From positions 1 to 43,806 of the forward strand of contig JAQBPX010000005.1 of assembly GCA_028287305.1 (NCBI GenBank): a stretch of 43,806 nucleotides of DNA, read 5' to 3'. The notes below the pieces were generated by a model, which saw only the letters and a list, made by a program, of their open reading frames with translations, had not been told where the DNA came from and made no database searches. Source of the stretch: Gemmatimonadota bacterium. GTDB taxonomy: Bacteria > Gemmatimonadota > Gemmatimonadetes > Gemmatimonadales > Gemmatimonadaceae. Both the position numbers and the translations under genes were made by a program. Shown here piece after piece: positions 1 to 43,806 of this stretch (its first letter is position 1; the number at the start of each line of letters is the position of its first letter).

Positions 1-969
1 CTCAACTCGCCGGGCAACAACGTCGCGTTCGCGCACGGCGCCGAGCGGCTCTTCGGCATCGACTTCACGCCGCGCTGCACCGTGCTGCGCGTGATGGTGA
101 TGGAGCTCTCGCGCATCATCTCGCACCTCGTGTGGCTCGGCACCACCTGCATCGACATCGGCGCGTTCACCCCGTTCCTCTGGTCGTTCCAGGAGCGCGA
201 GAACGTCTACACGCTGCTCGAGAGCTGGTCCGGCGCGCGGCTCACCACGAGCATCACGCGCGTGGGCGGCATGATCGCCGACATTCCCGAGGGGTGGCTG
301 GATGGCCTCAAGGGCTTCGTGCGCGACTTCCCCAAGACGCTCAGCGAGGTGGACCGCATGGTCACCCGCAACGGCATCTGGGTGGGCCGCACGATCGGCC
401 TCGGCGTGATGTCGGCCGAGGAGGCCACCAACTACGGCCTCTCCGGCCCGATGCTGCGCGCGAGCGGGGTCGCCTACGACGTCCGCAAGGACTTCCCGTA
501 CCTCGACTACGAGACGTACGACTTCGACGTCCCCGTCGGCTCGAGCGGTGACGTCTACGATCGCTTCCTGGTGCGCATGGAAGAGCTGCGACAGTCCATC
601 CGCATCCTCGAGCAGGCGATCGAGCGGTTGCCCGACGGGCCGGTGAACGTGGACGACCATCGCGTGATCCTGCCGCCCAAGAGCAAGGCGACCAGCGACA
701 TGGAGTCCATGATCCATCACTTCAAGCAGGTGATGGAGGGGCCGCGTCCCCCGGTCGGTGAGTCGTACGTCGCCGTCGAGAGCCCCAAGGGCGAGAAGGG
801 CTACTACATGGTCTCCGACGGCACCTCCAAGCCGGTGCGCTGGCGCATCCGCCCGCCTTCGTTCGTCAACCTCTCCGCCATTCCGAAGATGGTCGAGGGA
901 CACCTGTTGTCGGACGTCATCGCGATCAACGCGTCGATCGACATCGTGATGGGAGAAATTGATCGATGA
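1..969 (+). CDS. nuoD: NADH-quinone oxidoreductase subunit D, 5'-partial
   Basis: NuoD is the 49-kDa-type subunit of complex I. It sits in the peripheral arm and helps form the quinone pocket. The reading frame is open from base 1 and the protein begins mid-family (LNSPGNNVAFAHGAERLFGI), so the true start lies upstream; 322 residues are visible. Family landmarks are the ERENVYTLLESWSGARLT stretch, GPMLRASGVAYDVRKDFPY and the ending SIDIVMGEIDR, close to the usual C-terminus. Whether it is fused to NuoC cannot be seen. Its stop overlaps the nuoE ATG in an ATGA junction, which marks the first of a run of translationally coupled nuo genes. nuoA, nuoB and nuoC presumably precede it outside the window (inference). 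Confidence 0.97.
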   Translation, partial: LNSPGNNVAFAHGAERLFGIDFTPRCTVLRVMVMELSRIISHLVWLGTTCIDIGAFTPFLWSFQERENVYTLLESWSGARLTTSITRVGGMIADIPEGWLDGLKGFVRDFPKTLSEVDRMVTRNGIWVGRTIGLGVMSAEEATNYGLSGPMLRASGVAYDVRKDFPYLDYETYDFDVPVGSSGDVYDRFLVRMEELRQSIRILEQAIERLPDGPVNVDDHRVILPPKSKATSDMESMIHHFKQVMEGPRPPVGESYVAVESPKGEKGYYMVSDGTSKPVRWRIRPPSFVNLSAIPKMVEGHLLSDVIAINASIDIVMGEIDR

Positions 970-1469
970 GCGCCACGCACGATCAGGCCGAGTACACCAG
1001 CGTCTTCACCGGGGCCGCGCGCACTGAGCTCGACACCATCATGTCGCGCTATCCCACGAAGATGGCGGCGCTCCTGCCCGCCCTCTGGATCGTGCAGCGC
1101 GAGCGCGGCTGGGTGCCCCCCGAGGGAATGGCCGAGGTGGCCGAGGCGCTCGACCTCACGCCCGCGTACGTGAAGGGCGTGGTGACGTTCTACACCATGT
1201 ACCACCAGCATCCGGTGGGGAAGCACTTCATCCAGGTCTGCACCACGTCTCCCTGCAACGTGTGCGGCGCGGAGGGCGTGGTGGATGCCTTCCTCAAGCA
1301 CACGGGCTGCGAGGAGCTGGGCGTCACCTCCGCCGACGGGCGCTACACGGTGATCGAAGTCGAGTGCCTCGGCGCGTGCGGCTTCGCCACGCCGGTGATG
1401 ATCAACGAGGAATTCGTGGAGTCGGTGACTCCCGATCGTGTTCCCGAGATTCTCTCGAGCCTCAAGTAA
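966..1469 (+). CDS. nuoE: NADH-quinone oxidoreductase subunit E
   Basis: NuoE is the 24-kDa-type subunit of the NADH-oxidising module and carries the [2Fe-2S] cluster N1a. The protein has 167 residues, the usual bacterial length. It has an N-terminal helical part (WIVQRERGWVPPE, VVTFYTMY) and a thioredoxin-like half. The four expected cluster cysteines are visible as C92, C97, C134 and C138 in CTTSPC and CLGAC; an additional C100 lies beside the first pair. The start ATG overlaps the nuoD stop (ATGA) and the stop overlaps the nuoF start (TAATG), so it is in the middle of the nuo operon. Confidence 0.97.
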   Translation: MSATHDQAEYTSVFTGAARTELDTIMSRYPTKMAALLPALWIVQRERGWVPPEGMAEVAEALDLTPAYVKGVVTFYTMYHQHPVGKHFIQVCTTSPCNVCGAEGVVDAFLKHTGCEELGVTSADGRYTVIEVECLGACGFATPVMINEEFVESVTPDRVPEILSSLK

Positions 1470-2782
1470 TGGGATACCCGCACAAGCCCCACGAGCGAGA
1501 GACGCTGGTCCTCTCGACGCACTTCGGCGACCACGAAGCCATCCCGCTCGACGGATGGAAGAAGCGCGGCGGCTACCAGGCGCTGCAGAAGGCGCTCGGC
1601 ATGACGCCGGCGGAGATCGTGGACGTCGTGAAGGCCTCCGGCCTGCGCGGCCGCGGCGGCGCCGGCTTCCCGACCGGCATCAAGTGGTCGTTCATGAAGC
1701 CCGGCGACGGCAAGGTGCACTACCTCTGCTGCAATGCCGACGAGTCCGAGCCCGGCACCTTCAAGGATCGCGAGATCATGCGCTGGACGCCGCACGCCCT
1801 CGTCGAGGGATGCGCGATCGGCGCCTACGCGATCGGGGCGGAGGTGGCCTACATCTACATCCGTGGTGAGTTCACGGAGCCGCTGCGCCACATGGAGGCG
1901 GCGGTGAAGGAGGCCTACGCCGCCGGCATCCTCGGGACGAATGCGATGGGCACCGGCAAGACGGTGCACGTCCACGTGCACAAGGGCGCGGGCGCGTACA
2001 TCTGCGGCGAGGAGACGGCCCTCATGAACTCCCTGGAGGGGCGTCGCGGCAACCCGCGCATCAAGCCGCCCTTCCCGGCGGTCGCGGGACTCTTCGGCCA
2101 GCCCACCACGATCAACAACGTGGAGACGCTGGCCGCCGTGCCGCACATCCTCAATCGCGGCGCCGACTGGTACAAGGGGCTCGGCCGCGCCGACAATCCG
2201 AAGAGCACCGGCACCAAGCTCTGGTCCGTGTGCGGCAACATCCAGAAGCCGGGCAACTACGAGATGCTGATGGGATTCCCCTTCGGGGAATTCCTGCACG
2301 AGGTCTGCGGCGGCGCACTGCCGGGCCGCAAGCTGCGGGCGATCATCCCCGGCGGCTCCTCCGTCCCGATCCAGACGCTGGAGGAAGCGGAATCCTCGCT
2401 CATGGACTACGAGGGGATGGTGGCGGGCGGCACGATGCTCGGCTCGGCGGGATGCATCGTGATCGACGACGCACAGAACCTGGTGAAGCAGATCGCGCGG
2501 CTCGCGCGCTTCTACGCGCACGAGAGCTGCGCGCAGTGCACGCAATGCCGCGAGGGCACCGCGTGGACCACGAAGATCCTCGAGCGCATCGTCGCGGGCG
2601 ACGGCACGACCGAGGACCTCGACACCCTGCTCGAGATCGCCGACAACATGACCGGCAAGACGATCTGCGTGCTGTCCGACTCGTGCGCCACGCCGGTCGT
2701 CTCCGGCATCCGGAAGTTCCGCGGTGACTTCGAGGCGCTGATCAAGAAGCGGAAGGTTCATCCAGTGCCGGCGGTGGCGTGA
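1469..2782 (+). CDS. nuoF: NADH-quinone oxidoreductase subunit F
   Basis: NuoF is the 51-kDa-type subunit, the entry point of electrons. It binds NADH and FMN and carries [4Fe-4S] cluster N3. It has 437 residues from the ATG at 1469. A longer open frame runs upstream inside nuoE, but the family N-terminus and the TAATG junction favour 1469. Visible motifs are the glycine-rich nucleotide loop GRGGAGFPTG (61-70), GAGAYICGEE in the FMN region (about 173-182), and the N3 cysteines C354, C357, C360 and C400 (CAQCTQC and TICVLSD). It overlaps nuoG by one base (TGATG). Confidence 0.97.
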   Translation: MGYPHKPHERETLVLSTHFGDHEAIPLDGWKKRGGYQALQKALGMTPAEIVDVVKASGLRGRGGAGFPTGIKWSFMKPGDGKVHYLCCNADESEPGTFKDREIMRWTPHALVEGCAIGAYAIGAEVAYIYIRGEFTEPLRHMEAAVKEAYAAGILGTNAMGTGKTVHVHVHKGAGAYICGEETALMNSLEGRRGNPRIKPPFPAVAGLFGQPTTINNVETLAAVPHILNRGADWYKGLGRADNPKSTGTKLWSVCGNIQKPGNYEMLMGFPFGEFLHEVCGGALPGRKLRAIIPGGSSVPIQTLEEAESSLMDYEGMVAGGTMLGSAGCIVIDDAQNLVKQIARLARFYAHESCAQCTQCREGTAWTTKILERIVAGDGTTEDLDTLLEIADNMTGKTICVLSDSCATPVVSGIRKFRGDFEALIKKRKVHPVPAVA

Positions 2783-4359
2783 TGGCTGACACCCAGATGA
2801 CCAACATGGTGAACCTGACCATCGAGGGGCGCGCGATCTCCGTCGCGGCCGGCACCTCCATCCTCGAGGCGGCGAAGGTCGCCGGCGTGCTCGTGCCGCA
2901 CTATTGCTACCATCCGGGCCTTCCGGTGGCCGGCGTGTGCCGCATGTGCCTGGTGGAAGTGGAGAAGATGCCGAAGCTCGCGCCGAGCTGCGCGACCGCG
3001 GTGGCGGAAGGGCAGGTGGTGCACGTGCATTCCGAAAAGGCCCTCGAGGCGCGCAAGGGCGTGCTCGAGATGCTGCTCATCAACCATCCGCTCGACTGCC
3101 CGATCTGTGACCAGGCGGGCGAGTGCGAGCTGCAGGACTACACCTTCCAGGAAGGGCGCGAGGAAGGCCGCTACCGTGACCCCAAGCGCTTCAACCCGGT
3201 CGAGGACTTCGGCGGCGACGTGATGTACGTGGCCAACCGTTGCATCCTCTGCACGCGCTGCGTGCGCTTCATGGACGACGTGGCGCACGATCCCGTGCTC
3301 AATGTCAGCGAGCGTGGCGATCGCGCGACGATCGGCAAGTTCGACGGACAGGACCTCACGCACGCCTGGGCCGGCAACGTGGTGGACCTCTGCCCCGTGG
3401 GCGCGCTGCTCTCCAAGGATTCGCTGAACAAGGTCCGCGCATGGGAGGTCGATCGCACGGCCTCGGTCTGCCCGAACTGCTCGCAGGGCTGCAACATGAT
3501 CGTCGAGACGCGCGACAACAGCGTGGTGCGCCTGCGCCCGCGCGCCAACGACGCGGTGAACAAGTACTTCATGTGCGACCACGGTCGCCTGAACTATCGC
3601 TGGATGAATCGGCAGGACCGCGCCGACGTTCCGCTGATAAAGCAGGGCGCAGCGCTCGCCACGGCCGACTGGGACGTGGCCCTCGCCGAGGCGGGCAAGT
3701 TGCTCGCCGGCAAGCGTGCGTTCGTGCTGGCATCGCCCAACCTCTCCAACGAGGCGCTCTTCCTGCTGTCGGCGCTCGTGAAGAAGTCGAACGGGGCAGG
3801 GGCGTTCCGCGTGCCGCAGGGCGACGAGGCACCGCTTCCCGGAGTCGAGGACCTGGCGCGCCGCGCGGACCGCGCGGCGAATGGCCGGGGCGCCGAGTTG
3901 CTCGGCTTCACCCGCGACGACCAGCCGCTCTCGAAGATGCAGGCCGGCGACGTGCTCATCGTGGCGGATGAGGAGCTGGCAGGTGCCGATGCCGCCGCTG
4001 CGGCGAAGGCCGGCAGCGTGATCGTGATCGGCACCACGCTTCCTGCGTGGGCGCGCCACCTGGCGGCCGTGGTCTTGCCGATCGCCAACTTCACCGAGGA
4101 AGAGGGCACCTTCACCAACCTGCGTGGGCGCGTGCAGCGCTTCCTGCAGGCGAAGGCGGCGCCCGGCTACGCGCGGCCTTCGTGGTTCGTGATCGCAGAC
4201 CTCCTGGGCGCCACCGGCGAGAAGGCCGACTACTTCCTGGCGAGTGAAGTGTTCGCCGCGCTGGCTGCGTCGAACAGCGAATTCTCCGGCATGTCGTACG
4301 ACGCACTCGGCCTCAAGGGTGCGGCGGTGAGCGGCGCGAATGCGGGAGCCCGCGCATGA
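2782..4359 (+). CDS. nuoG: NADH-quinone oxidoreductase subunit G, short form
   Basis: NuoG is the 75-kDa-type subunit that passes electrons along an Fe-S chain from NuoF/E toward the quinone site. From the ATG at 2782 it has 525 residues, clearly shorter than E. coli (about 910) or Thermus (about 780) NuoG. All N-terminal cluster ligands are present: [2Fe-2S] C42, C53, C56, C70; His-Cys3 cluster H102, C106, C109, C115; [4Fe-4S] C154, C157, C160, C204; and a further CxxCxxxCx27C set C230, C233, C237, C265, the N7-type motif. The shortening therefore falls in the molybdopterin-oxidoreductase-like C-terminal region (about 280-525). A GTG at 2779 is in frame, but the ATG one codon later gives the one-base overlap seen elsewhere in the operon. 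Confidence 0.95.
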   Translation: MADTQMTNMVNLTIEGRAISVAAGTSILEAAKVAGVLVPHYCYHPGLPVAGVCRMCLVEVEKMPKLAPSCATAVAEGQVVHVHSEKALEARKGVLEMLLINHPLDCPICDQAGECELQDYTFQEGREEGRYRDPKRFNPVEDFGGDVMYVANRCILCTRCVRFMDDVAHDPVLNVSERGDRATIGKFDGQDLTHAWAGNVVDLCPVGALLSKDSLNKVRAWEVDRTASVCPNCSQGCNMIVETRDNSVVRLRPRANDAVNKYFMCDHGRLNYRWMNRQDRADVPLIKQGAALATADWDVALAEAGKLLAGKRAFVLASPNLSNEALFLLSALVKKSNGAGAFRVPQGDEAPLPGVEDLARRADRAANGRGAELLGFTRDDQPLSKMQAGDVLIVADEELAGADAAAAAKAGSVIVIGTTLPAWARHLAAVVLPIANFTEEEGTFTNLRGRVQRFLQAKAAPGYARPSWFVIADLLGATGEKADYFLASEVFAALAASNSEFSGMSYDALGLKGAAVSGANAGARA

Positions 4360-5639
4360 ACAATTACGTCACGATCTACCCCCCGCAGTCCACCTTCCTC
4401 TTCGTCGTGTTCACGATCATCAAGATGGTGATCGTGTTCACGGTCTACATGGTGGGCGTGGCGCTGCTGACGCTCGCCGAGCGGAAGATTTCCGCCTGGA
4501 TGCAGGACCGGCACGGCCCGAACCGGGTTGGCAAGGGGTGGTTGCAGCCGGCTGCCGACGGCCTCAAGAACATCATGAAGGAGGAGACCTACCCGGGCGC
4601 GGCGTACACCCCGCTGTTCGTCCTCGCCCCGGTGCTCTCGTTCATCCCGGCGCTCGTCACCTGGGCGGTCATTCCCTTCGCCGCGCCCTGGGCGTCGCGC
4701 TGGGGCATGATCGACATGGTGCTCGCGCCGCTTCCCGTCGGCTTCCTGTTCATCCTCGCCGTGTCGTCACTCGGCGTCTACGGCATCGTGCTCGCCGGCT
4801 GGAGCTCGAACAACAAGTACGCGCTGCTCGGCGGCCTCCGCTCGAGCGCGCAGATGGTCTCTTACGAGATCGCGATGGGCATGTCCACGATTCCGGTGCT
4901 GATCCTGGCCGGCAACGTGTCGCTCAACCAGATCGTGCAGCAGCAGGCGACCATGGGCTGGAACGTGCTTAACCTCACGGTGGCGTTCTTCATCTTCATG
5001 ATCGCGGCGTTCGCCGAGACCAATCGCCTGCCGTTCGACCTGCCCGAGGCGGAGTCGGAGCTGATCACCGGCTACCACACCGAGTATAGCGCGATGAAGT
5101 TCTCGATGTTCTTCATTGCCGAGTACGCGAACATGGTGACGGCGAGCGGGCTGATGGCCACGCTGTTCTTCGGCGGCTGGGACATCCCGTTCACGCTGTG
5201 GGACAACATCGCGCCGCATACGCTGCTCAAGACGGTCATCACCCAGGGCTTCTTTGCCTTCAAGGTGCTGTTCTTCGTCTTCTTCTTCATGTGGATCCGC
5301 TGGACGCTGCCGCGGTTCCGCTACGACCAGCTCATGTCACTGGGATGGCGCTTCCTGCTGCCGCTGGCGCTCGCGTACATCGTGATCATCGCCTCGGTGG
5401 TGCTGGGCATCGATGCCGCGGGCCTCTGGGGACGCTACATCGGGCCCGGCAGGATCCTCTCGGTCGCGAACATCATCCTGCTCGCGGTGAACATGGTGCT
5501 CTGCTTCCTGCTCTTCTGGGTGCTCGATCGCGGCCGGATCATCAGCCCGGCCTATTCGCGACTCGAGCGCCGTGACCTCGAACGACTGCGCGCGATGAGT
5601 GCCGCGCGCATCCCCGTCACCGCGGAGGCGGGCGACTGA
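4356..5639 (+). CDS. nuoH: NADH-quinone oxidoreductase subunit H
   Basis: NuoH (ND1-type) is the multi-pass membrane subunit that closes the quinone chamber at the junction of the two arms. It has 427 residues with about eight to ten hydrophobic segments. Family motifs include ERKISAWMQDRHGPNRVG near residues 45-65 and the acidic loop LPFDLPEAESELITGYHTEY, both part of the quinone and coupling region. It is about 100 residues longer than the E. coli protein (about 325); the tail after the last membrane span (SPAYSRLERRDLERLRAMSA) is charged and probably cytoplasmic. The start overlaps the nuoG stop (ATGA) and the stop overlaps the nuoI start (TGATG). Confidence 0.97.
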   Translation: MNNYVTIYPPQSTFLFVVFTIIKMVIVFTVYMVGVALLTLAERKISAWMQDRHGPNRVGKGWLQPAADGLKNIMKEETYPGAAYTPLFVLAPVLSFIPALVTWAVIPFAAPWASRWGMIDMVLAPLPVGFLFILAVSSLGVYGIVLAGWSSNNKYALLGGLRSSAQMVSYEIAMGMSTIPVLILAGNVSLNQIVQQQATMGWNVLNLTVAFFIFMIAAFAETNRLPFDLPEAESELITGYHTEYSAMKFSMFFIAEYANMVTASGLMATLFFGGWDIPFTLWDNIAPHTLLKTVITQGFFAFKVLFFVFFFMWIRWTLPRFRYDQLMSLGWRFLLPLALAYIVIIASVVLGIDAAGLWGRYIGPGRILSVANIILLAVNMVLCFLLFWVLDRGRIISPAYSRLERRDLERLRAMSAARIPVTAEAGD

Positions 5640-6136
5640 TGGCAATCGGAGTGAAGGTGGTCGATCGACCGATCGACGAGACGAGCTACATCCGCGCGAC
5701 GGTGAAGGGGCTGGCGCTGACCTTCAAGCACCTCATGAACCCGCACAAGGTCACCACGCAGTATCCGGAGGAGAAGGACGCGCTGAGCAAGCGCTGGCGT
5801 GGCACGCACCGGATGCTCACGACCGAGGACGGCAAGGCCAAGTGCGTTGCGTGTGGACTCTGTCCCACGGTGTGTCCTGCGAACTGCATCAAGCTCGTGC
5901 CGGGCGAGGACGAGAAGGGCAACCGCTATCCGCTGCTGTTCGAGATCGACGAGTTCCGCTGCATCTTCTGCGGCTACTGCCAGGAAGTCTGCCCCGAGGA
6001 GGCGATCCACGTGGGTCGCCACTACGAGAACGCCGAATTCAGCCGCGAGGGGTTCGTCTACGACCTCGAGCGCCTGATGGCGCAGACGCACCCGGTGAGC
6101 GAGCTGTGGGATCCCGCCGATCCCAGGGGGGAGTGA
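5639..6136 (+). CDS. nuoI: NADH-quinone oxidoreductase subunit I
   Basis: NuoI is the TYKY-type 2x[4Fe-4S] ferredoxin subunit that carries clusters N6a and N6b between NuoG and NuoB. It has 165 residues, a normal length. The two cluster motifs are CVACGLCPTVCP (C69, C72, C75, C79) and CIFCGYCQEVCPEEA (C108, C111, C114, C118); the fourth Cys of each motif is the swapped ligand of the other cluster, as is known for two-cluster ferredoxins. An extra C83 follows the first motif. It is coupled to nuoH and nuoJ by one-base TGATG overlaps. Confidence 0.97.
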   Translation: MAIGVKVVDRPIDETSYIRATVKGLALTFKHLMNPHKVTTQYPEEKDALSKRWRGTHRMLTTEDGKAKCVACGLCPTVCPANCIKLVPGEDEKGNRYPLLFEIDEFRCIFCGYCQEVCPEEAIHVGRHYENAEFSREGFVYDLERLMAQTHPVSELWDPADPRGE

Positions 6137-6687
6137 TGCCAGAGCACCTGCCCCTGTTCTACGTCTTCAACTTCTACCTGTTCGGCCTGGTCGCGATCGT
6201 GTCGGCGCTGCTCTTCGTCACGCGGAAGAGTCCCGTGACGGCGGCGCTCTGGCTCGTGAACACCATGTTCAGCCTCGCGGCGCTCTACGTGATGCTCGAT
6301 GCGCAGTTCATCGGCGCCATGCAGGTGCTGGTGTACGCCGGCGCGATCATGGTGGTGTTCCTCTTCGTGATCATGCTGCTGAATCTCGGCCACCCGAGCG
6401 AGCTCGCCGATGCGCGCGGGCGCGGCTGGCAGATGGCCGCGGCGCTCGTGGGCCTCGCGCTGCTCGCCGAGATCTTCGCGCTCTCCCGGGCGCAGTCGCC
6501 GGAGAGCCTCGAGCTGCCAGCGGGATACGCCGCGCGCGAGATCATGGCGACGGGCGCCATCACGCCGGTCGCCGGCCCGCTCTTCAATGAATACCTGCTG
6601 GCCTTCGAGGTGACGAGCATCCTGCTCCTCGCCGCGGTGGTCGGCGCGGTGGTGCTGGGCAAGCGGAGGTCGGGTGATGCTCGCTGA
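6136..6687 (+). CDS. nuoJ: NADH-quinone oxidoreductase subunit J
   Basis: NuoJ (ND6-type) is a membrane subunit of the proton-pumping arm. From the ATG at 6136 it has 183 residues with about five predicted membrane spans; the segment [20 protein letters not shown] is the conserved third helix with the pi-bulge region. The open frame extends far upstream through nuoI, but the family start and the TGATG overlap identify 6136. Its last 11 bases overlap the beginning of nuoK, so the two are probably translationally coupled. Confidence 0.96.
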
Positions 6688-6969
6688 GTCCCTCTTCTTC
6701 TCCGCGGTGCTCTTCTGCATCGGCGTGGTGGGCGTGCTCACGCGCCGCAACGCCATCATCCTGTTCATGTGCGTGGAGCTGATGCTCAACGCGGTGAACC
6801 TCACCTTCGTCGCCTTCGCGCAGGTCTACGGGGTGGCGGGGCAGGTGTTCGTCTTCTTCGTGATGACGGTGGCGGCCGCCGAGGCGGCCGTCGGACTCGC
6901 GATCATCATCGCGCTCTTCCGCCACCGCCAGACGGTGAACCTCCAGAACATCAACCTCCTGAAGGGCTG

Positions 6970-6970
<1 letters not shown>
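6677..6970 (+). CDS. nuoK: NADH-quinone oxidoreductase subunit K
   Basis: NuoK (ND4L-type) is a small three-helix membrane subunit of 97 residues. The second helix carries the conserved glutamate in [14 protein letters not shown], and the third helix has a second one in [11 protein letters not shown]; both acidic residues are known to matter for proton translocation. A GTG at 6674 is in frame directly before the ATG at 6677; the ATG gives the standard N-terminus ([13 protein letters not shown]). It overlaps nuoJ by 11 bases and nuoL by one (TGATG). Confidence 0.96.
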
Positions 6971-9171
<2,201 letters not shown>

Positions 9172-9175
9172 TCGC

Positions 9176-10789
9176 ATGAACGCCTTCCTGACGTCCATCG
9201 GCTACATGCGCTGGATCCTCCCGGTGCTGCTGGCGCTGCCCCTCCTGGGCGCCACGGCCATCTGGATCCTGAGCGCCACGCACGACGACGCCGATGGCTC
9301 CGCCGCCGGCGACGAGGTCGTGAGCGGTCGCGCGGCCACGCCGCGCATGGTCGCGCTGCTCACCTTCGCGCTGGAATTCGTCCTGTCGCTCGGGCTCTGG
9401 TTCGCCTTCGACCCGGCGTTCCACGGCTGGCAGGCCACGTTCGACCGCGCGTGGATGCCGGTGTGGGGCATCCGCTTCACGCTCGGCCTCGACGGCATCG
9501 CGATGATGATGGTGCTGCTCACCACCTTCATCATGCTGCTGTCGGCCGCCTCGAGCTGGACCAGCATCCGCACCAAGGCCAGCAGCTACTACGCGCTGCT
9601 GCTCGTGCTGACCACCGGCATGCTCGGCGTGTTCATGTCGCTCGACCTGTTCGTGTTCTACACGTTCTGGGAAGTGATGCTCGTGCCGATGTACTTCATC
9701 ATCGGCATCTGGGGGGGCGAGCGCCGCATCTACGCCAGCCTCAAGTTCTTCATCTACACGATGATCGGCTCGCTGCTCATGCTCGCCGGCATCGTGTGGC
9801 TGGGCATCGCCGCTCGCAGCGCCGTGACGGGCGTGCCGAACTTCAGCTACGACGCGATCATGGGCAGCGTGCAACTCACGCCGCATGCGTCGCTCTGGCT
9901 CTTCGGTGCGTTCTTCCTGGCGTTCGCGGTGAAGGTGCCGATGTTCCCCTTCCATACGTGGCTGCCGGATGCCCACGTGGAAGCGCCCACGGCCGGATCC
10001 GTGGTGCTGGCGAGCATCATGCTGAAGCTCGGCACCTTCGGCTTCATTCGCCTGGCGGTGCCGCTGTTTCCCACGGCCGCGATGAATCCCACGGTGCGCG
10101 GGATCATCCTCGGCCTCGCGGTGATCGGCATCGTCTACGGCGCGCTCGTCTCGCTGGTCCAGCCCGACTTCAAGAAGCTCGTCGCGTATTCCTCGGTCAG
10201 CCACCTGGGCTTCGTGATGCTCGGCATCTTCGCGATGACCGTGCAGAGCGTGCAGGGTGCGCTGATGGTGATGATCAACCACGGCATCTCGACCGGCGCG
10301 CTCTTCCTCCTGATCGGCATGATCTACGAACGGCGCCACACGCGCCTGATCGAGGCCTACGGCGGCCTGGCGCGCGTGATGCCGCTCTTCGCCGTGATGC
10401 TGACCCTCACGGCCTTCAGCAGCATCGGCGTGCCCGGCACCAACGGGTTCATCGGCGAGTTCCTGGTGCTGATCGGGTCCTTCCGCACCTATCCCGTGCT
10501 CGCGCTCATCGCGACCACCAGCGTGATCATCGCGGCGGCGTACCTCCTCTGGGCGGTGCAGCGCATCATCTTCAATCCGCTCGACAAGGCGGAGAATGAG
10601 CACGTGCCCGACCTCAACCGCCGCGAGCTGCTGATCCTCGCGCCGCTCATGGCCTGCATCATCTGGCTGGGTGTCTATCCGGCGCCGGTGCTCCGCCGCA
10701 TGCAGGTCTCGGCCGAGCAGTTCGTCGAGCTCGTCCAGGCGCGCTCGGCGACCAACGTCATGGTCGTACCGCACAAGGGGGCGCGATGA
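9176..10789 (+). CDS. nuoM: NADH-quinone oxidoreductase subunit M
   Basis: NuoM (ND4-type) is an antiporter-like proton-pumping membrane subunit with 537 residues and about 14 predicted spans. Key residues of the family are visible: the glutamate in FYTFWEVMLVPMYFIIG (E166) and the lysine in FAVKVPMFPFHTWLPDAHVE (K253). A polar loop rich in Asp and Ala (about 36-50) separates the first two helices. It starts four bases after nuoL and overlaps nuoN in an ATGA junction. Confidence 0.97.
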   Translation: MNAFLTSIGYMRWILPVLLALPLLGATAIWILSATHDDADGSAAGDEVVSGRAATPRMVALLTFALEFVLSLGLWFAFDPAFHGWQATFDRAWMPVWGIRFTLGLDGIAMMMVLLTTFIMLLSAASSWTSIRTKASSYYALLLVLTTGMLGVFMSLDLFVFYTFWEVMLVPMYFIIGIWGGERRIYASLKFFIYTMIGSLLMLAGIVWLGIAARSAVTGVPNFSYDAIMGSVQLTPHASLWLFGAFFLAFAVKVPMFPFHTWLPDAHVEAPTAGSVVLASIMLKLGTFGFIRLAVPLFPTAAMNPTVRGIILGLAVIGIVYGALVSLVQPDFKKLVAYSSVSHLGFVMLGIFAMTVQSVQGALMVMINHGISTGALFLLIGMIYERRHTRLIEAYGGLARVMPLFAVMLTLTAFSSIGVPGTNGFIGEFLVLIGSFRTYPVLALIATTSVIIAAAYLLWAVQRIIFNPLDKAENEHVPDLNRRELLILAPLMACIIWLGVYPAPVLRRMQVSAEQFVELVQARSATNVMVVPHKGAR

Positions 10790-12318
10790 ACTTCAACCTC
10801 GCGATTCCCACGCAGCTGACCATCGCGCTCGGGCCCGACCTGCTGCTGATGTTCGGCGCGATGGTCCTGCTCCTGTTCGCGGCATGGCGCCCCGAGTCGG
10901 CCAGGCACCAGCGCAGCGTCGGCGTGTGGAGCCTCGTGCTCACCGTGCTCACGCTGAACGCCACCATCTGGTACCTCTACCGGGGAAACACGGCCGGCCC
11001 GGGCCCGATTGCCGTGGACAACTTCCGCTGGATGGCGGACATCATCATCCTGCTGGGCGCCGGCTGCACCATTGCCCTCTCGATCGACGACAACGAGCGC
11101 AAGGGGATTCACGCAGGCGAGAGCCACGTCCTCGTGCTGCTCGCGGCGAGCGGCATGATGCTGCTCGTGGCGGCGCGCGACATGATGATCGTCTTCCTGG
11201 GCATCGAGGTGATGTCGATCTCGATCTACTGCCTGGCGGGGATCAACCGCCGCAGCGCGCGCGGCGCCGAAGGAGCGCTCAAGTACTTCCTGCTGGGAGC
11301 GTTCTCCACGGCCTTCCTGCTCTACGGCATCGCGCTGGTCTATGGCGCCACCGGCGCGACCAACCTCTCCGTGATCGGGGAGCGCATCGTGTCGCTGCAC
11401 ATGCTGAAGAGCCCGATCCTGCTCATCGGCATGGCGCTGATGCTGGTCGGTTTCGGCTTCAAGGTCTCCACGGTCCCCTTCCACATGTGGGCGCCGGACG
11501 TCTACGATGGCTCGCCATCGCCGATCACCGGGTTCATGGCGGCGACGGTCAAGGCCGCGGCGTTCGTCGCCTTCCTCCGCATCTGGCTCGAGGCATTCCC
11601 GGCCGCGGCGCCTTCCTGGCACCTGGCCGTGGCCGGGCTCGCTGCCGCCACGATGGTCATCGGCAACGCCATCGGCCTCGCGCAGCGCAACGTGAAGCGA
11701 ATGCTCGCCTACTCGAGCATCGGGCACGCCGGCTACCTGCTGGTCGCGATTGCGGCCAGCTCCGAGCTCGGGGCCAGCGCGATGCTGTTCTACCTGCTGG
11801 CGTACAGCCTCGCCACCTTTGCAGCGTTCGGCATCATCACCGTGCTCGAGGGCGAGACGGACAAGCCACTCACGCTCGACGATTTCGCCGGCCTCTGGAC
11901 CGTGCGTCCCTGGCTGGCCGTGGGCATGACGGTGGCCATGCTCTCCCTGATGGGCTTCCCGATCTTCGGGGGCGCCGGCTTCATGGCCAAGTGGTACGTG
12001 CTGCAGGCCGCGCTGCAGGCCCCCCTTCCGCAGGTGAAGCTGGCCGTGGTGCTCGTGCTGACCACCGTCATCTCCGCGGGCTATTACCTGTACATGGTGA
12101 TGGTGATGTTCATGCGGCCGCGAGGCGAGGGGATCGCCGCGCCACGGGCCACGCCGCCGCTCACGCGCGTGGTGATCGTCGGCGCCATCGCGCTGGTGAT
12201 CTACCTCGGGGTGAACCCCAACTGGACCACGCGCGCGGCGCTCGCCGGTACGCCGGTATTGTCGCGCGCGCCGCTGCCCGTCGTGGCGTATCCCACGGGA
12301 GTTCCCGCGGGCCGCTGA
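10786..12318 (+). CDS. nuoN: NADH-quinone oxidoreductase subunit N
   Basis: NuoN (ND2-type) is the third antiporter-like subunit, next to NuoK and NuoM in the membrane arm. It has 510 residues and about 14 hydrophobic segments. Diagnostic stretches are FLGIEVMSISIYCLAGINR, the FKVSTVPFHMWAPDVYDGSP segment, and NVKRMLAYSSIGHAGYLLV. It is the last nuo gene; after its stop come 76 non-coding bases with a strong hairpin, so it probably ends the respiratory operon or at least marks a point of attenuation. Confidence 0.97.
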   Translation: MNFNLAIPTQLTIALGPDLLLMFGAMVLLLFAAWRPESARHQRSVGVWSLVLTVLTLNATIWYLYRGNTAGPGPIAVDNFRWMADIIILLGAGCTIALSIDDNERKGIHAGESHVLVLLAASGMMLLVAARDMMIVFLGIEVMSISIYCLAGINRRSARGAEGALKYFLLGAFSTAFLLYGIALVYGATGATNLSVIGERIVSLHMLKSPILLIGMALMLVGFGFKVSTVPFHMWAPDVYDGSPSPITGFMAATVKAAAFVAFLRIWLEAFPAAAPSWHLAVAGLAAATMVIGNAIGLAQRNVKRMLAYSSIGHAGYLLVAIAASSELGASAMLFYLLAYSLATFAAFGIITVLEGETDKPLTLDDFAGLWTVRPWLAVGMTVAMLSLMGFPIFGGAGFMAKWYVLQAALQAPLPQVKLAVVLVLTTVISAGYYLYMVMVMFMRPRGEGIAAPRATPPLTRVVIVGAIALVIYLGVNPNWTTRAALAGTPVLSRAPLPVVAYPTGVPAGR

Positions 12319-12350
12319 TCGCCGCGGGCCTCGCCATTCGCACTGTGTGA

Positions 12351-12378
12351 CGAGCGGGGCCGATCCTGGCCCCGTTCG
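12351..12378 (+). terminator. Hairpin after nuoN, possible terminator
   Basis: The sequence shows an 11-bp stem with one G-T pair: CGAGCGGGGCC (12351-12361), loop GATCCT, and GGCCCCGTTCG (12368-12378). It lies between the nuoN stop and the next gene. No run of T follows (CGTTCCTGAGG), so it is not a classic intrinsic terminator. It may act as a weak terminator, an RNA-stability element or an attenuator before the phosphomannomutase. Confidence 0.5.
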
Positions 12379-12394
12379 CGTTCCTGAGGATTAG

Positions 12395-13762
12395 ATGACG
12401 ATCGCAGCAGGGATCTTTCGGCAGTACGACATTCGCGGCATCGTGGACGACGACCTCACGACCGAGGCGGCGCGCGCCATCGGGCAGGCCTACGCCGCGC
12501 TGCTCACCGAGCGCAGCGTGCGCGGCGCGGTGGCCGTGGGGCGCGACAACCGCCCGAGCGGAAACGCGCTCCGCGACGCGCTCGTGGATGGGCTCACGTC
12601 ATGCGGGGTGGACGTCGTCGACATCGGCACCGTGCCCACGCCGCTCCTGTACTGGGCGCTGCATCATGTGGGGGTGGTGGGCGGCATCCAGATCACCGGC
12701 TCGCACAATCCGCCGGAGTACAACGGCTTCAAGCTGTGCCTGGGCACCAGCTCGCTGCACGGCCACGACATCACGCACCTTCATGACCTGATCCAGCGCG
12801 GGCAGTTTCCGCAAGGGCAGGGCAGCGTGCGCATGCAGTCGGTGGTCGACGACTACGTGGCTGATGTCGTGCAGCGCATCGGGCCGCTGAAGCGCCCGCT
12901 GAAGGTGGTCTACGATTGCGGCAACGGCGCCGGCGCGCTGGTGGCGCCGCAGCTCTTCGCCGCGCTCGGCGTCCAGGCGCGCGGCCTCTTCACCGAGAGC
13001 GACGGCACCTTCCCGAACCATCATCCGGATCCCACCGTCCCCGAGAACCTCGACGACATCATCGCCGCCGTGCAGGAGGATGGCGCGGAGATGGGCGTCG
13101 CCTTCGACGGCGACGCCGACCGCATCGGCCTCGTGGACGACACCGGCGAGATCATCTGGGGCGACCGGGTGCTCATCCTCTACGCGCGCGACGTGCTGGC
13201 GCGCTCGGGGAAGAACGAGAACATCATCTTCGACGTGAAGTGCTCGCAGGCGCTCCCCGACGCCGTCACGAAGGCGGGTGGCACGCCGCTCATGTGGAAG
13301 ACGGGGCACTCGCTCATCAAGGACAAGATGAAGGAGATGCACGCCCCCGTGGCCGGTGAGATGTCGGGGCACATGTTCTTCGAGGAGGGCTTCTACGGCC
13401 ACGACGACGCGCTCTATGGCGCGGCGCGCCTGATGCGCATCGCCGCCGACAGCGGGATGACCGTGCGACAGCTGCTGGCGGACGTGCCGAGCTTCGTGAC
13501 CACGCCGGAAATCCGGGTGGACTGCGCGGATGACATGAAGTTCGACCTCGTGCAGCGGGCGATCGCACACTTCCGCGAGACGCATGACGTGATCGACGTG
13601 GATGGCGCGCGCGTGCTCTTCGGCGATGGGTGGGGGTTGATCCGCGCGTCGAACACGCAACCGATCCTGGTGACGCGCTTCGAGGCGCTGACCACCGCGC
13701 GGCTCGCCGAGATCCGCGGCGAGATGGAGGGATGGCTGCGCGCCCAGGGCGTGCACGCCTGA
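12395..13762 (+). CDS. Phosphomannomutase/phosphoglucomutase (AlgC type)
   Basis: This alpha-D-phosphohexomutase interconverts hexose 6- and 1-phosphates (mannose and/or glucose), supplying precursors of sugar nucleotides for LPS and other surface glycans. It has 455 residues with the four-domain layout. The phosphoserine loop is TGSHNPPEYNGFK with S103; the metal loop is DGDADR (238-243); the sugar-specificity loop is GEMSGH (321-326); and the phosphate-binding loop is RASNTQP (417-423). These fit the dual-specificity AlgC-type enzymes better than GlmM, which has a different sugar loop; true specificity cannot be read here. A GAGGA at 12386-12390 precedes the ATG with a short spacing. The UPF0182 gene begins one base after the stop. 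Confidence 0.93.
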   Translation: MTIAAGIFRQYDIRGIVDDDLTTEAARAIGQAYAALLTERSVRGAVAVGRDNRPSGNALRDALVDGLTSCGVDVVDIGTVPTPLLYWALHHVGVVGGIQITGSHNPPEYNGFKLCLGTSSLHGHDITHLHDLIQRGQFPQGQGSVRMQSVVDDYVADVVQRIGPLKRPLKVVYDCGNGAGALVAPQLFAALGVQARGLFTESDGTFPNHHPDPTVPENLDDIIAAVQEDGAEMGVAFDGDADRIGLVDDTGEIIWGDRVLILYARDVLARSGKNENIIFDVKCSQALPDAVTKAGGTPLMWKTGHSLIKDKMKEMHAPVAGEMSGHMFFEEGFYGHDDALYGAARLMRIAADSGMTVRQLLADVPSFVTTPEIRVDCADDMKFDLVQRAIAHFRETHDVIDVDGARVLFGDGWGLIRASNTQPILVTRFEALTTARLAEIRGEMEGWLRAQGVHA

Positions 13763-13763
13763 G

Positions 13764-16181
13764 ATGGGCGGGCGTCGCGGGCTCCTGGCCGGCCTCGCGG
13801 TCGCGGCGATCCTGCTGCTCGCGGGCCGCGCCGTGGCACAGCTCTACGCCGACTACCTCTGGTACGATGCGATGGGCGCCGGCGACGTCTGGCGCGCCCG
13901 CATCATCGCCGTCAGCACGCTGCGCCTTGGCTCGGGGCTGGTGGCGACTGCGTTCGTGCTCGCCAACCTCTACGCCGTGCGGCGTTCCATCGTCTCGCTG
14001 GTCCTGCCGCGCCGCATGGCGAACCTCGACTTCGGGGAGGAGATACCGGGGCACTACCTGACCGGCGTCGCGATCGCGCTGTCCGTGGTGCTCGGTGCGC
14101 TGCTCACGCTGCCGCAGGACGACTGGACGTCGCTGGTGCTCGCACAGCGCGGCGTGAGCTTCGGGGAGACGGACCCGTACTTCACGGCGGACCTCGGATT
14201 CTTCACGTACTGGCTGCCCTTCGAGACGTCGGTCTTCTACTGGACCCTCATCTCCGTGCTGTTCGTGGTCGCGCTGGTGACCTTCCTCTACGCGCTCACG
14301 CCGAGCCTGCGATGGGAGGGTGGCAGCATGCACGTCACCGTGTGGGTGCGACGGCATCTCACCGTGCTCGGGGGCGTGCTGCTGCTCCTGCTCAGCTGGC
14401 ACTACCGGCTCGAGATGTTCGAGGTGCTGTCGTACGGCGGCGGGGAGGGGGGCGCGTTCACCTACGTCGACCATCGCGTGTCGGTGCCGGGCAGCCTCGT
14501 GCTCTCGATCTCCACGCTGGTCGCGGCGCTCATCGTGATGTTCGCGGGCTGGACGGGCCAGCGCCGAATGGCCAGCTTCGCCGTGGTGGGAGTGGTGGCA
14601 TTGAGCCTCTCCATTCGGCAGGTCGCGCCGCTGATCGTGCGCTCGGCGAGCGGTGATCCCGATCCCGTGTTGCGTGAGCGGCCGTACGAGGCGACGCGCG
14701 CCGGCTACACGCGCCGCGCCTTCGACGTGGACCGCATCCGGATCGAGCGCGATCCTGGATTCCAGACGCTCGGCGAGGCGAGCGCGGGCGTGCCCGTGTG
14801 GGAGGCCCCGGCACTCGCCACGGCCACCGGTCGCGCCACGGACGTGCGCATCGGCTGGAGCGCGGCGCCCGAGGGCATCGTCGCTACCGCAGTTACGCCG
14901 GGCGACGGGACCCGCAGCGCGCTGGCGCAACGCTACCTGGCATCGGCAGCGTCGGAACGTGGCGCGCCGGTGCCGCTCGCCGCCGCCGGCGCGCGGGAGG
15001 TGGATGAGCATGCGTTGCTCCCCGCGCGATTCGCGCCGGATCGTGAGGGCTACGACGTCGTGGCGGACAGCAGCGGAACCCTGGTGGGCATTCCGCTGGC
15101 GCCGCTCGTGACCAGGCTCGCATTCGCGCTGAGCGTGCAGAACCTCCGGCTGCTGTTCGAGGACCAGCCGCATCCGCGGCCGACCCTGCTGCACCATCGC
15201 GGCGTGCGCGAGCGCGTGGATGCGATCGCGCCATTCCTCGCGCAGGGGTCGGTGGTCTCGCCGGTGGTGGTCGGGGACTCGCTCTTCTGGATGATGGACC
15301 TGTATGCCTCGTCCGCGTCGTATCCGCTCAGCCGGCACGCGATGATCGCCGGCGACGAGCGGTCGTACTTCCATCACGCGGCCACCGCGATCGTGCATGC
15401 CGCCACGGGGCGCACGCTCATCGTCGCCGACTCCACGCTCGACCCGATCGCCTCCACGTGGGCGCAGGTCTTTCCCGCGCTCTTCCGGTCGAGGGCATCG
15501 GTGAGTCCCGCGCTGCTGCAGGCGCTTCCGCCAGCGGTGGACGGCGCGCGCGCGCAGGCCATCGCCTTCGGCCGCTTCGGGTCCCGCACCGACAGTGACG
15601 TGCCGCGACACCTGCCGGTCGGCGATGGCGCCGATTCGCTCTTCGGCGGCGTCGAGACGCCCATGGCGCTCGCGCGACCCGGCGCACTCGCCGTCGTGCT
15701 CCCGCTGCTCGACGAGGGGGAGCGCCTGCGCGGCGCCCTGATCGCCACGGGCGGCGTGGATCGCTCGACCTCATGGTTGCCGCTGCCAGGCAGCGAGCGC
15801 TGGACCGCGCTCGTGGATCGGCTGCGCGCGATGGACACGAGCATCGTGCGCGACCCGGCCCGCGTGCGCGGCGCCGTGCGGCTGCTGCCGCTCGCCGGGA
15901 GCGTGGCTGCCATCCAGTCGCACTACGCGTGGCGCGGACCGGTCGCGTCGCTCTCGCGCGTGCACCTGGCCGTGGGCGACTCCATGCGAAGCGGGGCGAC
16001 GCTCGCGGCCGTGGCGGGCGCACCCGTGACCGGTGGCGCCTCCGCGCTTACCAGCGCTGACCTGCGCGGAACGGCTGACTCGCTCTATCGCGTGATGCGC
16101 GAGTCGATGCAGCGCGGAGACTGGACGGCCTTCGGGCGCGCCTTCGATGCCCTGGGCCGCGTGCTTGGCGGGGGCCGTTGA
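13764..16181 (+). CDS. UPF0182 family membrane protein
   Basis: This is a large membrane protein of unknown function, 805 residues, matching the UPF0182 (COG1615) family. About seven hydrophobic spans lie in the first 290 residues (near 5-24, 48-70, 100-117, 155-178, 197-213, 243-263 and 268-286), followed by a soluble part of about 500 residues, presumably outside the cytoplasm. Family signatures are the FGETDPYF motif at 133-140 with FFTYWLPFE, and PYEATRAGY at 308-315, equivalent to the PY...TR.AY motif. It is somewhat shorter than typical members (about 900 residues). It starts one base after the mutase gene and ends one base before the carbamate kinase gene, so it is in the same transcript. 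I assign no biochemical function. Confidence 0.88.
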   Translation: MGGRRGLLAGLAVAAILLLAGRAVAQLYADYLWYDAMGAGDVWRARIIAVSTLRLGSGLVATAFVLANLYAVRRSIVSLVLPRRMANLDFGEEIPGHYLTGVAIALSVVLGALLTLPQDDWTSLVLAQRGVSFGETDPYFTADLGFFTYWLPFETSVFYWTLISVLFVVALVTFLYALTPSLRWEGGSMHVTVWVRRHLTVLGGVLLLLLSWHYRLEMFEVLSYGGGEGGAFTYVDHRVSVPGSLVLSISTLVAALIVMFAGWTGQRRMASFAVVGVVALSLSIRQVAPLIVRSASGDPDPVLRERPYEATRAGYTRRAFDVDRIRIERDPGFQTLGEASAGVPVWEAPALATATGRATDVRIGWSAAPEGIVATAVTPGDGTRSALAQRYLASAASERGAPVPLAAAGAREVDEHALLPARFAPDREGYDVVADSSGTLVGIPLAPLVTRLAFALSVQNLRLLFEDQPHPRPTLLHHRGVRERVDAIAPFLAQGSVVSPVVVGDSLFWMMDLYASSASYPLSRHAMIAGDERSYFHHAATAIVHAATGRTLIVADSTLDPIASTWAQVFPALFRSRASVSPALLQALPPAVDGARAQAIAFGRFGSRTDSDVPRHLPVGDGADSLFGGVETPMALARPGALAVVLPLLDEGERLRGALIATGGVDRSTSWLPLPGSERWTALVDRLRAMDTSIVRDPARVRGAVRLLPLAGSVAAIQSHYAWRGPVASLSRVHLAVGDSMRSGATLAAVAGAPVTGGASALTSADLRGTADSLYRVMRESMQRGDWTAFGRAFDALGRVLGGGR

Positions 16182-16182
16182 C

Positions 16183-17142
16183 ATGATGCGCGAGGCGCGG
16201 CGCGCCGCAGTGATCGCGCTCGGTGGCAACGCGCTCGCGCCGGCGAACGAGAAGTCCACCATCTACGACCAGTTCCGGCATGCGCGGGAAAGCCTCGGCC
16301 CCATCGTGGACCTCGCGCTCGACGGATGGAACGTGTGCATCGTGCACGGCAACGGCCCGCAGGTCGGGGACGAGCTCGTGCGCAACGAAGCGGCGCGCGA
16401 GGAGGCGAGCCCGCTTCCGCTCGGCGTGCTGGTCGCCGCCACGGCGGGATGGATCGGCTACATGGTGCAGCAGTCCATCGAGAATGCGCTGCGAAGGGCG
16501 GGCAGCCCGCGCGACGTCGCCACCGTCATCACGCAGGTGCAGGTGGACCAGCACGATCCTGCATTGGCGAACCCGACCAAGTTCATCGGCCAGTCGCTCT
16601 CGCCGGAGCGCGCACGCGAGCTCGAGGCGGAGGGCCACGCCGTGAAGCCGGACGGGCGGGGGCACCTGCGCCGTGTGGTGGGCAGCCCGGTGCCCCTCGC
16701 GATTCATGAGCTGCGCACCATCAGGCGCCTGGTGGACGACGGCACGGTGGTCGTGGCGTGCGGGGGCGGGGGGGCGCCCATTTACGACCATCCCACATTA
16801 GGTTGGGAGGGGGTCGACGCAGTGGTCGACAAGGACCTCGCGGCGGCGGTGCTGGCGCGGGACCTGGGCGCCGAACTGCTGCTCATCCTCACCGACGTGG
16901 ACGCCGTCTACGCCGACTGGGGCACGCCAGCACAACGACCGCTTCGCCAGCTCACCGCCGGCGAGGCGGAACAGATGGACCGCGCGGGTGCATTCGGCGA
17001 GGGCAGCATGGCGCCGAAGATTCGCGCGGCGATCGACTTCGTGCGGCGCACGGGCGGTCGCGCAATCATCACGCAGCTGGACATGGGCCGCGCCGCGGTG
17101 CGCGGCGATGCAGGAACGACCATCACATCGGAGCACGCGTGA
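16183..17142 (+). CDS. arcC: Carbamate kinase
   Basis: The enzyme belongs to the amino-acid kinase fold and typically transfers phosphate between carbamoyl phosphate and ADP. It has 319 residues, the family length. Motifs seen are AVIALGGNALAP near the N-terminus, VHGNGPQVGDELVRNEA, a DAVVDKDLAAAVLA segment, TDVDAVYADWG and a C-terminal GSMAPKIRAA stretch. Two adjacent in-frame ATG codons (16183, 16186) could start it. No arginine deiminase or ornithine carbamoyltransferase gene is nearby, so the usual arginine-fermentation context is missing. It is directly coupled to sucC by a GTGA overlap, which suggests co-expression with succinyl-CoA synthetase. Confidence 0.92.
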   Translation: MMREARRAAVIALGGNALAPANEKSTIYDQFRHARESLGPIVDLALDGWNVCIVHGNGPQVGDELVRNEAAREEASPLPLGVLVAATAGWIGYMVQQSIENALRRAGSPRDVATVITQVQVDQHDPALANPTKFIGQSLSPERARELEAEGHAVKPDGRGHLRRVVGSPVPLAIHELRTIRRLVDDGTVVVACGGGGAPIYDHPTLGWEGVDAVVDKDLAAAVLARDLGAELLLILTDVDAVYADWGTPAQRPLRQLTAGEAEQMDRAGAFGEGSMAPKIRAAIDFVRRTGGRAIITQLDMGRAAVRGDAGTTITSEHA

Positions 17143-18284
17143 ACATTCACGAGTACCAGGCCAAGGAGCTTCTCCGGGCCGAGGGAGTGCCGATTCCCCC
17201 AGGCAGGGTCGCGACGTCCGCGGCCGAGGCCGAGGCGATCGCGAAGGAGCTGGGCGGCACCGTGGTCATCAAGGCGCAGGTGCACACGGGCGGCCGAGGC
17301 AAGGCGGGCGGCGTGAAGCTCGCCAAGGCCGGCGAGGCGCGCGCAACGGCCGAGAAGATCATCGGCATGCAGATCAACGGACTCACCGTGCACCAGGTGC
17401 TCGTGACGCCGGCCGCCGACATCGCCACCGAGGCGTACGTGGGCATCATCCTGGACCGCGCGTCCAGGAAGCCCGTGTTCATGGTCAGCCCCGCGGGTGG
17501 CATCGACATCGAGGAAGTGGCACACTCGACGCCCGAGAAGATTCGCAAGATGCCGATCGACACGCGCTTCGGCCTGCTGCCCTACCAGGCGATGGAGCTC
17601 GGCTTCTTCCTGTTTCCGGACGACGTGAAGAAGGCCCGCGCCGCCGCGAAGATCATGGGGCAGCTCTACACCGCCTTCATGAAGAACGGCTGCTCGCTGG
17701 CCGAGATCAACCCGCTCGTCGTCACGCCCGCCGGCGACGTCCTCGCCCTCGACGCGAAGATGACGGTGGATGACAACGAGCTCGATCGCCACCCGGAGCT
17801 CGTCGCGCTGCGCGACGAGACCGCGGAGGAGCCGAGCGAGGTCATGGCGCGCAACGCGAACCTCACCTTCATCAAGCTCGACGGCGACGTGGGCTGCGTG
17901 GTGAATGGTGCCGGCCTCGCGATGGCCACCATGGACCTGGTGAAGTACTACGGCGGCGACCCGGCCAACTTCCTCGACATCGGCGGCTCGTCGAATCCGG
18001 AGAAGGTGGTGAACGCGCTGAAGATCATCACGTCCGACCCGAACGTGAAGGCGATCCTGTTCAACATCTTCGGCGGCATCACGCGCACCGACGACGTGGC
18101 GAACGGCATCGTGACCGCCACGAAGCAGAATCCGCTCAAGGTGCCGATCGTCATCCGGCTCACCGGCACCAACGAGGAGATCGCGATGAAGATCCTCACG
18201 GAAAACGGGTTCTCCGCGTCGTCCGACATGGACGAGGCAGTGCAGAAGGCCGTGGCGCTCGCGAAGGGAGGAAAGGCCGCATGA
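17139..18284 (+). CDS. sucC: Succinyl-CoA synthetase, beta subunit (ADP-forming type)
   Basis: SucC pairs with SucD to interconvert succinyl-CoA and succinate with formation of ATP or GTP in the citric acid cycle. From the GTG at 17139 it has 381 residues (E. coli 388), and its N-terminus [11 protein letters not shown] is the classical one, which decides the GTG start. The ATP-grasp domain fills the first half ([27 protein letters not shown]); the C-terminal CoA-ligase domain contains [13 protein letters not shown] and [16 protein letters not shown]. It overlaps the carbamate kinase gene by four bases (GTGA) and sucD by four (ATGA). Confidence 0.97.
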
Positions 18285-19150
18285 GCATCTTCCTCAACGA
18301 GAACTCCACGGTAATCATCCAGGGGATCACGGGGCGCGACGGCAGCTTCCACGCGAAGCAGATGATGGAGTACGGCACGAAGGTCGTCGGCGGCGTGACG
18401 CCCGGAAAGGGCGGCCAGAAGTTCGAGGGCACCGTGCCGATCTTCAACACCATGCACGAGGCGATGCAGGCGACGGGCGCCAACACCTCCGTGATCTACG
18501 TGCCGCCGATGTTCGCGGCGGACGCGATGATGGAAGCGGCCGACACGGGCGTGAAGTTCATCGTCGCCATCACCGAGGGCGTGCCGGTGCTCGACATGAC
18601 GCGCGTCTATCCCTTCGTGAAGGAGAAGGGCGCGCGCCTGCTCGGCCCCAACTGCCCGGGCCTCATCACGCCTGGCAAGTCGAAGGTCGGCATCATTCCG
18701 GGGCGGATCTGCACCCCGGGCAACGTGGGCGTCGTGAGCCGCTCGGGCACGCTGACCTACGAGATCGTCTACCAGCTCACGCGCGCCGGCATCGGCCAGA
18801 GCACGTGCGTGGGCATCGGCGGCGACCCGATCAACGGGACGAACTTCATCGACTGCCTCCAGGCGTTCGAGGCGGACCCGGAGACGAAGGTCATCTGCAT
18901 GATGGGCGAGATCGGCGGCACCGACGAGCAGGAAGCGGCGGCGTTCGTGAAGGCCAACATGAAGAAGCCGGTGGTCGGCTTCATCGCCGGGCAGACCGCA
19001 CCGCCGGGGCGCCGCATGGGTCACGCGGGAGCGATCATCTCGGGCTCGAGCGGCACCGCGGCGGAGAAGCTGGAGTCGTTCGCTGCCGCCGGCATGGGCG
19101 TGGCGAAGCGGCCCAAGGACTTCGTGGACCTCGTGAAGGCCCGCATGTAA
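18281..19150 (+). CDS. sucD: Succinyl-CoA synthetase, alpha subunit
   Basis: SucD carries the phosphohistidine of succinyl-CoA synthetase and the CoA-binding Rossmann domain. It has 289 residues, as in E. coli. Visible features are [15 protein letters not shown] in the CoA-binding part, [12 protein letters not shown], and the active-site region [17 protein letters not shown] with H248. The start ATG overlaps the sucC stop (ATGA). The next gene begins 18 bases after the stop, so it is probably on the same mRNA. Confidence 0.97.
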
Positions 19151-19168
19151 TGTCGCCAGGATGAGCGA

Positions 19169-20050
19169 GTGCGGCTGACCGACTTCCTGGCCCCGGCCGA
19201 GGTCATCGTCCCGCTGCCACACGAGACGCTCGCGAGCGCTGCCCAGGCGCTCGTCGGGCGTCTCGTCGCCTCGGGCGCCATCGAGAACGCGGAGAAGCTG
19301 GAACGCCGCGTGACCGACGTGCGCGCCGAGAACGTGGCCGTGATGGGGGACCGGGCCTTCCTGCTTCACCTCCGCACGGACGCGGCGCGCGACCTGCGCG
19401 CCGCCGTGGGCATCGCGGCGCGACCGGTGGTCCGGAAGCTGGCCGACGGCGAGATCCAGTGCGCACGCATCGTGGTGCTCGTGGTGTCGCCGGCCAGGCA
19501 CGCCGCGCGCTTCCTGCAGCTCGTGCGCGCCTTCGCCCGCGTCACGGGTGATCCGGACGTGGTCGACTCGATCCTGCAGGTGAGGGACGCGGAGGCGCTC
19601 GTGGCGCATCCTGCGTTCGCGGTGGAGCTGCCGGAGGAGCTGATCGTGCGCGACCTGATGACGGAACGCTGCCGCACCACGCGCGCAGACGTGCCGCTCA
19701 CCGAGGCCGCGCGCGACATGATGCGCGCCGGCGTAGGCGCGCTGCCGGTGGTGGACGACGCAAGCCAGGTGATCGGGATGCTCAGCGAGCGCGAGCTCAT
19801 GCGCCACCTGCTCACTACCCAGGTGCTCGGCGGATCGCGCCGGCCACCCGCGCCCGGCACCGCCGGGCGCAAGACCGTTCGCGACGTGATGACCCGACAG
19901 GTCCTCTGCGTCGCGCCCGAACAGCCCGTGGCGGAAGTCGCGGCGCTGATGACCAACAAGGACGTCGAGCGCGTGCCCGTGGTGCGTGAGGGAAGGCTGG
20001 TCGGCTTCCTCACGCGCGGCGACATCGTTCGCAAACTCATCGGACCCTAG
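19169..20050 (+). CDS. PTS EIIA (PtsN-like) domain fused to two CBS domains
   Basis: The protein has 293 residues in three parts. Residues about 3-150 resemble the EIIA type-2 (fructose/nitrogen PTS) fold; H67 in [19 protein letters not shown] sits where the phosphorylatable histidine of the PHxR motif is expected, although the preceding residues differ from the usual IPH. Residues about 160-215 and 237-291 are two CBS domains ([24 protein letters not shown]), which in other proteins bind adenine nucleotides. The start is a GTG; an ATG at 19161 opens only five codons. It lies between sucD and ndk. A role as a regulator combining phosphotransfer with adenylate sensing is inference; EIIA assignment is the less certain part. 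Confidence 0.8.
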
Positions 20051-20058
20051 GAACCCAC

Positions 20059-20487
20059 ATGGCTGGCAACATCACCCTCACGATCATCAAGCCCGACGCG
20101 TTTGGCGCGGGCAAGGCGGGGAAGGTCCTCGCCCACCTCGAGCAGCAGGGCTTCACGGTCCGGGCCGCTCGCGTCATGCACCTCACGCAGGCGCAGGCCG
20201 GGGAGTTCTATGGCGTGCACCGGGAGCGCCCCTTCTACGGGTCGCTCGTCTCCTTCATGACGTCGGGCCCCTGCATGCCGATGATCCTGGAGAAGGCGGA
20301 CGCGGTTGCGAGCCTGCGCACGGCCATCGGCGCCACCGACCCGGCCCAGGCGGACGAGGGCACGGTGCGGAAGCTGTTCGCCGAGAGCAAGGAGCGGAAC
20401 GCGATCCACGCGTCGGATTCCGATGAGAATGCGGAGCGGGAGAGCCGGTTCTTCTTCAGCGAATCGGACGTGCTGGCAGCGAAGTAG
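20059..20487 (+). CDS. ndk: Nucleoside diphosphate kinase
   Basis: Ndk transfers the gamma phosphate of ATP to other nucleoside diphosphates through a phosphohistidine. It has 142 residues, the standard size. The N-terminus [11 protein letters not shown] includes K11, and the active-site segment [17 protein letters not shown] contains H117 at the same position as in E. coli. It begins eight bases after the stop of the EIIA-CBS gene, preceded by AGGAACCC as a weak ribosome-binding site. Only two bases separate its stop from the repeat dyad at 20489-20568, which probably ends the transcript. Confidence 0.97.
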
Positions 20488-20488
20488 C

Positions 20489-20568
20489 GGGAGTCGGGGG
20501 CACGGGATTCGGGGGCGCGGGACGGACTGGAAGTCCCGCGCCCCTCACCCCCCGAAATCCCGTGCCCC
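20489..20568 (+). repeat. Repeat-built dyad after ndk (terminator or palindromic element)
   Basis: Two direct 15-bp units, GGGAGTCGGGGGCAC (20489-20503) and GGGATTCGGGGGCGC (20504-20518), differ at two positions and are followed by a partial third (GGGAC). The region also folds as a long hairpin. The inner 12-bp stem pairs 20512-20523 with 20533-20544 around the loop GGACTGGAA, and an outer stem pairs 20497-20511 with 20553-20568 with one bulged A. No T run follows, so intrinsic termination would be atypical. Such G-rich dyads are often dispersed, but whether this one recurs in the genome cannot be seen from the window. Confidence 0.65.
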
Positions 20569-20572
20569 TGCC

Positions 20573-20601
20573 TTGATAACTCCTAGCCACGCAAGTAGTT
20601 T
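20573..20601 (+). promoter_or_regulatory. Candidate promoter for the DUF177-rpmF-plsX-fab genes
   Basis: TTGATA (20573-20578, one mismatch to TTGACA) is followed after 17 bases by TAGTTT (20596-20601), which keeps only the TA...T core of the -10 element. It lies directly after the large dyad and just before the DUF177 gene. Transcription would start near 20608, so the message could be leaderless from the second ATG (20610). The assignment rests on pattern and position only. Confidence 0.4.
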
Positions 20602-20603
20602 AC

Positions 20604-21137
20604 ATGGCTATGCTGTCCATTGACTTCCGGTCTTTGCACGAGCAGGCTGCCATCGTCGAGGGAGAGGTTTCCGCTGACGATCCGGCCTGGCGGGAGGGCG
20701 ACACGCTGCCGGAAGGCGCCGTGCACGTCTCGGGTCGGGTCTCGGCAGCTGGGGAAGACCGGTACTACTGGCATGGGACGCTCACCGGAATGGTGACGAT
20801 CCCGTGCCGGCGCTGCCTGACTCCCACGTCGGAAGCGGTGGAGAGCGAATTCCACTTCATCCTCGTGGAAGATGGAACGGAGGGGGCCGATGACGACCCC
20901 GACGTCTTCGTCATCCCCGCTGGCGCACACGAGGCGGACCTCGCCCCGATCGTGCGTGAACAGTGGGTGCTCGACGCTCCGCAGTTCCTGCTTTGCCGGG
21001 AGGACTGCAAGGGCCTGTGTCCCACCTGCGGCGCCGACCTCAACGCCGGCGACTGCGGTTGCATTCCCGTGCCGAAAGTCACCGGTGCGGATCCGCGTTG
21101 GGATGCGCTGCGCAAGCTCGGCGGCCAGTCCAGTTAG
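20604..21137 (+). CDS. DUF177 (YceD-like) protein
   Basis: The DUF177/YceD family is commonly encoded directly before rpmF and is linked with rRNA or ribosomal-protein metabolism; its biochemical role is not settled. The protein has 177 residues from 20604, or 175 from the second ATG at 20610. Cysteine pairs typical of the family are present: CRRC (68-71) and a C-terminal group C131, C135, C139, C142, C151 in CREDCKGLCPTCGADLNAGDC, suggesting metal binding. There is no Shine-Dalgarno sequence before either ATG, and a promoter-like element lies immediately upstream, so a leaderless start at 20610 is possible. rpmF follows after 36 bases. Confidence 0.88.
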   Translation: MAMLSIDFRSLHEQAAIVEGEVSADDPAWREGDTLPEGAVHVSGRVSAAGEDRYYWHGTLTGMVTIPCRRCLTPTSEAVESEFHFILVEDGTEGADDDPDVFVIPAGAHEADLAPIVREQWVLDAPQFLLCREDCKGLCPTCGADLNAGDCGCIPVPKVTGADPRWDALRKLGGQSS

Positions 21138-21173
21138 CCGATATCGTTCGTCCTTCACCATACAGAGTCTCTC

Positions 21174-21356
21174 ATGGCCGTCCCGAAGCGCAGAACATCC
21201 AAGCGAAAGAAGCGCGCCCGCAACACGCACAAGACCGCGCCTGCCGTCGCCATCCAGCAGTGCCCGCGCTGCCAGGCGCCGAAGCGTCCGCACCACGTCT
21301 GTGCGGAGTGCGGCTACTACGCCGGCAAGCAGCGAGTCGCAGCGAAGGAAGCCTGA
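21174..21356 (+). CDS. rpmF: 50S ribosomal protein L32
   Basis: L32 is a small protein of the large ribosomal subunit. It has 60 residues with the standard N-terminus MAVPKRRTSKRKKRARN, very basic, and a zinc ribbon made by C30, C33, C43 and C46 (CPRC and CAEC), so this is the zinc-binding form. The order DUF177-rpmF-plsX-fabH is widely conserved in bacteria and links ribosome and membrane-lipid synthesis. plsX starts three bases after the stop. Confidence 0.97.
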   Translation: MAVPKRRTSKRKKRARNTHKTAPAVAIQQCPRCQAPKRPHHVCAECGYYAGKQRVAAKEA

Positions 21357-21358
21357 CG

Positions 21359-22378
21359 TTGGCGCGGATCGCGCTGGACGCCATGGGGGGCGATCACGCA
21401 CCCCGGGCGACCGTCGCCGGCGCGCTCCTCGCCCTGGCTGACCTCGATCCCGCTCACACACTGCAACTCGTCGGTCGCACGGCCGTCATCACCGGGCAGC
21501 TCGACGAGCTGCTCGGCGCTGAATTCGCCGGGCATTCCGCGCACCGTCACCGCATCGAGATCATCGAGGCGCCCGACGTCATCGAGATGACCGACAAGCC
21601 CTCCGCTGCCCTGCGGGGAAAGCCGAACAGCTCCATGCTGGTCGGCCTTCGCCTGCAGGCGGACGGCAAGTCCGACGGCTTCGTCTCCGCCGGCAACACC
21701 GGCGCGCAGATGGCCGCGTCCATGGTCGCGCTCCGGCTCCACGCCGGCCTCAAGCGACCCGCGATCGCGACCGTCTTTCCCACCGCCAGGAAGCCCGTGG
21801 TGGTCCTGGACTCCGGCGCCAACGTGGACTGCTCCGCCGAGGAGCTGGTCCAGTTCGCGCGCCTCGGCGCCGTGTACGCCGAGGACATCCTGGGCCGCGA
21901 GAATCCGGGCATCGGGCTCCTCAGCATCGGCGAGGAGCCCGAGAAGGGGAACACGGTCACCAAGGAAGCGCACGAGCTCCTGCGCACCGCGGGCCTCAAC
22001 TTCCTGGGCAACGTGGAAGGGCGCGACATTCCGCGCGGCGCCAACGAGCACGGCGACCTGGACGTGGTGGTCTGCGACGGCTTCGTGGGCAACGTCCTCC
22101 TCAAGTTCTACGAGGGCGTCGCTCCGCTGATGGTCGGCATGCTGGTGAAGGCCGGGATGGACAAGGCCCAGATCATGGGCGGCCTTCGCGAGCTCGACTA
22201 TTCCGAGCATGGCGGCGCCCCGTTGCTTGGCGTGCGCGGGGTGAGCATCATCTGTCATGGGCGGTCGTCGCCGGAGGCGATCAAGAACGCGATCAAGGTC
22301 GCGGTCCGCGCCTCGGACTCGCGCATGGACGAACACATCGGCCGCCGGCTCGAGGCGGTCAACGGAGCCAGCGCGTGA
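21359..22378 (+). CDS. plsX: Phosphate acyltransferase PlsX
   Basis: PlsX makes acyl phosphate from acyl-ACP, the first step of the PlsX-PlsY route to lysophosphatidic acid. It has 339 residues from a TTG at 21359. The family N-terminus ARIALDAMGGDHAPRATVAG demands a start before the first internal ATG (21383), and TTG is the only initiator after the rpmF stop. Conserved stretches are SAGNTGAQMAASM, GANVDCSAEELVQFA and NDGFVGN-like CDGFVGNVLLKFYEG. Its stop overlaps the GTG of fabH (GTGA). Confidence 0.96.
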   Translation: MARIALDAMGGDHAPRATVAGALLALADLDPAHTLQLVGRTAVITGQLDELLGAEFAGHSAHRHRIEIIEAPDVIEMTDKPSAALRGKPNSSMLVGLRLQADGKSDGFVSAGNTGAQMAASMVALRLHAGLKRPAIATVFPTARKPVVVLDSGANVDCSAEELVQFARLGAVYAEDILGRENPGIGLLSIGEEPEKGNTVTKEAHELLRTAGLNFLGNVEGRDIPRGANEHGDLDVVVCDGFVGNVLLKFYEGVAPLMVGMLVKAGMDKAQIMGGLRELDYSEHGGAPLLGVRGVSIICHGRSSPEAIKNAIKVAVRASDSRMDEHIGRRLEAVNGASA

Positions 22379-23382
22379 AGCGTCCCGTCGCGTACGTCGC
22401 CGGCACCGGTCGCGGGGTGCCCGCGCACGTGATGACGAACCACGACTTCGCGGCGCTGGGCATCGAGACCACGCACGAGTGGATCGTGGAGCGCAGCGGC
22501 ATCCACGAGCGCCGCATCGCGCAACCCGGCGAGAGCACATGCAGCATGGCCGCCGAGGCGAGCCGCAGCGCGATGCAGAAGGCGGGCATCACCGCCGGCG
22601 ACATCGACACGATCATCTTCAGCACCGCCACGGCCGACCGCCTGTTGCCGTCCACGGCAGTGGACCTCCAGGCCGCGCTCGGCGCCACGCGCGCGGCGGC
22701 GTTCGACATTTCCGCCGCCTGCTCCGGGTTCGTCTACGGATGCACGGTGGGTGAGGGGATGATCGCGAGCGGTGCCGCGGAGACGGTGCTCGTGGTGGGC
22801 GCGGAGAAGATGAGCGGCATCGTGGACTGGACGGATCGTTCCACCTGCGTGCTCTTCGGCGACGGCGCCGGCGCCGCGGTGCTGCGCCGCGCGCGCAACC
22901 AGCCCGCGCAGTCGCATCCCAGGGGCATCCTCAGCTCCTTCCTGCGGAGCGACGGCACGCTCGCCGAGCTGCTCTATCGCCCCGCCGGCGGCACCAGCAT
23001 GCCGCTCTCCGAGCAGGTGCTCGCCGATCGCTCGCAGTTCGTGCGGATGGCCGGCCGCGAGGTGTTCAAGCACGCGGTGCGCTCGATGGCCGAGGCATGC
23101 GATCGCGCGCTCGATGGCGCGCGCCTGACCTACGCCGACATCGACCTGCTGATCCCGCACCAGGCGAACGTGCGGATCATCGAGGCCACCGCGAAGCACG
23201 CGAACATCTCGATGGACAAGGTCTACGTGAACGTCGACCGCTTCGGCAACACGAGCTCCGCGTCGATCCCGATCGCGATCGACGAGGCCATCGAGCGCGG
23301 CGTGATCCGCGAAGGCATGACGGTGCTGCTCTGCGCCTTCGGCGCCGGCTTCACCTGGGCCTCGATGATCATCCGCTTCTAG
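22375..23382 (+). CDS. fabH: 3-oxoacyl-ACP synthase III (KAS III)
   Basis: FabH starts fatty-acid synthesis by condensing an acyl-CoA primer with malonyl-ACP. It has 335 residues starting at GTG 22375. The catalytic triad is visible as C116 in DISAACSGFVYG, H262 in LIPHQANVRI and N292 in RFGNTSSAS. The ending GAGFTWASMIIRF is typical. Primer preference (acetyl or branched) cannot be determined from sequence by eye. It overlaps plsX by four bases; fabD follows after 26 bases. Confidence 0.96.
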   Translation: MKRPVAYVAGTGRGVPAHVMTNHDFAALGIETTHEWIVERSGIHERRIAQPGESTCSMAAEASRSAMQKAGITAGDIDTIIFSTATADRLLPSTAVDLQAALGATRAAAFDISAACSGFVYGCTVGEGMIASGAAETVLVVGAEKMSGIVDWTDRSTCVLFGDGAGAAVLRRARNQPAQSHPRGILSSFLRSDGTLAELLYRPAGGTSMPLSEQVLADRSQFVRMAGREVFKHAVRSMAEACDRALDGARLTYADIDLLIPHQANVRIIEATAKHANISMDKVYVNVDRFGNTSSASIPIAIDEAIERGVIREGMTVLLCAFGAGFTWASMIIRF

Positions 23383-23408
23383 CGTCTCCGCCCGCGCCCG
23401 CAACCACC

Positions 23409-24347
23409 ATGGACTTCGTGCTGCTCTTTCCCGGCCAGGGTTCCCAGAAGCCGGGCATGGGAAAAGACCTCGCCGCCGCGTTCCCCGCGGCGCGCGCCGC
23501 CTTCGAGTCGGTGGACGCGGCCCTCGGCGTGCCGCTGTCGCAGCTCTGTTTCGAGGGTCCCGCCGACGAGCTCACGCTCACGCACAACGCGCAGCCCGCG
23601 CTGCTCGCGCATGGCGCCGCGGCCTGGGCAGTGGTGCGCGACGTCATGCACTCGCGAGTGCGCGCCGCGGCCGGGCATTCGCTGGGCGAGTTCACGGCGT
23701 ATCACGCAGCGGGCGCGCTCACGCTCGAAGCGGCTGCGCGCCTGGTGCGCCGGCGCGGCGAGCTCATGCTCGAAAGCGGTACCCGGAGGCCCGGCGCCAT
23801 GGCCGCGCTCCTCGGGGACCTCGCCACGCCGGTCGAGGATGTCTGCGCGCGCGCCACCGCCGAGGCAGGGCTCTGCGTTCCGGCGAACTACAACTGCCCC
23901 GGGCAGGTCGTGATCAGCGGCGAGGAGGCGGGCGTGGAGCGGGGAATGGTCCTCGCGAAGGAGGCGGGCGCGAAGCGCGCCATCCGCCTCAACGTGAGCG
24001 GCGCCTTTCACTCGCCCCTCATGGAGGGCGCGGCGGAGGGACTCGCAGTGGCCATTGCCGGCTCGCAGCTTTCGACGCCGGACTTCCCAGTCTATTCAAA
24101 TGTTTCCGGCGAGCCGGTCACGGATCCCGCCCGAGCCGCCGGGCTGCTCCGGCAGCAGTTGACCTCGTCCGTGCGCTGGACCGACGAGGTGCTGGCACTC
24201 GCGCGGGCGTGGCCCGATGCCACCTGGGTCGAGATGGGTCCGGGCAGCGTGCTCGCGGGCCTCGTGAAGAAGATCGCGCCGAACGTGCGCACGATGACGT
24301 GCGGCACCGCCGCCGAAGTCACCGCCCTCCTCCAGCTCATCGCCTGA
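23409..24347 (+). CDS. fabD: Malonyl-CoA:ACP transacylase
   Basis: FabD loads malonyl groups onto the acyl carrier protein. From the ATG at 23409 it has 312 residues (E. coli 309). Family motifs are LLFPGQGSQKPGMG at the N-terminus, the nucleophile in AAAGHSLGEFTAY (S91), and GAFHSPLM with H201. The open frame runs back through fabH, but the family N-terminus fixes the start. The stop overlaps fabG by one base (TGATG). Confidence 0.96.
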   Translation: MDFVLLFPGQGSQKPGMGKDLAAAFPAARAAFESVDAALGVPLSQLCFEGPADELTLTHNAQPALLAHGAAAWAVVRDVMHSRVRAAAGHSLGEFTAYHAAGALTLEAAARLVRRRGELMLESGTRRPGAMAALLGDLATPVEDVCARATAEAGLCVPANYNCPGQVVISGEEAGVERGMVLAKEAGAKRAIRLNVSGAFHSPLMEGAAEGLAVAIAGSQLSTPDFPVYSNVSGEPVTDPARAAGLLRQQLTSSVRWTDEVLALARAWPDATWVEMGPGSVLAGLVKKIAPNVRTMTCGTAAEVTALLQLIA

Positions 24348-25084
24348 TGCAGATCGACCTCACCGGGCGCGTCGCCCTCGTCACCGGCAGCACGCGCGGC
24401 ATCGGCCGCGCCATCGCCGAAACCCTGGCCGGATGCGGGGCACGGATCGCCGTGGTGGGGCGCGACCAGGCGCGCGCAGCGGAGGCCGCCGCCGCGATCT
24501 CCCCCGAGTGCCGCGGCTTCGGGTGCGACATGGCCGACTCGGCCTCCGTCACCGCCATGGTGGAGGCGACGGAGAAGGAGTTCGGCGCCATCGACATCCT
24601 CGTCAACAACGCGGGGCTCACCCGCGACAACCTGATGATGCGCATCAAGGACGAGGACTGGGACGCGGTGCTCGACGCGAACCTCCGTGGCGCCTTCGTC
24701 GCCATTCGCGCGGCGAGCCGCGGGATGATGAAGCGTCGCTGGGGCCGGATCATCAACATCGCGAGCGTGGTCGGCATCGTGGGCAACAAGGGGCAGGCGA
24801 ACTATGCCGCCAGCAAGGCGGGGTTGATCGGCCTCACCAAGTCGGTGGCGAAGGAGCTCGCCTCCCGCAACATCCTCGCGAACGTGGTGGCGCCCGGCTT
24901 CATCGAGACCGACATGACGGCCGCCATGACCCCGGAGGCGCGCGCCGGATTGTCCGGCCAGATCCCCCTCGACCGCCTCGGAACGCCGGCCGACATCGCG
25001 GGCGTGGTGGCCTTCCTCGCATCGGATCGCGCGGCCTACATCACGGGCCAGGTGCTCGTGGTCGACGGCGGCATGGTGATGTGA
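24347..25084 (+). CDS. fabG: 3-oxoacyl-ACP reductase
   Basis: FabG is an NADPH-dependent short-chain dehydrogenase that performs the first reduction of the elongation cycle. It has 245 residues from the ATG at 24347. The cofactor loop is TGSTRGIG (14-21), followed by NNAG, and the catalytic residues are S140, Y153 and K157 in NIASVVG and NYAASKAG. The C-terminal YITGQVLVVDGGMVM is typical. It overlaps fabD by one base. The promoter-like element of acpP begins at its very end. Confidence 0.96.
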   Translation: MQIDLTGRVALVTGSTRGIGRAIAETLAGCGARIAVVGRDQARAAEAAAAISPECRGFGCDMADSASVTAMVEATEKEFGAIDILVNNAGLTRDNLMMRIKDEDWDAVLDANLRGAFVAIRAASRGMMKRRWGRIINIASVVGIVGNKGQANYAASKAGLIGLTKSVAKELASRNILANVVAPGFIETDMTAAMTPEARAGLSGQIPLDRLGTPADIAGVVAFLASDRAAYITGQVLVVDGGMVM

Positions 25085-25110
25085 CACTCACGGCACTTTC
25101 GCACTAGATT
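25081..25110 (+). promoter_or_regulatory. Candidate promoter for acpP
   Basis: GTGACA (25081-25086, one mismatch to the -35 consensus) and TAGATT (25105-25110, four of six to the -10 consensus) are separated by 18 bases, giving a predicted transcript start near 25117. A GGAGAG ribosome-binding site follows at 25137-25142, eight bases before the acpP ATG. An extra promoter here would fit the high demand for acyl carrier protein. Confidence 0.5.
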
Positions 25111-25150
25111 CCGGCAGCAGAAATCACACCCCTTTCGGAGAGCACCATCC

Positions 25151-25390
25151 ATGGCCGACAACGCACAGAAGGTCCGCGACATCATCGAGAAGGAGCTTGG
25201 CGTCGAGCGCGAGAAGCTGACCGACGAGGCGAGCTTCATCGAGGACCTCGGCGCCGACAGCCTCGACATCGTCGAGCTGGTCATGGAGTTCGAGAAGGAG
25301 TTCAACATCGACATCCCCGATGAGGATGCCGAGAAGCTGCGCACGGTCGGCGACGCGGTCGGCTACCTCAATTCCAAGGTCACTGGCTGA
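25151..25390 (+). CDS. acpP: Acyl carrier protein
   Basis: AcpP carries the growing acyl chain on a phosphopantetheine arm. It has 79 residues, strongly acidic and predicted to be helical. The attachment serine is S37 in [12 protein letters not shown], and the following [17 protein letters not shown] is the recognition helix region. It is preceded by 66 non-coding bases with a promoter-like element and by a good GGAGAG ribosome-binding site, the clearest in this part of the window. It overlaps fabF by one base (TGATG). Confidence 0.98.
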
Positions 25391-26634
25391 TGAAGCGTCG
25401 GGTCGTCGTCACTGGTCTTGGGGCAGTCACGCCAATCGGCAACGATGTGGCGTCCGCCTGGCGCGCCGCGCAGGCGGGCACGTCGGGCTGCGCCACGATC
25501 ACGAAATTCGACCCGGCCCTCTTCCCGGTGCGGTTCGCCTGTGAGCTGAAGTCCTTCGACCCGCTGCTCACCATGGAGCGCAAGGAGGCGAAGCGCGCCG
25601 ACCCCTATGCGCAGTACGCCGTGGCGGCGTCGGTCGAGGCCATGAAGGACGCGGGCCTCGTGCCGGGCAACCACGACGTGGACCGCCTCGGCGTCATCGT
25701 GGGCAGCGGCATCGGCGGCCTCAAGTCGTTCGAGGAGCAGCACGACATCTACCGCGAGCGCGGGCCGAGTAAGATCTCGCCCTTCTTCATCCCGATGTTC
25801 ATCGCGGACATCGCCTCGGGCATCGTCTCGATGAAGTTCAACGCGCGCGGCCCGAACTACGCCACCGTCTCCGCCTGCGCCACCAGCGCGCACGCGATCG
25901 GCGACGCGTTCCGCACCATCCAGTACGGCGACGCCGACATCATCATCTCCGGTGGCGCGGAGGCGACCGTCACTCCGATGGCAATTGGCGGTTTCGCGAA
26001 CATGACCGCGCTCTCCACGCGCAACGACGACCCGGCCACCGCGTCGCGCCCCTTCGACCTCCATCGCGACGGCTTCGTGATGGGCGAGGGTGGCGGCATC
26101 GTGATCCTCGAGGAGCTCGAGCACGCGAAGCAGCGCGGCGCGCACATCTACGCCGAGATCGTGGGCTATCGCTCCACGGGCGATGCCTACCACCTCACCG
26201 GCCAGCTGCCCGAGCACGAGGGGCTGCAGCGCTCGATGCGCGGGGCGCTCGCCGACGCAGGCCTCACGGTGGCGGACATCGATTACGTCAACGCCCACGG
26301 CACCTCCACGCCGCTCAACGATTCCAACGAGGCGAAGGCCATCGCCGCGGTGTTCGGCGAGCATGCGGGCCGTATCAGCGTGTCGTCCACCAAGTCCATG
26401 ACGGGACACATGCTCGGCGCAGCCGGCGGCATCGAGTTCATCTTCTCGGTGCTGGCCATGCGCGACTCCATCGTGCCGCCCACGATCAACTACCAGACGC
26501 CGGATCCCGAATGCGGCGACCTGGACTTCACGCCCAACGCCGCGAAGCCGCGCGAAGTCCGCGCGGCACTCAGCAACAGCGCCGGCTTCGGGGGACACAA
26601 CGTGACCCTCGCCGTCCGCAAGTACCAGGAGTAG
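25390..26634 (+). CDS. fabF: 3-oxoacyl-ACP synthase II (KAS II)
   Basis: FabF elongates acyl-ACP by condensation with malonyl-ACP. It has 414 residues, the normal length. The catalytic residues are C163 in TVSACATSAHAIG, H303 in NAHGTSTPLND and H340 in KSMTGHMLGAAGG. The ending NSAGFGGHNVTLAVRKY is typical. It completes the plsX-fabH-fabD-fabG-acpP-fabF cluster. The next gene, mqnE, starts two bases after the stop, so fatty-acid and menaquinone genes probably share a transcript. Confidence 0.97.
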   Translation: MKRRVVVTGLGAVTPIGNDVASAWRAAQAGTSGCATITKFDPALFPVRFACELKSFDPLLTMERKEAKRADPYAQYAVAASVEAMKDAGLVPGNHDVDRLGVIVGSGIGGLKSFEEQHDIYRERGPSKISPFFIPMFIADIASGIVSMKFNARGPNYATVSACATSAHAIGDAFRTIQYGDADIIISGGAEATVTPMAIGGFANMTALSTRNDDPATASRPFDLHRDGFVMGEGGGIVILEELEHAKQRGAHIYAEIVGYRSTGDAYHLTGQLPEHEGLQRSMRGALADAGLTVADIDYVNAHGTSTPLNDSNEAKAIAAVFGEHAGRISVSSTKSMTGHMLGAAGGIEFIFSVLAMRDSIVPPTINYQTPDPECGDLDFTPNAAKPREVRAALSNSAGFGGHNVTLAVRKYQE

Positions 26635-26636
26635 TC

Positions 26637-27818
26637 GTGCCCCAGCCCGTTGCGATCGACCGCCAGCGCCTCGCCGACCCGGCCCTCCTTCCGCTGGCCG
26701 ACAAGATCGAGCGTGGCGTGCGCCTCACCGTGGAGGATGGCGCCATCCTCTTTCGCACGGGTGACCTGCTGGGGCTGGGTGCCATGGCCGACGCCGTGAA
26801 TCGCGCGAAGCACGGGAATCTCGTGACCTTCGCGGCGAACCACCACATCAATCCCACGAACATCTGCATCCTGCGGAAGACCTGCGTCTTCTGCTCGTAC
26901 GCGCGCCTCCCGAAGGAAGCGGGCGCCTATCGCTACACCATGGACCAGGTGTGGGCGGAGGCGGCGACCGCGAACAGCACGCTCACGCGCGAGTTCCACA
27001 TCGTGGGCGGCCTCGACATGCACGCGGGGCTCGCGTACTACACCGAGATGTTTCGCGGGCTGAAGGAGCGCCACCCGCAGGTCCACATCAAGGCGCTCAC
27101 GGCCGTCGAGATCGCGCACATCGCGCGCATCGACAAGATGACGATCCGCGACGTCCTCGTGGCGCTCCGCGAGGCGGGGCTCGACACCATGCCCGGCGGC
27201 GGCGCCGAAGTGTTCAGCCCCGGTGTTCGCGCCACCATCGCCGAGAAGAAGCTGTCGGGCGAGGAGTACATCGGCGTTCACCGCATCGCGCACGAACTCG
27301 GGATCCGCACGAACACCACCATGCTCTACGGGCACGTGGAGAGCATCGAGGATCGCATGGCCCACCTCGCGATGCTGCGCGACCTGCAGGACGAGACGGG
27401 CGGCTTCCTTGCCTACATCCCGCTTGCGTATCATCCAGACAACAACGAGCTGGGCGAGACGCTCGGCCGCACGGGCACCGCGACCACCGGCTTCGACGAC
27501 CTGAAGAACCTGGCGGTGGGCCGCCTGTTCCTCGACAACGTGGAGCACATCAAGTCGCACTGGATCATGGTCTCCACGGCGCTCTCGCAGGCATCGCTGC
27601 ACTTCGGCGTGAACGACCTGGAGGGCACCGTGGTGCGCGAGAAGATCTATCATGAGGCCGGCGCGCACACGGCCCAGGCCATGACGCTTGCCGAGCTGCT
27701 GCGCCTCATTCGCGGGGCGGGGAAGGTGCCCGCCGAGCGCGACTCGTTCTACCACGTGATCCGCACCGACTTCGAGCCGGACCTTCCCGCCGCGCCGGCG
27801 CTCGCCGGCGCGGCGTAG
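26637..27818 (+). CDS. mqnE: Aminofutalosine synthase MqnE (radical SAM)
   Basis: MqnE joins the MqnA product, 3-[(1-carboxyvinyl)oxy]benzoate, to S-adenosylmethionine to give aminofutalosine in the futalosine route to menaquinone. It has 393 residues from a GTG at 26637; the first in-frame ATG (26784) would remove about 50 residues. The radical-SAM cysteines are C77, C83 and C86 in NICILRKTCVFCSYAR, which is CX5CX2C rather than the canonical CX3CX2C. Other family stretches are EFHIVGGLDMHAGLAYY, GLDTMPGGGAEVF and LAYIPLAYHPDNNEL. Assignment to MqnE rather than MqnC rests on overall resemblance and on the separate mqnC downstream. It lies two bases after fabF and eight before mqnA. Confidence 0.9.
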   Translation: MPQPVAIDRQRLADPALLPLADKIERGVRLTVEDGAILFRTGDLLGLGAMADAVNRAKHGNLVTFAANHHINPTNICILRKTCVFCSYARLPKEAGAYRYTMDQVWAEAATANSTLTREFHIVGGLDMHAGLAYYTEMFRGLKERHPQVHIKALTAVEIAHIARIDKMTIRDVLVALREAGLDTMPGGGAEVFSPGVRATIAEKKLSGEEYIGVHRIAHELGIRTNTTMLYGHVESIEDRMAHLAMLRDLQDETGGFLAYIPLAYHPDNNELGETLGRTGTATTGFDDLKNLAVGRLFLDNVEHIKSHWIMVSTALSQASLHFGVNDLEGTVVREKIYHEAGAHTAQAMTLAELLRLIRGAGKVPAERDSFYHVIRTDFEPDLPAAPALAGAA

Positions 27819-27826
27819 GCCGCGAC

Positions 27827-28699
27827 GTGCGCGTCGGGCGCATCGCGTACATCAACTGCTACCCGGTGTACGGGGCCATCGACCGCGGCCTCGTGTCGCT
27901 CGACGCGGAGCTGGTGGATGGCGTGCCCAGCGCGCTCAACCGGCAGATGGCCGAGGGCGCGCTCGACATCAGCGTGATCTCCGCCGTGGAGTACGCGCGC
28001 GATGCCCAGCGCTACCTGCTGCTCCCCGACCTCGCGATCAGCTGCGATGGGCCCGTGCGCAGCGTCATGCTCTTCTCCAAGCGCCCCGCCTCCGAGCTGT
28101 CGGGGCGCCGCGTGCTCGTGAGTCGCAGCTCGATGACGAGCGTCGCGCTGCTGGAGTTGCTGTTCGAGCACGTGTTCGACGCGCGCCCCACGTTCGTGCC
28201 GAGCGACGCCGAGATGGCCGACGTCGCCGGCTTCGACGACGAGGAGCATGACGCGCGGCTCGTGATCGGCGACGCAGCGCTGGTGCTTGGCGCGCGCCTT
28301 CGCGACCGGCTCGATGGCACCAGCGGCAACGGCGACAACACGCTCCTGCCGCAGTACCGCTATGCGTACGACCTCGGCGCGGAGTGGAAGCACTGGACCG
28401 GGCTGCCGTTCGTGTTCGCCGTGTGGGTGGCGCAGCGCACGGCACCGGTGGATCGCGCGCTCGCGGTGCACGCGCAGCTGATCGCGAGCCGCAACTGGGG
28501 CATCGCGCACCTCGAGCCGCTGGCCGCGCAGGCTGCGCTGGCCACCGGCGTGAGTCGCCCGACCTGCCTCGAGTATCTCTCGGGACTAGATTATGGATTG
28601 AGCTACGGTCACCTGGCCGGGCTCACCGAGTTCTTTCGCCGGCTCGTCGTCGCGGGGCGCGTTCCCGACGGCTCGCTGGCCTTCCTCCCGGCGGCGTAG
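27827..28699 (+). CDS. mqnA: Chorismate dehydratase MqnA
   Basis: MqnA removes water from chorismate to give 3-[(1-carboxyvinyl)oxy]benzoate, the first committed step of the futalosine pathway. It has 290 residues from GTG 27827 with the family opening RVGRIAYINCYPVYGAID, where other members read RIG-I-Y-N. Further signatures are DGVPSALNRQMAEG, DISVISAVEYA and the middle LVIGDAALVL; the fold is a periplasmic-binding-protein type. It sits between mqnE and mqnC, which makes the assignment secure. Confidence 0.93.
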   Translation: MRVGRIAYINCYPVYGAIDRGLVSLDAELVDGVPSALNRQMAEGALDISVISAVEYARDAQRYLLLPDLAISCDGPVRSVMLFSKRPASELSGRRVLVSRSSMTSVALLELLFEHVFDARPTFVPSDAEMADVAGFDDEEHDARLVIGDAALVLGARLRDRLDGTSGNGDNTLLPQYRYAYDLGAEWKHWTGLPFVFAVWVAQRTAPVDRALAVHAQLIASRNWGIAHLEPLAAQAALATGVSRPTCLEYLSGLDYGLSYGHLAGLTEFFRRLVVAGRVPDGSLAFLPAA

Positions 28700-28700
28700 C

Positions 28701-29738
28701 ATGGATCGCGACCTGCTCGACTTCTACACGAACGCACCGCTCCTCGAGCTGGGAGCGGAGGCGGATCGCATTCGCCGCCAGATGCATCCCGGGGGCGTGG
28801 TCACGTACATCGTGGACCGCAACATCAACTATACGAACGTCTGCGTGGCCGACTGCGGCTTCTGCGCGTTCGCGCGGCGACCCAAGCATGGCGAGGGCTA
28901 CACGCTCTCGTTCGAGCAGATCGGCCAGAAGATCGACGAGACCAAGGCGCTGGGCGGGGTACAGATCCTCATCCAGGGCGGCCACAACCCGTACATCCCG
29001 TTCGAGTGGTACCTGGACCTGCTGCGCTACATCAAGCGCAACCACCAGATCCACATCCACGGCTTCAGCCCGAGCGAGGTGGACTTCTTCGCGAAGACCT
29101 TCCGCATGGAAGCGGTGGAAGTGATTCGCGAGCTGCAGAAGGCCGGGCTCGACTCGATCCCCGGCGGCGGCGGCGAGATCCTGGTGCAGCGCGTGCGGGA
29201 CATCGCCGCGCCGAAGAAGGCGGGCGCCGATCGCTGGCTCGAGATCATGGAGCTGGCGCACGGCGAGGGCATGAAGACCAGCGTGACCATGATGTACGGC
29301 CTGGGCGAGACCCTCGCCGAGCGCCTGGAGCATCTCGCGCGGGTGGAAGAGGTCCAGAAGCGCACGGGCGGATTCACCGCGTTCATCACGTGGCCGCTGC
29401 AGCCCGAAAACACGCCCACCTTCTCGCACATGCAGAAGACGGACGCCGTGGACCACCTGCGCACTGTGGCGATCTCGCGGATCGCGCTGCCGAGCGTGCC
29501 GAACCTGCAGGCGAGCTGGGTGACGATGGGCTTCAAGATCGGGCAGCTGGCACTGACCTTTGGCTGCAACGACTTCGGCTCCCTCATGATCGAGGAGAAC
29601 GTGGTCTCGGCGGCGAACACCACGCACAAGACCACCACGGCCGAGATGGAGCGCCTGATCCGCGACGCTGGCTTCATCCCGGCGCGGCGCCGTCAGGACT
29701 ACTCGATCATCCGGCTCGCCGAGCCCGTCGCCGCCTGA
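28701..29738 (+). CDS. mqnC: Cyclic dehypoxanthinyl futalosine synthase MqnC (radical SAM)
   Basis: MqnC cyclises dehypoxanthine futalosine into its spiro form, a later radical-SAM step of the futalosine route. It has 345 residues. The cluster motif is canonical: C48, C52 and C55 in NYTNVCVADCGFCAFARRP (CX3CX2C). Other conserved parts are ILIQGGHNPYIPFEWY, the HIHGFSPSEVDFFAK segment and GLDSIPGGGGEILV. The ATG follows the mqnA stop by one base. The hydrolase (MqnB-type) and MqnD are not in the window. Confidence 0.94.
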   Translation: MDRDLLDFYTNAPLLELGAEADRIRRQMHPGGVVTYIVDRNINYTNVCVADCGFCAFARRPKHGEGYTLSFEQIGQKIDETKALGGVQILIQGGHNPYIPFEWYLDLLRYIKRNHQIHIHGFSPSEVDFFAKTFRMEAVEVIRELQKAGLDSIPGGGGEILVQRVRDIAAPKKAGADRWLEIMELAHGEGMKTSVTMMYGLGETLAERLEHLARVEEVQKRTGGFTAFITWPLQPENTPTFSHMQKTDAVDHLRTVAISRIALPSVPNLQASWVTMGFKIGQLALTFGCNDFGSLMIEENVVSAANTTHKTTTAEMERLIRDAGFIPARRRQDYSIIRLAEPVAA

Positions 29739-30229
29739 GCGGCGCGACGGGGACCCGCGTCGGCATCGGCTACGACTCGCATCGCTTTGCCGAGCCGGGG
29801 CCGCTGGTCCTCGGCGGCGTGCGCATCGAGTCGCCGGTGCGACTGAAGGGACACTCCGATGGCGATGCGATCTGTCACGCAGTCACCGATGCCGTGCTGG
29901 GCGCGGCCGCCCTTGGTGACATCGGCGCGATGTTCGCCGACACGGATCCGGCCAACAAGGATCGGGACTCCATCGGCATGTTGCGCGACGCCGTGGCGAG
30001 GGTGAACGGCGCCGGCTGGGTGGTGCAGCAGGTGGACGTGGTGGTCGTGGCGGAGCAACCGAAGATCGCGCCGCATCGCGAGGCGATGGCGAGCGCGGTC
30101 GCGGCCGCGCTCGGCGTGGAAGTGTCGGCCGTGTCGATCAAGGGAAAGACGAACGAGGGCATGGGCTGGATCGGGCGGGGCGAGGGAATCGCCTGCATGG
30201 CCGTGGCCACGCTCGTCGCCCGCGACTGA
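29735..30229 (+). CDS. ispF: 2-C-methyl-D-erythritol 2,4-cyclodiphosphate synthase, non-ATG start
   Basis: IspF makes the cyclic diphosphate of the MEP isoprenoid pathway, which feeds the menaquinone side chain and carrier lipids. Metal ligands D14, H16 and H48 are visible in GYDSHRF and DAICHAVTDA; GKTNEGMGWIGRGEGIA forms the C-terminal substrate region. There is no ATG, GTG or TTG in frame between the upstream gene and RVGIGYDSH. The best candidate is CTG at 29735, which overlaps the mqnC stop as CTGA, analogous to the ATGA and GTGA junctions elsewhere, and gives 164 residues. The start codon is therefore inference; the coding sequence is otherwise intact. Confidence 0.9.
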   Translation: MSGATGTRVGIGYDSHRFAEPGPLVLGGVRIESPVRLKGHSDGDAICHAVTDAVLGAAALGDIGAMFADTDPANKDRDSIGMLRDAVARVNGAGWVVQQVDVVVVAEQPKIAPHREAMASAVAAALGVEVSAVSIKGKTNEGMGWIGRGEGIACMAVATLVARD

Positions 30230-30239
30230 CGGCAGCGAG

Positions 30240-30854
30240 GTGCTGCAAGCCATCATCGGCTGGCTCACGTCGCTGCCACCCTGGGCGCTGTATCTCGCGC
30301 TCGCGCTGTTCGCCGCGCTCGAGAACGTGTTTCCCCCCGTTCCCGCGGACACCATCGTCGCGCTCGGCGCCGTACTCGCGGCGCGTGGGCAGGCGAACAT
30401 CTTCGTGGCCTTCGCGACAACGCTCGTCGGCAACGTCTCTGGCGCGGCGCTCATGTACACGCTGGGCCGCCGTCACGGCGCCGAGCATCTCGAGAAGCGG
30501 CTGGGTGCGACGGAGACTTCCCGGGAGAAGCTCGAGTCCTACTACGGGCGGCACGGTCTCGGCGCGCTGTTCGTCAGCCGATTCGTGCCCGGTGTGCGGG
30601 CGCTCGTGCCCCCGTTCGCCGGTGCCGCGCGAGTGCCGGCCGGCCGGGCGATCGGCGTGATGGCGGTGGCGTCGGCGATCTGGTATGGCGCCATCAGCTG
30701 GGTGGGCTTCCGCATCGGCAGCGACTTTCCTCGGCTGATGCGGATCATCCAGCGCTCGGAGCGCTGGATCGGCGCGGTCGCTGCACTCCTGCTGCTTGGG
30801 TTCGGGATCGCGTGGTGGCGCCGCCGGCGCCACCACGCGTCGAGGGCATCGTGA
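30240..30854 (+). CDS. DedA family membrane protein
   Basis: DedA-family (SNARE-associated/VTT-type) proteins are integral membrane proteins; several are implicated in undecaprenyl phosphate or phospholipid translocation. This one has 204 residues from GTG 30240 and four to five hydrophobic segments. Recognisable family elements are ENVFPPVPADTIVALGAV near residues 28-45 and the FVSRFVPGVRALVPPFAG motif near 110-127. The C-terminus is very basic (WWRRRRHHASRAS). It overlaps the xerD start by one base. Its lipid substrate cannot be deduced. Confidence 0.88.
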   Translation: MLQAIIGWLTSLPPWALYLALALFAALENVFPPVPADTIVALGAVLAARGQANIFVAFATTLVGNVSGAALMYTLGRRHGAEHLEKRLGATETSREKLESYYGRHGLGALFVSRFVPGVRALVPPFAGAARVPAGRAIGVMAVASAIWYGAISWVGFRIGSDFPRLMRIIQRSERWIGAVAALLLLGFGIAWWRRRRHHASRAS

Positions 30855-31759
30855 TGGATGACTCGCACGCCCGCGCATTCCTGCTCGAGCGATTCGCGGA
30901 CTTTCTCGCGCTCGAGCAGGGCGCGTCGCCGCGCACCAGCGAGGCCTATGCGCGAGATGTCGGGCGACTGGCGGAGTTCTCGCTGGCGAAGGGCTTCGCC
31001 ACCCCCGGAGAGCTTTCGCCGCGCCTGCTGCGCGACTTCGTGTTCCACCTCAAGGACCTCGGGCTCGCGCCCGCCTCCATCCGCCGCACGATTTCCGGCG
31101 TGCGGACGTACTATCGCTTCCTGCTTGGCGACGGGGTGGTGGTGCGCGATCCCAGCGAGCGACTCGAGACGCCGAAGCGCGGTCGCACGCTGCCGGACGT
31201 GCTGAGCGTGGAGGAAGTCGAGAAGCTGCTCGCGTCGCCCTCCATGGACGACGCCCTGTACTTTCGCGATCGCGCGATGCTGGAGCTGGCGTATGGCGCG
31301 GGGCTTCGCGTGTCGGAGTGGATCACGCTCGGCGTGCGCGACCTGTTGCTCGAGGATGGATTGGTGCGCGTCTTCGGCAAGGGCAGCAAGGAGCGGCTGG
31401 TGCCCATCGGCCGCTCGGCGATCACTGCCGCGGCCATCTATTCGCGCGAGCTCCGGCCGAAGCTCGAGAAGGGCGAAGGGAAGGGGATCCTCTTCCTGAA
31501 CGCGAGGGGGCGACCGCTCTCCCGGATGGGCGCATGGCTGATCCTCCGGCGGCATGTCGAGCGCGTGGGCATCGAAAAAGAGGTGTCCCCGCATACATTG
31601 CGGCACTCCTTCGCCACGCACCTCCTGGAGGGCGGAGCCGACCTGCGCGCGGTCCAGGAAATGCTTGGGCACGCTGACATCTCCACCACGCAGATCTACA
31701 CGCACGTGGACCGCGAGTACCTGCGCACGGTGCATCGCCAGTTCCATCCCCGAGGCTGA
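30854..31759 (+). CDS. xerD: Tyrosine recombinase, XerD type
   Basis: XerC and XerD resolve chromosome dimers at dif sites. The protein has 301 residues from the ATG at 30854 (a GTG at 30851 is also in frame). The N-terminal core-binding domain spans about 8-92. All catalytic residues are in place: R152 (GAGLRVSEW), K176 (FGKGSKERLVP), H247 and R250 (PHTLRHSFATHLLEGGADLR), H273 (LGHADISTTQ) and Y282 (IYTHV). Positions are shifted only a few residues from E. coli XerD. Its place among envelope genes, with no mobile-element signs, supports the housekeeping role; distinguishing XerD from XerC by eye is less secure. Confidence 0.93.
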   Translation: MDDSHARAFLLERFADFLALEQGASPRTSEAYARDVGRLAEFSLAKGFATPGELSPRLLRDFVFHLKDLGLAPASIRRTISGVRTYYRFLLGDGVVVRDPSERLETPKRGRTLPDVLSVEEVEKLLASPSMDDALYFRDRAMLELAYGAGLRVSEWITLGVRDLLLEDGLVRVFGKGSKERLVPIGRSAITAAAIYSRELRPKLEKGEGKGILFLNARGRPLSRMGAWLILRRHVERVGIEKEVSPHTLRHSFATHLLEGGADLRAVQEMLGHADISTTQIYTHVDREYLRTVHRQFHPRG

Positions 31760-31766
31760 CCACCGC

Positions 31767-32342
31767 ATGCTGCTCGTGATCGACAACTACGATTCCTTCA
31801 CGTACAACCTCGTGCAGTATCTCGGCGAGCTTGGCGCGGACGTCGTCGTGCGTCGCAACGACGAGCTCTCGGTGGAGCAGGTGGGCGCGATGCAGCCATC
31901 GGCCATCGTGCTGTCGCCGGGCCCCTGTGCCCCGGCGCAGGCGGGGATCACGGTAGGGGTCGTGAGGCGATGGGGGAGCACGATCCCCACGCTCGGCGTC
32001 TGCCTTGGACACCAGGCGATCGGTGAGGCATACGGCGGGCAGGTGGTGCGCGCCGCGCGTCCCATGCACGGCAAGACGTCGCGCATCTCGCATGATGGCA
32101 CCGGCGTCTTCGCCGGCCTGCCGGAACGGCTCGAGGTGATGCGGTATCACTCGCTCGTGGTGGAGCCATCCACGCTCCCGGCCGACCTCGTGGTCACGGC
32201 GCGCGCCGAGGGGGACCCGGCGGAGATTCACGCGCTCAGGCACCGAACGCATCCCGTGCATGGGGTGCAGTTCCATCCCGAGTCCATCATGACGCCACAC
32301 GGCAAGGCGCTGCTCCGCAACTTCCTCGAGCTGGCCTCGTGA
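31767..32342 (+). CDS. Glutamine amidotransferase, anthranilate/aminodeoxychorismate synthase component II
   Basis: This class-I glutamine amidotransferase supplies ammonia to TrpE or PabB. It has 191 residues, as in stand-alone TrpG/PabA. The opening is MLLVIDNYDSFTYNLVQYLG, the nucleophile C79 is in LGVCLGHQAIGEAYGG, and H170/E172 lie in GVQFHPESIMT. No TrpE or PabB gene is adjacent, so whether it serves tryptophan, folate or both cannot be decided. It begins seven bases after xerD and overlaps the following gene by one base (TGATG). Confidence 0.92.
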   Translation: MLLVIDNYDSFTYNLVQYLGELGADVVVRRNDELSVEQVGAMQPSAIVLSPGPCAPAQAGITVGVVRRWGSTIPTLGVCLGHQAIGEAYGGQVVRAARPMHGKTSRISHDGTGVFAGLPERLEVMRYHSLVVEPSTLPADLVVTARAEGDPAEIHALRHRTHPVHGVQFHPESIMTPHGKALLRNFLELAS

Positions 32343-33838
32343 TGCGGCGCGCGCTCATCGTGGCAGGGATGCTCATGCTCGCGGCTGCGCCGGCGGTCGC
32401 GCAGCAGGTGACCGTGCGCGACGCGGGACCCGGCGCACCCGGTCGGGTGGTGCGCGCGGCGCTGGCTGCGCCACATCGCCTCTATGGGCCCGGCACCGGC
32501 GACGTGCACCTGGAGCGGGACAGCAGCTACGCGACCACGATCATCGTGGTGGGCCGTGACGCCACCGTCGCCAGCCACGTGAATGGCGACGTGATCGTGG
32601 TCGGGGGCAACCTGTTCGTGCGGCCCGGCGCGCAGGTGGAAGGGCGCGCCATCGCCATCGGCGGGGGCGCGTACGGCAGCATGCTCGGGATCGTGCGCGG
32701 TGGCCTCCAGGAGTACCGGGACGAGACCTTCCTGGTGCAGCCGCTCGGCTCGAACAGCTACGCACTGGACTACCGGCGCATCCGCGAGGGAGAGTCGCCG
32801 CCCTTCACGCTCCCCGGCCTGTATGGCCTCGGGATTCCCGCCTACGATCGCGTGGACGGACTGTCGCTGCGCTTCGCGCCGCTGCTCTCCCTGCGCAATC
32901 ACACCGTGCAGGTGGAGCCGCGCATCACGTGGCGCACGAACCTCGGTGCGATCGACCCTGAGCTGGCGGTGGACGCACAACCCACGCGTCGCGACCGGTT
33001 GAAGTTGCGCGTGGGGCGCACTACGCTCACGAACGACGGCTGGATCTACTCCACGCTGCTCAACTCCGCCTCCACCCTCGGCCTCGGGCTCGACACGCGC
33101 AACTACTGGCGCGCCGATCGCGCCGAGTTCACCGCGCACCACCTGCTGGAGACCGCGACACTCACGCTCGAGCCCTACGTGGGCGTTCGCGTGGAGCGGG
33201 GCACGAGCGTCGGCCCGGACTCCAGCGCGACCGGTGGGCCATGGAGCCTGTTCGGTCGCAAGAATCGCCAGGAGCGCATCCTGCGCCCCAACCCCGCCAT
33301 CGATCGCGGGCAGCTGGCGTCGCTGCTCTTCGGTGTGGCGCATGAGTGGAACGCGCAGGGCCTGCGCGCCACCGGCGTGCTCGATGGCGAAGTGATCGGG
33401 CAGTCGCCGAACTCCCGTCGCGCCACCCAGTTCACCTATGATGGCGCCATCGGCTTTCCGACCTTCGGCATGCAGCGGCTCGACGTGGACCTGCACGGGG
33501 TGCTCACGCTCGGGGACACCGCGCCGCGCCAGCGCTGGGCCTACCTGGGCGGGTCGGGAACGCTGCCATTGCTGGAGCTGCTGTCCCTGGGCGGCGACCA
33601 GCTCCTGTTCGTGAACAGCCGCTACCTGGTGCCGATCCCCAACGTCGACCTCAAGTTCGTCGGCCAGCCCAGCATCTCCTTCCTGCACGCCATTGGTGGG
33701 GCGTCCGTGCACAAGGCACCGCGGCTCGAGCAGATGGTCGGCCTGCGGGTCGCCCTGAGCTTCGTCAGGCTGCAGTACGTGCGCGATCCGCGCACCAGCA
33801 GGGGAGAGTTCAGCGCCGGGCTTTCGCTCACGCGCTGA
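32342..33838 (+). CDS. Unrecognised outer-membrane protein, beta-helix plus barrel
   Basis: I do not recognise a named family for this 498-residue protein. Residues 1-20 form a clear signal peptide ending PAVA before QQ. Residues about 66-110 show short repeats with alternating hydrophobic and Gly/Asn residues (HVNGDVIVVGGNLFVRPG), like bactofilin or other polymer-forming beta-helices. The remainder (about 160-498) has many amphipathic strands and polar turns, compatible with an outer-membrane beta-barrel; the last part (VGLRVALSFVRLQYVRDP, then FSAGLSLTR) is reminiscent of surface-antigen barrels. Placed just before the Kdo/LPS genes, it may be envelope-related, but no function is assigned. 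A GTG at 32339 is also in frame. Confidence 0.75.
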   Translation: MRRALIVAGMLMLAAAPAVAQQVTVRDAGPGAPGRVVRAALAAPHRLYGPGTGDVHLERDSSYATTIIVVGRDATVASHVNGDVIVVGGNLFVRPGAQVEGRAIAIGGGAYGSMLGIVRGGLQEYRDETFLVQPLGSNSYALDYRRIREGESPPFTLPGLYGLGIPAYDRVDGLSLRFAPLLSLRNHTVQVEPRITWRTNLGAIDPELAVDAQPTRRDRLKLRVGRTTLTNDGWIYSTLLNSASTLGLGLDTRNYWRADRAEFTAHHLLETATLTLEPYVGVRVERGTSVGPDSSATGGPWSLFGRKNRQERILRPNPAIDRGQLASLLFGVAHEWNAQGLRATGVLDGEVIGQSPNSRRATQFTYDGAIGFPTFGMQRLDVDLHGVLTLGDTAPRQRWAYLGGSGTLPLLELLSLGGDQLLFVNSRYLVPIPNVDLKFVGQPSISFLHAIGGASVHKAPRLEQMVGLRVALSFVRLQYVRDPRTSRGEFSAGLSLTR

Positions 33839-33854
33839 GTGCCCGCGCCGAGGT

Positions 33855-33883
33855 TTGCGTAACCACAGTCCGCCCAGTATCTT
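33855..33883 (+). promoter_or_regulatory. Candidate promoter for kdsB and the LPS genes
   Basis: TTGCGT (33855-33860) and TATCTT (33878-33883, four of six to the -10 consensus) are 17 bases apart. Only seven bases (AGCTGGC) separate TATCTT from the GTG at 33891, so the transcript could start at or one base before that GTG, giving a leaderless message. The -35 match is weak. The 52-base gap before kdsB is one of the few in this part of the window. Confidence 0.45.
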
Positions 33884-33890
33884 AGCTGGC

Positions 33891-36358
<2,468 letters not shown>

Positions 36359-36360
36359 AC

Positions 36361-37164
36361 GTGGCGACACGCTTTCGCACCGATGCGTTCTTCCTCATCG
36401 CCGGCCCCTGCCAGCTGGAGGATGATGCGCTCAACCTGCGCGTCGCCGAGCACCTGGTGCGGCTCGCCGAGCACGTGCCCGGCGGCATCATCTACAAGGC
36501 GAGCTTCGACAAGGCGAACCGGTCGAATCCCGGCGCCACTCGCGGGCCGGGGCTGGATCGCGGCCTCGAGGCCCTCGCGCGCGTGAAGGCCGCCACTGGA
36601 CTGCCGCTCGTCACCGACGTGCACCTGCCCGACCAGTGTGCGCCCGCCGCCGAAGTGGTGGACGTGCTGCAGATCCCGGCCTTCCTCTGCCGGCAGACGG
36701 ACCTCCTCCAGGCAGCCGGCGCCACCGGGAAGGCCGTGAACGTGAAGAAGGGGCAGTGGATGCATCCCGAGGGCATGCGCGGCGCGGTGGAGAAGGTGCG
36801 CGGTGCAGGCGGGGGCGAGGTGGCGGTCACCGAGCGCGGCACCTTCTTCGGTTACGGCGACCTGGTGGTCGACATGCGCTCGTTCAGCCGCATGCGCGCG
36901 GCCACGGGCTCACCGGTGATCTTCGACGCCACGCACTCCGTGCAGCAGCCGGGGCGCGGTGAGGGCGGCGCGAGCGGTGGGGCACGCGAGTTCATCCCCA
37001 CGCTCACGCTGGCGGCCGCCGCGGCGGGAATCGACGGCATGTTCATGGAGACGCACCCGGATCCCGACCATGCCCCGAGCGACGGCCCGAACATGATGCC
37101 GCTCGACCGGCTGGACGACCTGGTGAAGCGCGCCGTGGACATCTGGGCCAGGGTGCGCGCGTGA
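36361..37164 (+). CDS. kdsA: 3-deoxy-D-manno-octulosonate 8-phosphate synthase, metal-dependent type
   Basis: KdsA condenses phosphoenolpyruvate with arabinose 5-phosphate. It has 267 residues from GTG 36361, two bases after the pyrG stop. Family stretches are SFDKANRSNPGATRGPGL, QIPAFLCRQTDLL and KAVNVKKGQWM. Four residues corresponding to the metal ligands of the Aquifex-type enzyme are present: C17 (IAGPCQLE), H192 (FDATHSVQ), E230 (FMETHP) and D241 (PSDGPN). The cysteine, replaced by Asn in the E. coli class, indicates the metal-dependent class. The stop overlaps kdsC (GTGA). Confidence 0.96.
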   Translation: MATRFRTDAFFLIAGPCQLEDDALNLRVAEHLVRLAEHVPGGIIYKASFDKANRSNPGATRGPGLDRGLEALARVKAATGLPLVTDVHLPDQCAPAAEVVDVLQIPAFLCRQTDLLQAAGATGKAVNVKKGQWMHPEGMRGAVEKVRGAGGGEVAVTERGTFFGYGDLVVDMRSFSRMRAATGSPVIFDATHSVQQPGRGEGGASGGAREFIPTLTLAAAAAGIDGMFMETHPDPDHAPSDGPNMMPLDRLDDLVKRAVDIWARVRA

Positions 37165-37727
37165 GGCTGGAACGGGCACTTGCGAAGCGCATCAGGCTGG
37201 TGGGCCTCGACGTGGACGGCGTCCTCACCGACGGCGGCATCTATCTCGGCGCCATGGAGGGAACACCGCTGGAGTTCAAGCGGTACGACATCCAGGACGG
37301 GCTTGGCATCTTCCTGCTGCGCAGTGCCGGCATCAAGGTGGTGATCGTGACGGGCCGCGTGTCCGAGAGCGTGCGCCTTCGCGCGCGCGAGCTCGAGGTG
37401 GACGACCTGGCGCAGGACCCGCAGGCCCAGAAGCTCCCGGCGTTCCTCGCGATGCTCGCCCGCTTCGGCATCGCCGAGTCCGAGGCGGCCTTCGTGGGCG
37501 ACGACTTTCCGGACCTCGCGGTGCTGCGCCGCGTCGGGCTGCCCGTGGCGGTTGGCAATGCAGTGCCCGAAGTCTCGGCCGAGTGCGCCATGCGCCTCGA
37601 GCGATCCGGCGGGGCAGGGGCCGTGCGCGAATTCGCCGAAGCGCTGTTGAGGGCACGAGGAGAATGGGAACAGACCTGGCAGCGGTACGTGACGGAACGC
37701 TCTTCCCCGGCCCTCGCGGCCCGATGA
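37161..37727 (+). CDS. kdsC: 3-deoxy-D-manno-octulosonate 8-phosphate phosphatase (HAD family)
   Basis: KdsC removes phosphate from Kdo 8-phosphate. It has 188 residues from GTG 37161. The HAD motif I is LDVDGVLTDGGIYLG with nucleophile D17 and D19; motif II is VIVTGR; and motif III/IV is FVGDDFPDLAVL. There is no cap domain, as in the tetrameric C0-type KdsC enzymes. It is coupled by GTGA to kdsA and by ATGA to kdsD, so substrate and product enzymes are adjacent. Confidence 0.94.
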   Translation: MRLERALAKRIRLVGLDVDGVLTDGGIYLGAMEGTPLEFKRYDIQDGLGIFLLRSAGIKVVIVTGRVSESVRLRARELEVDDLAQDPQAQKLPAFLAMLARFGIAESEAAFVGDDFPDLAVLRRVGLPVAVGNAVPEVSAECAMRLERSGGAGAVREFAEALLRARGEWEQTWQRYVTERSSPALAAR

Positions 37728-38689
37728 CGCACGCCGACGCGATCGCGCGCGGCCGTCGCGTGCTGCGCCTCGAGCGCGAGGCACTCGAGCTCACCGAGGA
37801 ACGACTCGGTGACTCCTTCGCCGCCGCGGTGGAGCTCATTGCGCATTCCAGGGGGCGCGTGATCGTGGCGGGCGTCGGCAAGTCCGGCCTGATCGGCCGC
37901 AAGATTGCCGCGACGCTCACCAGCACCGGCACGCCCGCCACCTTCCTGCATCCCGTGGACAGCGTGCATGGAGACCTCGGCATCGTGGGCCCGGAGGACG
38001 TGGCCCTCCTGCTGTCGAAGAGCGGCGAGTCCGACGAGCTCCTCGTCCTGCTCGACGCGCTCAAGCGCCTCGGGGTCCGCTCGATCGCGCTCACCGGCAA
38101 CCCGGCGTCGGCGCTCGCGCGGCACTGCGACGTGAGCCTCGACGGCTACGTGCGAGAGGAGGCGTGCCCGCACGACCTGGCGCCCACCACGAGCACCACC
38201 GTGGCACTCGCGCTGGGTGACGCGCTCGCCGTCGCGCTGCTCGAGGAGAAGGGATTCCGCCGCGAGGACTTCGCGCGCCTGCATCCCGGCGGGCAGCTCG
38301 GGCGCCAGCTGGTGACCACCGTGCGCGACGTGATGGTGGCCGACGCACTGCCCACGCTCGCCGCGGGCGACACGATGCGACAGGCCGTGGTGCTGCTCGC
38401 CGAGCGACGCGGCATCGCCATCCGCGTGGATGGCGAGGGCCGGGTGACGGGCGTGATGACGGCCGGCGACCTGGCACGCGCGATGGAGCGCGAGGACGAC
38501 ATCCTCGGCGTGGACCTCTCGCGCGTGCTCAACCCGAACCCCAGGACCGCCAGTGCGAGCGAGCTCGCGAGCGCGGTGGTGCATCGCATGGAGACGTTTG
38601 GCATCATGGCCATGCCCGTGGTCGACGAGCAGCAGCGGCTCGAGGGCGTGGTGCACCTGCACGACCTGATGCGGGCGCGCATCGCATGA
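37724..38689 (+). CDS. kdsD: Arabinose-5-phosphate isomerase KdsD (SIS-CBS-CBS)
   Basis: KdsD converts ribulose 5-phosphate to arabinose 5-phosphate, the substrate of KdsA. It has 321 residues from ATG 37724 (E. coli 328). The SIS domain (about 30-190) contains VAGVGKSGLIGRKIAA with K53, LLLSKSGESDELL with E102 and ARLHPGGQLGR with H187. Two CBS domains follow (VRDVMVADALPTL and a second ending HDLMRARIA). An upstream in-frame ATG would add about 47 Arg-rich residues overlapping kdsC and is unlikely. It overlaps lptC in an ATGA junction. Confidence 0.96.
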   Translation: MTHADAIARGRRVLRLEREALELTEERLGDSFAAAVELIAHSRGRVIVAGVGKSGLIGRKIAATLTSTGTPATFLHPVDSVHGDLGIVGPEDVALLLSKSGESDELLVLLDALKRLGVRSIALTGNPASALARHCDVSLDGYVREEACPHDLAPTTSTTVALALGDALAVALLEEKGFRREDFARLHPGGQLGRQLVTTVRDVMVADALPTLAAGDTMRQAVVLLAERRGIAIRVDGEGRVTGVMTAGDLARAMEREDDILGVDLSRVLNPNPRTASASELASAVVHRMETFGIMAMPVVDEQQRLEGVVHLHDLMRARIA

Positions 38690-39237
38690 GGATTCGACTC
38701 CTCGCCGCCGCGGCGCTCACGATCGCCAGCGCCGCCTGCAGCAAGGCCGCCAGGACGCCGGTCGCGCGCGGCACCATGGCCGACAGCGCCGAGCAGGTGC
38801 TCCTTGGCGTGAAGACGGTGATCACCGACCGCGGCCTCAAGCGCGGCGACATGACCGCCGACACCGCGTTCGTGTTCGAGGATCAGACGCGCTACGTCTT
38901 CCGCGTGATCAAGGTCATCTTCAACGACGCGACCGGCGCGCCCAACGGCACCATGGAGGCGAAGCGCGGCCTCTACAGCCTGCGCACGCAGGTCCTCGAG
39001 GGATTCGGCGACGTGGTCGTCACCACGACCGACGGCCGTCGCCTCACCTCCAACCATCTCCGCTACAACCAGGCGGCAAACGAGATCTCGAGCGACAGCG
39101 CCTTCACGCTGGTGGCGGGCGATCGCATCCAGAAGGGAGTCGGTTTCCGCTCCGACCCGAACCTCAATCGCTTCCAGATCCTCAAGGGCTCGTCCGGCTC
39201 CACGCCGATCGAGGGCATCGCGATGCCGAATCGATGA
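38686..39237 (+). CDS. lptC: LPS export protein LptC
   Basis: LptC is the periplasmic-face component of the Lpt bridge that hands LPS from LptBFG to LptA. It has 183 residues (E. coli 191). A hydrophobic N-terminus is followed by Cys18 in SAACSK, which resembles a weak lipobox, so it may be lipid-anchored rather than held by a transmembrane helix. The rest is a beta-jellyroll-like sequence (GTMEAKRGLYSLRTQ, LEGFGDVVVTTTDGRRLTS, LRYNQAANEISSD), typical of LptC. Its position between kdsD and an OstA-like gene strengthens the call. Confidence 0.88.
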   Translation: MRIRLLAAAALTIASAACSKAARTPVARGTMADSAEQVLLGVKTVITDRGLKRGDMTADTAFVFEDQTRYVFRVIKVIFNDATGAPNGTMEAKRGLYSLRTQVLEGFGDVVVTTTDGRRLTSNHLRYNQAANEISSDSAFTLVAGDRIQKGVGFRSDPNLNRFQILKGSSGSTPIEGIAMPNR

Positions 39238-40577
39238 CGGCTCGCCTGGCGCTGCTCGCGCTGCTCCTGCTGGCCCCGCGCCTCGCGCAGGCCCAGCTGG
39301 AGCGCTGCTTCTTCGACAATACACCGGAGACGCGCACGTACGGCAACAAGCTGCCGAGCGGGCAGTTCAACACCTTCTACGGCGCGGGCATCAACGTCCG
39401 CTGTCCCTCGAAGAAGCTGACGATTCGCGCGGACAGCCTCGAGTTCTACGGCGACATTCGCCGGCTCTACCTCGTGGGCCACGTGGTCTACAACGAGCCG
39501 CGCTTCAGGCTGAGCGCCGAATTCCTCAACTACTACGTGCCCGACGAGCGCATCGTCGCGAACACCAACGTGATCGCCACGCTTCCCAGCGGCTCGACCA
39601 TGAAGGGCCAGCAGGTCGAGTACCTAAGGGTGATCCCCAACGTGCGCCCTCGCACGCGCATCACCGCCATTGCGCGGCCCACCATCACCGCGATCGAGAA
39701 GGACAAGGCGGGCAAGCAGCTCTCGTCGTCCACGATCGTCGGCAACACGCTCGTGATGGACAACGAGGAGCTGGTCTACGGCAGTGGCGACGTGCAGATC
39801 GACCGCGAGGACGTGTTCGCGCGCGCCGACTCGGCCTTCATCGACAACGTGAAGGAATACGTGGAGCTCATCCAGCTCCCGCGCATCGAGGGGAAGAAGG
39901 GGCACCAGTTCACGCTGAGCGGACAGCGCATCCACCTTTATTCGAAGGCGAAGAAGCTGCAGCGCGTCCTCTCGATGCGCCTGGCCGAGGCGAAGAGCAA
40001 GGACCTCACGATGCGCGCCGACACCATCGACCTGCGACTGAAGGACGAGCTGCTCGACCGTGCCGTGGCGTGGGGGCCGGGGCGCGCGCATGCCGACGCC
40101 AAGTCGCAGAACATCTCCGCCGACTCCATCGACGTGCTGATGCCGGGGCAGAAGGTGCGGGAGGTTCACGCCCTGCGCAACGCGCTGGCCGAGGCGCAGC
40201 CGGATTCCTCGAAGTTCATCACCACGGAAAAGGACTGGCTGCGCGGCGACACCCTGGTCGCGAAGTTCGACACGGTCGCGACCGGCGACACGACGCAGGG
40301 ACCGGCCATTCGCCAGATCGTGGCGTCCGGCACCGCTGGTTCCTACCAGCACATGCCGCCGACTGACACGGTGTCGCACCGGCCGGCCATCAACTATGTG
40401 ACGGGCCGCCTCATCACGGTGGACTTCGCGGGGCGGCAACTGCGCACCGTGCACGTGATCGACCAGAAGAACGGACTCTACCTGGAGCCGGTAGCCGACA
40501 CCACGGAGAAGGCCGCCGCGGGCAAGCGCGCACCGGACGTGAAGCGTCCTCCAGCCAAGCCCCCCCAAGGTCCATGA
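39234..40577 (+). CDS. OstA/LptA-like LPS transport protein, long form
   Basis: The protein has 447 residues, far longer than E. coli LptA (185), with a signal peptide ending RLAQA before Q. The sequence contains repeated OstA-type jellyroll strands: KLTIRADSLEFYGD, LYLVGHVVYNEPRFRLSAE, TSS-like NTLVMDNEELVYGSGDVQI and SMRLAEAKSKDLTMRADTID. It probably forms the periplasmic part of the LPS bridge, with several OstA modules in one chain. Similar long OstA-like proteins occur in phyla such as Bacteroidota (from memory). The C-terminal tail (PPAKPPQGP) is proline-rich. It overlaps both neighbours by ATGA. Confidence 0.85.
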   Translation: MTARLALLALLLLAPRLAQAQLERCFFDNTPETRTYGNKLPSGQFNTFYGAGINVRCPSKKLTIRADSLEFYGDIRRLYLVGHVVYNEPRFRLSAEFLNYYVPDERIVANTNVIATLPSGSTMKGQQVEYLRVIPNVRPRTRITAIARPTITAIEKDKAGKQLSSSTIVGNTLVMDNEELVYGSGDVQIDREDVFARADSAFIDNVKEYVELIQLPRIEGKKGHQFTLSGQRIHLYSKAKKLQRVLSMRLAEAKSKDLTMRADTIDLRLKDELLDRAVAWGPGRAHADAKSQNISADSIDVLMPGQKVREVHALRNALAEAQPDSSKFITTEKDWLRGDTLVAKFDTVATGDTTQGPAIRQIVASGTAGSYQHMPPTDTVSHRPAINYVTGRLITVDFAGRQLRTVHVIDQKNGLYLEPVADTTEKAAAGKRAPDVKRPPAKPPQGP

Positions 40578-41827
40578 CCGACCCGACCCCGTTCATTCCG
40601 GCCCGCGTCCAGGCCCTCGTCGACCACCTCGCGAAGGGCGATCGCTCAACCGCGCTCGCGCTCCACGCCGTGATCCATGAGGCCGACGGGATCGGCTCCG
40701 CGCCGTTCAGCCGGGTCTCCATCTGCTACCGCGATGACCACCTCGCGGCGTTGCGCGCGTCGGGCCGAGATGCCGACCGTGAGGCGGGCCGCCTGAGCCT
40801 GGACGAAGTCCGCATTCACCTCGCACACTCGGTGTTCCCCCGGCTCGCCGCGGAAGGCGTGCTCATCCTGCCCGCCGAGGGGCTCACCGGGGTGGACGAC
40901 ACGCTCCAGGTCGCTCCGGCGCTCTGGGCGGACATCGTCGCGCTTCGCCAGGAAGTCGCCGACGTGCTCAAGCATACCGGCGAGCACCGGGGACCCCTCG
41001 AGCCCCCTCCACAGGGGGCTGAGGGCGTTACAGACCAGCTCGCCGCGCCGCATGGGTCCGTCCTGGAAGCCAGCGGCCTGATCAAGATGTATCGCCGCCG
41101 CCGGGTGGTGAACGACGTGGCCCTTCGATTGCAACAGGGCGAGATCGTGGGACTGCTGGGCCCGAATGGCGCGGGGAAGACCACGACCTTCTACATGATC
41201 GTGGGACTCATCGAGCCCATGTCCGGGAAGATCTCCCTCGACGGGCAGGACATCACCGCGATGCCCATGTTCAAGCGGGCCCGGCAAGGCATCGGCTATC
41301 TCTCCCAGGAGCCATCCATCTTCCGCAAGCTCTCCGTGGAAGACAACATCCTGGCGATCCTCGAAACGCTCCCGCTCTCCTCGGCGGAGCGCCGGACCCG
41401 GCTCGAAACGCTGCTGGACGAGCTGAGCATCAAGCATTTGCGGCACAGCAAGGCGTACGCACTCTCCGGTGGCGAGCGCCGCCGACTCGAGATCACGCGG
41501 GCGCTGGTCACGCAGCCGAAGTTCATGATGCTGGACGAGCCGTTCGCGGGGGTCGACCCGATCGCCGTGCATGACATCCAGACCATCGTCGCCGGCCTCC
41601 GCCATCGCGGAATCGGCGTCCTCATCTCCGATCACAACGTCGAGCAGACACTGGACATCGTGGACCGCGCCTACATCATGTTCGACGGGCAGGTGAAGGT
41701 TTCGGGAACCGTGCGCGAGCTCGTGTTCGACGACACGGTGGCCGACATCTACCTCGGTCCCACCCTTACTGCACGCCTCCGCTCCCGCTTTGCCGCGGAG
41801 AACGACGGCCCGCAGGAGCAGGCATGA
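40574..41827 (+). CDS. lptB: LPS export ATPase LptB with extra N-terminal domain
   Basis: LptB powers LPS extraction. Residues about 163-403 are a complete LptB: Walker A GPNGAGKT (196-203), Q-loop Q245 (YLSQEPSIFRKL), signature LSGGERRRLEITRAL (297-311), Walker B MMLDEPFAGVDP (318-329) and H-loop H354. Normal LptB is about 240 residues; this protein has 417 because of an N-terminal region (about 1-125) that I do not recognise. Its SLDEVRIHLAHSVFPRLAAE segment could be a winged helix. A linker rich in Pro and Gly (136-160) joins the parts. No ATG, and no GTG nearer than codon 131, allows a separate LptB start. The ATG at 40574 overlaps the OstA gene (ATGA). Confidence 0.93.
   Translation: MTDPTPFIPARVQALVDHLAKGDRSTALALHAVIHEADGIGSAPFSRVSICYRDDHLAALRASGRDADREAGRLSLDEVRIHLAHSVFPRLAAEGVLILPAEGLTGVDDTLQVAPALWADIVALRQEVADVLKHTGEHRGPLEPPPQGAEGVTDQLAAPHGSVLEASGLIKMYRRRRVVNDVALRLQQGEIVGLLGPNGAGKTTTFYMIVGLIEPMSGKISLDGQDITAMPMFKRARQGIGYLSQEPSIFRKLSVEDNILAILETLPLSSAERRTRLETLLDELSIKHLRHSKAYALSGGERRRLEITRALVTQPKFMMLDEPFAGVDPIAVHDIQTIVAGLRHRGIGVLISDHNVEQTLDIVDRAYIMFDGQVKVSGTVRELVFDDTVADIYLGPTLTARLRSRFAAENDGPQEQA
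40995..41025 (+). other. Strong hairpin inside lptB at the domain junction
   Basis: CCCTC-G-AGCCCCCT (40995-41008) pairs with AGGGGGCTGAGGG (41013-41025) around the loop CCAC: 13 base pairs, one bulged G, mostly GC. It lies within the reading frame and encodes the Pro/Gly linker PLEPPPQGAEG between the unknown N-terminal domain and the ATPase. It could slow ribosomes, act as an RNA signal, or be the remnant of an inserted palindrome. Confidence 0.7.
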
Positions 41828-43308
41828 AACCCGGTCTTTCCCAGGGCACGCAGCTCAAGCAGGAGCTCAAGATCAATCCACGCCTCTACCAGGCGATGGA
41901 CCTCCTGTACATGCCCCTGCTCGACCTGCAGCAGCACCTCAAGCAGGAGCTCCTCAACAACCCCTTCCTCGACATGGTCGAGCCGGAGGACGAGGAGGAC
42001 GAGGAGGGCAACGAGACCGACGCCGAATCCGAGGTAGAGGTCGAGAGCACCCCGGAGGAGCAGGAGAAGGCGAACAAGGACGAGATCGACTGGGAGGAAA
42101 TCCTCCTCGACGGCTTCGACGCCGGCGGTCGCCGCGAGGAGCACGAGGAGCGCGAGTACTACGAGCCGATCACGGTGGACACGCGCGACCTCGGCGACCA
42201 CCTCCGCGACCAGGTCTCGCTCCTCGACCTCAGCCCGCGCCAGATGCTCCTCGCCGATGAATTCATCGGCAACATCAACGAGGACGGATACCTCGCGTGC
42301 CCGCTCGCCGACATCATCACCGGCATCAACGAGATGCTGGAGCAGGCCGCCGAGGAGTCGGGGCGCGACAGCGATGACCTCCCGCTCTACAAGCCCTCCG
42401 AGGGCGAGGAGATGCTCGGGGTGGTGCAGGGGCTCGATCCCGCCGGCGTTGGCGCGCGCGACCTGCGTGAGTGCCTCATGCTCCAGCTCCGCGAGGCGGG
42501 GCTCGAGCAGAGCGTGCCCTTCCGCCTGGTCCGCGACTGCTTCGACGAGTTGATCAACCACCGCTGGAGCGAGATCTCCAAGCGGTTCGGCATCAGCCCC
42601 TCCGACGTGCAGCGCGCCGCCGACGAGATCCAGAAGCTCGACCCCAAGCCCGGCATCAAGTACAGCGACGCCGGCGACAACTACATCATCCCCGACCTGA
42701 TCGTCGACAAGATCGACGGGAAGTACTTCGTCTTCCTCAACGACGCCAACCTGCCGAGGCTCAAGCTCAGCAAGGCCTACCAGGAGATCGCGCGCGACAA
42801 GAAGAAGTTCGACGGCGAGAACAAGGAGTTCATCTCGAACAAGCTGAACTCCGCCAACTGGATGATCCAGGCCATCGAGCAGCGTCGCCAGACGATGCTC
42901 AAGGTCATGAACTACATCGTCGAACGGCAGCGTGAGTTCTTCGAGAAGGGCGTGCAGTTCCTCAAGCCGCTGACGCTGCGCGAAGTCGCCGAGGTGATCA
43001 GCATGCACGAGAGCACCGTCAGTCGCGTCACGAACGAGAAGTTCGTGCAGACGCCGCGCGGCGTGCTGCCGCTCAAGTTCTTCTTCTCCTCCGGCCTGTC
43101 GACCACGGCCGGCGAGGACGTCTCCGCGCGCGGCATCAAGGCGCAGATCCAGAAGCTCGTGTCCGAGGAGAATCCCAAGCACCCGCTCACCGACCAGGCG
43201 ATCGTGAACATCCTGAAGGAGACGGGCGTGCAGATCGCGCGACGCACCGTGGCGAAGTACCGCGACCAGCTGGGCGTGCTGTCGGCGCGCATGCGAAAGC
43301 GCGTATGA
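41824..43308 (+). CDS. rpoN: RNA polymerase sigma-54 factor
   Basis: Sigma-54 directs RNA polymerase to -24/-12 promoters and needs enhancer-binding ATPases. It has 494 residues. Region I (about 5-51) is Gln/Leu-rich (LSQGTQLKQELKINPRLYQA); region II (about 52-95) is strongly acidic; region III includes the core-binding part (LQGLDP-like VVQGLDPAGVGARDLRECL), the HTH (LTLREVAEVISMHESTVSRV) and the RpoN box ARRTVAKYRD at 472-481. It overlaps lptB by ATGA. The lptB-rpoN pair is conserved in Proteobacteria, which supports both calls. Confidence 0.97.
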   Translation: MKPGLSQGTQLKQELKINPRLYQAMDLLYMPLLDLQQHLKQELLNNPFLDMVEPEDEEDEEGNETDAESEVEVESTPEEQEKANKDEIDWEEILLDGFDAGGRREEHEEREYYEPITVDTRDLGDHLRDQVSLLDLSPRQMLLADEFIGNINEDGYLACPLADIITGINEMLEQAAEESGRDSDDLPLYKPSEGEEMLGVVQGLDPAGVGARDLRECLMLQLREAGLEQSVPFRLVRDCFDELINHRWSEISKRFGISPSDVQRAADEIQKLDPKPGIKYSDAGDNYIIPDLIVDKIDGKYFVFLNDANLPRLKLSKAYQEIARDKKKFDGENKEFISNKLNSANWMIQAIEQRRQTMLKVMNYIVERQREFFEKGVQFLKPLTLREVAEVISMHESTVSRVTNEKFVQTPRGVLPLKFFFSSGLSTTAGEDVSARGIKAQIQKLVSEENPKHPLTDQAIVNILKETGVQIARRTVAKYRDQLGVLSARMRKRV

Positions 43309-43806
43309 TGACGGACGAACGCGCGCCGGGACCAACGCCGTTCGTCGCTTCGTCGCACCGGAAGGTCGATGTCTCCGTGCTCGTGCCGGCCAAGGACGAG
43401 TCCGAGAACCTGCCGCTCTTCATGCAACTGGCGGCGGAAGCCTTCGCGGCACAGCCGGACACCAGCTATGAAGTGGTCGTCATCGATGACGGCTCCGTCG
43501 ACGACAGCTGGAATGTCCTCACGCGGCTCCAGGAGCAGTACAGCTTCCTTCGGGCGGTGCGGCATCGCGTGAAGCGCGGGATCGCGGACGCGCTGCGCAC
43601 CGGCTACCTGAACTCCACCGGTAGCATCCTGGTCTTCTATCCGGCGGATCTCCAGTTCAAGCCGGAAGACATCCCGCGCCTCGTGCGTCCCATCCTCGAT
43701 GGGAACGCCGACATGGTCACCGGGTTCAAGGAAGGGAAGTACGAAAAGGCGTTCGTCTCGAACATCTACAACGGCTTGAGTCGCACGCTGTTCAAGGTCC
43801 CCGTGA
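43305..43806 (+). CDS. Family-2 glycosyltransferase, 3'-partial
   Basis: The gene begins in an ATGATGA overlap with the rpoN stop and runs off the window; 167 residues are visible. It has the GT-A fold features of polyisoprenyl-phosphate sugar transferases: VSVLVPAKDESENLPLF near the N-terminus, EVVVIDDGSVDDSWNVL (D61, D62) and RHRVKRGIADALRTGYLNSTG. At the usual DxD position it reads YPADLQFKPEDIPRL, with Pro113 instead of the first Asp. The position next to LPS export genes suggests envelope glycan or lipid-linked sugar synthesis; donor and acceptor are unknown. It replaces hpf-ptsN, which follow rpoN in enterobacteria. Confidence 0.88.
   Translation, partial: MMTDERAPGPTPFVASSHRKVDVSVLVPAKDESENLPLFMQLAAEAFAAQPDTSYEVVVIDDGSVDDSWNVLTRLQEQYSFLRAVRHRVKRGIADALRTGYLNSTGSILVFYPADLQFKPEDIPRLVRPILDGNADMVTGFKEGKYEKAFVSNIYNGLSRTLFKVPV

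Follow-up and report, generated by a model that had tools for sequence, protein, structure and literature searches.

The aminofutalosine synthase MqnE of a Gemmatimonadota bacterium carries its radical-SAM cysteines in a CX5CX2C motif, and this spacing is the fixed form of MqnE in six families of the phylum, a real lineage variant. The protein is very probably a working aminofutalosine synthase with a cluster loop longer by two residues and unchanged chemistry; we infer its activity from family, fold, conserved residues and gene neighbourhood. The pathway around it is ordinary, and it is the cluster loop that is unusual. CX3CX2C is described as the hallmark of the radical-SAM enzymes, and the reaction of MqnE as a radical addition to an enol ether (both PMC5352715). 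The window, that is, the whole stretch of DNA analysed (43,806 nucleotides), holds the following features.

25390..26634, + strand: fabF (beta-ketoacyl-ACP synthase II), directly 5' of mqnE (TIGR03150, 614.3 bits; frequent neighbour in relatives)
26637..27818, + strand: mqnE, aminofutalosine (aminodeoxyfutalosine) synthase, CX5CX2C form (TIGR03700, 429.2 bits; model closest to 6xig/6xi9)
26865..26894, + strand: radical-SAM cluster motif C77-ILRKT-C83-VF-C86, CX5CX2C (direct reading of the sequence)
26868..26882, + strand: loop ILRKT between the first and second cysteines, five residues, two more than the CX3CX2C loop (alignment with CX3CX2C homologues; DSSP; gap against 6xi9)
27827..28699, + strand: mqnA (VitK2_biosynth, PF02621; Pfam, 220.6 bits)
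28701..29738, + strand: mqnC, canonical CX3CX2C (CVADCGFC), the control within the operon (TIGR03699, 458.3 bits, cut-off 428.1)

The mqnE product has 393 amino acids and begins at a GTG start at 26637. The TGC codons at 26865-26867, 26883-26885 and 26892-26894 encode C77, C83 and C86, which are the only three cysteines of the protein and all lie within the motif. The sequence-only reading of this DNA had assigned these three residues to CX5CX2C and had noted that MqnC of the same operon retains CX3CX2C, and both assignments were borne out, the latter by CVADCGFC. Because its spacing is CX5CX2C and not CX3CX2C, the window MqnE is classed here as a variant. The cysteines are invariant in our alignment A1, but necessarily so: the rest of its rows were gathered through the CX5CX2C motif.

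The spacing was also read in genes obtained independently of the motif. All 66 MqnE genes fetched by similarity or place (42 from family f1, the window included, and 24 from f2, f3, f4, f7 and f9) have CX5CX2C. The pattern N-[IVM]-C-X5-C-x-F-C-x-[FY] was present in 166 of the 298 Gemmatimonadota genomes (97 of 103 in f1, 59 of 69 in f2 and f3 together, 7 in f4, 2 in f9 and 1 in f7), and the same pattern written backwards, as a control, gave 0. The idea of a chance cysteine was dropped on these counts. A sequencing or assembly error, for which the sequence-only reading had named the insertion of two codons as a refuting case, would have to recur with identical frame and spacing throughout the 66 genes and the 166 genomes; it is refuted, with practically no probability left to it. 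The pattern-negative genomes (6 in f1 and 10 in f2/f3) gave either no match or a match in the MqnC range only (1e-54 to 1e-62), and thus, among the matches listed, no MqnE-bearing genome that lacks CX5CX2C was found in f1 and f2/f3, nor in the six families as a whole. A search with the window protein gave matches of some kind, MqnC included, in 191 of the 298 genomes. The eight MqnE read in three other Gemmatimonadota families (two in f8, one in f10, five in f11) are CX3CX2C; weaker hits, which lie in f5, f6 and a single genome of f11, do not enter this tally. Two oddities were seen in single genomes. On the chromosome of a Gemmatimonadota metagenome-assembled genome (L184, CP070666.1, 1718-2131) MqnE is present only as an N-terminal fragment of 138 aligned residues (49% identity) that keeps CX5CX2C, and the gene looks broken or misassembled. 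In the MqnC of another genome (L057, G005), which reads NIRISRCRFC, the first cluster cysteine is replaced by an arginine, which could be an assembly error.

The best NCBIfam model for the window MqnE is that of MqnE itself (TIGR03700), at 429.2 bits against a curated cut-off of 434.55, thus 5.35 bits under it. Nine of the ten other CX5CX2C proteins scanned exceed this cut-off (442.4 bits for L111 and 441.8 for L150, for example), and the tenth, L084, scores 432.3. Other family identities were rejected: MqnC (TIGR03699) was second best, at 344.1 bits against a cut-off of 428.1; CofH (TIGR03551) scored 300.2 against 374.1; and HcgA/HmdB (TIGR03957), a family whose CX5CX2C spacing the protein does possess, scored 26.9 against 320.9, over residues 209-362 only. 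An AlphaFold model of the window MqnE, built from 42 sequences and modelled with the cluster site empty, had a mean pLDDT of 90.5. It superposed on 6xig_B with Z 45.8 and 2.1 Å over 359 residues at 38% identity, the next entry from another family having Z 30.6, and Foldseek gave TM values of 0.84/0.86. A search of solved structures at E 0.01 found a single distinct sequence, the Pedobacter heparinus MqnE of 6xi9 and 6xig. Its fold is alike, with matched residues along positions 15-379 of the window protein; it has CX3CX2C, whereas the window MqnE has two more residues between the first and second cysteines. In our single predicted model, loop residues 78-81 form one helical turn by DSSP, in contrast to the coil of the CX3CX2C loop in a model of MqnC, the same-pathway paralogue from the operon that served as control; this contrast is weak because both models are cluster-free. 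Family score and fold together uphold the view of the sequence-only reading that the remainder of MqnE is intact, with the score slightly below the cut-off.

The gene order points to the same pathway. Judged by similarity to the FabF, MqnA and MqnC of the window inside loci of limited length, 89 Gemmatimonadota-type loci were compared, and the whole order fabF-mqnE-mqnA-mqnC is present in 58 and a part of it in the other 31. By the same measure mqnE and mqnA are together in 32 of 32 Poribacteria loci (31 different genes, one counted twice), and mqnE and mqnC in 3 of 3 loci of the NIOZ-UU57 phylum. On the other side, mqnA, mqnC and fabF were found beside none of the 17 Acidobacteriota CX5CX2C loci (repeats included). 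The mqnA product of the window had no NCBIfam match at 0.001. A further PF02621 gene lies elsewhere in the genome (C36:2930-3703) and is presumably mqnD, and Gemmatimonadales are reported to favour the futalosine pathway (PMC9426454). Downstream of mqnC (29744-31759) we observed an ispF-like gene (PF02542) and genes for a membrane protein with a VTT domain (PF09335) and for a recombinase of the phage integrase family (PF00589).

The departure from the canonical cluster motif, along with the score slightly below the MqnE cut-off, might suggest that the CX5CX2C proteins are a neofunctionalised radical-SAM enzyme that has lost the role of aminofutalosine synthase. We consider this very improbable. 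The mqnA and mqnC genes adjoin mqnE, the fold and the conserved residues are retained, and nine of the ten relatives clear the cut-off. The TIGR03700 matches of the window's own genome are limited to mqnE and MqnC, so no other MqnE-like gene is present there to take over the function. In the 16 CX5CX2C genomes scanned in the same way the matches are likewise confined to their own mqnE and genes in the MqnC range (the second match of G220 is partial, and G160 has one extra weak partial match), and hence no canonical MqnE substitutes in them.

For a working synthase, C77, C83 and C86 would hold three irons of the [4Fe-4S] cluster, with SAM on the fourth. The 5'-deoxyadenosyl radical would add to 3-[(1-carboxyvinyl)oxy]benzoate to give aminofutalosine, which would proceed via MqnC to menaquinone, as with other MqnE. 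The two extra residues would add one turn to the loop around the cluster, with the barrel unaltered; they may tune the cluster potential, its shielding or the docking of an electron donor. We know of no CX5CX2C MqnE with a demonstrated cluster, SAM cleavage or product. That the longer loop acts in donor choice or in the cluster potential is a tentative suggestion, to which we give clearly less than even weight.

The residues outside the loop were compared at the positions that are at least 85% conserved in 33 CX3CX2C MqnE rows, against four CX5CX2C groups. No position conserved in the 33 rows was found altered in all four groups, nor did the alignment with these rows yield any residue exclusive to CX5CX2C MqnE. 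On the other side, the Gemmatimonadota CX5CX2C clade departs by the substitutions F260Y, A317S and D329E (numbering of the window protein). A264, H266, P267, T283 and G285 were considered as markers and rejected; they are common to the CX5CX2C groups, but occur in 39 to 67% of the CX3CX2C rows. The finding that no further residue tracks exclusively with the insertion, and the apparently unchanged chemistry, would suit a tolerated insertion that was fixed by descent and that leaves potential, partner and stability unaffected. Such a neutral loop is compatible with a working MqnE and is a plausible account, if one with rather less than an even chance. Within the Gemmatimonadota clade, however, a reversal of the spacing was unseen and the loop shows the recurrent pattern x-L-[RN]-x-[TV]; both suggest constraint, and neutrality could still accommodate either.

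A motif scan of named genomes gave at least 117 stretches, at least 105 of which were judged to be MqnE (some partial, one broken). By title, at least 14 of these belong to Acidobacteriota or Thermoanaerobaculia, at least one to Poribacteria and at least one to NIOZ-UU57; the rest of those judged to be MqnE, at least 89, were assigned to Gemmatimonadota by title or motif type. Twelve of the 117 listed stretches were chance matches with no MqnE. In the Poribacteria phylum 70 of 78 genomes scored over the MqnE cut-off. The 46 genes read there include one fragment; 42 of them are CX5CX2C and 4 are CX3CX2C. In most of them SN precedes the motif, a form that escapes the TN pattern used to scan the named genomes and the Acidobacteriota. 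The four CX3CX2C genes of this phylum (L339-L342, in G641, G604, G673 and G656) are of a different type, NYTN[IV]CNK[FL]C[KR]FC, and one Poribacteria MqnE (L347, G662) reads CILHACCHFC, its additional loop cysteine making the spacing ambiguous. The cut-off was exceeded in 184 of 297 Acidobacteriota genomes, and the CX5CX2C pattern was present in 3 of the 297, two of these being search seeds. Among 72 Acidobacteriota genes, composed of the 30 best-scoring, 39 hand-picked lower ones and the 3 pattern matches, 3 are CX5CX2C and 69 are CX3CX2C. The NIOZ-UU57 phylum had 32 of 78 genomes over the cut-off, and 4 of 32 MqnE with CX5CX2C against 28 with CX3CX2C (L357 is under the cut-off). In Bacteroidota 14 of 61 genomes were over it, and all 14 MqnE are CX3CX2C. 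Genes were read in Gemmatimonadota, in these four phyla and in single copies from Streptomyces, Sulfurovum and Paenibacillus. The sequence-only reading, which took MqnE to be canonical, had asked whether CX5CX2C might instead be the common form: among the groups read outside Gemmatimonadota, this is so in Poribacteria only. The variant is also spread more widely than that reading thought, since it occurs in Poribacteria, in a small Acidobacteriota clade and in one more phylum.

A tree was computed with the motif columns excluded. From 282 MqnE of the loci (some genes repeated), reduced to 74 at 78% identity, 16 rows were removed by hand (one copy of the window protein, and others to thin crowded groups); the final tree has 65 rows, including the window protein and 6 MqnC. 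The Gemmatimonadota CX5CX2C proteins form one clade (support 100/100), and with no spacing reversal seen within it, the distinct MqnE subclass that the sequence-only reading had proposed is supported for this phylum. The CX5CX2C proteins of the NIOZ-UU57 phylum join this clade at 94/91, slightly under the mark for strong support, and those of Acidobacteriota and Poribacteria are placed apart from it. The best tree requires three changes of spacing, and the loop letters vary among lineages (ILRKT, VYTYN, ILHAR and VYAKS). These observations argue for at least three independent lengthenings of the loop (in Gemmatimonadota with the NIOZ-UU57 phylum, in Acidobacteriota and in Poribacteria), to which we give nearly an even chance. 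Against this, the AU test does not reject a single clade of all CX5CX2C rows, which costs 11.35 log units (p-AU 0.241); compared with a quick tree, the one-clade tree is better by 1.74 log units (p 0.538), and the deep branches of the MqnE tree are weakly supported. At least three independent gains, if true, would indicate a selected effect of the loop. They concern the origin of the spacing rather than its function, and are compatible with a working MqnE. It seems unlikely that the same expansion was gained at least three times in distant phyla, and nearly always kept in two lineages, as a means of fitting the [4Fe-4S] cluster to a different electron donor or to exposure to oxygen. Were this so, radical-SAM enzymes could evolve their redox control through the spacing of the cysteines.

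Since both spacings occur in a single enzyme family, and even in the same phylum, MqnE provides natural pairs in which the role of the loop can be probed. Searches with the canonical motif can overlook MqnE in lineages that depend on it, and MqnE is reportedly studied as an antibiotic target. Precedents for radical-SAM loops other than CX3CX2C may be seen, by analogy, in HcgA/HmdB and QueE. The CX5CX2C motif has been described as unique to HcgA (PMC10100467; PMC3087415) and termed 'less common' (PMC9431491); HmdB CX5CX2C and QueE CX14CX2C are both listed in the introduction of PMC4389238. HcgA/HmdB, of the [Fe]-hydrogenase cofactor, shares the spacing of the window MqnE but is a different family (PMC10100467). 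QueE likewise has an extended loop between the first two cysteines, but it belongs to another subfamily and its insertion is far longer; its cluster site is described as canonical with one loop extended (PMC4389238). In the open-licence PMC text matched by the term CX5CX2C in this spelling, radical-SAM papers use it for the motif of HcgA or HmdB, with MqnE, futalosine and menaquinone unmentioned; other uses concern ferredoxins, RseC and P450 partners. The same collection gave nothing on Gemmatimonas with mqnE or on Poribacteria with futalosine.

MqnE is also carried on plasmids, and the copies read, one each from a plasmid of Streptomyces, Sulfurovum and Paenibacillus, have the CX3CX2C spacing. 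On plasmid p1 of Streptomyces angustmyceticus (L399), which holds the mqn cluster, a ferredoxin gene lies directly 3' of mqnE, and its product is a candidate electron donor.
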